NCBI RefSeq assembly: GCF_010907035.1
Contig: NZ_QUMK01000041.1
Span: 1 to 51,362, forward strand
DNA length: 51,362 nucleotides
Direction: 5' to 3'
Origin: Rhodopseudomonas sp. BR0M22
Lineage (GTDB): Bacteria; Pseudomonadota; Alphaproteobacteria; Rhizobiales; Xanthobacteraceae
Part shown: in pieces, positions 1 through 51,362 of the stretch
Layout of the letters: the number at the start of each line of letters is the position of its first letter
How positions within the stretch are numbered: the first letter of the stretch is position 1
Notes under the pieces: generated by a model
Databases searched by the model: none
What the model saw: only the letters and a program-made list of their open reading frames with translations
Told to the model about the DNA's origin: nothing
Made by a program: the position numbers and the translations under genes

Positions 1-99
1 GTCATCGAGCAAACGAGGTCGGCAAGCTGCGCAGGTTCGCGGGCGGCTGCTGGTGATGAGATGTGATTGAGACGCGAGCATGATCGTGAGCGGCGACAG

Positions 100-1497
100 A
101 TGAGCAACAAGATGTGGGGCGGCCGATTCACCGATCGCCCCGACGCGATCATGGAAGAGATCAACGTCTCGATCGACGTCGATCGTCATCTCTATGCCCA
201 GGACATCACGGCGTCCAAGGCTCATGCGGCCATGCTCGCTGCGCAGGGCATTATCACCGCGAACGATGCGAAAAATATCGGCAAGGGTCTAGACACGATC
301 CTGTCAGAGATCGGCGCCGGTAAATTCACCTTCAAGCGTGCGCTCGAAGACATTCATATGAATGTCGAGAGCCGGCTCGCCGAACTGATCGGCCCTGCCG
401 CCGGCCGCTTGCACACCGCGCGCTCGCGCAACGATCAGGTCGCCACCGACTTCCGGCTCTATGTTCGGGATGTGCTCGACGAGACCGATGCGGCGCTGGC
501 GGCGCTGCAGCAGGCGCTGGCCGAGCGCGCGCTCGAGCAGGCCGAGACGGTGATGCCCGGCTTCACCCATCTGCAGACCGCGCAGCCGGTCACCTTCGGC
601 CACCATCTGATGGCCTATGTCGAGATGGTGGCGCGCGATCGCGGCCGGTTCCAGGACGCCCGCAAGCGGCTCAACGAAAGCCCGCTCGGCGCCGCGGCGC
701 TGGCCGGCACCTCGTTCCCGATCGACCGTCACGCCACCGCCGCCAAGCTCGGCTTCGACCGGCCGATGGCGAACTCGCTCGATGCGGTGTCGGACCGCGA
801 CTTCGTGCTGGAGACGCTGTCGGCGGCCTCGATCTGCGCGGTGCATCTGTCGCGCTTCGCCGAGGAGATCGTGATCTGGACCTCGCCGCTGGTCGGCCTG
901 ATCCGGCTGTCGGACAAGTTCACCACCGGCTCGTCGATCATGCCGCAGAAGCGCAATCCGGACGCCGCCGAACTGGTCCGCGCCAAGACCGGCCGGGTGA
1001 TCGGCGCGCTGAACGGCCTCTTGATCGTGATGAAGGGTCTGCCGCTCGCCTATCAAAAGGACATGCAGGAAGACAAGCAGGGCGCGATGGAAGGCTTCGC
1101 GGCGCTGTCGCTGGCGATCCGTGCGATCACCGGCATGGTCCGCGATCTCGAGCCGGAGCCGGAGCGGATGAAGGCGGCCGCGGGTGAGGGCTACGCCACC
1201 GCCACCGATCTGGCCGACTGGCTGGTGCGGACGCTGAAGATGCCGTTCCGCGAGGCGCATCACGTCACCGGCCGGATCGTCGGGCTGGCCGCCAAGAAGG
1301 GCGTGGCGCTGCACGAGCTGCCGCTCGCCGAGATGCAGGGGATCGAAAAACGCATCACCAAGGACGTGCTGGCGGTTCTCAGCGTCGAATCCTCGGTGAA
1401 GAGCCGTACCTCCTATGGCGGCACCGCGCCGAAGAACGTCCGCAGCCAGGCCAAGGCCTGGCTCAAGCGGCTCGCCAAGAACGGCAAAACGCGCTGA
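100..1497 (+). CDS. argH: Argininosuccinate lyase
   Basis: Cleaves argininosuccinate to arginine and fumarate, the last step of arginine biosynthesis, in the cytoplasm. The 465-aa product has the family start [10 protein letters not shown], the HTARSRNDQ segment, and the fumarase/aspartase signature [12 protein letters not shown] near residue 280, whose flexible loop carries the catalytic Ser. Length matches the family. The ATG at 100 is chosen over an in-frame TTG at 67 because family members begin at [10 protein letters not shown]. It is followed on the same strand by a small lipoprotein gene and lysA, a common alphaproteobacterial order. Identity is secure from motifs and length. Confidence 0.97.
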
Positions 1498-1582
1498 GGG
1501 CGGCCGCCGTCCGGCGTATTCGGGGGGCTCGCCAGCGCGGCGCAATCTCGGTATGGTGCCGCGCCAATTGGGGATATTCGAC

Positions 1583-1834
1583 GTGAATCGCGTGACCAAC
1601 CCATCGCGATGGGCGCTTCTGGTGATTGTGGCGGCGACGCTGGCGCTGGCGGGCTGCGGCCGTAAAGCCGGCCTGGATCTGCCGCCGGGCGTCGCCGATA
1701 CGCCATCGGCCGCGCCGGCGACCAAGCCGGAGGCCAAGGGCGACGTGTTCGACTCGTCCTACGGCACCAACGCCCCGCCGTCCGCCGCCAAGGGGCGTAA
1801 GCGAAGCACCATTCTCGATCCGCTGCTGGACTAA
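1583..1834 (+). CDS. lptM: LptM-like small lipoprotein
   Basis: A predicted 83-aa outer-membrane lipoprotein. A short basic N-region and hydrophobic core (LLVIVAATLALAGC) end in the lipobox LAGC, followed by GRKAGLDLPPG. This resembles the LAGCGRKGPL start of LptM (YifL), which in E. coli assists assembly of the LptD LPS translocon. The rest is Pro/Ala/Lys-rich and probably disordered. The GTG at 1583 gives a normal signal peptide; an ATG at 1553 would add ten residues. It lies between argH and lysA, 8 bp before lysA, where LptM-like genes are usual in Rhizobiales. The functional name rests on the motif and context. Confidence 0.8.
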   Translation: MNRVTNPSRWALLVIVAATLALAGCGRKAGLDLPPGVADTPSAAPATKPEAKGDVFDSSYGTNAPPSAAKGRKRSTILDPLLD

Positions 1835-1842
1835 GCGCCAAG

Positions 1843-3108
1843 ATGCGTCATTTCGACTATCGCGACGGCGTGCTGCACGCCGAAGGCGTCAGCCTTGCGT
1901 CGATCGCGCAAGACGTCGGCACGCCGTTTTACTGCTACTCGACCGCCACGCTGGAGCGGCACTACCGGGTGTTCACCGAGGCCTTCGCCGGCCTTGATAC
2001 GCTGGTGTGCTACGCCATGAAGGCCAATTCCAACCAGTCGGTGCTGCGCACGCTGGCCAAGCTCGGCGCCGGCGCCGACGTGGTGTCGGGCGGCGAATTG
2101 CAGCGGGCGCTGGCCGCCGGTATTCCGCCGAGCAAGATCGTGTTTTCCGGCGTCGGCAAGACCGAGCCCGAGCTGCGCGCCGCGCTCGCCCACGACATCA
2201 AGTGCCTCAACGTCGAATCCGAGCCCGAGCTCGAACTGCTGTCGCGGCTCGCGGTCGAGACCGGTCGCACCGCGCGGATTTCCCTGCGGGTCAACCCGGA
2301 CGTCGACTCCGGCACCCACGCCAAGATTTCGACCGGCAAGTCCGAAAACAAGTTCGGCATTCCGATCCGTCACGCCCGCGAGGTCTATGCCCGCGCCGCC
2401 AGGCTGCCGGGCATCAAGGTTACCGGCGTCGACGTCCATATCGGCAGCCAGATCATCGACTTGGCGCCGATGGAAGCGGCATTTCGTATCGTCGCCGAAT
2501 TCATCCACGTGCTGCGCGGCGATGGCCACACCGTCAGCCACGTCGATTTCGGCGGCGGCCTCGGCATCCCGTACTACGAGGATCGCGACGCGCCGCCGGA
2601 GCCGTTCGCCTATGCGGAGATGGTCAAGCGCGTCACCCACAATCTCGGCTGCGCGCTGCTGTTCGAACCCGGGCGGATGATCGTCGGCAATGCCGGCATC
2701 CTGGTCGCCAAGGTGATCTACGTGAAGCACGGCGACGGCAAGACCTTCGTGATCATCGACGCGGCGATGAACGACCTGATCCGCCCGACGCTGTACGAGG
2801 CGTATCACGAGATCCTGCCGGTGGCGGAGCCGGCGCCCGGCGCCAAGATGATGGTGGCCGATGTGGTTGGCCCGGTGTGCGAAACCGGCGACTACCTCGC
2901 GCTCGACCGCAAGCTGCCGGAGCTGAAGTCCGGCGATCTGATCGCGATCATGACCTCGGGCGCTTACGGCGCGGTGCAGGCGTGTACTTACAATACGCGC
3001 GCGCTGGTGCCTGAAGTGCTGGTGAAGGACGATCAGGTCGCGGTGGTGCGTCCACGCATCGAGGTCGAGCAACTGATCGCGATGGACAAGCCGGCGCCGT
3101 GGCTGTGA
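1843..3108 (+). CDS. lysA: Diaminopimelate decarboxylase
   Basis: Decarboxylates meso-diaminopimelate to L-lysine, the last step of lysine synthesis, with pyridoxal phosphate. The 421-aa protein has the PLP lysine in CYAMKANSNQ (Lys60), the phosphate-binding glycine loop GGGLGIPY, the EPGR segment, and CETGDYLA near the C-terminus, which supplies the active-site Cys from the second subunit of the dimer. Full length for the fold III decarboxylase family. It starts 8 bp after the lptM-like gene and probably shares its transcript. Confidence 0.97.
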   Translation: MRHFDYRDGVLHAEGVSLASIAQDVGTPFYCYSTATLERHYRVFTEAFAGLDTLVCYAMKANSNQSVLRTLAKLGAGADVVSGGELQRALAAGIPPSKIVFSGVGKTEPELRAALAHDIKCLNVESEPELELLSRLAVETGRTARISLRVNPDVDSGTHAKISTGKSENKFGIPIRHAREVYARAARLPGIKVTGVDVHIGSQIIDLAPMEAAFRIVAEFIHVLRGDGHTVSHVDFGGGLGIPYYEDRDAPPEPFAYAEMVKRVTHNLGCALLFEPGRMIVGNAGILVAKVIYVKHGDGKTFVIIDAAMNDLIRPTLYEAYHEILPVAEPAPGAKMMVADVVGPVCETGDYLALDRKLPELKSGDLIAIMTSGAYGAVQACTYNTRALVPEVLVKDDQVAVVRPRIEVEQLIAMDKPAPWL

Positions 3109-3475
3109 GCAGGTCGTTCCCCTGAGAAAAGTCGTCCCCCTGAGAGAAGGGGGGGACCGCCAGACGCGGCGTACAAATTCCTGGCGGTCCCGGCCGCGCT
3201 TGAAATCCATAGCCGTGAACATGCGGCTTCGCCGGCCACGCGCGCGACCGGCCGACCGTAGCGCTCCGGCGGATCAGAGCAATTTGAAGTGCTTTTTAAC
3301 CTAACCGATCAACCTTAACGGAGCAGCGCCGGCTCCAATTGGAGCGCGCCGGGCTGCACATCATCGGTGGCTACTGCGATGAAACAGCCTTAGTTCGGCC
3401 CCCAAGGCATCCCAACAGGGGGGCGGCGTGGCTACGTGCCGGACCGCCACCGACCCTCGGCGAGACCTTACCACT
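3109..3475. other. Intergenic region lysA to cytochrome b561
   Basis: No credible gene was seen in these 367 bp. Two structures are visible. At 3134-3157 GTCCCCC pairs with GGGGGAC across a 10-nt loop, just after lysA, but without a clear T-run, so termination is uncertain. At 3332-3345 there is a perfect 14-bp palindrome (GCTCCAATTGGAGC), with outer GCAGC/GCTGC arms at 3323 and 3353. It lies about 130 bp before the cytochrome b561 start and could be an operator. The stretch near 3280-3320 is more A/T-rich than its surroundings and may hold the promoter. Confidence 0.4.
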
Positions 3476-4045
3476 ATGACGGACCTGACTGCCGCGAATA
3501 CACCCGCCGGGCCCGACAAGTACCCGGTCGTTCTCCGCATCCTGCATTGGCTGCGCGCGATTCTGATTCTTGGACTGATTGCGGCAGGCTGGACGATGAC
3601 TTCGCTCGACGACGGCACCGAGGCGAAGTTTGCCCAGCTCTATCCACTGCACAAATCATTCGGCGTCCTGGTCTTCCTGATCGTGCTGGTTCAACTGGCG
3701 ATTCGGAGTGCGGTGCGTCTGCCCTCAGAGCCGGTGCTGCCCGCACACGAGCGAGTACTGTCGCGCGTCGTTCACATCGCGATCTACGTGCTGCTGTTGA
3801 CCGTTCCATTGATGGGTTACGCGATGTCCAGCACCTATCCGGATAGCGACGGTGTGACACTGTTCGGCCTCCCTCTCCCCGAACTGCTACCCAAGAGCGA
3901 GCCGTGGTTCCGCGTGTTCCAATTCCTGCACAAGGTCTTTGCGTACAGCCTGCTGGGGCTGGTCGGATTGCACGTCGCGGGCGCTTTGAAGCATCGCTTT
4001 GTCGATGCCGATCCGAACGCCGACGTGTTGCGGCGGATGTGGTAG
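3476..4045 (+). CDS. Cytochrome b561 family protein
   Basis: A predicted four-helix inner-membrane di-heme cytochrome b of the CybB/YodB group, which passes electrons between quinols and periplasmic or respiratory partners. The 189-aa product has four hydrophobic spans and conserved histidines in HWLRA, HKSFG, HIAIY and HVAGAL, as expected for two b hemes. The ATG at 3476 (MTDLTAAN) is preferred; an upstream GTG at 3428 would add a charged, non-conserved leader. It stands alone between lysA and the TIGR02302 gene, and its redox partner cannot be told from the sequence. Confidence 0.88.
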   Translation: MTDLTAANTPAGPDKYPVVLRILHWLRAILILGLIAAGWTMTSLDDGTEAKFAQLYPLHKSFGVLVFLIVLVQLAIRSAVRLPSEPVLPAHERVLSRVVHIAIYVLLLTVPLMGYAMSSTYPDSDGVTLFGLPLPELLPKSEPWFRVFQFLHKVFAYSLLGLVGLHVAGALKHRFVDADPNADVLRRMW

Positions 4046-4200
4046 GGCCTGCGCGCTCGCGCGGCGGCTGAGCAGGTTCGGGCCGGCCGTGGCCGGCACT
4101 GTGACGAGGTCCGCACGACGACGTCACGTCTTTGTGTCGGGGCCGGTCTGTCCGGGCTCGGGCCTGCTGTGCCTCATTGCCGCCGTTGTGCTACGCTGCT

Positions 4201-6774
4201 GTGAGCAGCAATCCGGAGAGATGGTTGAGCGGCAGCATTCCCGATCCGTCGCAGGCCCCGCACGATGAAGAGGCGGTCGCGCGGCTGCACCTGGACAAGG
4301 CGATCGGGCGCGCGACGCTGGCGATTGCCTGGGAACGGGCATGGCCGCACCTGGCGCGATTGATCAGCGTCGTCGGGCTGTTCCTGGCACTGTCGTGGGC
4401 TGGTCTCTGGCTGGTGTTGCCGTTTTCCGGCCGCATCGTCGGCATGGTGCTGCTGGCCGCGCTCGCGCTCGCCGCCCTGATCCCCGCCGTCAGGTTCCGC
4501 TGGCCGAGTCGCGACGAGGCGCTGGCGCGGCTCGACCGGAACACCGGCCTGAAGCATCGCCCGGCCACCGCTCTCGGCGACACGCTGGCGACCGGCGATC
4601 CGGTGGCGCGGGCATTGTGGCAGGCGCAGCGTGACCGCACCCTGGCGACGATCCGCGGGCTCAAGCCGGGGTTGCCGTCGCCGCGGCTGCCGATCCACGA
4701 TCCTTGGGGGCTGCGGGCTCTTGTGGTGATCCTGTTGGTCGCGACCTTCTTTGCGGCCGGCGAGGAACGCACCGCGCGGGTGATGGCGGCGTTCGACTGG
4801 AACGGCGCGATGGCGCCGTCGAATGTCCGGGTCGACGCCTGGGTGACGCCGCCGGTCTATACCAACAAGCCGCCGATCATTCTGACCTCCGCGTCCAACA
4901 AGGATCTCGCCACCCCGAGCAGCGGCGCGCTGGCCGTACCAGTCGGCTCCACCTTGCTGGTCCGGTCGAGCGGCGGCGACCTCGATGTCGCGGTCAGCGG
5001 CGGCGTGGTCGAGATCAAGCCGGACAACGAAGTCCCGAAGGGCGTCAGCGAGCGGCATTTCCGCATCACCGGCGACGGCACCGCGCGCGTGCGCGCGCCG
5101 GCGAGCGAAGCCCCGTGGAGTTTCTCAGCGACGCCGGACAAGCCGCCCGCAATCGCGCTCGCCAAGGAGCCGCAGCGCCAGGCGCGCGGCTCGCTGCAAC
5201 TGTCCTACAAGCTCGAAGACGATTACGGGGTGACGGAGGCCGAGGCGCGTTTCACCGCTGCGCCGGCCGCCAAGACCCCTGACGCTAAACCGGCTGATGC
5301 GCCGCGGCCGTTGTTCGAGCCGCCGCAGATCAAGCTGGTGCTGCCGAATGCCCGCACCCGTGCCGGCGTCGGCCAGACCGTGAAGGATTTCAGCGAAGAT
5401 CCCTATGCGGGCGCCGAAGTGGAGCTGACGCTCACCGCCAAGGACGAGGCCGGCAACGAAGGCCGTAGCGAGCCGTTTGCGATGCGGCTGCCGGAGCGGC
5501 TGTTCACCAAGCCGCTGGCCCGCGCTTTGATCGAGCAACGCCGCATCCTGGCGCTCGACGCCAACGCCAACAAGAAAGTCCACACCGCGCTCGATGCGTT
5601 GATGATCGCCCCCGAGGTGTTCACCCCGAACGCCGGTCAGTATCTCGGGCTCTACACGATCGCCGATCAGCTCGAACGCGCCGGCACCGACGACCAGCTC
5701 CGCGAGGTCGTGAGCAATCTGTGGTCGCTGGCGGTGTCGATCGAAGACGGCGATGCGTCGGATGTCGAGAAGGCATTGCGGGCCGCGCAGGATGCTCTGA
5801 AGGACGCGCTGGAGCGCGGCGCGCCGGACGAGGAGATCAAGCAGCTCACCGACAAGCTGCGTGCGGCGCTCGACGCCTACATGCGCCAGCTCGCCGAGCA
5901 GCTTCGCAACAATCCGCAGCAGCTCGCCCGGCCGCTCGATCCGAACACCAAGGTGATGCGGCAGCAGGATCTCGACGCCATGATCCAGCGGCTGGAGCGG
6001 ATGTCTCGCTCCGGCGACAAGGAGGCCGCCAAGCAACTGCTCGATCAGCTCGCGCAGATGCTCGAGAACCTGCAGATGGCCCAGCCCGGCCAGGGCGGCG
6101 ACAGCGACATGGAGCAGGCGCTCAACGAACTCGGCGACATGATCCGCAAGCAGCAGCAGCTCCGCGACAAGACCTACAAGCAGGGGCAGGATCAGCGCCG
6201 CGACCGGATGCGCGGCCAGGACGGCGAGCAGAATCTCGGCGATTTGCAGCAGGATCAGCAGAACCTGCACGACCGCTTGCGCAAGCTGCAGCAGGAACTC
6301 GCCAAGCGTGGCTTCGGCCAGAACCAGCCCGGCGACAAGGGCGAGCAGGGTCAGCAAGGCCAGCAAGGCGAGGGCGGTCTCGATCAGGCCGACTCGGCGA
6401 TGGGCGACGCCGAAGGCCGGCTCGGCGACGGCAATGCCGACGGCGCGGTGGACTCACAAGGCCGCGCGCTCGAAGCGCTGCGCCAGGGCGCGCAGAAACT
6501 CGCCGAAGCGATGCAACAGGGCGATGGAGACGGCCAGGCCGATGGCCAGGGCAACCGTCCCGGCCGACAACAGAGCGGCGCCAACCAGACCGATCCGCTC
6601 GGCCGTCCGCTCCGCGGCCGCGACCTCGGCGACGATCTCACCGTGAAGATTCCCGGCGAAATCGACGTTCAGCGCGTCCGCCGCATTCTCGAAGAACTCC
6701 GCCGCCGCCTCGGCGATTCCGGCCGCCCGCAGATCGAACTCGACTATATCGAGCGGCTGCTGAAGGATTATTAG
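4201..6774 (+). CDS. TIGR02302/DUF4175 family membrane protein
   Basis: A large membrane protein of unknown function found across Rhizobiales. From this start it has 857 residues. The first 200 contain three hydrophobic spans (near LISVVGLFLALSWAGLWLVL, IVGMVLLAALALAALI and ALVVILLVATFFAA). A long beta-rich periplasmic-type region follows, then a helical region, and a C-terminal third very rich in Gln, Asp and Gly with likely coiled coils, ending in a conserved RRRLGDSGRPQIELDYIERLL-like segment. Starts are ambiguous: GTG 4201, TTG 4225 (with GGAGAG 4 nt upstream) and an earlier GTG/ATG-type extension to 4132. Family assignment is from overall layout; no function is proposed. Confidence 0.85.
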   Translation: MSSNPERWLSGSIPDPSQAPHDEEAVARLHLDKAIGRATLAIAWERAWPHLARLISVVGLFLALSWAGLWLVLPFSGRIVGMVLLAALALAALIPAVRFRWPSRDEALARLDRNTGLKHRPATALGDTLATGDPVARALWQAQRDRTLATIRGLKPGLPSPRLPIHDPWGLRALVVILLVATFFAAGEERTARVMAAFDWNGAMAPSNVRVDAWVTPPVYTNKPPIILTSASNKDLATPSSGALAVPVGSTLLVRSSGGDLDVAVSGGVVEIKPDNEVPKGVSERHFRITGDGTARVRAPASEAPWSFSATPDKPPAIALAKEPQRQARGSLQLSYKLEDDYGVTEAEARFTAAPAAKTPDAKPADAPRPLFEPPQIKLVLPNARTRAGVGQTVKDFSEDPYAGAEVELTLTAKDEAGNEGRSEPFAMRLPERLFTKPLARALIEQRRILALDANANKKVHTALDALMIAPEVFTPNAGQYLGLYTIADQLERAGTDDQLREVVSNLWSLAVSIEDGDASDVEKALRAAQDALKDALERGAPDEEIKQLTDKLRAALDAYMRQLAEQLRNNPQQLARPLDPNTKVMRQQDLDAMIQRLERMSRSGDKEAAKQLLDQLAQMLENLQMAQPGQGGDSDMEQALNELGDMIRKQQQLRDKTYKQGQDQRRDRMRGQDGEQNLGDLQQDQQNLHDRLRKLQQELAKRGFGQNQPGDKGEQGQQGQQGEGGLDQADSAMGDAEGRLGDGNADGAVDSQGRALEALRQGAQKLAEAMQQGDGDGQADGQGNRPGRQQSGANQTDPLGRPLRGRDLGDDLTVKIPGEIDVQRVRRILEELRRRLGDSGRPQIELDYIERLLKDY

Positions 6775-6792
6775 GGCGGCTCACCGCCAGCC

Positions 6793-6835
6793 CCGTCATT
6801 CCGGGCGCTCGCGTCGCGAGCGAGCCCGGAATCCA
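6793..6835. repeat. Palindromic intergenic repeat, family B (single arm)
   Basis: A hairpin beginning CGTCATTCCGGGCGC and ending GAGCCCGGAATC, with an internal CTCGCG/CGCGAG stem. The same motif occurs in two-armed form at 15575, 17713 and 21176. It lies just after the TIGR02302 stop, between two convergent genes, where it could act as a bidirectional terminator or mRNA end-stabiliser. Confidence 0.8.
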
Positions 6836-6886
6836 GAAGTTGGGGCGCCGGGCGGCGCCCAAATAGGAAACTCACTGCCCGCGTCG

Positions 6887-6930
6887 CCCTCACCCCAGCC
6901 CTCTCCCGCAAGCGGGAGAGGGGGCGCGCT
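6887..6930. repeat. Palindromic repeat, family A
   Basis: The core CCCTCACCCCAGCCCTCTCCC is followed by a hairpin CTCTCCCGC-AA-GCGGGAGAG at 6901-6920. Copies are found at 22955, 23033 and, in frame inside polA, at 25105. It lies in the convergent gap between the TIGR02302 and cpdR-like genes. Confidence 0.85.
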
Positions 6931-6954
6931 GCGAAGCGGGGATGGCGTTGGTGA

Positions 6955-7332
6955 TTAGTTTCTCTTCTTCGCCGTGAGCGCATCCGCGACTGCTGTGCGG
7001 ATGTCGGCCACCGAGAACGGCTTGGTGACGACGTCGTGCACGATCGCGTCGAGGCCGGAGGCGCGTTCGCGTTGATCGGCGAAGCCGGTCATCAGCAGGA
7101 TCGTCAGTTCCGGGAAGTCGCGCGCCGCTGCCAGCGCCAGCGCGATGCCGTCCATGATCGGCATCTTGATGTCGGTCAGCAGCAGGTCGAATCTGCCGTT
7201 CTGGTTGGTGAGGATCTCCAGCGCTTCGCTGCCGTCCTCGGCCGTCACGGTTTCGTGGCCGTCCATGCCGATCGCGCGTGCGACCAGCATGCGCATCGAT
7301 TCTTCGTCGTCGGCGATCAGGATGCGCGCCAT
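6955..7332 (-). CDS. cpdR: CpdR-like single-domain response regulator
   Basis: A 125-aa stand-alone receiver domain with no output domain. It has the acidic pocket Asp8/Asp9, phospho-acceptor Asp54 in LLLTDIKMP, Thr82 and Lys104 (VTKPF), so it should be phosphorylatable. The segment MTGFADQRERASGLDAIVHD closely matches what I recall of CpdR, the alphaproteobacterial receiver that, when unphosphorylated, brings ClpXP to the cell pole to degrade cell-cycle proteins. The start at MARILIADDEES is chosen because the longer frame adds a basic, unrelated leader. Neighbouring ZitP-like and ftsEX genes fit a cell-cycle context. The name is by recalled similarity; another single-domain receiver is possible. 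Confidence 0.78.
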   Translation of the reverse strand: MARILIADDEESMRMLVARAIGMDGHETVTAEDGSEALEILTNQNGRFDLLLTDIKMPIMDGIALALAAARDFPELTILLMTGFADQRERASGLDAIVHDVVTKPFSVADIRTAVADALTAKKRN

Positions 7333-7391
7333 CGTTCTATTCCCTCGTCGCGGCCGGCGCCGGTCCGCGTGCAACTATACTCATCATGACC

Positions 7392-8288
7392 TCAGGCGCC
7401 GCCTGCGGCAATGTCACGCCGGTTGAAGAAGCGCACGTCGATCGATCGCGCTTCGGCGGGCGGCGACGCCAGCCGTGTCCGGAACCAAGCGGTCTCGCCG
7501 GGCCGCAGCGCCTGCTGTTCCAGCACCGCGTTCCAGGCGTAAATCTCGGTGCCCTTGCCGTCGCGCACCGAGAATCGCAGTCGCGGCACATCGACGGTCT
7601 TCTTGGCTTGGCCGACGATCACGCCTTCGATCACCAGCACCGGCTTGGATTCCACCGTCTCGCGGCTGATCTTGACGTCCTTGATCGCCAGCCCACGCAG
7701 GTTCACGTCGAAACCGATCGTCTGGTAGAACGCCGCCGTCTGCGGCATCAGCCGGACGATGTCGACGCGCCAGATCAGCAGGCCGAGCGCCACCGACCCG
7801 AACACCGCGATCGCAAGCTGCGCGTTGAGGAGCGACTTGACCGCCTTGATCGGCTCCTGGCGCAGTTCCGTCAGCCGTTCCTTGATGCTGCTGTGGCGGC
7901 GCCTGGTGCCGAACGACGGTTTGCGTTTGCGCCGCCGCGGCAGCGGCTCTTCGTCGTCGCCCGGTGCGGGCTCGTTGGCAAGCGCGCGCACGAACGGATC
8001 GAAGTCGCCCTGCCCGGGCAGGTCCGCGGTGATCGGCGGGCTCTCGACAACGGGGGGGTCTTGCTCATCCTCGGTCACGCCCCAACCGGGGTTATTGGCA
8101 AGGTCGTTGGTGGCCGGCTGCTGTTGGTCGACCGTCATCGCGGCGACACGGACGTCGCTCTGCACGTCTTCGGGGCGCGCCAGCCAGACTTCCTTGCACC
8201 GGGAACAACGTACCGTCCGGCCGGCATCTCCCAGTTTGGCCGGATCGATCGCATAGGATGTCGTACAATGCGGGCAGACGATATGCAT
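7392..8288 (-). CDS. ZitP-like MJ0042 zinc-ribbon membrane protein
   Basis: A 298-aa protein with an N-terminal zinc ribbon (Cys5, Cys8, Cys28, Cys31) of the MJ0042 type. An acidic then basic linker follows, then one transmembrane span around residues 163-182 (LAIAVFGSVALGLLIWRV), and a C-terminal beta-rich DUF3426-type domain. The layout matches Caulobacter ZitP, a polar protein that binds PopZ. Arg24, Arg27 and Trp35 lie at positions I recall as important for PopZ binding in ZitP. It is divergent from ftsE with a 143-bp gap, as might suit a polar or division function. The ZitP name is inference. Confidence 0.75.
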   Translation of the reverse strand: MHIVCPHCTTSYAIDPAKLGDAGRTVRCSRCKEVWLARPEDVQSDVRVAAMTVDQQQPATNDLANNPGWGVTEDEQDPPVVESPPITADLPGQGDFDPFVRALANEPAPGDDEEPLPRRRKRKPSFGTRRRHSSIKERLTELRQEPIKAVKSLLNAQLAIAVFGSVALGLLIWRVDIVRLMPQTAAFYQTIGFDVNLRGLAIKDVKISRETVESKPVLVIEGVIVGQAKKTVDVPRLRFSVRDGKGTEIYAWNAVLEQQALRPGETAWFRTRLASPPAEARSIDVRFFNRRDIAAGGA

Positions 8289-8431
8289 GGCGAATCGCTG
8301 GCTATAAGGTTCGTCCGATCGTACCGGCGTTCCGTTAACGAATCGGAAACCATAGCCGCCTCACAACGGCGGCACGGGCAGATGGCGTGGCGTGCCCTTT
8401 CTCCCCGCGCCGATCGAAATCGGAGCTGAAC

Positions 8432-9091
8432 GTGGTCCGCTTCGAAAATGTCGGCCTGCGCTATGGGCTTGGTCCGGAGATTCTCCGCGACCTCAATTTT
8501 GCAATTCCGGCGCACTCGTTCCAGTTCCTCACCGGCCCGTCCGGTGCGGGCAAGACCTCGCTGCTGAGGCTGCTGTTCCTGTCGTTGCGGCCGACCCGCG
8601 GGCTCGTCAATCTGTTCGGCAACGACGTGTCGCTGCTCGGCAAGGACGAGGTCGCGGCGCTGCGCCAGCGCATCGGCATCGTGCTGCAGGACTTCCGCCT
8701 GCTCGACCACATGACCACCTATGAGAACGTTGCGCTGCCGTTCCGGGTCACCGGGCGTGACGAGTCGAGCTATCGCAAGGAGGTCATCGATCTGTTGAAG
8801 TGGGTCGGACTCGGCGACCGGATGGACGCGCTGCCGCCGGTGCTGTCGGGCGGCGAGAAGCAGCGCGCCGCGATCGCCCGCGCGGTGATCGGCCGGCCGC
8901 ATCTGCTGCTCGCCGACGAGCCGACCGGCAACGTCGACCCGACGCTCGGGCGCCGGTTGCTGCGGCTGTTTGTGGAATTGAACAAGACCGGGACCGCGGT
9001 GGTGATCGCGACACACGACATCAATCTGATGGATCAATACGAAGCGCGCCGGCTGGTGCTGCACCAGGGTCGGCTTCACGTTTATGAATAG
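8432..9091 (+). CDS. ftsE: Cell division ATP-binding protein FtsE
   Basis: The ATPase of the FtsEX complex, which couples the cytoplasmic divisome to activation of periplasmic peptidoglycan hydrolases. The 219-aa product has Walker A GPSGAGKT, signature LSGGEKQR and Walker B LLLADEPTGN followed by the H-loop in ATHD, all intact. The GTG at 8432 is chosen because GGAG lies 6 nt upstream and the protein then has normal FtsE length; a start at 8387 would add 15 unrelated residues. Its end overlaps ftsX by 8 bp, indicating translational coupling. Confidence 0.95.
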   Translation: MVRFENVGLRYGLGPEILRDLNFAIPAHSFQFLTGPSGAGKTSLLRLLFLSLRPTRGLVNLFGNDVSLLGKDEVAALRQRIGIVLQDFRLLDHMTTYENVALPFRVTGRDESSYRKEVIDLLKWVGLGDRMDALPPVLSGGEKQRAAIARAVIGRPHLLLADEPTGNVDPTLGRRLLRLFVELNKTGTAVVIATHDINLMDQYEARRLVLHQGRLHVYE

Positions 9092-10070
9092 GCTGGGGCC
9101 GGTGCGCAGAGCCGACGAACGCGACATCATGGTCGACCTCGGGCACGAGCGCCCGCAGGTGCCGCCGAAGGCGCGCAACGCCTCGCCGATCGTGCCGCGG
9201 GCTTCGATCTCCGGCCGCGCGCTGGTCGCCGTGGTGGCGATCATGACGTTCCTGGCGTCGATGACCACCGGCGTGGTGATGTTGATCAGCGCCTCGGCGA
9301 CGGAGTGGCAGTCGGAGGTCTCCAGCGAGCTGACCGTCCAGGTGCGCTCGGTGCGCGGTCGCGACCTCGATCGTGACGCCGAACAGGTCGCCGAGGTGGT
9401 GCGCAGCCAGCCCGGGATGGTCGAGGTGCGGATCTTCACCAAGGAAGAATCCGCCAAGCTGCTGGAGCCGTGGCTTGGAACCGGCCTGTCGCTCGACGAC
9501 CTGCCGGTGCCGCGGGTGATCGTGGCGCGCACCGTCCCAGGCCGCGGTCTCGATTTGGCCGAACTGCGTCGCCGTGTCGCTGAAGCGGCGCCGAGCGCGA
9601 CGGTCGACGATCATCGCGCCTGGATCGAACGGATGCGGTCGATGACCGGTGCCACGGTGTTCGCGGGGCTCGGCGTGCTCGGCCTCGTGATCGTCGCCAC
9701 CATCATCTCGGTGTCGTTCGCCACCCGCGGCGCGATGGCGGCCAATCGGCCGATCGTCGAGGTGCTGCATTTCGTCGGCGCCAGCGATCGCTACATCGCC
9801 AATCGCTTCTTCCGCCACTTCCTTCTGCTCGGCCTGCAGGGCGGGCTGATCGGCGGCGGCGCCGCGATCTTCGTGTTCGGCTTTTCGGAATCGGTGGCGA
9901 CGTGGTTTTCCGGCACCCCGGTCGGCGACCAGTTCGCGGCGCTGCTCGGCACCTTCTCGCTGCGCCCGACCGGCTATCTGGCGCTCGCCGGCATGGCGGT
10001 TCTGATTGCCGGGATCACAGCTCTGGCCTCCCGCCGCACGCTGTTCAGCACGCTGAACTCGATCGAATGA
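9084..10070 (+). CDS. ftsX: Cell division protein FtsX
   Basis: The membrane partner of FtsE. The 328-aa product has a cytoplasmic N-terminus of about 45 residues, a first membrane span (ALVAVVAIMTFLASMTTG), a periplasmic loop of roughly 150 residues, and three further C-terminal spans, the usual FtsX topology. The loop would contact a hydrolase or its activator. The start overlaps the end of ftsE by 8 bp. Identity follows from topology and pairing with ftsE. Confidence 0.93.
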   Translation: MNRLGPVRRADERDIMVDLGHERPQVPPKARNASPIVPRASISGRALVAVVAIMTFLASMTTGVVMLISASATEWQSEVSSELTVQVRSVRGRDLDRDAEQVAEVVRSQPGMVEVRIFTKEESAKLLEPWLGTGLSLDDLPVPRVIVARTVPGRGLDLAELRRRVAEAAPSATVDDHRAWIERMRSMTGATVFAGLGVLGLVIVATIISVSFATRGAMAANRPIVEVLHFVGASDRYIANRFFRHFLLLGLQGGLIGGGAAIFVFGFSESVATWFSGTPVGDQFAALLGTFSLRPTGYLALAGMAVLIAGITALASRRTLFSTLNSIE

Positions 10071-10228
10071 GCCGCCAATGACCGCTGAGCTACCGCCGCA
10101 CCGCTGCGGTCGTTCGACCATCCGGCGGACTCCCTTTCGCCCGAAATCGCATTAGAGTCCGGGCATCTTTCGCGTGTCGCCAGCGGCGGCCGCGAAACGC
10201 TCGTTAAACGAGGCCTCTCGCACGTCCC

Positions 10229-10954
10229 ATGCCGTCGTCGTCCGATCTCAACCCGCTCTCTTCGCCGTCAGACCGTCCGGTTCGACGCGGCGGGCGGCTG
10301 CGCGCGACGATTGTGGCGGTGCTGGCGCTCGGCTTCGTCGCCGTGGCGGGCGGCTTCGTCGTGTTTCTGGCGCAATTGCACGGCGCCGAGCAGCAACCGC
10401 GCCACAACGCGGACGGCATCGTGGTGCTGACTGGCGGCTCGTCGCGGGTTTCGGATGCGGTGGAGCTGTTGGCCGCCGGCTATGGCAAGCGGCTGCTGAT
10501 CTCGGGCGTTCATCGCACCAATGGGGCCCGTGACATTTCCCGCTCGGTGCCCGAAAGCCGGGATTTGTTCAGTTGCTGCGTCGACCTCGACCGCTCCGCG
10601 GTCGATACCCGCAGCAACGCTTCCGAAACCCGGCGCTGGGTTCAGGAGCGCGGCTTCCGCTCGCTGATCGTGGTGACGTCGAATTATCATATGCCGCGTG
10701 CGATCGCCGAAATGTCGCACGCCATGCCGGACGTCGAATTGATTCCGTTCGCGGTGATCGGCGACAAGTGGCGCGACGAGCCGTGGTGGACCAGTGGCGG
10801 AACGCTGCGGCTGTTGCTATCGGAATACGCCAAATATCTCGCGGTCGAGCTGCGGGTGCGACTGTCGAAGTTCGGCATTGAGCTGATGCCCGAACCGGCC
10901 GAACAGGCCGAACCGACCGGCGCCCGCAAGTCAGCGACAGCCGCCGTCAACTGA
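10229..10954 (+). CDS. YdcF/SanA/ElyC (DUF218) family protein
   Basis: A 241-aa protein with one N-terminal membrane anchor (TIVAVLALGFVAVAGGFVVF) and a DUF218 domain. Family motifs are seen in ADGIVVLTGGSSR, the A-E-L-L-A-A-G-Y-G-K-R region, the NASETRRW segment and VVTSNYHMPRA. Members such as SanA and ElyC influence envelope integrity and lipid-carrier use in E. coli, but no precise reaction can be assigned. It lies between ftsX and a plsC-like gene, 13 bp before the latter, so those two are probably co-transcribed. Confidence 0.85.
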   Translation: MPSSSDLNPLSSPSDRPVRRGGRLRATIVAVLALGFVAVAGGFVVFLAQLHGAEQQPRHNADGIVVLTGGSSRVSDAVELLAAGYGKRLLISGVHRTNGARDISRSVPESRDLFSCCVDLDRSAVDTRSNASETRRWVQERGFRSLIVVTSNYHMPRAIAEMSHAMPDVELIPFAVIGDKWRDEPWWTSGGTLRLLLSEYAKYLAVELRVRLSKFGIELMPEPAEQAEPTGARKSATAAVN

Positions 10955-10967
10955 TCGGACCGTTCCG

Positions 10968-11777
10968 ATGTTCGTGATCTTTCTGCGCTCGCTGATTTTC
11001 AACGTGTTGTTTTACCTGTTGCTGGTCGGCTGGCTGATCGTGGCGATCCCGACCTTCCTGCTGCCGCGCCGGGCGCTGATCAAGGTCGCCAAGATGTGGG
11101 GCCAGAGCAGCATCTGGCTGATGCGCCTGGTGTGCGGCACACGGGTCGAATTTCGCGGGTTGGAGAAGATTCCGCCGGGGCCGCTGATCGTCGCGCCGAA
11201 GCATCAGTCGATGTGGGAGACCTTCGCGCTGCTGCAGTTCTTCGATGCGCCGCTGTACATCCTCAAGCGCGAACTGACCTGGATTCCGGTGTTCGGCTGG
11301 CTGCTGGTCAAGGCCGACATGATCGCGATCAATCGCCGCAAAGGCGGCCGGATCCTGATGGAAATGGCCAAGAGCGCCAGCCGAGAGGTCAATCGCGGCC
11401 GTCAGTTGATCATCTTTCCGGAAGGCACCCGAACCCCGGTCGACGCGCCGCCGCACTACAAGGCCGGCGTCGCTCAGATCTACGCCGATTGCGATGTGCC
11501 GTGCCTGCCGGTCGCGCTGAATTCCGGGCTGTTCTGGCCGCGCCGGCAGTTCATGCGTTATCCCGGTACGATCGTGGTCGAGTTCCTCGATCCGCTGCCG
11601 GCCGGCTTGGAGCGGCGGGAATTCCTCACCCGCGTCAGTGCCGCGATCGAGACCGCGAGCAACCGGCTGATCGCGGAGGCGCGCAAGGAGCAGGCGGAGC
11701 TGTTCGGCCGGGTGCCGAGCGTCACGTCGCATCAGGCGAAGCAGGCGCCGAAGCCCGAACGCGGCCAGGCCGGCTGA
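10968..11777 (+). CDS. plsC: 1-acyl-sn-glycerol-3-phosphate acyltransferase family protein
   Basis: Predicted to acylate lysophosphatidic acid in phospholipid synthesis at the inner membrane. The 269-aa protein has an N-terminal hydrophobic span (FNVLFYLLLVGWLIVAIPTF) and the acyltransferase motif FPEGTR, followed by PHYKAGVAQ and a proline-rich downstream motif. The usual catalytic HxxxxD reads KHQSMWE, that is, His with Glu in place of Asp. I think this substitution occurs in related alphaproteobacterial proteins, but that was not checked. Substrate is therefore less certain than fold. Confidence 0.85.
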   Translation: MFVIFLRSLIFNVLFYLLLVGWLIVAIPTFLLPRRALIKVAKMWGQSSIWLMRLVCGTRVEFRGLEKIPPGPLIVAPKHQSMWETFALLQFFDAPLYILKRELTWIPVFGWLLVKADMIAINRRKGGRILMEMAKSASREVNRGRQLIIFPEGTRTPVDAPPHYKAGVAQIYADCDVPCLPVALNSGLFWPRRQFMRYPGTIVVEFLDPLPAGLERREFLTRVSAAIETASNRLIAEARKEQAELFGRVPSVTSHQAKQAPKPERGQAG

Positions 11778-11795
11778 TCGCGCGCCGATTCGGCG

Positions 11796-12374
11796 TCAGC
11801 GCGGCGTCGGTGCGTCGTCGCGCAGCGCTTCGGCGAGCTGGTGCAGCGGCACGTCGCGGCAGCCCTGGGTTTCCAGCGCCTTCACGGTGGCGACCACATA
11901 ATCGCGGTTCGGCCCGGAGCGGCCATGTCCCTGGCGGACGTGGCGGAGCTGTTCGGCAGGCGTCAGCCGCCCGGCATATTGCGCATGACCGCGATCGACC
12001 ACGTAGGCCAGCGCGCTGACACGGCGGCGGGCATGGTCCTCGAGCCAGACCGAGCGCTTCACCTCGCGATACACGCTGGTCACCTGCTCGCGCTCGCGCA
12101 GGTAGGCGACCGTCGCCATTCGCTGCGCGTCAGCGACCCGGAACGCGATGCCGCGGCAGGCGCCACCGCGATCGAGCCCGAGGACCAGGCCGGGCTGCTC
12201 CGGCGTGCCGCGATGGACGAACGAATACACGCACAGCGCCCGGTGCTCGCCGATCAGCCGTGCCGGCACCCGCTCGACGAAGTCGAAGCCGGGATTCCAC
12301 ATCAGCGAGCCATAGCCGAACACCCAGAGGTCGCCGTCGGACAGCTCGGATTCGGTGAGGGTTTTGGCGGACAT
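11796..12374 (-). CDS. ChaC-like gamma-glutamylcyclotransferase
   Basis: A 192-aa protein starting at MSAKTLTESELS. It has the glycine-rich substrate loop VFGYGSLMW, then a short beta segment with HRGTPEQPGL, and the catalytic Glu in the YLREREQ segment. ChaC-type enzymes cleave the gamma-glutamyl group of glutathione as 5-oxoproline, releasing Cys-Gly. The start at 12374 is chosen because an upstream extension to 12551 would be antisense to the start of the next gene and is not family-like. It is convergent with plsC and divergent from the DUF2125 gene. Confidence 0.88.
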   Translation of the reverse strand: MSAKTLTESELSDGDLWVFGYGSLMWNPGFDFVERVPARLIGEHRALCVYSFVHRGTPEQPGLVLGLDRGGACRGIAFRVADAQRMATVAYLREREQVTSVYREVKRSVWLEDHARRRVSALAYVVDRGHAQYAGRLTPAEQLRHVRQGHGRSGPNRDYVVATVKALETQGCRDVPLHQLAEALRDDAPTPR

Positions 12375-12535
12375 GCGTGCAGGCGGGGCTATCGTGCAAA
12401 TGACAAAATCAGTCCTTACCCCATCGGGCCGTGAAGCGTGAGCGGTTTGCCGCGCGGGCCAGCCGCGTTCGCGGCATGGCGTGCGGCAGCCGGTCGCGGA
12501 TTCCCTTTTCGGGCTTCTCCCCTTAAGTAGGCGCG

Positions 12536-13729
12536 ATGGCAGATTTCCCAATTTCCCCCCGCCGCCCGTTGTGGCCCGTGCTGTTGCTCCCCGGCGTGGT
12601 GGTGCTGGCGGCGCTCGCCTGGAGCGCGTTCTGGTTGTTTTCCGCGAGTCAGGTCGATCGCATCGTCGATGAATGGCGGGCCCGCGAAGCCAAGGCCGGC
12701 CGCAGCTATGATTGCGGCCAGCGCTCGGTTGCGGGCTTTCCGTTCCGGCTGGAAGTTCGCTGCGAGAACGCCAGCGTCGCGCTGACCTCGCAGACCGCCG
12801 AGCAGGTCGCCAGCCAAACCCCGATGACGGCGAAGCTCGGTGAAATCCTGGTGGTGGCTTCGCTGTATCAGCCGAGCCTTCTGATCGCCGAGTTCAAGGG
12901 ACCTGCGACCTTTGCGGATCGCGGTCAGCCGGTGTCGATGGAGCTGAACTGGAAGACCGCCGGCAGCAGCGTCGCCGGACTGCCGGCCGCGCCGGAGCGC
13001 GTCGCCCTGGTGTTCGACGAGCCGGTGCTCGACGGATTGAGCGGCGCGACCCGTGTGCCGCTCGCCCGCGCCCGGCACGCCGAGCTGCACGGCCGGCAGC
13101 GCGGGGCTTCCGGCACCGAGCCTCGCCAGCTCGAGGTCGATCTCAGCCTCGACGGCACCTCGGTGCAGAACCTGCATCCGCTGCTCGCCGATCCGCTCGA
13201 CGCCCACCTTCGTCTCTTGATCAGCGGCCTGAAGGACTTCAGGCCGAAGCCGTGGCCGCAGCGCTTCCGTGAGCTGCAGGCCGCCGGAGGCCGCATCCAG
13301 TTCGAACAGGCGCGGATCCAGCAGGGCGACATGGTGGCGGTCGCCACCGGCTCGCTCGGGCTGACCCCGCAGGGCTATGTCGACGGCGAATTGCAGATGG
13401 TGGCCACCGGGCTCGATAAGGTGATCCCCAAGCTCGGCATCGACAAGATGCTGGAGCAGGGCGTGTCGCAATCGACGCTCGACCGGCTGGCGCCCGGCGT
13501 TCGCGCCAACGACGTCAACAACGTGCTCGGCGCGCTCGACCGCGCCATTCCGGGCCTCGGCCAGGTGGTGCGCAAGAACGCCAACGTCGCGGCCGTCGCC
13601 GGCATCGACGCGCTCGGCCAGGAAACCACGCTGGAAGGCCGCCCCGCCCGCGCCTTCCCGCTGCGCTTCGTCGAAGGCGCCGTGATGCTCGGCCCGCTGA
13701 AGGTAGGGCAGACCAAGCCGTTGTTCTGA
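12536..13729 (+). CDS. DUF2125 domain protein, membrane-anchored
   Basis: A 397-aa protein with an N-terminal hydrophobic anchor (VLLLPGVVVLAALAWSAFWLF) and a large periplasmic-type region. The CGQRSVAGFPFRLEVRC-like segment near residues 60-77 is the recognisable start of DUF2125, a family common in Rhizobiales and without a known function. It resembles in outline the AsmA-like beta-rich proteins, but that comparison is weak. It is divergent from the ChaC-like gene, with the start 161 bp away. Confidence 0.82.
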   Translation: MADFPISPRRPLWPVLLLPGVVVLAALAWSAFWLFSASQVDRIVDEWRAREAKAGRSYDCGQRSVAGFPFRLEVRCENASVALTSQTAEQVASQTPMTAKLGEILVVASLYQPSLLIAEFKGPATFADRGQPVSMELNWKTAGSSVAGLPAAPERVALVFDEPVLDGLSGATRVPLARARHAELHGRQRGASGTEPRQLEVDLSLDGTSVQNLHPLLADPLDAHLRLLISGLKDFRPKPWPQRFRELQAAGGRIQFEQARIQQGDMVAVATGSLGLTPQGYVDGELQMVATGLDKVIPKLGIDKMLEQGVSQSTLDRLAPGVRANDVNNVLGALDRAIPGLGQVVRKNANVAAVAGIDALGQETTLEGRPARAFPLRFVEGAVMLGPLKVGQTKPLF

Positions 13730-13755
13730 GGCGATGGGACTCCACATCGCTAAGC

Positions 13756-13858
13756 GTCATGGCCGGGCGCGACCCGGCCACCCATCGTCTTTGCAACGAC
13801 TGATTGAAGACGCACGCGGCGCGTGATGCACGCGCGCGTCAAGCCCGCGCATGACGGC
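13756..13858. repeat. Palindromic repeat, family D
   Basis: Starts CATGGCCGGGCGCGACCCGGCCA and ends GCGCGTCAAGCCCGCGCATGACG, two hairpin arms with an A/T-richer centre. A related copy is at 26687-26771. It lies between the convergent DUF2125 and ABC-F genes, 27 bp after the first stop. Confidence 0.7.
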
Positions 13859-13875
13859 GTTGTTGGGGCGACTGC

Positions 13876-15495
13876 TTAATGCAGCCCCGGCGCTTCATGG
13901 CCGGTGCGGGCGACGTATTCGGTGTAGCCGCCGCCGTATTTGTGGACGCCCTCCGGCGTCAGCTCCAGCACGCGGTTCGACAGCGCGGCCAGGAAGTGGC
14001 GGTCGTGCGAGACGAACAGCATGGTGCCTTCGAAGTCGGCCAGCGCCTTGATCAGCATTTCCTTGGTGGCGATGTCGAGATGGTTGGTCGGCTCGTCCAG
14101 CACCAGGAAGTTCGGCGGATCGTACAGCATCTTGGCCATCACCAGCCGGGCCTTCTCGCCGCCGGACAGCACGCGGCAGCGCTTCTCGACGTCGTCGCCG
14201 GAGAACCCGAAGCAGCCGGCGAGCGCGCGCAATGAACCCTGGCCGGCCTGCGGAAACCACTCTTCCAGCGACTGAAACACGGTGAGTTCGCCGTCGATCA
14301 GATCCATCGCGTGCTGGGCGAAGTAGCCCATCTTGACGCTGCCGCCGATCGTGACGCTGCCGTCGTCGGGCGCGGTGGCGCCGGCGACCAGCTTGAGCAG
14401 CGTCGATTTGCCGGCGCCGTTGATCCCCATCACGCACCAGCGCTCGCGGCGGCGGATCGCGAAATCCAGATCCTCGTAGATCACGTGATTGCCGTAGGCC
14501 TTGCGGACATGGCTGAGGCTGGCGACGTCTTCGCCCGAGCGCGGCGCCGGCAGGAAGTCGAACGCGATGATCTGGCGGCGGCGCGGCGGCTCGACCTTCT
14601 CGATCTTCTCCAGCTTCTTGACCCGGCTCTGCACCTGGGCGGCGTGCGAGGCGCGCGCCTTGAAGCGCTCGATGAACGCCACTTCCTTGGCGAGCATCGC
14701 CTGCTGGCGCTCGAACTGCGCCTGCTGCTGCTTGTCGGCGAGCGCGCGCTGGCCCTCGTAGAATTCGTAGTCGCCGGTGTAGCTGGTCAGCGTGCCGGCA
14801 TCGATCTCGACGATCTTGTTGACGATGCGGTTCATGAAGGCGCGGTCGTGCGAGGTCATCAGGAGCGCGCCCTCGAAGCCCTTGAGGAACTGCTCGAGCC
14901 AGATCAGGCTTTCGATGTCGAGATGGTTCGACGGTTCGTCGAGCAGCATCACGTCCGGCCGCATCAACAGAATGCGGGCGAGCGCCACGCGCATCTTCCA
15001 GCCGCCCGACAGATTGCCGACGTCGCCGTCCATCATCTCCTGGCTGAACGACAGGCCGGCCAGCACCTCGCGGGCGCGGCCTTCGAGCGCGTAGCCGTCG
15101 AGCTCCTCGAAGCGGTGCTGTACCTCGCCGTAGCGTTCGAGGATCTGTTCCATCTCGTCGGCGCGGTCCGGATCGGCCAGCGCGTGCTCCAGCTCCTTCA
15201 GCTCGGCCGCGACCTCGCTGACCGGGCCGGCGCCCTCCATGGTCTCGGCGACCGCGCTGCGGCCGCTCATCTCGCCGACGTCCTGGCTGAAATAGCCGAT
15301 GGTCAGGCCGCGATCGACCGACACCTGACCTTCGTCCGGCTGTTCCTGGCCGGTGATCATCCGGAACAGCGTGGTCTTGCCGGAGCCGTTCGGCCCGACC
15401 AGCCCGATCTTCTCGCCCCGCAGCAGCGTTGCGGAGGCTTCGATGTAGAGGATCTGGTGGCCGTTCTGCTTGGAGATGTTGTCGAGACGGATCAT
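13876..15495 (-). CDS. ABC-F family ATPase (YbiT/Ettl-type)
   Basis: A soluble protein of 539 aa with two ABC domains and no membrane spans, as for ribosome-associated ABC-F translation factors. Domain 1 has Walker A GPNGSGKT, signature LSGGWKMR and Walker B MLLDEPSNHLD. Domain 2 has Walker A GINGAGKS, signature LSGGEKAR and Walker B LVLDEPTNHLD. Between them lies a basic, Gln-rich helical linker (around residues 240-310) corresponding to the P-site tRNA interaction motif. Members act at the E site of the ribosome. YbiT-type is a best guess; the exact subfamily is not settled by sequence reading alone. Confidence 0.9.
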   Translation of the reverse strand: MIRLDNISKQNGHQILYIEASATLLRGEKIGLVGPNGSGKTTLFRMITGQEQPDEGQVSVDRGLTIGYFSQDVGEMSGRSAVAETMEGAGPVSEVAAELKELEHALADPDRADEMEQILERYGEVQHRFEELDGYALEGRAREVLAGLSFSQEMMDGDVGNLSGGWKMRVALARILLMRPDVMLLDEPSNHLDIESLIWLEQFLKGFEGALLMTSHDRAFMNRIVNKIVEIDAGTLTSYTGDYEFYEGQRALADKQQQAQFERQQAMLAKEVAFIERFKARASHAAQVQSRVKKLEKIEKVEPPRRRQIIAFDFLPAPRSGEDVASLSHVRKAYGNHVIYEDLDFAIRRRERWCVMGINGAGKSTLLKLVAGATAPDDGSVTIGGSVKMGYFAQHAMDLIDGELTVFQSLEEWFPQAGQGSLRALAGCFGFSGDDVEKRCRVLSGGEKARLVMAKMLYDPPNFLVLDEPTNHLDIATKEMLIKALADFEGTMLFVSHDRHFLAALSNRVLELTPEGVHKYGGGYTEYVARTGHEAPGLH

Positions 15496-15574
15496 GGGCT
15501 CACGCGGGGGGAGAAATGCTGCGGCGCGTTTAGCCGATATGGCCGAGCGATGCCAGTTCGACGGCCCAACGCGG

Positions 15575-15696
15575 CGTCATTCCGGGGCGCGAGCGCAGCT
15601 CGCGAGCCCGGAATCCCGAGGAGTTCTGCGACTCCGTCTTTTCCAAAACTGCGAGATTCCGGGTTCGCTTGCTAGCGCAAGCGCCCCGGAATGACG
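15575..15696. repeat. Two-armed palindromic repeat, family B
   Basis: Left arm starts CGTCATTCCGGGGCGC and ends AGCCCGGAATC. The right arm runs GATTCCGGGTTCGC to GCGCCCCGGAATGACG, so the whole 122 bp is an inverted repeat with each arm itself a hairpin. The centre is A/T-richer. It lies between the end of the arginase gene and the start of the ABC-F gene. The layout is like a BIME or MITE-type element. Confidence 0.88.
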
Positions 15697-15713
15697 AGCG
15701 CGGGGGAGGGCAC

Positions 15714-16697
15714 TCACCCCTCCGGCAGCACGGCGTTGGTCGGGGTCACCCGGTCGGTGATCTGCATGCCGAACAGGCTGCCAATGAGTTCGACCGCGAC
15801 GCGGGCGGTGCGGCCGCGTTCGTCGAGGAAGGGGTTGAGTTCGACGATGTCGACCGAGCGGACGAGGCCGGAGTCGTGCAGCAGCTCCATCACCAGGTGC
15901 GCCTCGCGATAGGTGGCGCCGCCCGGCACGGTGGTGCCGACGCCGGGCGCCACCGCGGGATCGAGCACGTCGACGTCGAACGACAGATGTAGCACCCCGC
16001 CGGCTTTGCTGACGCGGTCGATAACGCGGCGGATCAGCACGCCGACGCCGAATTCGTCGATTCCCCGCATGTCGACCACCGGGATCGCGCGTTGGCGCAC
16101 CAGCTCTTTCTCGAGCGGATCGATCGAGCGGATGCCGAACAGGTCGAGCCGGCTCGGCGGAACAGAGACCCGCGGCTCGTCGCCGAGCAGATGATCGAGT
16201 CCCGGCTCGCCGCACAGGAACGCCGCCGACATGCCGTGCATGTTGGCGGTCAGCGTCGTCGCCGGCGTGTTGTAGTCGGCATGGGCATCGAACCACAGCA
16301 CGAACAGCGGCTTGCTTTGTTCTTGCCAGTAGCGCGCCACGCCGTTGACCGAGCCCATCGACAGGCTGTGATCGCCGCCCATGAACAGCGGCACCGCGCC
16401 CGATCTCGCCAGCTCATAGGCGCGCGCCGAGATCGCCCCGACCCAGCTCTTCACCTCGGTGTAGTAATTCGCGTTGGCCGGCGCCGGATCGTTGCCGCCA
16501 TCGAATGCAGGCCGCGTCATGTCGCCGAGATCCTCGACCGCAAAGCCGAGCTGATCGAGCACGCGGCCGATACCCGCGGTGCGCAGCGCGGCGGGTCCCA
16601 TCAGCGTGCCGCGCAGGCCGGCGCCGATCTCGATCGGCACGCCGAGCAGCGCGACGCGCCGTGCGGACTCGCTGTGAGCGGCTTCGGTCTGCGACAT
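15714..16697 (-). CDS. rocF: Arginase
   Basis: Hydrolyses L-arginine to ornithine and urea in the cytoplasm. The 327-aa protein carries all the binuclear manganese ligands of the ureohydrolase family: His110 in GGDHSLSMG, Asp137, His139 and Asp141 in DAHADYNT, and Asp241 and Asp243 in SFDVDVLDP. A C-terminal VELNP segment is also present. Length is typical of arginase rather than agmatinase, and the GLRG-MGPAALR segment near residue 28 supports arginase. It is on the same strand as the thioesterase gene 53 bp upstream. Confidence 0.93.
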   Translation of the reverse strand: MSQTEAAHSESARRVALLGVPIEIGAGLRGTLMGPAALRTAGIGRVLDQLGFAVEDLGDMTRPAFDGGNDPAPANANYYTEVKSWVGAISARAYELARSGAVPLFMGGDHSLSMGSVNGVARYWQEQSKPLFVLWFDAHADYNTPATTLTANMHGMSAAFLCGEPGLDHLLGDEPRVSVPPSRLDLFGIRSIDPLEKELVRQRAIPVVDMRGIDEFGVGVLIRRVIDRVSKAGGVLHLSFDVDVLDPAVAPGVGTTVPGGATYREAHLVMELLHDSGLVRSVDIVELNPFLDERGRTARVAVELIGSLFGMQITDRVTPTNAVLPEG

Positions 16698-16750
16698 GGC
16701 GGTGACGCCCCTTCAAACGCGCGCGACGCGCGCCGGAGCGCTGCGCCAAC

Positions 16751-17584
16751 TCAGGCCTTGAAATAGGTGATCTGATGCGTCGTCGCCAGCAGCCGCCCGC
16801 TCGGCGACCACAATTCGCCGGTCTGGTCGGAGAAGCTCTTGTGAAACACGTTGGCGTCGGCGACACCGAGCACCGCGGTGATCGGCTCGGCGGCGAGATC
16901 GGCGGCGTCGACGTGGAAATAGGTCGTCATCGACACCGTGCCGATCGGCAATAATTCGCCGCGGACGTGGAAGATCCGCGCGAAGAACGCATCCGCGATC
17001 GCCGACAACGACAACAAATCGAGCGTGCGCGGCACGGCGTGGCCGATCCACGCTTTGGTGTGTGGGCTCGCCGGCTCCGGCAGCGGCCCGCCGCCGAAGT
17101 TCGGCTCGTTCTCGACGAAGCGAAACTCGAACTGACGGATCCATGACGCCGCCACGCCGCCGCGCACATACACCGGGGCTTCGTCATAGGCCGCAGTCTT
17201 CGGCATCTCGGCCGGGCGGTGCGTCCAGGTCTCGCGACGCTGCGCAAACACCGCGGTGGCGAATACTTCGACGCCGGCGTCGCCTTGGCTGAGTTCGATG
17301 CCCCAATGCTGGGTCGAGCGCGTCGCCTTGATCAGCCGCGGCGTCAGCTCGAAGCTGCCGGCGCTGATCGGCGCGCAGAAGTTGACTGTGAAAGCCAGCG
17401 GATCGCCGGCGCGCTCCGGCTGCTGCATCAGGGTGCGCAGCAGCGTCGCCGCGGTGGCTCCGCCGAATTGACCGACGAAGGCATGGTAATCGTCGCTGGT
17501 CGCGCCCTGCCAGCGTCCGTCATCGAAGTCCACGCGCGTCGCGGCGTCGAACGGATGCGGCGTGTGCTCGACCTTGGCGTCCAT
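16751..17584 (-). CDS. TesB-like acyl-CoA thioesterase family protein
   Basis: A 277-aa protein with a double hot-dog layout. The first half has a hot-dog helix segment (GGATAATLLRTLMQQ) and the strand pattern PLAFTVNFCAPISAG; the second half has the conserved DLLSLSAIADAFFAR and SMTTYFHVDAADLA segments. It should hydrolyse acyl-CoA thioesters of unknown chain length. The ATG at 17584 is chosen because a GGGAAG lies upstream; a reading frame open to 17971 runs through the family B repeat and is not credible. The gene follows glgP and its repeat and precedes arginase. Confidence 0.85.
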   Translation of the reverse strand: MDAKVEHTPHPFDAATRVDFDDGRWQGATSDDYHAFVGQFGGATAATLLRTLMQQPERAGDPLAFTVNFCAPISAGSFELTPRLIKATRSTQHWGIELSQGDAGVEVFATAVFAQRRETWTHRPAEMPKTAAYDEAPVYVRGGVAASWIRQFEFRFVENEPNFGGGPLPEPASPHTKAWIGHAVPRTLDLLSLSAIADAFFARIFHVRGELLPIGTVSMTTYFHVDAADLAAEPITAVLGVADANVFHKSFSDQTGELWSPSGRLLATTHQITYFKA

Positions 17585-17712
17585 GGTGCGCTTCCCGTGT
17601 TGTTGCTCTTGTTGTGGCGCCGCAAGCTTGCACTGCGGCGAGGCCATGCGCAATGGCTGTCGGCCATCATGTGATGGGGCAGGGCTGCGGCGGCGCGCGG
17701 GCCACAGGCGCA

Positions 17713-17830
17713 CGTCATTCCGGGGCGTGCGTGAAACGCGCGAACCCGGAATCTCGCAGGTGTTGGAAAACAGTGCCCTGAATCTCGGGATTCCGGGTTC
17801 GCTCGCTGGCGCGAGCGCCCCGGAATGACG
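17713..17830. repeat. Two-armed palindromic repeat, family B
   Basis: 118 bp, beginning CGTCATTCCGGGGCG and ending GCGCCCCGGAATGACG, with inner arms ACCCGGAATC and GATTCCGGGT. It lies 38 bp beyond the glgP stop and 129 bp before the thioesterase start. Apart from this element, the 284-bp gap 17585-17868 holds nothing I can identify. Confidence 0.88.
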
Positions 17831-17868
17831 GGCTCGGGGCGGAGTGTGCGCGCTCCGCAGTGTGTCGG

Positions 17869-20415
17869 CTATCCCGCCTGCCGCGCCGGGGAGGGTTGCG
17901 TCGCCGGCTTGGTCGGCACGTTCCAGATCTCTTCGGCGTATTCGCGAATGGTGCGGTCCGAGGAGAACCACGCCATCCGGGCGACGTTGAGGATACCGGC
18001 GCGGGTCCAGGCCGGGCCGGCGCGCCAGCGCGCGTCGATGCCGCGCTGGGCTTCGTAGTAGCTGTCGAAGTCGGCGCTGACCATGTAGTGGTCGAGATGC
18101 CGCAGCGCATGCGCGACGGAGGCGAACCGCGCCCGGTCGTCGGGCGAGAACGCGCCGGAGTCGATCGCGCGGATCGCGTTGGCGAGCGCCGGCGAGCGGT
18201 TGATGACGTCGGTGGCATCGAGCCCCTGGGCACGGCGAGCCACCACTTCGAGCGCTTCCATGCCGAAGATCGCGATGTTCTCCGCCCCCACCAGGTCACG
18301 GATTTCGATATTGGCGCCGTCGAGCGTGCCGATCGTCAGCGCGCCGTTCAGCGCCAGCTTCATATTGCCGGTGCCGGAGGCTTCCATGCCGGCGGTCGAG
18401 ATCTGCTCCGACAGGTCTGCGGCCGGAATGATCACCTCGGCGAGGCTGACATTGTAGTCGGCGAGGAACACCACTTTCAGCTTGCCGCCGATCGAGGCGT
18501 CGTTGTTCACCACCTCGGCGACGTCGTTGATCAGCTTGATGATCAGCTTGGCGTAGCGATAGCTAGCCGCCGCTTTGCCGGCGAAAATCTTGACCCTCGG
18601 CACCCAGTCGCGGTTCGGATCGTCCTTGATCGCCTGATACAGCGCGATGGTCTCGAGCACGTTGAGCAATTGCCGCTTGTACTCGTGAATGCGCTTGATC
18701 TGGACGTCGAACAGCGCGCTCGGGTCGATCCGGATGTTGTTGCGCTCGCCGATCAGCCGCGCCAGCGCCACCTTGTTGCGGTGCTTGACCGAACGGAACT
18801 GCTGCTGAAACGCGCTGTCGCCGGCGAAGGCTTCGAGCCGTTCCAGCCGGGTCGGATCGTCCAGCACTTCGTCGCCGGCGACCGAGCGGATCAGGTCGGT
18901 CAGCCCCGGATTGGCCAGCGTCAGCCAGCGCCGGAAGGTGATGCCGTTGGTCTTGTTGGTGATGCGGCCCGGATACAGGAAGTTGAGATCGTGGAACACG
19001 GTCTCCTTCATCAGGTCGGAGTGCATCGCCGAGACGCCGTTGATGCGATGCGAGCCGATGAAGGCGAGGTGGCCCATCCGCACCCGGCGGCCGGCCTTCT
19101 CGTCGATCAGCGACACCGAGGCGCGGAACTCGATGTCGCCCGGGCTGCGCGCCTCGGCGAGGCCGAGATGCGCCTCGTTGATACGGTAGATGATTTCGAG
19201 GTGCCGCGGCAGCGTGCGCTGGAACAGGTCGAGCGGCCAGGTCTCCAGCGCCTCGGGCAGCAGCGTATGGTTGGTGTAGCTCAGCGTCGCGACCGTGATC
19301 TGCCAGGCGTCGTCCCAGCGCAGCGCGTGGACGTCGACCAGGAGTCGCATCAGCTCGGCGACCGCCAGCGACGGGTGGGTGTCGTTAAGCTGGATTGCGG
19401 CCTTCTTGGCGAGGTTGCGGATCTGGCCGTCGGAATCCAAATGCCGCTTGATCAGGTCCTGCAGCGAGGCGGAGACGAAGAAATACTCCTGGCGCAGCCG
19501 CAGCTCGCGGCCCGCCGGGCTCTCATCGTTCGGATACAGGAACTTGCAGATCGCCTCGGCGCGTGCCTCGTGCGCGGTCGCGCCGAGATAGTCGCCGGTA
19601 TTGAACACGTCGATCAGCAGCGGGTCCGGCGCGCGCGCCGACCACAGCCGCAGCGCGTTGACGTGCTCGCCGCGCCAACCGACGATCGGGGTGTCGTAGG
19701 CGACCGCCTGCACGGTCTCGCCCGGCGTCCACACCGCGCGGGTAAAGCCCTTGGCGTCGGTGACCTGGTCGACATGGCCGCCGAACTTGACCTGATAGAC
19801 GACCTCCGGCCGCTGCAGTTCCCACGGGTTGCCGAAGCTCAGCCACTCGTCCGGGAATTCCTGCTGCCAGCCGTGATTGATGATCTGGCGGAACAGGCCG
19901 TAATCGTAACGGATGCCGTAGCCGTAGGCCGGGATCTCCAGCGTCGCCATGCTCTCCATGAAGCATGCGGCGAGCCGGCCGAGGCCGCCATTGCCGAGCG
20001 CCGCGTCCGGTTCGCATTTGCGCAAATCATTGAGGCCGACGCCGAGGTCGCCGAGCGCGGCGGCGAATTGGGACAGCAGACCCATATTGTTCAGCGAATC
20101 GGTGAACAGCCGGCCGATCAGGAACTCGAGCGACAGATAATACACCCGCTTGCGGCCGGCGTCGTAGCTCTCCTTCTCGGACACCAGCCAGCGGTGCACG
20201 ATCCGGTCGCGCAGCGCCAAGGCGGAGGCCTTGTACCAATCGTGCTTGGTCGCGTGCGCGGCCTCCTTGCCGATCGCCAGCGTCAGCTTGGCGAGGATCG
20301 CGCTTTTGATCTCGGCGAGCGCCAGCTCATCCAGAGGCGCCGACTGGGAGGAATTTTTTTCTGGTAGCGACTGCACGGGCAAGTGACCATTCCAAGCGGA
20401 CGAGACCACGACCAT
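17869..20415 (-). CDS. glgP: Glycogen/starch/alpha-glucan phosphorylase
   Basis: Releases glucose-1-phosphate from glycogen by phosphorolysis. The 848-aa protein has the family layout, including YYLSLEFLIGR, the glycine-rich ALGNGGLGRLAAC, the TNHTLLPEALE segment, QIKRIHEYKRQLLN, and EASGTGNMKLALNGAL, which carries the PLP-bound Lys. Length matches bacterial GlgP. No other glycogen gene is close, so it appears as a single gene here. The start at 20415 (MVVVSSAWNG) has an extension before the conserved region; a later start is possible. Confidence 0.96.
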   Translation of the reverse strand: MVVVSSAWNGHLPVQSLPEKNSSQSAPLDELALAEIKSAILAKLTLAIGKEAAHATKHDWYKASALALRDRIVHRWLVSEKESYDAGRKRVYYLSLEFLIGRLFTDSLNNMGLLSQFAAALGDLGVGLNDLRKCEPDAALGNGGLGRLAACFMESMATLEIPAYGYGIRYDYGLFRQIINHGWQQEFPDEWLSFGNPWELQRPEVVYQVKFGGHVDQVTDAKGFTRAVWTPGETVQAVAYDTPIVGWRGEHVNALRLWSARAPDPLLIDVFNTGDYLGATAHEARAEAICKFLYPNDESPAGRELRLRQEYFFVSASLQDLIKRHLDSDGQIRNLAKKAAIQLNDTHPSLAVAELMRLLVDVHALRWDDAWQITVATLSYTNHTLLPEALETWPLDLFQRTLPRHLEIIYRINEAHLGLAEARSPGDIEFRASVSLIDEKAGRRVRMGHLAFIGSHRINGVSAMHSDLMKETVFHDLNFLYPGRITNKTNGITFRRWLTLANPGLTDLIRSVAGDEVLDDPTRLERLEAFAGDSAFQQQFRSVKHRNKVALARLIGERNNIRIDPSALFDVQIKRIHEYKRQLLNVLETIALYQAIKDDPNRDWVPRVKIFAGKAAASYRYAKLIIKLINDVAEVVNNDASIGGKLKVVFLADYNVSLAEVIIPAADLSEQISTAGMEASGTGNMKLALNGALTIGTLDGANIEIRDLVGAENIAIFGMEALEVVARRAQGLDATDVINRSPALANAIRAIDSGAFSPDDRARFASVAHALRHLDHYMVSADFDSYYEAQRGIDARWRAGPAWTRAGILNVARMAWFSSDRTIREYAEEIWNVPTKPATQPSPARQAG

Positions 20416-20699
20416 ACAAACAATAGTCCCGGATCGAAACCCGTGACGAGGGCATCGTTGCGGCGCGGTGCCTGGGTTTTGTGCAAAAAGCCGCGACTCC
20501 CGGTGCCTGCAAGCCAGGCGATCGCTCGGTTCTGAGTCCTGAACGCTCAGATCGGAGGCCGATCGGGCCGGATCCCGCCCGAGACAAGGGATGGCGGTAA
20601 GAACAAAATTAGAACATTATGCAAGGTCTTGAGTTATCATTTCGATTCGGCGCGCGGCGCCGTCTATATCTATGGTCTGTTCAAGCTTCCGAGGACGAG
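20416..20699. other. Divergent intergenic region
   Basis: 284 bp between the divergent glgP and small hypothetical genes. It should hold both promoters. The segment 20600-20640 is more A/T-rich than its surroundings. I see no clear operator, riboswitch or hairpin in it. Confidence 0.3.
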
Positions 20700-21131
20700 A
20701 TGTCCACCATCGCCTTCGACCAGACGGCGCTCACCCGGATCGCCGATTTCGCCCGTTCGCTGTCGCGGCTGCATCAGCTCGCCCGCCGGCAATGGGTCGA
20801 TGACGACCAGCTCGACCGCGAGTTCAACGCGGTGTGCGTGTCGATCTGGGGTTACTGCCCGGACGATCTGGTCGACCAGATGTTCGATCCTGCCGATCTT
20901 GCCTGGCTGGATACGCTCGACGAGGCCACCGCGCGGATCTTCGCGGCCGAGCACGGCTACGATCTGGTCGACGACACCGGCATGCTGACCGACTGGTGGG
21001 GCTATTGCTGGATGATCCTGGCCGAAGCCCGCGGCCTGCTCACCGCCGAAAACCGCGCCGCCGCCCGCGCCCACCTCGAGGAATGCTACCGCACCGCCCC
21101 GAATGTGATCGGGGTGATCGTCGGCAGGTAG
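20700..21131 (+). CDS. Hypothetical acidic protein
   Basis: A 143-aa protein that I do not recognise. It is acidic and rich in Asp, Trp and Ala, with no signal peptide or membrane span. Conserved-looking blocks are DDQLDREFNAVCVSIWGYC, DPADLAWLDTLDEATARIF and DTGMLTDWWGYCWMILAEARG. The ATG at 20700 has GAGGA just upstream; a frame open to 20619 would add 27 basic residues. It is divergent from glgP and convergent with the DUF2865 gene. Confidence 0.7.
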   Translation: MSTIAFDQTALTRIADFARSLSRLHQLARRQWVDDDQLDREFNAVCVSIWGYCPDDLVDQMFDPADLAWLDTLDEATARIFAAEHGYDLVDDTGMLTDWWGYCWMILAEARGLLTAENRAAARAHLEECYRTAPNVIGVIVGR

Positions 21132-21175
21132 GCGTCGAGGCATTGCGTGGGCTGCGTAGCGCTTAAGCCGGAGGT

Positions 21176-21319
21176 GTCATTCCGGGGCGCTCACGAAGTG
21201 AGCGAACCCGGAATCCCGCGGTTGTTTGGTCGATAAGCCTCCCCGCGCCGCGCCGCCGCGGTGCCTTGAACGTCGAGATTCCGGGTCCGCTCGCTGGCGC
21301 GAGCGTCCCGGAATGACGG
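21176..21319. repeat. Two-armed palindromic repeat, family B
   Basis: 144 bp from GTCATTCCGGGGCGC to GTCCCGGAATGACGG. Inner arms AACCCGGAATC and GATTCCGGGTC flank a less conserved centre of about 55 bp that differs from the other copies. It lies between the convergent small hypothetical and DUF2865 genes. Confidence 0.88.
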
Positions 21320-21335
21320 TGAGTGCGAGAGAGAC

Positions 21336-22142
21336 TCAGTCGATGCCGGCGCGGCGGCCGTGGGGAAGCGGCTTCGGAGTCTCGACCGGCAGTGAGACGT
21401 CGCGGCCGAGCGCGGGGGGCGCCTGTTCGGCGATCTGCTCGTTGACCGGAGCGACCTTCATCTCGCCGAGGCGGGCGCGCAGGCTGGCGGTCAGGCCCGG
21501 ATAGTCGGCGACCGGGGTGAAGTCCGGCGTCTGCTCGACGCCGAGACGCACGCCCGTATAGGCGGCAAGGCCGTCGGCGGTGGCGACGATGTCGCCGGCG
21601 CGCAGCGAGGTGTCCTGCGACAGGTCGATCTGCGCGAGGCCGGCGGGATCGCGGCCGTTGCAGGTGCAGTCCGGCTTCAGCGCCTTGCGATAGGCGAAGG
21701 CGTTGGGCGAGTCGGCGTAGCGCTCGCCATTGGCGGCGCGCGCGCCGTCGATCTGGCTGCCGTAATACACCTTGGCATTGCCGGCCGGGCAGAACGCCTG
21801 GCACATCTGTGCCGGGCTGGTGCCGGCGCGGAGCTGCAGCGGGAAGTACTTGCCGTCGCAGCTTCGCACGCAGAATGCCGGGCCGCCGCCCCCGGCGGAC
21901 GCCTGGCGCTGCGGTTGCGGCTGCTGGTTTTGCTGATTGAGCCCGAACGGGTCGGCGAAGAAGCTGGCCTGCGCCGGCGCGCCGCGCTGCTGTGGCCGCT
22001 GCGGGCCGGAGCCGCCGAACAGAAATTCCAGCAGGTTCTGCGCCGAGGCGATCTCAGGCGTGGCGAACACCGGCAAAGCGAGCGCGGCCCCGAGGACGAG
22101 CGCGCGGCGCCGAAGGCGTGAATTGGTAAGAATATGACGCAA
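21336..22142 (-). CDS. DUF2865 domain secreted protein
   Basis: A 268-aa protein with a cleavable signal peptide (basic start, then ALVLGAALALPVFATPEIASAQ). A Gln/Pro-rich region follows, then a domain with paired cysteines in FCVRSCDGKYFPL, MCQAFCPAG and DCTCNGRDP, which I recognise as DUF2865, a Rhizobiales family of unknown function. The TTG at 22142 has GGAG 6 nt upstream; a GTG at 22166 would add eight residues. The function is unknown; it is presumably periplasmic. Confidence 0.8.
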   Translation of the reverse strand: MRHILTNSRLRRRALVLGAALALPVFATPEIASAQNLLEFLFGGSGPQRPQQRGAPAQASFFADPFGLNQQNQQPQPQRQASAGGGGPAFCVRSCDGKYFPLQLRAGTSPAQMCQAFCPAGNAKVYYGSQIDGARAANGERYADSPNAFAYRKALKPDCTCNGRDPAGLAQIDLSQDTSLRAGDIVATADGLAAYTGVRLGVEQTPDFTPVADYPGLTASLRARLGEMKVAPVNEQIAEQAPPALGRDVSLPVETPKPLPHGRRAGID

Positions 22143-22243
22143 CGCCCACTCCACCGACGCAACCACCCCGCGGCAAGGCCGCTGTTGGTCGCAACTTTAG
22201 AGCAGGATGGTAAACGCCGGGTTTCCGGCGGCGTCCGCGGCGC

Positions 22244-22807
22244 TCAGGTGTTGAGGAACTCGCTGGCCTTGTACAGTGACCGGAACGGCAGCCCGGCCTC
22301 GGCGAAGGCTTCGGTGGCGCCTTCCTCGCGGTCCACCATGGTCAGCACCAGCACGATCTCGGCCCCGGATTCCTTCACCGCTTCGACCGCCTTGATGGCC
22401 GAGCCGCCGGTGGTGGTGACGTCCTCGACGATGACGCAGCGCTTGCCGGCGAGGCTCTCGCCCTTGGCCAGGCCTTCGACCGACAGCCGGGCGCCATGTT
22501 CCTTCGGCTTCTTGCGCACGAAGAACGCCGCGATCGGATGGTTCTTCAGCCAGGACAGCTGCGCGATCGCGCCGGCCAGCGGCACCGCGCCCATCTCCAG
22601 CCCGCCGACATAGTCGACCTTCTCGTCGCGCAGCGCCTCATAGGTCAATTCGGCCAGCAGCGCGGCGCCCTCGGGATCGAGCATCGTCGGCTTCAGGTTG
22701 AAGTAGAAGTCGCTCTTGCGCCCCGACGCGAGCGTGATCTCCCCCCGGCCGAACGAACGGGTGCGGATGATGTCTGCAAGGCGGGCGCGGGACGCGGATT
22801 TGGACAC
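22244..22807 (-). CDS. pyrE: Orotate phosphoribosyltransferase
   Basis: Makes orotidine 5'-phosphate from orotate and PRPP in pyrimidine synthesis. The 187-aa product has the type I PRTase PRPP-binding motif [13 protein letters not shown], with FYFNLK and the VRKKPKEHG loop typical of PyrE. Length matches the shorter alphaproteobacterial form. It is on the same strand as polA but separated from it by 324 bp of repeats. Confidence 0.96.
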
Positions 22808-22954
22808 GGGCGGACTCTCTAGCTTCAGCTTTGCGGAAAACGCCGCAATCTATCCCCGAGACCGCGCCGATGCCAGCGGCGCGAGGAAGGTATCAACGGG
22901 GCAAATGCCTACAGCGCCCGCCGTATTGACCGCAGCAGTGCCGCTTGGCTCAGC

Positions 22955-22998
22955 GCGCTCCCTCTCCCGCCCGCGGGAGAGGGTTGGGGTGAGGGCGC
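22955..22998. repeat. Palindromic repeat, family A
   Basis: CGCGCTCCCTCTCCCGC, hairpin arm GCGGGAGAGGG, then TTGGGGTGAGGGC. It is nearly identical to the copy inside polA at 25105. The 324-bp gap 22808-23131 between pyrE and polA contains this copy and the next; I see nothing else in it. Confidence 0.85.
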
Positions 22999-23032
22999 CC
23001 CGAGCAGTGAGTTCGCGTCTCGCGGAGAGGAG

Positions 23033-23089
23033 TGCCCTCACCCGGATCGCTGCGCGATCCGACCTCTCCCGCAAGCGGGCGAGGTTGCT
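23033..23089. repeat. Palindromic repeat, family A (variant)
   Basis: Reads TGCCCTCACCCGGATCGC, an inner GGATCGC/GCGATCC hairpin, then GACCTCTCCCGCAAGCGGG. It is inverted relative to the copy at 22955, so the pair could form a larger structure. It lies 43 bp beyond the polA stop. Confidence 0.75.
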
Positions 23090-23131
23090 CAGTGCCCGAC
23101 GCGGATCAGCAACCCACAGCGATGGGCGCCA

Positions 23132-26100
23132 CTAATGCGCTTCGTCCCAATTATCCGCCGCGCGTGCATCCACCTGCAGCGGGACGTTGAGGATCACCGC
23201 CGGGAACGGCGCGTCCTGCATCACGCTGCGCACCACCGGCAGCGTCGCTTCGACCTCGGCTTCCGGCACTTCGAAGATCAGTTCGTCGTGGACCTGCAGC
23301 AGCATCTGGGCGCTGAGCTTCTTTTCGGCGAGCGCGTCCTCCATCCGCACCATGGCGCGGCGGATGATGTCGGCGGCGGAGCCCTGCAGCCGGGCGTTGA
23401 TCGCGGCGCGTTCGTTGAACGCGCGGATCGACGGGTTCGAGGCCTTGATGTCCGGATAGTGGCATTTGCGGCCGAACAGCGTGGTGACGTAACCATGCGT
23501 GCGGCAGAAATCGCGGGTCTCGTCCATATAGGCGCGGATGCCCGGGAAGCGCTCGAAGTAGCGCTTGATATAGGCGCCGGCTTCCTCGCGCGGGATGCCG
23601 AGCTGATTGGCGAGGCCGAACGCCGAGATGCCGTAGATAATGCCGAAATTGATCGCTTTCGCCCGGCGGCGGATCTCCGACGGCATGCCTTCGACCGGGA
23701 CGCCGAACATCTCCGACGCCGTCATCGCGTGAATGTCGATGCCGTCCTGAAACGCCTTGCGCAGCGCCGGGACGTCGGCGACTTCGGACAAGAGCCGCAG
23801 CTCGATCTGCGAGTAGTCGGCCGACACCAGCTTGTTCCCTGGCGTCGCCACGAAGGCGCGGCGGATTTTGCGGCCGTCCTCCGTGCGCACCGGGATGTTC
23901 TGCAGGTTCGGCTCGTTCGACGACAGCCGGCCGGTTGTGGTGGCGGCGAGCGCATAGGTGGTGTGGACGCGGTGGGTCTGCGGATGCACGTAATTCGGCA
24001 GCGCGTCGGTGTAGGTCGAGCGCAGCTTGCTGACCTGCCGCCACTCCAGAATCTTCTTCGGGAATTCGTGGCCCTGCTCGGCGAGTTCGTCGAGCACCTG
24101 CGCCGAGGTCGACCACGCGCCGGTCTTGGTCTTGCTGCCGCCGGGCAGCCCCATCTTGCCGAACAGGATGTCGCCGAGCTGCTTCGGGCTGCCGATATTG
24201 ATGTCCTCGCCGGCGAGCTCGCGGATCTCGGCCTCGATCCGCGCCGCGGTCTGGGCGAAATCGGACGACAGCCGCGACAGCACCTGGCGGTCGATCGAGA
24301 TGCCGCGCCGCTCCATCCGTGCCAGCACGCCGACCAGCGGTCGCTCCAGCGTCTCGTACACCGCCGTCATGCTGCCCGCGACAAGGCGTGGCTTGAGCGC
24401 GCGCGCCAGCCGCAAGCTCACGTCGGCGCGCTCGGCCGCATAGGCGGTGGCGCGATCGATTCCGACCTGATCGAAGCCGATCTTGTTTTTACCGGTGCCG
24501 GTCAACTCGGTCAGCGTTTGCAGCGTATGGCCGAGATTGCTCTCGGACAGCGCGTCGAGCCCATGGCTGCCGCGGCCGGCATCGAGCGCGTAGGACATCA
24601 GTTGCGGATCGTCGATGTTGCGCAAGGTCAGACCATGCTGCGCCAGCAGCACCGCGGCAAACTTGATCGCGAAGCCGACCTTGGCGACGCCTGCGGATTC
24701 GAGGACCGGCTTCAGCGCATCGAGCGCGTCGCGGGTGCCGAGCTGATCGGGCGCAAGGCCGGCGGCGAACAGGCCGTCGCCATCGCCGGCCTGCTTGTGG
24801 GCCAGCGGGATGTAGCAGGCGTCGTTCGGGCCGAGCGCCAGCGCAACGCCGGTCAGCTCCGCCTGCATCGGATCGATCGAGGTCGCGACCGCTTCCAGTG
24901 CCACCACGCCGGTGTCGTGGATGCGGGCGATGACAGCGTGCAACTCGTCCAGCGTGCGTAGTGTCTTGTAGGCGGTGCGGTCGACCGGGACCTTTCGCGC
25001 AGCCTCGGCTCGCGACGCCACCAGCGCCTCCGGCGACAGCACGACGCCCGGCTTGCCGTCGCGTCCGCGTCCGGCATTCAGTGGACCACCTGGCCCCGAA
25101 TCCGGCGCGCTCCCTCTCCCGCTTGCGGGAGAGGGCTGGGGTGAGGGCTCTTGCCCCGCAAACAAATCGTCGCTCGCGGCAACGGCGCTCCTCGCCAGCG
25201 TCGGAACGGCCGACTTGAGCGCCGTCTCCGCCTCGACATCCGACGGATCGATCTGCGCATACTCCGCAACGCGCCGCGTCAGCGTGGTGAATTCCATCGC
25301 CTTGAGGAACGCCACCAGTTTTCGCGCGTCGGGCTCGTGCACCGCCAGCTCTTCCAGCGGCACCTCTAACTTCACATGGTCGTCGAGCAGCACCAGCTTG
25401 CGCGAGATCCGCGCTTTCTCGGCATTCTCGATCAGCGCTTCGCGCCGCTTCGGCTGCTTGATCTCAGGTGCGCGGGCGAGCAGGGTTTCGAGGTCGCCAT
25501 ATTCGTTGATCAGCTGCGCGGCGGTCTTGATGCCGATGCCCGGCACGCCCGGCACGTTGTCGACGCTGTCGCCGGCCAGCGCCTGGACCTCGACGACCTT
25601 ATTGGGCGGCACGCCGAATTTCTCGATCACCTCGGGCACGCCGATGCGGCGGTCCTTCATGGTGTCGTACATCACCACGCAGTCGGTCACGAGCTGCATC
25701 AGGTCCTTGTCGGACGACACGATCGTCGCCGTAGCCCCGGCCTCGCAGGCCTCGCGCACGTAAGTGGCGATCAGGTCGTCGGCCTCGAAACCGGACTGTT
25801 CCAGGCATGGCAGATCGAACGCCCGCACCGCCTCGCGGATCAGGCCGAATTGCGGGATCAGGTCCTCCGGCGCCGGCGGCCGGTGCGCCTTGTATTCGGG
25901 GTAGAGCGCGTTGCGGAAGGTGACTTCGGATTTGTCGAAGATGATCGCCAGATGCGTCGGCCGGTTCTCCGGCGGCATGTCACGCAGCAGCTTCCACAGC
26001 ATGTTGCAGAAGCCGAGAACGGCATTGACCTGCAGCCCGTCCGATTTGCGGTTGAGCGGCGGCAGCGCGTGATAGGCGCGGAAGATGTAGGACGAGCCGT

Positions 26101-26206
26101 CGACCAGGAACACATGGTCGCCCTTGCCGGGCGGCTTGACGCCGGCCGGGGCAGGGGGCGTGGAGGCGGCGGGCGTCGCGGCGGCGGATTTGGAGCTTTT
26201 CGGCAT
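23132..26206 (-). CDS. polA: DNA polymerase I
   Basis: Fills gaps and removes RNA primers in replication and repair. The 1024-aa protein has an intact 5'-3' exonuclease domain (VDGSSYIFRAYHALPP, GFEADDLIATY, SSDKDLMQLV), a 3'-5' exonuclease-like domain, and an intact polymerase domain (motif A DYSQIELR near residue 800, motif B RRRAKAINFGIIYG, motif C QVHDELIFEV near 974). It is longer than the E. coli enzyme (928). Two oddities: residues about 352-372 are encoded by a family A intergenic repeat (EPSPQPSPASGRGSA), and the exonuclease metal ligands are changed (see findings). The polymerase is expected to be active without proofreading. Confidence 0.96.
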   Translation of the reverse strand: MPKSSKSAAATPAASTPPAPAGVKPPGKGDHVFLVDGSSYIFRAYHALPPLNRKSDGLQVNAVLGFCNMLWKLLRDMPPENRPTHLAIIFDKSEVTFRNALYPEYKAHRPPAPEDLIPQFGLIREAVRAFDLPCLEQSGFEADDLIATYVREACEAGATATIVSSDKDLMQLVTDCVVMYDTMKDRRIGVPEVIEKFGVPPNKVVEVQALAGDSVDNVPGVPGIGIKTAAQLINEYGDLETLLARAPEIKQPKRREALIENAEKARISRKLVLLDDHVKLEVPLEELAVHEPDARKLVAFLKAMEFTTLTRRVAEYAQIDPSDVEAETALKSAVPTLARSAVAASDDLFAGQEPSPQPSPASGRGSAPDSGPGGPLNAGRGRDGKPGVVLSPEALVASRAEAARKVPVDRTAYKTLRTLDELHAVIARIHDTGVVALEAVATSIDPMQAELTGVALALGPNDACYIPLAHKQAGDGDGLFAAGLAPDQLGTRDALDALKPVLESAGVAKVGFAIKFAAVLLAQHGLTLRNIDDPQLMSYALDAGRGSHGLDALSESNLGHTLQTLTELTGTGKNKIGFDQVGIDRATAYAAERADVSLRLARALKPRLVAGSMTAVYETLERPLVGVLARMERRGISIDRQVLSRLSSDFAQTAARIEAEIRELAGEDINIGSPKQLGDILFGKMGLPGGSKTKTGAWSTSAQVLDELAEQGHEFPKKILEWRQVSKLRSTYTDALPNYVHPQTHRVHTTYALAATTTGRLSSNEPNLQNIPVRTEDGRKIRRAFVATPGNKLVSADYSQIELRLLSEVADVPALRKAFQDGIDIHAMTASEMFGVPVEGMPSEIRRRAKAINFGIIYGISAFGLANQLGIPREEAGAYIKRYFERFPGIRAYMDETRDFCRTHGYVTTLFGRKCHYPDIKASNPSIRAFNERAAINARLQGSAADIIRRAMVRMEDALAEKKLSAQMLLQVHDELIFEVPEAEVEATLPVVRSVMQDAPFPAVILNVPLQVDARAADNWDEAH
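25105..25150. repeat. Family A palindromic repeat inside polA
   Basis: CGCGCTCCCTCTCCCGC, arm GCGGGAGAGGG, then CTGGGGTGAGGGC. It matches the intergenic copy at 22955 almost base for base but lies in frame in polA, between the 5'-3' and 3'-5' exonuclease domains. On the polA strand it is read without a stop as EPSPQPSPASGRGSA. Confidence 0.9.
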
Positions 26207-26363
26207 GGCCGCAACTTAAGGGGTCTTGCGGCTTTTGGCACCCCGTTCCAGTGGGGCAGCCGGGATTTTCCCGTTGGGATATGCCTTTGGCGGTGCAGGG
26301 GGTCCGGCACTTCCGAAAGCTTAAGGGCAGGCGTATATTGTCGATGTGACAAGGACATCGACG

Positions 26364-26678
26364 ATGCCCGACGATCCGATCAGTCTCGAACTTCTGACGC
26401 GGCTGTGCCAGCAGACGCTGCAAGAGACGCGCGCCACCCGCAAGGAGCTGGCCGAGGTGCGGACGCTGTCGCTGCAGACGATTGATTACGCCCGCCGCAT
26501 CGAACGCCGCGTCGCCGAGCAACGCGACGACCTCGAACTGATGATCAAGGCCGAACTCGGCGGATCACTGGCGCATCTGCAGACGCGGATCGAGAACCAC
26601 CTCCAGCCGATCGAAGACCGTCTGCGCGGGCTCGACGAGCTGGAGCAGCGCGTCCAGGCGCTGGAGGGGAAAGTCTGA
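26364..26678 (+). CDS. Small coiled-coil hypothetical protein
   Basis: A 104-aa protein of unknown function, almost wholly helical and charged. Heptad-like leucines run through LLTRLCQQTLQETRATRKEL and LRGLDELEQRVQALEGK, suggesting a coiled coil. No signal peptide or membrane span. The ATG at 26364 has AAGGA 8 nt upstream; a GTG at 26346 is also in frame. It is divergent from polA and convergent with the Nfn-like gene. Confidence 0.65.
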   Translation: MPDDPISLELLTRLCQQTLQETRATRKELAEVRTLSLQTIDYARRIERRVAEQRDDLELMIKAELGGSLAHLQTRIENHLQPIEDRLRGLDELEQRVQALEGKV

Positions 26679-26686
26679 CCTTTCTC

Positions 26687-26771
26687 CATGGCCGGGCTCA
26701 TCCCGGTCATCCACGCGCCAGCGTAGCGAGGTCCCAAGACGTGGATGCCCGGGACGAGCCCGGGCATGACG
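26687..26771. repeat. Palindromic repeat, family D
   Basis: CCATGGCCGGGCTCATCCCGG, TCATCCACGC, centre, GCGTGGATG-like arm, then CCCGGGACGAGCCCGGGCATGACG. Two hairpins with complementary ATCCACG and CGTGGAT inner segments. It lies between the stops of two convergent genes. It is related to the repeat at 13756 and to the hairpin at 49076. Confidence 0.8.
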
Positions 26772-26802
26772 TGGGTGTATTGAGTTAACAGGGCCGACTC
26801 GT

Positions 26803-29637
26803 CTACGCGAAGCCGTGCTTCTTCTTGCTCTCCAGTTCCTGCGTCTTGAAGGCGTTGAAGCGGGGCAGGAACTTGTCCCAGTCGATGATGTGGGCGTCGA
26901 TTTCCGGGCCGTCGATGCAGGCGTGCTTGCGGACCATCTTGCCGTCGATCGTCACCGGCACCATGCAGGCGCCGCACATTCCCGTGGCATCCACCATGAT
27001 CGAGTTGAGGCTCGCCACGGTCTTGACGCCGTAGGGTTTGGTGAGGTCGCTGACCGCCCGCATCATCAGCGGCGGGCCGATCGCCACCACCTCGGCGATG
27101 CTGCGGCCTTTGCCTTCCTGGTTGGCCTTCATCATCTCCTCGAGCGGGCCGGTGACGAAGCCTTTGACGCCGTAGGAGCCGTCATTGGTGGTGTAGATCA
27201 GCGACAGCTGGTCGCCGAACTCCTGCTTCAGCTTGCCGACGCGCTCGTCGTCGCCGGTCCAGAACAGGAACTCCTTGGCGCGGAAGCCGGAGATCAGCGT
27301 GACGTGGTTGCCGAGCCGCAGGTGCTCGCGCATGATCGGATACACCGGCGGCAGGCCGACGCCGCCGGCGCAGAACACCACGGTCTGGTTGCCCTCATAG
27401 CGGTGCAGCTTGCTGGCGCGGCCGAGCGGGCCGGCGATGCCGGAGAACGCATCGCCGATCGCCATCCGGTTGATCTCGAGCGACGAGGTGCCCATGCCCT
27501 GCACCACGAGGTCGATGGTGCCTTTCTCTGCGTCCCAATCGGCCAGCGTCAGCGGGATCAGTTCGCCCTTCTCCCACGGCAGCACGCGGACGAACTGGCC
27601 GGCCTGGGCCGAGCGCGCCACCATCGGGGCCCGCACGGTGAACTCGACGATGCCGCCGGCGAGCGGCACCTTGCCCACGATAGTCTGCGCCACCTGGCCG
27701 AGCTCGGTGTACTTCGCGGCGCGTTCGACCCGGTCCTTGATCTCGGCCGGGGTGAACGGGATCTCGCCGACGATCTCTCGCGCCGCCGCCTGGCCGTCGC
27801 CGGCCGCGCGGATCGCGGTGGAGCCGCCACGGGCGGCGTCGCCGCCGGTGTAGACGCCGGGAATCGAAGTCCGCTGCGAGCCTTCTTCGACCTCGATGGT
27901 GCCCCATTTGTTGGTCTTCAGGCCCGGCTCGGCGTCCTTCATGATCGGGTTGGCGGTGTTGCCCAGCGCCATGATCACGAGGTCGACCGGCACCCGCTCG
28001 ATCTGCCCGGTCGGCTTCGGGCTGCGGCGGCCGGACTTGTCCGGTTCGCCGAGCTCGTTGACGTCGAGCAGCGCGTGGGTGACGAAGTGGGTGTGGTCGT
28101 CGCCGATGAATTCGCGCGGCGCGCGCAGCACCGCGAGATTGATCTCCTCTTCCAGCGCGTGATGCAGCTCCTCGACGCGAGCCGGCATCTCGCTCTTGGT
28201 GCGGCGATACACGATGGTGACGTTGCCGCCGAGCCGCTTGGCGGTGCGCGCCGCGTCCATCGCGGTGTTGCCGCCGCCGATCACGAACACGTTCTTGCCC
28301 TTCACTTCGGGCAGCGGCGTCTCGTAACGGTCGTCCAGGCCGCGCATCAGGTTGACGCGGGTCAGGAACTCGTTGGCCGACATCACGCCGAGCAGATGCT
28401 CGCCGGGCACGTTCATGAAGGTCGGCAGGCCTGCGCCGGTGCCGACGAAGATCTTCCAGAAGCCTTCGGCCTTGAGGTCTTCGAGCGTCGCGGTCTTGCC
28501 GACCACGAAATTTTTCACGAACCGGCCGCCGAGCAGGATGATCTTTTCGACGACGTCGTCGATCAGCGTGTTGGGCAGGCGGAATTCCGGAATGCCGTAG
28601 CGCAACACGCCGCCGAGGTCGTGGAACGCTTCGAAGATCGTGACCGGGAAGCCCTCGACCGCCAGCAAGTACGCGTTGATCAGACCCGACGGACCGGAGC
28701 CGACCACCGCGATCGGCGGTTTCACCGCTGCCGCCCAGGGTGAGATGCGGCCGGCGAAGCGCGCATTGGCGTTGGGATCGACCAGCTTCTGATGTTCGGG
28801 CAGATACCATTCGAGCTGGCCGATTTCGATCGGACGCTTGGTATGGGTGCAGACGCCCTGGCACTGCAGTTCCTGCGGGCAGACGCGGCCGGTGACGTTC
28901 GGCAGCGGGTTGCAGCTCTCGATCAGCTCCAAGGCTTCGCGATGCTTGCCGTTGCCGAGCAGGTCCAGCATCTCGGGGATGTGGATCTTCACCGGACAGC
29001 CGCCCTTGGCTTCCTTCCGGCCCTGGATCAGAACGCCGAGCTCGCACGGCTTGTCGTCGCACTGCTTGTCGCGCATCACCTCGAGCCAGACGAACAGCTC
29101 GCACTCGCGCACCGAGTAGCCGATCGACTGGTAGCCGAGATAGCCCTGGTTCACGAGTTCGAAGTCGATCGCGCGCTCTTCCGCCGGACGGATGTAGGGC
29201 GGGATGAACGCTTCGCCCGGCCAGCCTTCCGACAGGTTCTCGAACATCGGGTAGCGACCGCGCAGGTGCACGTCGATCGCCTTGATGAACTTGCGCTTGA
29301 ACTTCAGCGGCAGCGCCCAGATGAAGCGCTGCAGGATCGTCGACATGTCGTCGCCGCGTGCGAGCAGATTCCACAGCGTGGTGGTGAAGGCTTCACCCAG
29401 CTCCGGCTGCTGGAATTCCCAGACGATGGCCTGGGTGCCGTCCGCGATGAACATGTTGCGCAGCGACGCCGGGTCGTTGACCAGGCGCTTCTGCAAGAGC
29501 GCGAGCTGCTTCTGGAAGATGCCGACAGCCTCGCTGTTCTGCAGCTCTTCCAGTTCGCTCTTGGAGCTTTCCAGCGTGCTGCGCGCCTGTTGGTAGCGCA
29601 GCACGTCGCTGGAGACCGTTCCGGTGACGTCGCTCAT
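26803..29637 (-). CDS. Single-chain NfnAB-like ferredoxin:NAD(P) transhydrogenase
   Basis: A 944-aa flavoprotein. After about 130 unassigned residues comes a GltD/NfnB-like part with cysteine clusters (CNPLPNVTGRVCP then QCQGVC), a FAD Rossmann motif GSGPSG at 313 and an NAD(P) motif IGGGNTAMDAA near 454. A C-terminal NfnA-like part (from about 650) has a FAD/NAD reductase fold and a [2Fe-2S] site: Asp883, Cys888, Cys891, Cys907 in DATGMCGAC and KHAC. In Nfn these are two subunits that bifurcate electrons between NADPH, NAD and ferredoxin. Its ATG overlaps the stop of the upstream oxidoreductase by 4 bp (ATGA), so the two are translationally coupled. Bifurcation is inferred; glutamate synthase or sulfide dehydrogenase-type activity is the alternative. 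Confidence 0.85.
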   Translation of the reverse strand: MSDVTGTVSSDVLRYQQARSTLESSKSELEELQNSEAVGIFQKQLALLQKRLVNDPASLRNMFIADGTQAIVWEFQQPELGEAFTTTLWNLLARGDDMSTILQRFIWALPLKFKRKFIKAIDVHLRGRYPMFENLSEGWPGEAFIPPYIRPAEERAIDFELVNQGYLGYQSIGYSVRECELFVWLEVMRDKQCDDKPCELGVLIQGRKEAKGGCPVKIHIPEMLDLLGNGKHREALELIESCNPLPNVTGRVCPQELQCQGVCTHTKRPIEIGQLEWYLPEHQKLVDPNANARFAGRISPWAAAVKPPIAVVGSGPSGLINAYLLAVEGFPVTIFEAFHDLGGVLRYGIPEFRLPNTLIDDVVEKIILLGGRFVKNFVVGKTATLEDLKAEGFWKIFVGTGAGLPTFMNVPGEHLLGVMSANEFLTRVNLMRGLDDRYETPLPEVKGKNVFVIGGGNTAMDAARTAKRLGGNVTIVYRRTKSEMPARVEELHHALEEEINLAVLRAPREFIGDDHTHFVTHALLDVNELGEPDKSGRRSPKPTGQIERVPVDLVIMALGNTANPIMKDAEPGLKTNKWGTIEVEEGSQRTSIPGVYTGGDAARGGSTAIRAAGDGQAAAREIVGEIPFTPAEIKDRVERAAKYTELGQVAQTIVGKVPLAGGIVEFTVRAPMVARSAQAGQFVRVLPWEKGELIPLTLADWDAEKGTIDLVVQGMGTSSLEINRMAIGDAFSGIAGPLGRASKLHRYEGNQTVVFCAGGVGLPPVYPIMREHLRLGNHVTLISGFRAKEFLFWTGDDERVGKLKQEFGDQLSLIYTTNDGSYGVKGFVTGPLEEMMKANQEGKGRSIAEVVAIGPPLMMRAVSDLTKPYGVKTVASLNSIMVDATGMCGACMVPVTIDGKMVRKHACIDGPEIDAHIIDWDKFLPRFNAFKTQELESKKKHGFA

Positions 29638-32600
29638 CGAATGATCTCCGCATCGCAGTTGGCCGCTGCGCGGCTCAGTTTGGCCGACAGTTCAGCCGTC
29701 ACCTTGAGCTTGCCGAACACGCCGGGGATGACGTGGGCGACGTCCTTCGGGGCGCCGTCGACGACGATCTTGGTGAGTTCGAACACTTCCGGCACGTCCT
29801 GGTAGCAGCTCTTGCAGTTGGTGCATTTGCCGAGGTCCGCATCGTCGATGTGGATCGGCTCGGCGCCGTTGCCATTGGCGGCCTTGGCGCCGTTGCTCGC
29901 CGCCGCCGCGGCCGGCGCCGGGGCGAAGCCGTTCATCAGCGCACTGAGGCCGTTCGCCGCCGGGGCGTTGGACGAGGCCGCCAGTTCGCTCATGCCGCGC
30001 GCGATCTGATCGAGCGAGGACTCGCGAGCCTTGACCTGTTCCTCGTACTGCTGTTGCAGCGCCTCCAGTTCGACGCGGTGGCTCTCGTCGAGCGCACGGA
30101 CGTCGAAGCCGGCCAGCACCTGCAGCGTGCGCCAGTACTTGCGCCGTTCCTCGACCAGCGCCACCACGGTGTCGCCGACCGACAGCTTGATCAGCTTCTT
30201 GTCGGCGTCGGTGGCGTGGATGTAGGGCGTCTTGCCGACGCGCGCGGCCGGGTCAAGCGCGACGTATTCGTCGATCGGCAGCGCGTCGGCGCCCTCCTTC
30301 AGCGGCTTGAACTGCTTGCGGAAGCGGACTTCGGTGTGGGCGAAGTCGGCCGGCGTCAGCTTGGCCTTCAACAGCTGGGTGGTGCCGTTGTCATCGACAT
30401 ATTCGATCGACTTCGACGCCCAGTCCTGATCGGCTTCCGGATTGCCGTCGAGCGAGAAAGCGCGCTCGTTCTTGCCGGTCTTGCGCGGGTCGTGGACGAA
30501 CACCGGGTTCATCCGGCTCTCGACCGCGAGGCGCGCCTGGCGGCTCGCCGCGGCGTCGCCGATGCCGTGCTCGGCTTGGCACGGCGTATAGACGTCGAGC
30601 ACCGCCGGCGACGAGGTGTGGTTCAGGAACTCCATCACGTTCTTCAGGAAGTGGCCCTGCAGCGCGGTCGCGGTCTGCACCACGAACACGCTGGGATGGA
30701 ACGAGGCGATCAGGCCGAGCTCCTTGCGGGATTCCTGCTTGCCGTGCTGGGCGATGCCGAACCGCGACAGGTCGCTGTCCTGGCCGGTGAGGCTCGCCGT
30801 CGAGGTCTGGCCGCCGGTGTTGGAATAGGCACCGGTGTTCAGCACCACGACCTTGATCGGGGTCTTGGTGGCGAGCAGACGCGACAGCGCGCCGAAGCCG
30901 ATGTCGTAGGTGGCGCCGTCGCCGCCCATGCTCAGCACGGTCGGCAGCATCGACCGCTCTTCCGGGGTGAATTCGCTCCAGCCGAAGTAGCGGAAGTAAC
31001 CCTCGTGCTTGGCCGCATCATAGGCGTCGGCGAGTTCGAGCTTGGCGATGCGCAGCGCCCGGACGTCCTCCGACGCCTTGGCGGTGAGACCTTCGAAGAT
31101 GCCCTTGGCGACGGCAGGCGTGTCCTGGAACAGGCTGTTTACCCACGGATCGGTGTAGGGGTTGAACGGGAAGGTCGACGCATAGACGCTCGAGCAGCCG
31201 GTGGCGTTTGCGATCACCATACCGGACGGGCCGTTGCCGGTCGGGCCGCTCTCGTAGTTGTAGAGCCGCTTCTCCAGCGTCTTCAGGGTCTGGTCGATCC
31301 GGGCGGCGCGCGCGTCGTCGCCGGCGACCAGCGCCCGCTTGGCATTGAGCTGGTCGATCAGGTTCTCCAGCTCGCGGATGTGGTCCTTGCGGCGCTTGTC
31401 GTGGATCGCGTGGTTGGTCGAGGTGACCAGACGGATCGCGGTGACTTCGCCGCAGCCGCGGCAGGCGCCGTGGCCGCCGGTGGTCGCGTAGTAATTGGCG
31501 CGATCAAGCATCAGGCGCTTGGTCTCGCCTTCCGGCTTGGTGGCACTTTCGGTGAACCGGGCGGGAGTGTTCGGGGTGCGGCTGAGAAATTCGAACCGCG
31601 CCTGGAGCTGCTCCAGCATCGGCTCGTCCTGCTCACGATCGACCAGCGCGCCGGGGCCGCAGACGTCGATACATTCGAGACAGCCCGAGCACTTCCACGG
31701 ATCGACGCTCACCGAATACAGGCCGCCGGTGCCCGGCTGGCTCTTCTCCATCGCGTCGAAGAACGGCCGGGTGCGGGCCACCGGATACACCGACAGCGCC
31801 GCCGACAGCTTGCCGAAGTTGCGGTTCAGCGTGGCGTTGTCGACGTTCAGCGCTTCGGCAGCCTGCGCCACGATGTCGTGGAACGGCTTGTCGTCCTTAG
31901 CCTGGCGATACACGTCGCGGATCGCCTCGGTCAGCGCCGGCACCTTCTCGCGAAGCGCGTCTTGCTGAGCCGGCGCGATGTCGAGCTGCTTGATCGCGGT
32001 CAGCAGCAGTTCGTGGATGTCGTGCACCGCATTCGGGATCGCCGCGTCCGGGCAGACCAACGCGCATTCCATACAACCGGTGCAGAGGTCGGCCTTGAAC
32101 TCCGGCACGTTGCGTCGGAACAGGCCCTTGTCCTTGGCGGCGGCGGAGCCGGCCGGCATGAACATGCCGATGCCCGGCAGCACCGGCGCCTCCGCAATGG
32201 TGCCGTCGCGGAACGGCGCGGCGAGCACGTCGTCGTAGTACTCCGGATCGAGGAAGCCCGAAGCCTGCGCCGGCGCCGCGACGCGGCACATCGAGGCCGA
32301 GATCGAGGCGTCGCGCTTGGCCTTCGGCGCCGCCTTGATGGCGTCCTCGCTGAACTCCGGCGCGTCGACATCGACCTTGTGGGTGGCCTCGAGACCCTCG
32401 CGGATCACCGCCATGTTGCCTTCGACGATGTCGCCGCCCTTGGCGCCGAACTTCTTCGAGATCTGCTGACGGATCTTGTTGAGCATCGCGTCCTGCGAGG
32501 CGTCGGCGACCACGCGGTCGACATTGCCGCACACCGCGCCGATGAAGGCGATGCCCATCATGCGGGTTTCGAGTTCGGCGGTGGGTGCGTGGCGCTTGGC

Positions 32601-34622
32601 CACCGCGAAGGCGTCGATGACGTAGAACTTGATCTTCTTGTCGCGGATGGTCTGGCGCGCCTTGGCGGGCAGATCACGCCACACTTCGAGCGGCGACAGG
32701 TTGGTCTGCAGGATGAAGGTGCCGCCCGCGACCAGGCCGCGCAGCGGGTTGGTATGCACGAACACCTTGTGGTCCGGCGAGATCACGATCTCGACGTCTT
32801 CCAGTTCGGCATTGGTGATCTTCACCGGCTCCGGCGACAGCGTGATGTAGTAGTTGGTCGGCGCGCCGCTCTTTTCCGAGCCGTATTTCGGCGCCGACTT
32901 CGAATGCATGTCGAGCGCGCCGGCCAGGATGTCGGTGAGCAGCTTGCCGGACGCGATGGTGCCGTAGCCGCCGATCGAGTGGAAGCGGATGCGGAACGCG
33001 GAGGGCGGCAGCAGATTCGGGTTCTGCCCCGTCGGCAGCGCCATGAACTGGGTTTCCGGATACGCCGCCTTCAGCCGGTTCTGTAGCGCCTCCATCCGCG
33101 GCGACGGGTTCTCGGTGAAGAACTTGGTGCCGAGATACACGAACGGCGCCGAGTCCTGCTTCTCCATATTGGCGTAGCAGGCGATCAGGTCGCGCGGCTG
33201 CAGGTCGTGGCCGCCGAGGCCGAAGATCGCGGTGGTGATCTTCGGCAGTTTGGCCAGCGCCGGAATGCCGGCGTGACGGACGCCGGCGTCGCCGTTCTCC
33301 CGGGCCTTGCACAGCGCCTGGGTGACGAGCTGGGTCAGCGCGGTGACGTCCGAGCGCTCCAACACGGTGACGGCGGTCTTGCCCTTCAGCGCTTCGACCA
33401 GCTCGGCTTCCGGGAATGGCTGCAGCATCTTGATCGATACCACGCCGACCTTCTTGCCCTGCGAGCGCAGATAAGCCGCGACCGCTTCGGCGTCGTCGGT
33501 GACCGAGCCGAGGCCGACCACGACGTGCTCGGCGTCGTCGCACATATAGGTCATCACCGGCTTGTATTCGCGCCCCGTCAGCGCGGCGTATTCGGCCATC
33601 GCTTCGGTGACGAAGCGCGGCACCGCATTGGCGAAGTGCGTGCGGTGGTCGACCGCGCCGGCCTGGAAGTCGGGCTGGTTCTGCACGCCGCCGGTCAGGC
33701 CCGGATTGTCGATATCGACCAGCGCCGGCACGAGCTGCCGGCTGCCCTTCTCGGGCGCATTGATCCACTGCCGCTTCCACGGGCCGCGCAGCTCTTCCGG
33801 CACGTAGGAGAGCGTCTCGACCACGATAGTACCGGCATTATCGGTCTCGATCGTGTCGGCGTTGTCGTCGAGGAACTTCCTGAGCGAGGCGAGGTCGGCC
33901 GGCATGAAGTCGGCCTCGTGCCGCAGCAGATACTGCTTGAGCTGGAACACGCGGCCCTTGGCGCCGAACAGCATCTCCTGCGCCACGGTCGGGCACTTGA
34001 TGCGGCCGGCCGGGTCACCGAGGAATTCCTTGAGCAGCTCCGGCTCCGGCATCAGCGCTTCGGAAAGCATGTGCGAGGTCGCAAAGCCGTCCATCGCGTT
34101 GGCGACCGGGATCAGCGAGGTCGCGGCGACTTTATAAGAGATCGCCGCGAGGTCGGCGGCTTCCTGCGGATTGGAGCCGAACAGGATGGTGTAGCCCGAC
34201 GACAGCAGCGCATAGACGTCGTCGTGGCCGGCCATCACGTTCAGCGAATGCTTCGACACCACGCGCGCGGCGACCTGCAGCACGAAGCCGCCGACCTTCT
34301 TGCCGACGGTGACGTAGTGCGACTCCAGGCCGTACAAGATGCCCTGGCTCGATGAGGCGTTGGAGACGAACTTGCCGCCGGTCAGCGCCGCGCCGAGCGC
34401 GCCGGACTGCGCCGAGTGCTCGCCTTCCGGCTCGAAGAAGAACGGATGCTTGCCCCAGACGTTGCAGCCGCCGGACGAGCGGAACGCCTCATAGATTTCC
34501 GAGATCTCGGTCGAAGGCGTGATCGGGTAGCCGATGACGCCGCCGCAGACATGCCCCATCACCTGCGCCACCGCGCCGTTGCCGTGGATCACTGAGGGAA
34601 TGCCAGGATATTTTGCGTTCAT
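29634..34622 (-). CDS. Pyruvate/2-oxoacid:ferredoxin oxidoreductase, extended
   Basis: A NifJ/PFOR-type enzyme that oxidatively decarboxylates a 2-oxoacid (probably pyruvate) to acyl-CoA and reduces ferredoxin or flavodoxin, or runs in reverse. The 1662 aa exceed the usual ~1200. In order: TPP-pyrimidine domain (GYPITPSTEI), transketolase C-like domain, gamma domain (FHSIGGYGT), two [4Fe-4S] motifs (Cys847 in CTGCMEC, Cys978 in CSGCLEC), and the TPP domain (Cys1054 in GACRGCGE, GGDGATYDIG near 1233, NTGGQTS). Extras: about 130 residues between the two Cys motifs, a charged coiled-coil insert near 1070-1130, and an Ala/Asn-rich linker leading to CTNCKSC at 1600, like a fused ferredoxin. Substrate is not certain. 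Confidence 0.9.
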   Translation of the reverse strand: MNAKYPGIPSVIHGNGAVAQVMGHVCGGVIGYPITPSTEISEIYEAFRSSGGCNVWGKHPFFFEPEGEHSAQSGALGAALTGGKFVSNASSSQGILYGLESHYVTVGKKVGGFVLQVAARVVSKHSLNVMAGHDDVYALLSSGYTILFGSNPQEAADLAAISYKVAATSLIPVANAMDGFATSHMLSEALMPEPELLKEFLGDPAGRIKCPTVAQEMLFGAKGRVFQLKQYLLRHEADFMPADLASLRKFLDDNADTIETDNAGTIVVETLSYVPEELRGPWKRQWINAPEKGSRQLVPALVDIDNPGLTGGVQNQPDFQAGAVDHRTHFANAVPRFVTEAMAEYAALTGREYKPVMTYMCDDAEHVVVGLGSVTDDAEAVAAYLRSQGKKVGVVSIKMLQPFPEAELVEALKGKTAVTVLERSDVTALTQLVTQALCKARENGDAGVRHAGIPALAKLPKITTAIFGLGGHDLQPRDLIACYANMEKQDSAPFVYLGTKFFTENPSPRMEALQNRLKAAYPETQFMALPTGQNPNLLPPSAFRIRFHSIGGYGTIASGKLLTDILAGALDMHSKSAPKYGSEKSGAPTNYYITLSPEPVKITNAELEDVEIVISPDHKVFVHTNPLRGLVAGGTFILQTNLSPLEVWRDLPAKARQTIRDKKIKFYVIDAFAVAKRHAPTAELETRMMGIAFIGAVCGNVDRVVADASQDAMLNKIRQQISKKFGAKGGDIVEGNMAVIREGLEATHKVDVDAPEFSEDAIKAAPKAKRDASISASMCRVAAPAQASGFLDPEYYDDVLAAPFRDGTIAEAPVLPGIGMFMPAGSAAAKDKGLFRRNVPEFKADLCTGCMECALVCPDAAIPNAVHDIHELLLTAIKQLDIAPAQQDALREKVPALTEAIRDVYRQAKDDKPFHDIVAQAAEALNVDNATLNRNFGKLSAALSVYPVARTRPFFDAMEKSQPGTGGLYSVSVDPWKCSGCLECIDVCGPGALVDREQDEPMLEQLQARFEFLSRTPNTPARFTESATKPEGETKRLMLDRANYYATTGGHGACRGCGEVTAIRLVTSTNHAIHDKRRKDHIRELENLIDQLNAKRALVAGDDARAARIDQTLKTLEKRLYNYESGPTGNGPSGMVIANATGCSSVYASTFPFNPYTDPWVNSLFQDTPAVAKGIFEGLTAKASEDVRALRIAKLELADAYDAAKHEGYFRYFGWSEFTPEERSMLPTVLSMGGDGATYDIGFGALSRLLATKTPIKVVVLNTGAYSNTGGQTSTASLTGQDSDLSRFGIAQHGKQESRKELGLIASFHPSVFVVQTATALQGHFLKNVMEFLNHTSSPAVLDVYTPCQAEHGIGDAAASRQARLAVESRMNPVFVHDPRKTGKNERAFSLDGNPEADQDWASKSIEYVDDNGTTQLLKAKLTPADFAHTEVRFRKQFKPLKEGADALPIDEYVALDPAARVGKTPYIHATDADKKLIKLSVGDTVVALVEERRKYWRTLQVLAGFDVRALDESHRVELEALQQQYEEQVKARESSLDQIARGMSELAASSNAPAANGLSALMNGFAPAPAAAAASNGAKAANGNGAEPIHIDDADLGKCTNCKSCYQDVPEVFELTKIVVDGAPKDVAHVIPGVFGKLKVTAELSAKLSRAAANCDAEIIR

Positions 34623-34835
34623 GGGGTCCGTCCGTTCTTGCGTGTCTTGCGTTGGATCGGCGGAGCGAACCCGCCGTGTTGCGTGGGGCCATCTCAGGGG
34701 AAAGGTGTATCGATGCCGGGCGGCTGCTGAGGCAGCGGCCGGGCAGAACCTCCTCGTGGCCTTGTGATTGACTGCTCGCGAGGTATCAGGGCCTCGCTGG
34801 CAGAGACGTTGCGTTGTGTGCGGTGCAGTAGCACG

Positions 34836-34850
34836 CAGGGGAAACCCCTG
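34836..34850. promoter_or_regulatory. Perfect 6-bp hairpin/dyad beside the FNR-type box
   Basis: CAGGGG-AAA-CCCCTG, directly adjoining the TTGA half-site at 34853. It could be a second operator or an RNA hairpin in a leader; no T-run follows on either side. Confidence 0.45.
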
Positions 34851-34852
34851 AT

Positions 34853-34866
34853 TTGACGCGCATCAA
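34853..34866. promoter_or_regulatory. FNR/FixK-type binding site
   Basis: TTGACGCGCATCAA, that is TTGA-N6-TCAA, one base from the TTGAT-N4-ATCAA consensus of FNR, FixK and AadR regulators. It is dyad-symmetric and centred between the divergent oxidoreductase and DUF2478 genes, about 237 bp from each start codon, so either or both could be controlled by anaerobiosis. Confidence 0.6.
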
Positions 34867-35003
34867 AGCGCAAAAAATATGGATCAGAGAGCAATAAAAT
34901 TACGCATCGCCCAAACAACAGGCGGTGCTAGTTGCTTTTGCATACGATCTTCGATCGCATCGTCCCCATTGGTCCGAAAGCAGAATTTCCGCTGGCGTCG
35001 CCT

Positions 35004-35027
35004 CGTTATATACTGTCATATATGACG
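35004..35027. promoter_or_regulatory. Candidate ModE-binding Mo-box
   Basis: CGTTATAT-N8-ATATGACG: two half-sites, 7 of 8 positions in inverted symmetry. It has the same 8-8-8 layout as the E. coli ModE operator as I recall it (CGTTATAT-N8-ACATAACG). It lies 80 bp before the DUF2478 start at 35107. ModE is encoded 1 kb downstream. Confidence 0.65.
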
Positions 35028-35106
35028 ATGGCGGAGCGCAGGGGTATCTGCCCGCCGCTCGTGCTCTCTCGACAGCGGAGCGCCGCCAAGCCGCGGCGAT
35101 GGGCCG

Positions 35107-35676
35107 ATGACCTTCGACTCTCAATGCGATCTGGCTGCTCTGGTCTATGAACGCGGCGAGGACCCGGACCAGGTGCTCGGCGAATTCGCCGCCGACCTCA
35201 ATTCACAGGGATACCGCGCAGTCGGGCTGGTGCAGGTCGGCCCGCGCGGTGACGAGACCCGCGGACTGTCGGCGCGGCTGGTGCATTCCGGCGAGCAGAT
35301 TTCGCTGTATCAGGATCTCGGTCCGATGGCCGAAGGCTGCAGGCTCGATCCGAGCCGCCTGCTCGATGCCGGCGCGCGGGTCGCGTGCGCCCTGGCGCAG
35401 GGAGCCGATCTGCTGATCATCAATCGGTTCGGCCAGCAGGAGACCGAAGGCAGGGGCTTGCTGCATCTGATCGTCGAGGCGCTCAGCGCCGACGTGCCGC
35501 TGGTGATCGCAGTGCCGAGCCATCGCTTCGACGCCTGGATCAAATTCGCCGACGGCATGAGCGTGCGGCTGAAATGCGAGCGGCGCGCGCTCGATCAATG
35601 GTGGGGCAAGCTGCATGGCCGCAGCTTCCGCCGTCCCGCCCACCCTCACGTCAGCGTCTGCGAGGCACTGAAGTAA
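35107..35676 (+). CDS. DUF2478 family protein (copy 1)
   Basis: A 189-aa cytoplasmic protein of the DUF2478 family, which I recall being encoded near molybdate transport genes. Family features here are AALVYERGEDPDQVLGEFA, GYRAVGLVQ, ISLYQDLGPMAEGCRLDPSRL, LLIINRFGQQETEGRGLLH and VPLVIAVPSHRFDAW. The fold suggests a nucleotide-binding protein, but no Walker motif is visible. A Mo-box and an FNR-type box precede it, so molybdate and oxygen control is likely. A second copy lies after modC. Role unknown. Confidence 0.85.
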   Translation: MTFDSQCDLAALVYERGEDPDQVLGEFAADLNSQGYRAVGLVQVGPRGDETRGLSARLVHSGEQISLYQDLGPMAEGCRLDPSRLLDAGARVACALAQGADLLIINRFGQQETEGRGLLHLIVEALSADVPLVIAVPSHRFDAWIKFADGMSVRLKCERRALDQWWGKLHGRSFRRPAHPHVSVCEALK

Positions 35677-35720
35677 TGGGTGGGCGCGACCTGTTGTCGC
35701 TTGAACCGATCGCGACAGGC

Positions 35721-35930
35721 TTAGTCGACGGCGACCAGCACGTCGGAGGCCTTGATCACGGCCATTGCCGGCTGGCCCTTGGCGAGCTTCAGTTCTTCGG
35801 CGGATTCGTTGGTGATCGAAGCAGTTACGATCGCGCCGCCGCCGATGTCGATACGGACATGCGAGGTGGTGGCGCCCTTGATGACGTCCACGATGGTGCC
35901 CTTGAGCTGATTGCGGGCGCTGATTTTCAT
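35721..35930 (-). CDS. mop: Molbindin (molybdopterin-binding/Mop protein)
   Basis: A 69-aa single Mop domain that binds molybdate, or tungstate, as a storage or buffering oligomer in the cytoplasm. It begins MKISARNQLKGTIVDV and has the standard pattern GATTSHVRIDIGGGAIVTASIT and ELKLAKGQPAMAVIKASDVLV. The ATG at 35930 has AAGGAGA a few bases upstream; the longer frame to 36044 overlaps modE control sequences. It is divergent from modE, with a candidate Mo-box between them, as expected for a ModE-regulated molbindin. Confidence 0.94.
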   Translation of the reverse strand: MKISARNQLKGTIVDVIKGATTSHVRIDIGGGAIVTASITNESAEELKLAKGQPAMAVIKASDVLVAVD

Positions 35931-35972
35931 GGCTGTGGTCTCCTTCGTTGAGGTTGGCCAGGATGGGTATGC

Positions 35973-35997
35973 CGTTATATAGTTCCTGCACATGACG
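35973..35997. promoter_or_regulatory. Second candidate Mo-box (mop/modE)
   Basis: CGTTATAT-N9-ACATGACG. The left half is identical to the box at 35004, and the right half ends in the same ATGACG, but the spacer is 9 rather than 8. It sits 43 bp before the mop start and 32 bp before the modE start, suitable for autoregulation of both. Confidence 0.5.
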
Positions 35998-36028
35998 ACC
36001 AGTCCGACCAAATGACGAGGCTGCCTGG

Positions 36029-36820
36029 ATGTCCATAGAGGCAACCGTCACACTGAAGACGAAGGAGATTTCCGGGGTCGGCCGCGACCGCATCCGGCTG
36101 CTCCAGGCGGTCGCGCGCGAGGGCAGCATCACGGCCGGCGCCAAGGCGGCGGGCCTCAGCTACAAGGCCGCCTGGGACGCGCTCGACGCGATGACCAACC
36201 TGTTCGGCCGTCCGCTGCTGGAAACCCGCACCGGCGGCAAGGCCGGCGGCGGCGCCCAACTGACGCCGACCGGCGTCAAGGTGATCGAGGCTTTCGGCCG
36301 GCTCGAGGCCGAGATCGCACGGGTGTTTCGCAACCTCGAACCCGAACTCGCCGGCAGCGGCATCACCCCGATCAATCTCGTCTCCGGATTCTTTATGAAG
36401 ACCAGCGCCCGCAACGCCCTTCGCGGCGTCATCACGGATATCAAGGCCGATACGCTCAGCGCCGAAGTCGCCGTGACGGTGTCGCCCGAGACCACGATCT
36501 ACGCGCTGCTGACCGCCGAGAGCGTGCGCAGCCTCGGCCTCGTGGTCGGCCGCGAGGCGATTGTGCTGATCAAGGCGCCGTTCGTGATGATCGCGCCCGG
36601 CCACCAGCCGCCGCTGGTGTCAGCGCGCAATTGCGTGCGCGGCATCGTGCGCCGCGCCGACATCTCCGCCGTCAATGCCGAGATCGTGCTCGATATCGGC
36701 GGCGACAAGACGCTCGCCGCCTCGGTCACGGCCCGGAGTGCCGACGACCTCAAGCTGGCGCCCGGTGATCCGGCCTGCGCGGTGTTCGACGCCGCTCACG
36801 TCATCGTCGCGATCGACTGA
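36029..36820 (+). CDS. modE: Molybdate-responsive regulator ModE
   Basis: A 263-aa transcription regulator. Residues about 20-90 form a LysR-like winged helix (RIRLLQAVAREGSITAGAKA, then SYKAAWDALDAM). Two Mop domains follow (about 125-191 and 197-263; KTSARNALRGVI and VSARNCVRGIV), giving the usual di-mop molybdate sensor. With molybdate bound it should repress mod genes and may activate others through Mo-boxes such as those at 35004 and 35973. It is followed by modA after 144 bp. Confidence 0.95.
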   Translation: MSIEATVTLKTKEISGVGRDRIRLLQAVAREGSITAGAKAAGLSYKAAWDALDAMTNLFGRPLLETRTGGKAGGGAQLTPTGVKVIEAFGRLEAEIARVFRNLEPELAGSGITPINLVSGFFMKTSARNALRGVITDIKADTLSAEVAVTVSPETTIYALLTAESVRSLGLVVGREAIVLIKAPFVMIAPGHQPPLVSARNCVRGIVRRADISAVNAEIVLDIGGDKTLAASVTARSADDLKLAPGDPACAVFDAAHVIVAID

Positions 36821-36964
36821 CGCGATGCACCGACCATGTTCGTCCCGATCTCATCCTTCCGAGCGGAGCGACATCATCACCAAACGAGGCGCGGGGCCGC
36901 GTCGCGCCGCTCGCCTTGTCCGCCATCACGATCAATGCGGACTTCAACCAGTAGGAGACTTCCC

Positions 36965-37738
36965 TTGAAAGCCATTGCCACTCTCAAGCTCGCCCTGTTC
37001 GGCGCAGCTTTCGCTGCCGGTCTTGCCTCTGCGCCGGCGCTCGCCGACTCCGCCAAGGTCGCGGTCGCGGCGAATTTCACCGAGCCGGTGAAGGAGATCG
37101 CTGCGGCGTTCAAGGCCAAGACCGGGCACGAGGTGGTGCTGTCGTTCGGCGCCAGCGGTCAGTTCTACACTCAGATCACCCAGGACGCGCCGTTCGAAGT
37201 ATTCCTGTCGGCCGACTCGGCGCGGCCGAAGAAGCTCGCCGAGGAAGGCCTCGGCGTGAAGGACAGCGTGTTCACCTACGCGGTCGGCAAGCTGGTGTTG
37301 TGGAGCAAGTCGCCGGGCGTGGTGAAGGGTGAAGAGACCCTGAAGCAGGCGTCGATCGCCAAGGTGTCGATCTGCAATCCGGCCGCCGCGCCCTACGGTG
37401 CCGCCGCGGTCGAGACCATGCAGGCGCTGAAGCTGTACGACGACCTCAAGCCGAAGCTGGTCGAAGGCGCCAACATCACCCAGGCCTATCAGTTCGTGCA
37501 GACCGGCAACGCCGAGATCGGCTTCGTGGCGCTGTCGCAGGTGATCGGCGACAAGGACGGCTCGCGCTGGATGGTGCCGCAGAACCTGTACAAGCCGATC
37601 ACCCAGGACGCGGTGCTGCTGAAGAAGGGCGAAGCCAACGCCGCCGCCAAGGCGTTCCTCGACTTCCTCAAGGGCCCGGAGTCGCGCGCCATCATCGAGA
37701 AGTTCGGCTACGAAGTCACCACGCCGAAGGCGAGCTGA
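36965..37738 (+). CDS. modA: Molybdate ABC transporter substrate-binding protein
   Basis: A 257-aa periplasmic protein that captures molybdate. The signal peptide (LKLALFGAAFAAGLASAPALA) ends before DSAKVAVAANFTEP. ModA features include LSFGASGQFYTQI, VFLSADSARPKKL and the AAPYGAAAVETM segment. The TTG at 36965 is chosen because TAGGAGA lies about 8 nt upstream and it gives a normal signal peptide; an ATG-like earlier start would add 43 basic residues. It is the first of modABC, separated from modB by a palindromic repeat. Confidence 0.93.
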   Translation: MKAIATLKLALFGAAFAAGLASAPALADSAKVAVAANFTEPVKEIAAAFKAKTGHEVVLSFGASGQFYTQITQDAPFEVFLSADSARPKKLAEEGLGVKDSVFTYAVGKLVLWSKSPGVVKGEETLKQASIAKVSICNPAAAPYGAAAVETMQALKLYDDLKPKLVEGANITQAYQFVQTGNAEIGFVALSQVIGDKDGSRWMVPQNLYKPITQDAVLLKKGEANAAAKAFLDFLKGPESRAIIEKFGYEVTTPKAS

Positions 37739-37759
37739 CGTTCGCAATGCGCTCTCTCC

Positions 37760-37840
37760 CGTCATTGCGAGCGCAGCGAAACAATCCAGCTCCAAGCACG
37801 GGGCTGGATTGCTTCGTCGCTTCGCTCCTCGCAATGACGG
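37760..37840. repeat. Palindromic repeat, family C, between modA and modB
   Basis: CGTCATTGCGAGCGCAGCG, AACAATCCAGC, centre, GCTGGATTGCTTCG, then CGCTCCTCGCAATGACGG. The two ends are inverted over about 35 bp. It sits in the 113-bp modA-modB gap and may lower expression of modBC relative to modA, as REP elements do in other operons. A second copy is at 45469. Confidence 0.85.
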
Positions 37841-37851
37841 TTGGATAGGCC

Positions 37852-38538
37852 ATGACCAATCTCCCCCCCGACATCTGGCAGCCGGTCTGGCTCACCATCG
37901 AACTGGCGGCGATTACCACGGTGATCCTGCTGATCGTCGGCACGCCGATCGCATGGTGGCTGGCGCGCTCCAAGGCGTGGTGGAAGGAAGGCATCGCGGC
38001 GGTGGTGGCGCTCCCGCTGGTGCTGCCGCCGACCGTGCTCGGCTTTTATCTTCTTGTGCTGATGGGGCCGGACGGGCCAGGCGGTGCGCTGGCGGCGCTG
38101 TGGGGCGGCCGCACCGTGGCGTTCACCTTCGGCGGCCTGGTGTTCGGCTCGGTGATCTATTCGATGCCGTTCGTGGTGCAGCCGATCCGCAATGCGTTCG
38201 ATGCGATCGGCGATCGTCCGCTGGAAGTCGCCGCAACGCTGCGCGCGTCGCCGCTGAAGGCATTCTGGACGGTGGCGGTGCCGCTGGCGCGGCCGGGCTT
38301 TCTGGCCGGCGCGGTGCTCGGCTTCGCTCACACCGTCGGCGAGTTCGGCATCGTGCTGATGATCGGCGGCAACATTCCGGGCAGCACCAAAGTGCTGTCG
38401 GTGGCGATCTACGATTACGTCGAAACCTCGCAGTGGCGTGAGGCCAACATCCTGGCCGGCGGCATGGCGGCGTTCGCCTTCGTGGTGATCCTCACCATGA
38501 TGATGCTGGAAAAACGAACTGCGCGGATCCGGGCATGA
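37852..38538 (+). CDS. modB: Molybdate ABC transporter permease
   Basis: A 228-aa inner-membrane permease with about five to six hydrophobic spans, including [20 protein letters not shown] and [19 protein letters not shown]. The EAA loop lies near [20 protein letters not shown], followed by [21 protein letters not shown]. It overlaps modC by 4 bp (ATGA). ModB identity is supported by the [10 protein letters not shown] and [15 protein letters not shown] motifs typical of molybdate permeases. Confidence 0.94.
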
Positions 38539-39656
38539 GGGCGCTGTCACCTCCCACCATTCGGGCGGCGTTTCGCGGCCAGCTCGGCGGCTTCAAGCTG
38601 GATGCCGCGTTCACGGTGCCGGCCACCGGAATCACCGGCCTGTTCGGGCCCTCCGGCTGCGGCAAGTCCAGCGTGCTGCGCTGCCTCGCCGGGCTGCAGC
38701 ATCTGCCGGCAAGTAGCTGCGAAGTCAGCGGCGAAGTGTGGCAGGACGATACGACCTTCCTGAAACCGCATCATCGGCCGATCGGCTATGTGTTTCAGGA
38801 AGCAAGCCTGTTTCAGCATCTCTCGGTAAGAGCCAACCTGCTGTACGGCGCGCCGCACGAGTCGGTTAAGACCCATGCCGATGCGGTCGAGTTCGACGAA
38901 GTGATCGAACTGCTTGGGCTTGCGAAGCTGCTGGAACGATCGCCGCGCAATCTGTCCGGCGGCGAGCGTCAGCGTGTCGCGATCGGACGGGCGCTGCTGT
39001 CGCAGCCGAAACTCTTGCTAATGGACGAGCCGCTGTCGGCGCTCGACCGGCTCACCAAGGACGAGATCCTGCCGTTCCTGGAGCGGCTGCATGCGCGGCT
39101 GTCGCTGCCGGTGATTTATGTCAGCCACGACATCACCGAGATCGAACGGCTCGCCGATCATCTGGTGCTTATGCAGGCCGGCAAGGTGCTGGCGGTCGGG
39201 CCGCTCGCCGAGCTGCAGAGCGATCCCAAGCTGCCATTGGCGATCGCACGCGATGCAGCCGTCAATTTCGACGCCGAGGTCGAAAGCTACGATTCCAACT
39301 ATGGCCTGGTGACGCTGCAGATCGACGGCGGGCGGCTGCTGGTGCCGTCGGCGCCCGTGGCGAGTGGCGAACTCCGCCGGGTTCGGATCGCCGCCAGCGA
39401 CGTCAGCCTGGCGCGTGAGCTGCCGCAGGCGAGTTCGATCCTCAACGCGGTGGCGGCGCGGATCGTCACCACCTCGCCGGTCGGCGCCAACGAGATGCTG
39501 GTGGTGCTGGCGCTCGGCCGCGAAGGTCATGGCGGCCGGCTGTTGGCGCGGCTCAGCCGGCGGTCATGGGATCTGCTCCGGCTCGCCGAAGGGGTCGACG
39601 TCTATGCGCAGATCAAGGGCGTCGCGCTCGCGCCAGGGCGTGATGGCCACGCGTAG
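38535..39656 (+). CDS. modC: Molybdate ABC transporter ATP-binding protein
   Basis: A 373-aa ATPase. Residues 1-235 hold Walker A GPSGCGKS, signature LSGGERQR, Walker [13 protein letters not shown] and H-loop VSHD. The C-terminal part carries a TOBE/Mop-like regulatory domain ([20 protein letters not shown] and beyond) that binds molybdate. It starts within the last codons of modB. The GTGCCGC-GAG-GCGGCAC hairpin at 39671 follows the stop. Confidence 0.94.
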
Positions 39657-39670
39657 TTGGCGGCGCTGAC

Positions 39671-39687
39671 GTGCCGCGAGGCGGCAC
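39671..39687. terminator. Hairpin after modC
   Basis: GTGCCGC-GAG-GCGGCAC, a perfect 7-bp stem 15 bp beyond the modC stop. No T-run follows, so its strength as a terminator is uncertain. Confidence 0.4.
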
Positions 39688-39802
39688 GAAGTTCGCATTC
39701 TCTTTGTTGATCGCTGCAACGGCGGCGCGGGCTACTACGCGACTACCAGTCGTGTCGGGTCAACGACGCCTTGCGTCCGTATCTCATGGAGGAGAATCGA
39801 CA

Positions 39803-40366
39803 ATGTCGTTCGAAAGCAATCAACTGATGCCGATCGCGGCGCTGCGCGGCGGGCCGGGGACGCCGGCTGCCGACGTGCTCACCGCGTTCGCGCTGCGCCG
39901 CAAGGCCGAAGGCGTCGACGTCGTCGGCGTGATCGCCCCGCCCGAGGATGCCAGCCACGGTCATGGCGGCGGTCACGAAGGCTGCGAGTGCCGCAGCGAG
40001 CTGATCGATATCGCCACCGGCGACCGCTACGCGATGCATCAGGATCTCGGCTCGGGATCGCAGGCCTGCAATCTCAACTCGTCGTCGCTGGCTTTGGCGG
40101 CGGGGGCGGTCGAACGCGCGGTAGCGCGCAAGCCGGCGCTGGTGGTGCTGAGCCGGTTCGGCGGCCAGGAGGCGGTGCGCGGCGGCTTGATGTCGGCGTT
40201 CCAGGCGGCGATCGCGGCCGGCGTGCCGGTGGCCTGTGTGGTGGCGCCAAAGGCCGAGGACGTCTGGAACGACTTCGCCCAGGGGCTGTCGGTGTCGCTG
40301 CCGCCGGAGGCGGATGCGCTGGAAGCGTGGTGGCGCGATCACGCCCGCGGACGAAACGCGGCGTGA
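39803..40366 (+). CDS. DUF2478 family protein (copy 2, His/Cys-rich)
   Basis: A 187-aa paralogue of the DUF2478 gene at 35107. Shared blocks are PAADVLTAFALR, GVDVVGVIAP, MHQDLGSGSQACNLNSSSLA, LVVLSRFGGQEAVRGGLMSA and VPVACVVAPKAEDVW. It has an extra HGHGGGHEGCEC segment near residues 53-64, which could bind a metal. The ATG at 39803 has GGAGGAG upstream. No Mo-box is visible before it; it may be read from the mod transcript or its own promoter. Its end overlaps that of the convergent subtilase gene by 28 bp. Confidence 0.83.
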   Translation: MSFESNQLMPIAALRGGPGTPAADVLTAFALRRKAEGVDVVGVIAPPEDASHGHGGGHEGCECRSELIDIATGDRYAMHQDLGSGSQACNLNSSSLALAAGAVERAVARKPALVVLSRFGGQEAVRGGLMSAFQAAIAAGVPVACVVAPKAEDVWNDFAQGLSVSLPPEADALEAWWRDHARGRNAA

Positions 40367-41310
40367 TCGGATCGGGTCGCGCCCGCCCGGGCGCGATACC
40401 AAGCCTCGAACAAGCTCGACGCATAGATGCCCTCGTAGCGTCCGGTCAGATAGGCAGCGGCCGCTTCGAGGCTCTTGCGTCCCGTCCAGGTCGCCAGGGA
40501 GGCGGATCCGACCGTCGTCCCTTGCGGCGTCGCAGTCATCCGAATGGCTTCGGCGACGGCCGCCGGATTGACCGAAAGCCCCGCGCTGCGTTGCACGCTC
40601 AGCAACAACGCAGCGGCGCCGGCGACCAAAGCGGCGGCGACGTTCGGATTGCTCCGTTGCACGACCCGTCCCTCGAGAGCTGCGCCAGAGACGCTCTCCC
40701 CCGGCGCGGCGATCCCGAGTTCGACCGAATTGTCGTCGAGATCTTCGAGGAGGTGCCCGGCGCCGTCGAGCGCTCCAACCGACAGCAGGTTTGCGGCGCC
40801 GCAGCTGCGCAGCAGCGTGCTGCAACCATGACGGCCGGGGATGGTGATGATCAGCACATTGCCGGCATTGCAGCGGGTGATCACCCGCGCCAGCATGCGA
40901 TCGGGATACCAAGGTTGTTCGAAGGATCCAGCGCCGATCAGGATAACCTGAGCGCCGTGATCGAGAGCCCGCGTCATCGCGTCTGCGAGATCGGCCTGCG
41001 CACACAGCGGCCGATCTTCGCTGAAGATTGGCGCGATCAGGCCGCGGCACAATGGTGCGATACCCTCGACCGACCGGCAGGGCTGGCCGAAGATCAGGCT
41101 GGCCAAGTGGGTGCCCTGCGCGCTGGGGGGCGCGTCTTCGCCGCTGCGCTGCATCACGGCGGTATCGAGCGGCGTCAATGGCGCTCCGACAAAACAATCG
41201 TGAGTGCGATCGACGGCGCCATCCAGCACCGCCACGATGATATTGCGATCGCCACCACCGAACGCAAACAGCAGCTCCTGGTGGAACTCGCTTCCAGAAA
41301 CGCTCACCAT
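40339..41310 (-). CDS. PatA/PatG-type subtilisin-like protein, probably inactive
   Basis: A 323-aa protein with the S8 fold pattern of the cyanobactin-maturation PatA/PatG group: GTHLASLIFGQP, GIAPLCRGLIAPIFSEDRP, ADLADAMTRALDHGA and the CNAGNVLIIT region. Asp30 (VAVLDGAVD) and His68 are in place. The oxyanion Asn is replaced by Arg160 (IPGRHGC) and the nucleophile Ser by Asn223 (RSNPNVAAALVAG). Proteolysis is therefore unlikely; a binding or scaffold role is possible, or decay. The start at 41310 has only a weak ribosome site, and the frame stays open upstream for 31 Cys-rich codons. No signal peptide. Gene overlaps the DUF2478 copy 2 end. Confidence 0.78.
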   Translation of the reverse strand: MVSVSGSEFHQELLFAFGGGDRNIIVAVLDGAVDRTHDCFVGAPLTPLDTAVMQRSGEDAPPSAQGTHLASLIFGQPCRSVEGIAPLCRGLIAPIFSEDRPLCAQADLADAMTRALDHGAQVILIGAGSFEQPWYPDRMLARVITRCNAGNVLIITIPGRHGCSTLLRSCGAANLLSVGALDGAGHLLEDLDDNSVELGIAAPGESVSGAALEGRVVQRSNPNVAAALVAGAAALLLSVQRSAGLSVNPAAVAEAIRMTATPQGTTVGSASLATWTGRKSLEAAAAYLTGRYEGIYASSLFEAWYRARAGATRSDHAAFRPRA

Positions 41311-41556
41311 AACCCCGCCCGCATCTTCCGCCGGCTTACATGCGAATTTGTCGCATGTGGTTGCGGTGACGCATTCGCCACAACCACCGGTATTGGTCTC
41401 TCGTTATTTCGCGATTTTTAAATCGGTCAAGAGACTTCCCGCATAATTCCTTATTGGGTCGGGTTGCGCCTGCTTATCGATGCAGGTCTTGCGTGAAAAT
41501 GGCGTGATAGTCGCGTGAAAAGTGTTATTCTGACCGAGACGCAGGAAGGATACGGG
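41311..41556. other. Divergent region with a Cys-rich open stretch
   Basis: 246 bp between the divergent subtilase-like and regulator genes. On the minus strand, 41403-41311 is open in frame with the subtilase and would read a Cys-rich segment (NTGGCGECVTATTC then DKFACKPAEDAGG), but lacks ATG, GTG or TTG. In the same frame TTG 41430 starts MTDLKIAK, ended by TAA at 41404. It could be remnant coding sequence, a leader peptide, or chance. The A/T-rich stretch 41395-41460 may hold promoters. Confidence 0.4.
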
Positions 41557-43302
41557 ATGAGGGCCGCAAATTCGGAGCGGTACGCGCTTCGGTTGCTTGG
41601 ACCTTTCGAGTTCACGGCGCCCGGAGGGCGCCGGGTCGAGATCACGAGTAAGAAGGGAATCGCAGTCGTCGCCATGCTCGCGTTGTCGCGCGACGGTGCG
41701 CGGACACGCGGTTGGCTGCAAGATCGGCTTTGGGGGAGTCGCCGCAGGGCGGAGGCCGCCGGCAGCCTCCGCCGTGAACTGTCGAACCTGCGCAAACTGC
41801 TGAATTCAGACGCCGAAGAACTGCTGGTCAGCGACCGGGATCGAGTCCGGCTCCGGACCGATATGATCGACATCGACCTTCTCGCGTCGCGGCCGGGGCG
41901 TGCGATTGGAGAATTCCTCGAAGGCCTCGACATTCCGAGTGAGCGCGGCTTCGGCGCGTGGTTGAGAGAGCAGCGCGACGCGCTGGTGCCGCCGGCCAAT
42001 GACGTCGCGGTTTCCGCTGCGACCGCCGGTGGCACGCTGCCGAGCCACATCGTCGACATCTCGCTGCCGCCGCTCGGCTTCGCCGGGCGGCCTGCGATCG
42101 CGGTGCTGCCGTTCGCCAACGCGACCGGCGACGAGACACTCGACTATGTGGCCGAAGGCATCGGCGAGGAGCTCATCGTTGGCCTGTCGCGGATTCGGTG
42201 GCTGCCGGTGATCTCGCGCAACTCCAGCTTCTCGTTCACGGAAAGCGACGATCGCAAGCTGATCGCCCAGCGGCTCGGCGCGCAGTATCTGGTCGAGGGC
42301 CGCCTCTACCGCGCTTACGATTCCTACGGCGTGTCCGCCTCGCTGGCGGAGGCGTCCACCGGCTATTCGCTGTGGTCGCGGCGGTTCACGCTGCAGTCTC
42401 CCGCGGCGCGCGATGAACTCGAACAGTTCGTCAACGAACTGGTGGCGCAGCTCGAGAGTCGGATCGAGCACGCCGAACAGATCCGTATCCGCGGCAAGCG
42501 CCAGGATCGGCTCGGCGTCAGCGATCTGATCTGGCGGGGGCGTTGGCATCTCAACCGGCTGACGCGCGCCGATTCCGAAATGGCGCAGAAGCTTTTCGCC
42601 GAAGCGCTGGCGCTCGATCCGGATTCGCCCGAAGCCTTGATCCAGGCGACCGCGGCGCTGGCGTGGTCGATCTGGGCCGGGCGTCAGCCGCAGGATCAGA
42701 TCCTGGGGATGCGCAGGCTGGCGCAGCAGGCGATGCTGGCCGATCCCGACGATGGCCGCAGCTTCATGCTGGCCGGCATTGCCGAGATGTGGCTGCGGCA
42801 TACGGTCGAGGCGAAAAACCTGCTCAAGCAGGCGATCGCGCTGACGCCGAGTCTGGCGCTGGCGCATGCCCAGCTCGGCGGCTGTTTCAATCTCGCCGGC
42901 GAGCCCGATCAGGCGATCGTCCAGCTCAAGACTGCGCTGCGGCTGTCGTCGAACGATCCCAACATCTTCTATTCACTTGGCGAGCTCGCGCTCGCCTACA
43001 CGATGCTGGAGCAGTGGCCGGAGGCGATCGAACACGCCACGCTCGCGCTGGCACGGCGTCCGGCCTATTGGTATGCGCATGTCCTGAAGATCAACGCGCT
43101 GGCGCGGATGGGCGAGCTCGACGCGGCGCGGCTCGCCTGCGACGAGCTGATCGCCATCAAGCCGAATTTCTCCAAACGCTTTCTGGACTGGCTGCCGTTC
43201 GTCGACCGCACCTGGGTCGATCATCTCGTTCAAGGGCTGAAGATGGTCCCCGGACGATCGCCGGATTGGCCGGAGCGGAACGATCGGGAAAACGACGCTT
43301 AG
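41557..43302 (+). CDS. SARP-type transcription regulator with TolB-like and TPR domains
   Basis: A 581-aa cytoplasmic regulator. Residues 1-110 form an OmpR/SARP-type winged helix (RYALRLLGPFEF, KGIAVVAMLALSRDG, SLRRELSNLRKLL). Residues about 175-300 resemble the TolB-like N-terminal domain seen in adenylate-cyclase-like regulators (AIAVLPFANATGDETLDYV, LGAQYLVEGRLYR). The rest is TPR repeats (for example ALTPSLALAHAQLGGCFN and SNDPNIFYSLGELALAY). No membrane span. The ATG at 41557 has AGGAAGGA upstream. It is divergent from the subtilase-like gene, which may be its target. Signal sensed is unknown. Confidence 0.85.
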   Translation: MRAANSERYALRLLGPFEFTAPGGRRVEITSKKGIAVVAMLALSRDGARTRGWLQDRLWGSRRRAEAAGSLRRELSNLRKLLNSDAEELLVSDRDRVRLRTDMIDIDLLASRPGRAIGEFLEGLDIPSERGFGAWLREQRDALVPPANDVAVSAATAGGTLPSHIVDISLPPLGFAGRPAIAVLPFANATGDETLDYVAEGIGEELIVGLSRIRWLPVISRNSSFSFTESDDRKLIAQRLGAQYLVEGRLYRAYDSYGVSASLAEASTGYSLWSRRFTLQSPAARDELEQFVNELVAQLESRIEHAEQIRIRGKRQDRLGVSDLIWRGRWHLNRLTRADSEMAQKLFAEALALDPDSPEALIQATAALAWSIWAGRQPQDQILGMRRLAQQAMLADPDDGRSFMLAGIAEMWLRHTVEAKNLLKQAIALTPSLALAHAQLGGCFNLAGEPDQAIVQLKTALRLSSNDPNIFYSLGELALAYTMLEQWPEAIEHATLALARRPAYWYAHVLKINALARMGELDAARLACDELIAIKPNFSKRFLDWLPFVDRTWVDHLVQGLKMVPGRSPDWPERNDRENDA

Positions 43303-43354
43303 TCAGCCGCGCCGACTTGATCCGTGGTGCGACCTGCGTGTGCTGTTATCCGCG

Positions 43355-44125
43355 TCAGATCTGTTGGGCGACCTGTTCGAGGCCAATGGCGCGAGCCAGC
43401 TTGCGGACTTCCTGTTTCTGATCTTCGCGCAACTGGAACAGCAGCGGCATCGCGGCGTATTTGAGCTGCTGCACCTCGGCGCTGTCCGGATCGATCATCG
43501 GCGTGCCACCGTCGCGGCCCTGCGGGGTCGCGTGCAGCTTGCGACCGATCGCGCGCAACGCCTGCTCGACCGACGGCCAATAATATTCCTGCGACGACGA
43601 CAGATTGAGCCGGGTCTTGATCTTGGCGATCTGGCCGTCGCTGAGCAGCGCCTCCTTCACGGCCGGCTTCGGCTTCGGTCTGTGAACCGGCGCGGTGGCG
43701 ATCACCGGCGGCAGTTTGGTGGTCGCCTTCGGGGCGGCGCTGGGCTCGGATGGGGCCGCCTCGGGAATCGCAGCGACCGGCAGCTCGTCGGTCGCATAGG
43801 CGAGCTGCATCGGCTTGGCGGTGGCGGTCGGCTCGGCCGCAGTCGTGGTGGCGGCGTCGGCCGGCTGTTCCTGCGCCGGCTCCGCCTCGGAGACGTCCGG
43901 CTGCTGCAGCGCGACCTCGAGCTTATCGGCCTTCAGATCGCGGTTGGCGAGCGGCAGCTCGATCGCCGCAACGCCGGCGGAACCAGCGGCCGGCACGCTG
44001 GCGCGCGCGAGGATGCTGGCCGCGGACGCACTCGCCAGGAGTACGCACGCCAACGCAGAAAGAGTCACGGCCTTGGTCAAGCTGATCTCCGTCGCGGCGA
44101 CGAACGGCCGCTGATATCGCGCCAA
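43355..44125 (-). CDS. Hypothetical exported protein, Ala/Pro-rich
   Basis: A 256-aa protein with a hydrophobic N-terminal segment (LTKAVTLSALACVLLASASA) acting as signal or anchor. An Ala/Pro/Glu/Thr-rich, probably disordered middle follows, then a conserved-looking helical C-terminal domain starting at LLSDGQIAKIKTRLNLSSSQEYYWPSV and ending near REDQKQEVRKLARAIG. The latter suggests an LTXXQ/Spy-like helical hairpin, but the LTxxQ motif itself is not clear. Function unknown; probably periplasmic. Confidence 0.72.
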   Translation of the reverse strand: MARYQRPFVAATEISLTKAVTLSALACVLLASASAASILARASVPAAGSAGVAAIELPLANRDLKADKLEVALQQPDVSEAEPAQEQPADAATTTAAEPTATAKPMQLAYATDELPVAAIPEAAPSEPSAAPKATTKLPPVIATAPVHRPKPKPAVKEALLSDGQIAKIKTRLNLSSSQEYYWPSVEQALRAIGRKLHATPQGRDGGTPMIDPDSAEVQQLKYAAMPLLFQLREDQKQEVRKLARAIGLEQVAQQI

Positions 44126-44208
44126 AATGCAGAGGAAATATGGCTGTTAGCGCTAACTATGCGCAGTTCCGCGGCGCGCTTGGTTCCCGTACTCCGCTCG
44201 CCGACCGA

Positions 44209-44463
44209 TCACGCGGCTGCGTACATCGGCATCTCGGCGAGCTCATAGGCCTCCTGAATATCGGCGATGATCTCGGAGGCTTCCCACAGCGCGTCGGGCG
44301 CGACCGACTGGATGCTGATCGTCCAGTTGCCGCCCCTACGGGTGCGCGGCGTAGCGACGATATCGAAGCGCACCTCGCGGCACAGCGGATGGCGATGCAG
44401 CGCGTGAGCGACCCGGATGCGGAGTTCGTCGAGGGTCGCGGAAGTCTTTTCGACATACGGCAT
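44209..44463 (-). CDS. Small hypothetical protein
   Basis: An 84-aa protein starting MPYVEKTSATLDELRIR. It has an alternating helix and strand pattern (RIRVAHALHRHPLCREVRFD, GNWTISIQSV, EASEIIADIQEAYELAEMP) and no signal peptide. I do not recognise a family with certainty. The start at 44463 is preferred to a frame to 44604 with a basic leader. Confidence 0.6.
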   Translation of the reverse strand: MPYVEKTSATLDELRIRVAHALHRHPLCREVRFDIVATPRTRRGGNWTISIQSVAPDALWEASEIIADIQEAYELAEMPMYAAA

Positions 44464-44655
44464 GGCGACGTCCACTTGGGCTGTGGTGCGCCTACGATGC
44501 AGGACCGGTCGTCGACAGAGCCCCGCGTCGCGGCAGCTCTTATGTTGGGCGAACATGGTTAACGCGGTGTTAAGCCGATTCTGGCGGCCGGATCGCCTCG
44601 TCAAACTACGTGGATCGCCCCCTGGCGCTCACATTCCCATCGGCTCACGGTCTGA

Positions 44656-45429
44656 TCAGCGTTGCTCGACTACCAGGTTCTGGATCGCGCGGCCGAAATA
44701 ACCATGGGTGTCGGCGAGCTTCGATGAGGCGATGCCCGCGCCGTCGGGGCCGAGCCACATCTCGGAGTTCAGCAGCACCCAGTCGCCGATCGGCTGCCGG
44801 GCGAAGAATACGTTGAGGTCGGCGTTGATGAAGGTCCAGTGCTTGAAGTCGAGGATCGACGAGGTCGCATTGCTGAAGTCGGAGGCGATCACCGCGCGCA
44901 TCGCCTGCGATGTCGGCTGTCCTTCGACCAGGGCGCGGTCGGACCGATACCAGGTCGCGCCCGGTCCGATCGAGCCGAAGCCGCCATACACCTTGCGCAG
45001 CGACATCCCGCTGACGAACGGGTTGCGGGTGAAGTTTGGATCGAGCGGCGGGCAGTCGTCAGGATACGGCACGTCGAGCGGCGGATGTTCGATGTCGTCG
45101 GGTAGATCGGGCGGCGCGACGCGGATCTTCAGCACCGTGGCGCCGACCACGACGACGCCTTTCGACAGCAGCCGCACGGCGCAAAGCTGGATCTTGCGGC
45201 CTTCGCGCAGCACTTCGGTCTGGTAGGTCAGCGGCCCCACAGGCACCGGCCGCAGCAGGTCGACGGTGACGCGCGCGATCTGCATCGGTGACGGCGTCGG
45301 GATCTGCTCGGCGAGATAAGTGACCAGTGCAGACGGCGGCGAGCCGTGCTGCATCGTCGGATCCCACGGCCCGGCCGCGTTCGGGCTGGTTTCGATATTG
45401 ATGCCGTCGATGCGGTAGATGGCGTCCAT
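44656..45429 (-). CDS. Acyl-CoA thioesterase family protein (double hot-dog)
   Basis: A 257-aa protein starting MDAIYRIDGINIETS. Hot-dog features are the GPWDPTMQHGSPPSALVTYL helix with active-site-like His-Gly, the strand pattern IARVTVDLLRPVPVGPLTYQT and the C-terminal DFKHWTFINADLNVFFARQP. This is the TesB-like thioesterase family of Actinobacteria and Proteobacteria. Substrate is not indicated. Preceded on the same strand by a nitronate monooxygenase-like gene, with a family C repeat between. Confidence 0.82.
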   Translation of the reverse strand: MDAIYRIDGINIETSPNAAGPWDPTMQHGSPPSALVTYLAEQIPTPSPMQIARVTVDLLRPVPVGPLTYQTEVLREGRKIQLCAVRLLSKGVVVVGATVLKIRVAPPDLPDDIEHPPLDVPYPDDCPPLDPNFTRNPFVSGMSLRKVYGGFGSIGPGATWYRSDRALVEGQPTSQAMRAVIASDFSNATSSILDFKHWTFINADLNVFFARQPIGDWVLLNSEMWLGPDGAGIASSKLADTHGYFGRAIQNLVVEQR

Positions 45430-45468
45430 GAGGGGGCTTTCAGAACGGGCGAGGTCGGGACGTTGCCT

Positions 45469-45546
45469 CGTCATTGCGAGCGAAGCAATCCAGAGGCTCC
45501 GTGTTCGGAGCTGGATTGCTTCGTCGTTTCACTCCTCGCAATGGCA
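45469..45546. repeat. Palindromic repeat, family C
   Basis: CGTCATTGCGAGCGAAGCAATCC, then centre, GGATTGCTTCGTCG and CACTCCTCGCAATGGC. It resembles the copy at 37760 at both ends. It lies 30 bp beyond the nitronate monooxygenase-like stop. Confidence 0.85.
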
Positions 45547-45576
45547 GGAGTAGCAGAGGAGACGACGGTTATCGCC

Positions 45577-46545
45577 TCACAGCGGCGGGTCGATCGCCTC
45601 GTCGTATTCCTTCTTGAAGCGGGCGATCAGTTCGCCGGCGGGCTGCACTTCGTTGATGCTGCCGATGCCCTGGCCCGCGCCCCAGATTTCCTTCCAGGCC
45701 TTCGGCTTGGCGCGCTCGCCGGCCTCGTCGGTGCCGAAATTCATCTTGGTCGGATCGGACTGTTCGAGATTGTCCGGGTCCATGCCGGCCGCCACGATCG
45801 ACGGCTTCAGGTAGTTGCCGTGCACGCCGGTGAACAGGTTGGAATACACGATGTCGTCGGCGCCGGAGGTGGTGATCATCTCCTTGTAGCGGTCGACCGC
45901 ATTGGCTTCCTTGGTGGCGATGAAGGCGGAGCCGATATAGGCGAAGTCGGCGCCGAGCACGCGGGCAGCGCGAATCGCCTTGCCGTTGGCGATCGCGCCG
46001 GACAGCGCGATCGGGCCGTTGTACCAGGCGCGTGTTTCGGTGACGAAGGCGAACGGCGACTGCGTGCCGGCATGGCCGCCGGCGCCGGCCGCCACCAGGA
46101 TCAGGCCATCGGCGCCCTTTTCGACCGCCTTGTGGGCGAAGCGCTGATTGATCACGTCGTGGAAGACGATGCCGCCCCAATTATGCGCGGCTTGGTTCAG
46201 CTCTTCGCGGGCGCCGAGCGAGGTGATCAGCATCGGCACCTTGTGCTTCTCACAAAGCGCCAAGTCCGCATCGAGCCGGTTGTTGGATTTGTGCACGATC
46301 TGGTTGACGGCGAACGGCGCCGACGGACGCTCCGGATGCGCCTTGTCGTAGGCGGCGAGCTCTTCCTTGATCTGGTGCAGCCACTCGTCGAGCAGCGCGG
46401 CGGGACGCGCGTTCAGCGCAGGAAACGACCCGACCACGCCGGCCTTGCATTGCGCGATCACCAGCTCGGGACCCGAAATAATGAACAGCGGTGAGCCGAT
46501 CACCGGGACCGACAGGCGGCCCTTGAACAATGCAGGCATGGGCAT
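45577..46545 (-). CDS. Nitronate monooxygenase/2-nitropropane dioxygenase family protein
   Basis: A 322-aa FMN-dependent TIM-barrel protein. Family features are VPVIGSPLFIISGPELVIAQ at the start, the GADGLILVAAGAGGHAGTQSPF phosphate-binding loop, GAIANGKAIRAARVLGADFAYIGSAF, and C-terminal GQGIGSINEVQPAGELI. It could oxidise alkyl nitronates or similar carbanion substrates; related enzymes include enoyl reductases. ATG 46545 has AAGGAG upstream. Substrate not determined. Confidence 0.88.
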   Translation of the reverse strand: MPMPALFKGRLSVPVIGSPLFIISGPELVIAQCKAGVVGSFPALNARPAALLDEWLHQIKEELAAYDKAHPERPSAPFAVNQIVHKSNNRLDADLALCEKHKVPMLITSLGAREELNQAAHNWGGIVFHDVINQRFAHKAVEKGADGLILVAAGAGGHAGTQSPFAFVTETRAWYNGPIALSGAIANGKAIRAARVLGADFAYIGSAFIATKEANAVDRYKEMITTSGADDIVYSNLFTGVHGNYLKPSIVAAGMDPDNLEQSDPTKMNFGTDEAGERAKPKAWKEIWGAGQGIGSINEVQPAGELIARFKKEYDEAIDPPL

Positions 46546-46690
46546 TTCGAGTTTCTCCTTGTTTGTTGTGTTTGGCGGCGCAGCCGCGGCGACACAAAAG
46601 CAAGCGAGCAACAGACCTGCAAGGTGGGAATTGGCGAATTCGTAGCCTTTCGGCGCAAGCGCGCGCTTCGTCGCAGCGATCAGCCGCCGG

Positions 46691-47305
46691 CTACTGGCAC
46701 CATGCCCGTGTGACGAAATTTTCGGTGCGGCAATCGCCCGGTTCGCGTGGCCGGCCGGGGATCAGAACCTTGGCCGAGCATTTCTCGGTCGCGTCGACGC
46801 CGAGGCTCTTGCCGAGGCGGTAGCCCTTCGATCGGCACAGGATGTCGGCGGCGGCCTGACAATCGGGCCCGCTGCCCGGCACCACGGGACAGATCTGACG
46901 TCCGCTGACCATCTCCGGTACGATCGGCGACGATGGGCTGGGCGGCGGGGGCGGCACCGGTTGTGGCGCTGTCGCTTGCGGGGGCGAGGCTGGTGAGGGC
47001 GGCTGCGGATTCGCAGGGGGAGCCGGCGCGTCCTTGCTGTCGCTCCCGAACGACGGCAGCAGCGACTTCGATGGCAACAGCGACGACGGCGTCTTCAGCA
47101 GTTTCTTGATTTCATCGACCAAGCCCGGGTCGTCCGAGCGCTGCGGCGCAGGTGGTGGCGGCTGATCGGCCGGCGGCGACGGAGGCGGCGAAGATTGCGC
47201 CGCTGCAGGCGCGCCGAGCAGGACGATTGCGACCAAGGTGGCTGCGACAACGCCGGCGCGCCGCGGCACGAGATACCGGCGCAACATGCGGTTCGAGACG
47301 GGCAT
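46691..47305 (-). CDS. Secreted Pro-rich hypothetical protein
   Basis: A 204-aa protein with a signal peptide (AGVVAATLVAIVLLGAPAAAQ), a Pro/Ser/Ala-rich spacer of about 100 residues, and a C-terminal domain with six cysteines (ICPVV, DCQAAADILC, KCSAK, GDCRTENFVTRAWC), presumably disulfide-bonded in the periplasm. I do not recognise the family. It is on the same strand as the YqaA-like gene 49 bp upstream. Confidence 0.72.
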   Translation of the reverse strand: MPVSNRMLRRYLVPRRAGVVAATLVAIVLLGAPAAAQSSPPPSPPADQPPPPAPQRSDDPGLVDEIKKLLKTPSSLLPSKSLLPSFGSDSKDAPAPPANPQPPSPASPPQATAPQPVPPPPPSPSSPIVPEMVSGRQICPVVPGSGPDCQAAADILCRSKGYRLGKSLGVDATEKCSAKVLIPGRPREPGDCRTENFVTRAWCQ

Positions 47306-47354
47306 CGCCTAACCTACGCCGATGCGCCGGCAGATAGAAGGGCGTTGGCCGCCG

Positions 47355-47936
47355 CTAGACCAGCTTGAGCGCGATGACAAAGCCCAGCACCAGCAGCACC
47401 GCGCCGATCGTCACCCACATCCCGAGTCGCTTTTCGATCTGCTCGCGGATCACCACGCCGTACCGATTCAGCACCACCGCCACGATGAAGAACCGGCCGC
47501 CGCGGGCGATGATCGAGAACAGGATGAACAACCAGATGTCGTAGCCGGCAAAGCCCGAGGTGATCGTCACCAGCTTGTAGGGGATCGGGGTGAGGCCCTT
47601 GAGCAGGATGATCCAGGCGCCCCATTCGGCGTAGCCCGCGCGGAACGCCTCGACCTTGTCGGCATAGCCGTAGAGCTGGATCAGCCAGTGGCCGACCGAG
47701 TCGTACAGCAGCGCGCCGATCGCATAGCCGACCACGCCGCCCGCCACCGAGGTGACGGTGCACAGCGCCGCATAGAACCAGGCGCGCTGCGGCCGCGCCA
47801 GCGACATCGGGATCAACATCACGTCCGGCGGCACTGGAAAGAACGAGCTCTCCGCGAACGACACCAGCCCGAGAATCCAGAGGGCATAGGGTTTGTGGGC
47901 GGCGTCGATGCACCAGTCGTAGATTTTGCGCAGCAT
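47355..47936 (-). CDS. YqaA/DedA family membrane protein
   Basis: A 193-aa inner-membrane protein with about five hydrophobic segments. It has the family patterns FAESSFFPVPPDVMLIPM and GGVVGYAIGALLYD, with KGLTPIPYKLVTITSG in the middle. DedA/YqaA (SNARE-associated, VTT-like) proteins affect membrane lipid transport and homeostasis; a specific role is not visible here. Confidence 0.86.
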   Translation of the reverse strand: MLRKIYDWCIDAAHKPYALWILGLVSFAESSFFPVPPDVMLIPMSLARPQRAWFYAALCTVTSVAGGVVGYAIGALLYDSVGHWLIQLYGYADKVEAFRAGYAEWGAWIILLKGLTPIPYKLVTITSGFAGYDIWLFILFSIIARGGRFFIVAVVLNRYGVVIREQIEKRLGMWVTIGAVLLVLGFVIALKLV

Positions 47937-48035
47937 GGAGCGCGATCAACCATTCCGTCGCCGGTTTGTCCATGGCGCAAATAGCACAGATGCAGAAGAA
48001 CAGGGGTTGGAGAGCGGCGGGCCGCGAACGGACTT

Positions 48036-48437
48036 TTAGCGGCGCTTGCGCACTGCGCGGGCCTCTTGGGTCCCTACCGGGCGGCGGCTGGCATGCTGGA
48101 CCGGCGGATTGGCAATCTTGACCCGCGACTTCGGCAGCTTCTCGGCAATGCCGAGCAGAGTCTCGCGGCGTCGCATCTCGGCCCAGACGTCTTCGGGGCG
48201 AACGCCGGCCGAAGCCCACAGCACCGTCAGATTGTACAACAGGTCGGCGCTTTCGCGGACCACCGCGTCGCGATTGCCGTTGACGGCGTCGATCACCACC
48301 TCGATTGCTTCTTCGGCGAGCTTCTTGGCCATCTTGCCGGAGCCGCGCTGAAACAAGCGAGCCGTTCGCGATGTCGCCGGATCGAGATCCCGCGCCGCGA
48401 GCACGGCCTCATAAAGTCGGTCGAGCGAATCAGCCAT
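48036..48437 (-). CDS. hisE: HisE-like phosphoribosyl-ATP pyrophosphohydrolase
   Basis: A 133-aa MazG-fold protein. The pattern KKLAEEAIEVVIDAV, then ESADLLYNLTVLW, gives the acidic EExxE and ExxD metal ligands of HisE, which removes PPi from phosphoribosyl-ATP in histidine synthesis. It has a basic C-terminal extension of about 30 residues (from KSRVKIANPPVQ). No other his gene is near, so it may be a second copy or have another nucleotide substrate. ATG 48437 has AGG 8 nt upstream; an in-frame GTG lies at 48443. Confidence 0.82.
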   Translation of the reverse strand: MADSLDRLYEAVLAARDLDPATSRTARLFQRGSGKMAKKLAEEAIEVVIDAVNGNRDAVVRESADLLYNLTVLWASAGVRPEDVWAEMRRRETLLGIAEKLPKSRVKIANPPVQHASRRPVGTQEARAVRKRR

Positions 48438-48541
48438 GTTCACAACCTAGCTGATTTCGATGTCAGTCGTATAAACGCAACTCAGGCGCGATGTCCGATC
48501 CGAGGGAACGGACATCGCGCCTGAGTGCCGATTCCAGGCGT

Positions 48542-48940
48542 TTAATAGCCGTAGTAGTACGGTCGAGGGCCATAAGGTGCGCCATAATAGCGCGGTCCCC
48601 CGTAATAACCCGGGCCCGGTCCATAGTAATAGCGATACCGGCTCTCATAGGCGTCGCGCTGTGCCTGGGCGGCGGCGATCGTGCCGATGGTGCCGACGAT
48701 TCCCGCGAAAGCGGCTGCGGCAGCAGCGCCGCCATTGCCGCCGCGCCGAACGTAACGCCGCTTTCGCGCGCTGACGTCGGTCAATGCTGCAGCTTCGGTC
48801 GCAGGCCCCGCGGTCTGCAGCTTGCCGGGAGAGGCGGCAAGCGCCGCAGCGGGCTCGAGCACCGGCACGGCCAGCGCCACGGCAGTGACGAACGCGACGG
48901 CTCGGCCGCCCGACGAAAACAAGGATTTACGCGTCTGCAT
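48542..48940 (-). CDS. Secreted Tyr/Gly-rich hypothetical protein
   Basis: A 132-aa protein. It has a signal peptide (AVAFVTAVALAVPVLEPAAALA), a small basic patch (RKRRYVRRGGNGG), an alanine-rich helix (AAAAAAFAGIVGTIGTIAAAQAQ; possibly membrane-associated) and a C-terminal low-complexity tail rich in Tyr, Gly and Pro. Start 48940 is chosen because GGAGG lies 6 nt upstream, immediately before another ATG at 48946. Similar small envelope proteins are common in Rhizobiales; function unknown. Confidence 0.7.
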   Translation of the reverse strand: MQTRKSLFSSGGRAVAFVTAVALAVPVLEPAAALAASPGKLQTAGPATEAAALTDVSARKRRYVRRGGNGGAAAAAAFAGIVGTIGTIAAAQAQRDAYESRYRYYYGPGPGYYGGPRYYGAPYGPRPYYYGY

Positions 48941-49075
48941 CTGCATCCTCCGTCTGACGGTGTGTGTCTGGATGATCCAGCGTGACAACCTTTCTGGATC
49001 ACCTAAAGTTCCGTCTTGGAAACACAAGGCCGGACTGCATGCGGTGCAGATTGGCGGTTCCGATCTGCGAAACGC

Positions 49076-49102
49076 AAATGGCCGGGACGAACCCGGCCAT
49101 TT
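49076..49102 (-). terminator. Strong hairpin after ligC
   Basis: AAATGGCCGGG and CCCGGCCATTT form a perfect 11-bp stem with a 5-nt loop, 38 bp beyond the ligC stop. It should terminate the lig operon on the minus strand. The core resembles the family D repeat. Confidence 0.75.
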
Positions 49103-49139
49103 GGAAACGTGGGAAATTCAGCCGTTACAAGGCTGGCAA

Positions 49140-50099
49140 TCAGTCCTTGGCGAGCTGCTGATCGAGATCGTGCAGCACTTGGTAGCAGGGCAGCACCTGT
49201 GCGACCGAAGCGTTGGGCTCGCGGCCTTCGCGAATCGCAGCGAAGAACTCGCGGTCCTGCAGCTCGATGCCGTTCATCGATACGTCGACCTTGGAGACGT
49301 CGATTTTCTCTTCCTTGCCGTTCACCAGATCGTCGTAGCGGGCGATGTAGGTGCCGTTGTCGCAGATGTAGCGGAAGAAAGTGCCGAGCGGGCCGTCATT
49401 GTTGAACGACAGCGACAGCGTGCAGATCGCACCGTTGGCGGCCTTGAGCTGGATCGACATATCCATCGCAATCCCGAGGTCGGGATGGATCGGTCCCTGC
49501 ACGGCGTTCGCCTTCACGATCGGCGAGCCGGCCTGATAGGCGAACAGGTCGACGGTGTGGGCGGCGTGGTGCCACAGCAGGTGATCGGTCCAGCTCCGCG
49601 GCTGGCCGAGCGCGTTCATGTTGGTGCGGCGGAAGAAGTAGGTCTGCACATCCATCTGCTGGATGTTCAGCTCGCCGGCCTTGATCTTCTTATGCACGTA
49701 CTGATGGCTCGGATTGAAGCGACGGGTGTGGCCGCACATCGCCACTAAGCCAGTCTGCTTCTGCAGATCGACCACCGCCTGCGCGTCTTTCAGCGAATCC
49801 GCCAGCGGGATTTCGACCTGGACGTGCTTGCCGGCGCGCAAACAGTCGATGCCTTGCTGCGCGTGCATCTGGGTGGGCGTGCAGAGGATAACCGCATCGA
49901 CCTCTTTGATCGCCAGCGCGTCGGACAGTTCGGTCGAGACGTGGTCGATCCCGTACTTCTTGGCGACTTCCTGCGTCTGCTCCAGCCGGCGGCCGATCAG
50001 CGACACCACCTCGACGCCGTCGATGTTCTTGATGCCGTCGAGATGCTTGATGCCGAACGCACCCGCTCCCGCGAGGGCGACCTTGATCGTCTTTGCCAT
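49140..50099 (-). CDS. ligC: 4-carboxy-2-hydroxymuconate-6-semialdehyde dehydrogenase
   Basis: Oxidises the ring-cleavage product of protocatechuate to 2-pyrone-4,6-dicarboxylate with NADP. The 319-aa Gfo/Idh/MocA-family protein has the Rossmann loop AGAGAFGIKH, CTPTQMHAQQ and VEIPLADS; the usual EKP lysine motif reads EIP, which I recall also for LigC. C-terminal SFNNDGPLGTFFRY and the HLLWHHAAHTVDL segments are typical. It begins 1 bp after the ligB stop. The name depends on the adjacent ligAB. Confidence 0.9.
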   Translation of the reverse strand: MAKTIKVALAGAGAFGIKHLDGIKNIDGVEVVSLIGRRLEQTQEVAKKYGIDHVSTELSDALAIKEVDAVILCTPTQMHAQQGIDCLRAGKHVQVEIPLADSLKDAQAVVDLQKQTGLVAMCGHTRRFNPSHQYVHKKIKAGELNIQQMDVQTYFFRRTNMNALGQPRSWTDHLLWHHAAHTVDLFAYQAGSPIVKANAVQGPIHPDLGIAMDMSIQLKAANGAICTLSLSFNNDGPLGTFFRYICDNGTYIARYDDLVNGKEEKIDVSKVDVSMNGIELQDREFFAAIREGREPNASVAQVLPCYQVLHDLDQQLAKD

Positions 50100-50100
50100 A

Positions 50101-51344
<1,244 letters not shown>

Positions 51345-51362
51345 GGCGGAGTCTCCTCTAGG

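Follow-up and report, generated by a model that had tools for sequence, protein, structure and literature searches.

How a pyruvate:ferredoxin oxidoreductase-like protein of unusual size and the Nfn-like protein encoded directly behind it might work together is the question raised by a contig of Rhodopseudomonas sp. BR0M22 (NZ_QUMK01000041.1; hereafter the window, i.e., the whole stretch of 51,362 nt that was analysed). The initial annotation had described an oversized PFOR-like gene and a single-chain Nfn-like gene joined by an ATGA overlap, with an FNR-like box ahead of the pair and DUF2478, mop, modE and modABC adjoining it, and the sequence confirmed this layout. Specifically, POR (29634..34622, minus strand; 1662 aa) was recognised by Pfam, NCBIfam and PDB sequence matches, and NFN (26803..29637, minus strand; 944 aa), a single-chain Nfn-like protein of Pattern C (NF009415), by Pfam and NCBIfam matches and by fold matches to NfnL and NfnS, the two genes sharing four nucleotides at 29634-29637. 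Profile matches identified a DUF2478 gene (35107-35676), mop (35721-35930, minus strand), modE (36029-36820), modA-, modB- and modC-like genes (36836-39656) and a second DUF2478 copy (39671-40366). The genomes compared here point to the POR and NFN pair, on its own, as the coupled system, and we propose that it probably works as one dedicated electron line from POR to NFN at low oxygen, via a tethered ferredoxin arm.

A giant POR with a predicted ferredoxin arm

POR contains the Pfam domains POR_N, POR, PFOR_II and TPP_enzyme_C, with no P450 reductase-type domain among its Pfam matches. It scored 415 bits against the PFOR equivalog TIGR02176, whose cut-off is 911 bits, so its substrate may be other than pyruvate; the genome holds one other PFOR-family match, which is short. 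T35, E68, R120 and N1268, which we take to be the TPP and substrate residues of PFOR, were identical in 66/66 sequences, and the 12 cluster cysteines were invariant in the same set. Eight of these cysteines lie within residues 847-988 (31659..32084, minus strand), in two CxxCxxCxxxC motifs parted by an insertion that is helical in the model, while the proximal-cluster Cys 1054, 1057, 1143 and 1348 lie in the TPP domain (residues 1054-1348; 30579..31463, minus strand), as aligned to 6cin. All invariance counts for POR refer to sequences that passed a full-length filter (65 of 80 candidates), which places tail-less PORs outside the count.

Toward the C-terminus, the AF2 model of residues 834-1662 predicts a long helical hairpin (residues 1484-1550; 29973..30173, minus strand) ahead of a linker (residues 1548-1594; 29841..29981, minus strand) whose composition and predicted disorder suggest flexibility. 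The linker is 36-66 residues long and consists of 73% A/P/G/S/N/T, versus 41% in the core, and pLDDT drops below 50 at residues 1542-1586 of the same model. It leads into a putative tethered single-[4Fe-4S] ferredoxin tail (residues 1595-1662; 29637..29840, minus strand), whose Cys 1600, 1603, 1606 and 1656 were invariant in 66/66 near-full-length sequences, a set in which the length filter favours tailed PORs. Matches of the tail to known ferredoxins were weak, both for families (Fer4_15, E = 6e-4, below cut-off) and for the ferredoxin 7m1o (E = 0.0033). From sequence and prediction together, the C-terminus of POR is a candidate extra [4Fe-4S] ferredoxin domain carried by a flexible linker. 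The predicted structures contain no cofactors, and their confidence is middling, with mean pLDDT values of 80 and 73 and the lowest values near the NFN cluster sites.

A Pattern C Nfn with an altered distal cluster motif

NFN carries Fer4_20, Pyr_redox_2 and DHODB_Fe-S_bind, and a match to NF009415/PRK12779 spans its residues 1-944 (2005 bits, cut-off 1519). Its NfnA-like half is C-terminal and it has about 200 aa of extra length, which places it in Pattern C; this and other fused Nfn patterns are described as uncharacterised, with Mobiluncus curtisii representing Pattern C, in Liang et al. 2019 (PMC6405883). In a further study, the published tree places the M. curtisii protein as the earliest-branching Nfn lineage (PMC6085437).

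NFN has an extra N-terminal domain (residues 1-190; 29068..29637, minus strand) that is helical in the predicted model, and residues 1-215 gave no PDB sequence match at E up to 1. It is followed by an NfnL-like part with two [4Fe-4S] sites, FAD and NADPH (residues 193-623; 27769..29061, minus strand), which, aligned by fold, shares 43% identity with 5jca_L and 4ylf_B (E = 6e-103 by sequence), and by an NfnS-like part with FAD, [2Fe-2S] and NADH (residues 651-940; 26818..27687, minus strand; 5jca_S, E = 3.5e-70). The NfnB motif GRVCPQExQCx3C is present as GRVCPQELQCQGVC at residues 250-263, with C253, E256, C259 and C263 invariant. The Asp-ligated [2Fe-2S] site DGTGMCGxCRx10C was also found (D883, C888, C891 and C907, invariant in 60/60), the window protein deviating by Met for Arg and by a last spacing of 15. 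Furthermore, R353, R478 and R479 were invariant in 60/60 sequences, and R353 aligns with the EFRLP Arg of 5jca_L, presumably the residue that hydrogen-bonds N5 of the bifurcating FAD in Nfn. The full-length filter behind these counts passed 59 of 61 NFN candidates.

The distal cluster departs from this conservation. Residues 193-214 (28996..29061, minus strand) read Cx4Cx15CPV where the canonical motif is Cx2Cx4Cx3CPV, so that the NfnB signature RCx2Cx4Cx3CPV is replaced by one with a Cys fewer; C193, C198 and C214 were invariant in 60/60 sequences, with no further conserved Cys between them. With one ligand fewer, the cluster could be changed or missing. The altered motif would suit a simpler reading, in which NFN does not bifurcate and serves POR as a plain NAD(P)+ reductase, making the pair a bacterial pyruvate:NAD(P)+ oxidoreductase; sequence alone, as stated in PMC6405883, cannot separate bifurcating from non-bifurcating homologs. 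Against this, NFN has the two FAD/nucleotide modules, and neither the Asp-ligated [2Fe-2S] set nor the conserved Arg varies, which would be hard to explain with a single working half. We consider a non-bifurcating NFN unlikely.

Conserved gene order and the joint fate of tail and NFN

Among the 80 named loci, 13 of which were not testable for gene order, 66 of the 67 testable cases had NFN directly behind POR in the same orientation, with the identical 4-nt overlap in 41/66. Searching from the NFN side, we found POR directly upstream in 9/9 other genomes, five of which had not come up in the search from the POR side. The comparison supports the initial annotation in reading the two genes as a coupled module of Nfn type that links 2-oxoacid oxidation to NAD(P)H.

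The tail follows the same pattern. Within the POR clade, the 87 testable loci comprised 73 with both tail and NFN, 14 with neither and none with only one. This count derives from 112 listed loci, of which 6 were removed as duplicates and 18 of the remaining 106 were not testable, and it left out further Rhodopseudomonas loci and the short loci L115-L124; as to the Rnf-embedded PORs described below, L211 is among the 18 and L210 is not counted in the 14. One holder set was examined for 26 of its 33 members (24 fetched genomes, G038 and the window; outside are G1315, G1332, G1360, G1384, G1397, G1404 and G1422), and a second set of 46 for the window, G626, G712 and a Magnetococcales genus, the other 35 matching mainly the first half.

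In the POR tree, built without several duplicates and without 13 named loci that were near-identical or broken, the eight tail-less sequences included fall at two places: one fully supported group stands next to a tailed clade (support 0.97), and the other, L195+L125, has a support of 0.39. The topology suggests that tail and NFN were lost twice, one loss being weakly placed; given the weak placement of L195+L125, a single loss may suffice. Eleven of the 14 tail-less loci belong to a single genus and the second group is weakly placed, so the correlation rests on few independent events. The tie between ferredoxin tail and NFN indicates NAD(P)H as the probable electron sink.

A third widespread partner gene did not emerge: within 6-kb flanks of the 68 non-Rhodopseudomonas loci, the commonest neighbour family besides NFN occurred in 8, on mixed sides, followed by a type II secretion-like ATPase (5/68) and an M16-like peptidase (4/68), both assigned by eye. 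A class-wide correlation was set aside since only 1 of 289 sampled genomes passed the NF009415 cut-off, and PDH E2, matched in 27/27 genomes (8 over cut-off), was uninformative as a co-occurrence marker.

The pair turns up in distantly related bacteria; its holders include Actinotalea, Nostocoides, Kineosporia, Propionibacterium and Magnetococcales, none of which is known to be phototrophic. This distribution speaks against a line that runs in reverse, with NFN bifurcating the electrons of 2 NADPH to NAD+ and the tail, and POR making pyruvate from CO2 and acetyl-CoA for acetate assimilation and redox balance in photoheterotrophs. In favour of the reverse line, purple bacteria are known to use pyruvate synthase for anaplerosis, and Nfn bifurcates by NADPH oxidation at the b-FAD, though its stated physiological role is NADP+ reduction. 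Direction is not set by any sequence feature, and we regard the reverse line as improbable, with the forward line from POR to NFN remaining our preferred reading.

Oxygen, molybdenum and nitrogenase

An FNR/FixK box with one mismatch to TTGATN4ATCAA lies 244 nt ahead of the POR start codon (34853..34866, minus strand). When the 484-bp gap was shuffled, an equally good site arose in a fraction of 0.007 of the cases, and the whole window holds five sites of that quality (0.49 expected), four of them elsewhere. The box is conserved at the matching site in 12/12 named Rhodopseudomonas loci, plus the window, and occurs in 23/79 loci overall (0.82 expected); none was found within 350 nt in 56/79. 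This conservation supports the suggested oxygen control of the pair. In Rhodopseudomonas, a TGCTA-like element sits 20-25 nt past the box, a possible -10 region that is too weak to claim. A promoter and terminator scan gave nothing useful, and in the long leader the single match to a known RNA was at chance level (E = 0.72).

A Mo-box-like palindrome (35004..35027, unstranded) lies 80 nt ahead of DUF2478, without mismatch to what we take to be the Mo-box consensus; matches with up to 3 mismatches are expected 0.03 times in the window. Seen from the FNR box it lies toward DUF2478 and modE, at 382-405 nt from the start codon of POR, and it is present in 8/12 named Rhodopseudomonas loci; the other loci tested gave no such site within 500 nt upstream of POR. 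Similarly, DUF2478 (9/12) and modE (12/12) stand beside the pair in Rhodopseudomonas and, within the flanks examined, in 0/68 other named loci. Given that the palindrome lies toward DUF2478 and modE, and that among the 80 named loci only those of Rhodopseudomonas have Mo genes next to the pair, we reject the molybdenum control that the initial annotation had made part of the system and judge the palindrome a neighbour outside it. ModE may act locally on POR in Rhodopseudomonas.

The same annotation had read the pair as a low-potential electron supply under oxygen and molybdenum control, perhaps for nitrogenase or an anaerobic reductase, and had named co-occurrence of the two genes with nif genes as a check. 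The adjoining Mo genes and Mo-box fit this idea, as do NifH-family genes in the genome, some of which may be chlorophyllide reductase. In a survey of 50 of the 80 named loci, nifD was found in 26/50 pair-bearing genomes (20 over cut-off; 20/44 outside Rhodopseudomonas), while 24/50 gave no match, some of these genomes being incomplete MAGs in which absence is weak evidence; Kineosporia sp. A_224 and Nostocoides sp. F2B08 gave no nifD match. At this frequency a NifJ-type tie of the pair to nif genes is not supported. With a POR ferredoxin that is tethered and tied to NFN, and a Mo neighbourhood seen among the 80 named loci only in Rhodopseudomonas, such a supply line to nitrogenase or another low-potential reductase appears very improbable.

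A tailed POR inside an rnf operon

A distant POR with linker and ferredoxin tail (35-42% identical to POR) lies within an rnf operon, rnfB-POR-rnfCDGEA, in 3/3 loci found (L126, L210 and L211), suggesting that the arm accompanies another ferredoxin-using acceptor there.

Proposed mechanism

Read directly from the sequences are the architecture, the invariant ligands, the gene order, the co-occurrence and co-absence of tail and NFN, and an FNR box ahead of the pair in Rhodopseudomonas and in some other loci. On the forward line that we prefer, POR would oxidise a 2-oxoacid, most likely pyruvate, using CoA and TPP, and pass the electrons through its three [4Fe-4S] clusters to the fourth, in the C-terminal ferredoxin arm. 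The arm would swing over to NFN and dock on a remodelled ferredoxin port, formed by the altered distal cluster and the extra N-terminal domain, where the bifurcating FAD may merge the low-potential electrons with those of NADH to reduce NADP+. The presumed overall reaction would be pyruvate + CoA + NADH + 2 NADP+ -> acetyl-CoA + CO2 + NAD+ + 2 NADPH, which, run in reverse, would be an NADPH-driven pyruvate synthase.

If true, a tethered ferredoxin would here connect an electron source with a bifurcating enzyme. The Pattern C Nfn, with one specific PFOR-like partner whose tail is kept or lost jointly with it in the tested loci, would gain a concrete and testable job. More tentatively, and with somewhat less than even confidence, we suggest a modular class of giant PFORs, each with a built-in ferredoxin whose arm swings much as a lipoyl arm does and plugs into the acceptor encoded alongside, single-chain bifurcating Nfn in one clade and ion-pumping Rnf in another, such that electrons bypass the free ferredoxin pool; the M. 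curtisii Pattern C branch would belong here and not be a free Nfn. Keeping low-potential electrons outside that pool could let facultative anaerobes run bifurcation in oxygen-exposed cells. The relative embedded in the rnf operon hints that the design may be reusable as a way of moving such electrons without a free carrier.

Comparison with known systems

NFN shares with Pattern C fused Nfn (PMC6405883; NF009415/PRK12779) the NfnB-like part first, the NfnA-like part last and about 200 extra residues. The parts of PMC6405883 covered do not describe a dedicated PFOR partner, a ferredoxin tail or an altered distal cluster, though its Figure 2 legend names PFOR and an adjacency may be drawn there. 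Compared with two-subunit NfnAB/NfnSL (P. furiosus 5jca, T. maritima 4ylf), both NFN halves have the same fold (TM-score by target 0.84-0.90), and the FAD-site Arg, [2Fe-2S] ligands and Arg pair are common to both; NFN differs in its single chain, reversed order, N-terminal helical domain and distal motif, and in the dedicated PFOR-like gene upstream.

With one-chain PFOR (Moorella 6cin, Desulfovibrio 1b0p/7plm), POR has in common Domains I-III, the three [4Fe-4S] sites and the TPP and substrate residues, but it falls under the PFOR equivalog cut-off and is some 430-490 residues longer, through helical insertions, the hairpin, the flexible linker and the fourth [4Fe-4S] domain. In the pyruvate:NADP+ oxidoreductase (PNO) of Euglena and Cryptosporidium, a cytochrome P450 reductase-type domain is fused to PFOR. 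By analogy, PNO and the pair would work alike, each with a dedicated partner that passes the electrons of pyruvate on to NADP+, but POR lacks that fusion, its tail being ferredoxin-like and its partner Nfn-like. Finally, the Rnf-embedded POR has no NFN alongside, and its acceptor would be the membrane Rnf complex; it shares with the window pair the linker, the tail and an adjoining ferredoxin-using NAD oxidoreductase.

The POR-NFN locus and its proteins

The gene for POR, a PFOR-like protein of 1662 aa with a C-terminal ferredoxin tail, lies on the reverse strand at 29634-34622 of the window (host genome 5.29 Mb, G000:C95), and overlaps by ATGA with that of NFN, a single-chain Nfn-like protein of 944 aa (26803-29637, reverse strand). 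Across a 484-bp gap from POR lie DUF2478, mop, modE, modA-, modB- and modC-like genes and a second DUF2478. These gene calls agree with the initial annotation, which had described an ATGA-overlapping POR/NFN pair beside DUF2478, mop, modE and modABC. The mop/modE/modABC block is flanked by the two DUF2478 genes (35107-35676 and 39671-40366).

The domain search recovered the one-chain PFOR domain set in POR, with a score (415 bits) below the 911-bit cut-off of the PFOR equivalog. T35, E68 and R120 align with T31, E64 and R114 of Desulfovibrio PFOR and, like N1268, the Asn of YSNTGG, are identical in 66/66 relatives; we take these four to be TPP/substrate residues. Sixteen Cys are invariant in the 66 sequences, a set that a near-full-length filter restricted to tailed proteins. 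The first twelve (847/850/853/857, 978/981/984/988 and 1054/1057/1143/1348) fit the three PFOR clusters, and the last four (1600/1603/1606/1656), judging from sequence, constitute an additional C-terminal ferredoxin domain; matches of the tail to ferredoxin families were weak. The predicted structure of residues 834-1662, which matched PFOR structures 6cin and 1b0p, shows helical insertions and a long helical hairpin, followed by a disordered linker. This linker (residues 1548-1594) spans 36-66 residues among relatives and consists of A/P/G/S/N/T at 73%, versus 41% in the core.

NFN gave a full-length match to NF009415, the NCBIfam family of the fused Nfn type Pattern C, and its model resembles NfnL (TM-score normalised by target 0.84-0.86) and NfnS (0.88-0.90). 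Invariant in 60/60 NFN sequences are the RR pair and the EFRLP Arg, together with the ligands of GRVCPQExQCx3C and those of the Asp-ligated [2Fe-2S] site. The three Cys of the distal-cluster motif, Cx4Cx15CPV, are likewise invariant (60/60), but this motif has one Cys fewer than the published RCx2Cx4Cx3CPV. Docking reported in the literature places ferredoxin close to the distal cluster, so the altered part of NFN would be the ferredoxin port. A PDB sequence search with NFN residues 1-215 returned zero matches at E up to 1. The same genome encodes one more fused Nfn-type protein, PRK12775, with a C-terminal ferritin domain (L108 3660-6869, forward strand), and the "R. palustris Nfn" of published surveys could be this protein.

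Pairing and distribution

A scan of named genomes with POR found 216 relatives, of which the best 80 (best-segment identity 58-97%) were kept; these came from Alpha-, Beta- and Gammaproteobacteria, Magnetococcales and Actinomycetota, the nearest being from Rhodopseudomonas. Among these, NFN directly followed POR on the same strand in 66/67 testable loci, 41 of the 66 with a 4-nt overlap. Searching from the NFN side (398 + 396 genomes) yielded nine holders besides the window, five of them new relative to the POR scan (L082, L094, L105 and L080 were already named loci), and POR was directly upstream in 9/9. Eight of the nine belong to a single genus, taken as Magnetococcales; the remaining holder is the L080 genome, an Actinotalea that was itself the chosen centre of its sample. 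No widespread neighbour family other than NFN was found in the flanks of the named POR loci. Such conserved adjacency argues that POR and NFN are one unit. The system is rare, occurring in 1/289 genomes of the class sample, 9/398 of the phylum sample and 1/396 of the actinobacterial sample; within the window's genus, POR was present in 16/16 sampled genomes, the window's included (one split over two contigs).

Regulatory sites and physiology

An FNR box with at most one mismatch precedes POR in all 12 named Rhodopseudomonas loci and in the window, and in 11/67 loci outside the genus. Overall, 23/79 loci carry one against 0.82 expected, and 56/79 have none within 350 nt. The box is kept in Rhodopseudomonas loci without DUF2478 (L029-L031), and therefore belongs with POR. 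The entire window holds five sites of this grade versus 0.49 expected; thus, the POR-side box is not unique there.

The Mo-box, previously proposed to control the pair, lies 382-405 nt from POR in the window, on the side of DUF2478 and modE, and was found in 8/12 named Rhodopseudomonas loci and before POR in none of the other loci tested. Where flanks were available, DUF2478 adjoined the pair in 9/12 Rhodopseudomonas loci and modE in 12/12, each in 0/68 others. Such control is not borne out, and we read the Mo-box as a probable element of the neighbour genes rather than of POR, although it may act on POR locally.

Nor was the suggested service to nitrogenase supported: nifD was found in 26/50 genomes with the pair (20 over the cut-off; 20/44 outside Rhodopseudomonas), and was not found in 24/50, including Kineosporia sp. 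A_224 and Nostocoides sp. F2B08, absences from MAGs being weak evidence. A PFOR family search of the window's genome returned POR and one short match. Named holders among the best 80 of 216 include purple bacteria, Accumulibacter, Propionivibrio, propionibacteria and Magnetococcales, among others; most of these are facultative or microaerobic.

Joint presence of tail and NFN

The sole exception among the 67 testable loci, L071, encodes a POR that stops before the linker and ferredoxin, as does L125, a second POR copy in the L033 genome. An order-wide sample (377 genomes, 33 with a match, regions of 24 fetched) added further tail-less PORs, mostly from one genus. The final tally, after removal of duplicates, comprised 106 loci, 18 of them not assignable and one, L210, set apart as Rnf clade; 73 had the tail together with NFN, 14 loci of the POR clade had neither (L199, L201-L209, L212, L213, L071, L125), and none had one alone. 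Because 11 of these 14 come from one genus, few independent events are represented. Eight tail-less sequences were included in a 78-sequence tree, where they fall in two places: one fully supported group adjoins a tailed clade with support 0.97, and the other (L071 and L125) has support 0.39. The tail was thus likely lost twice on this tree, although a single loss may account for it.

No shared partner of tail-less PORs was seen in the four loci with neighbours listed (L071, L199, L202, L205). By eye, a 2-oxoacid oxidoreductase beta-like ORF lies upstream of POR in L071, and L202 has, downstream on the opposite strand, an ORF resembling ferredoxin-NADP reductase. The POR frame looks broken after ~1229 codons in L192 (G1445:C2:58000-74000), with tail and NFN following, and near the C-terminus in L204 (G1425:C112:8000-20576), which may reflect sequencing error or real frameshifts.

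We consider tethered transfer the likeliest mechanism, and a fairly probable one: the ferredoxin tail would carry electrons from POR to NFN. Plain transfer from POR to NFN, without bifurcation, seems unlikely. Less certain than tethering is the direction, which we place toward NADPH with consumption of NADH; that the pair runs in reverse as a pyruvate synthase strikes us as improbable. 

Tailed PORs in rnf operons

A distant POR homolog, P0008 (G038; 35-42% identical in segments), has the same architecture, including linker and CxxCxxC tail, within the order rnfB-POR-rnfC-rnfD-rnfG-rnfE-rnfA. Searching 398 genomes with P0008 gave two further full-length relatives (62-65% identical) from two other families, so that this order recurs in 3/3 loci of the Rnf-type POR found, in genomes of three families. 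In each, the giant tailed POR sits between rnfB and rnfC of a complete rnf operon (L126 2423-12666, reverse strand; L210 7367-17635; L211 6607-16862). Most of the remaining matches, in 35 genomes, covered mainly the first half of P0008. G517, G521, G476 and others hold POR open frames of ~1250 or ~685 codons, ~44% identical to that half, which may be shorter relatives.

NFN-linked and rnf-embedded loci together indicate that tailed PORs adjoin either of two NAD(P) oxidoreductases that use ferredoxin. One of the 80 named loci, in a Rhodocyclales MAG (L097 2-9381), carries rnfCDGEA-like genes immediately before the POR-NFN pair, and therefore one organism may use both acceptors.

Comparison with known systems

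We found no description, in the open-licence literature, of a PFOR that bears its own tethered ferredoxin and is linked to a Pattern C Nfn or located inside rnf operons. The Figure 2 legend of PMC6405883 names PFOR among nfn gene neighbours, and PFOR-nfn adjacency may therefore have been drawn earlier. That paper (Liang et al. 2019) describes Pattern C as uncharacterised and occurring in Actinobacteria and Proteobacteria. The component parts are of known kinds, and NFN resembles Pattern C in being fused, in its C-terminal NfnA-like half and in being ~200 aa longer.
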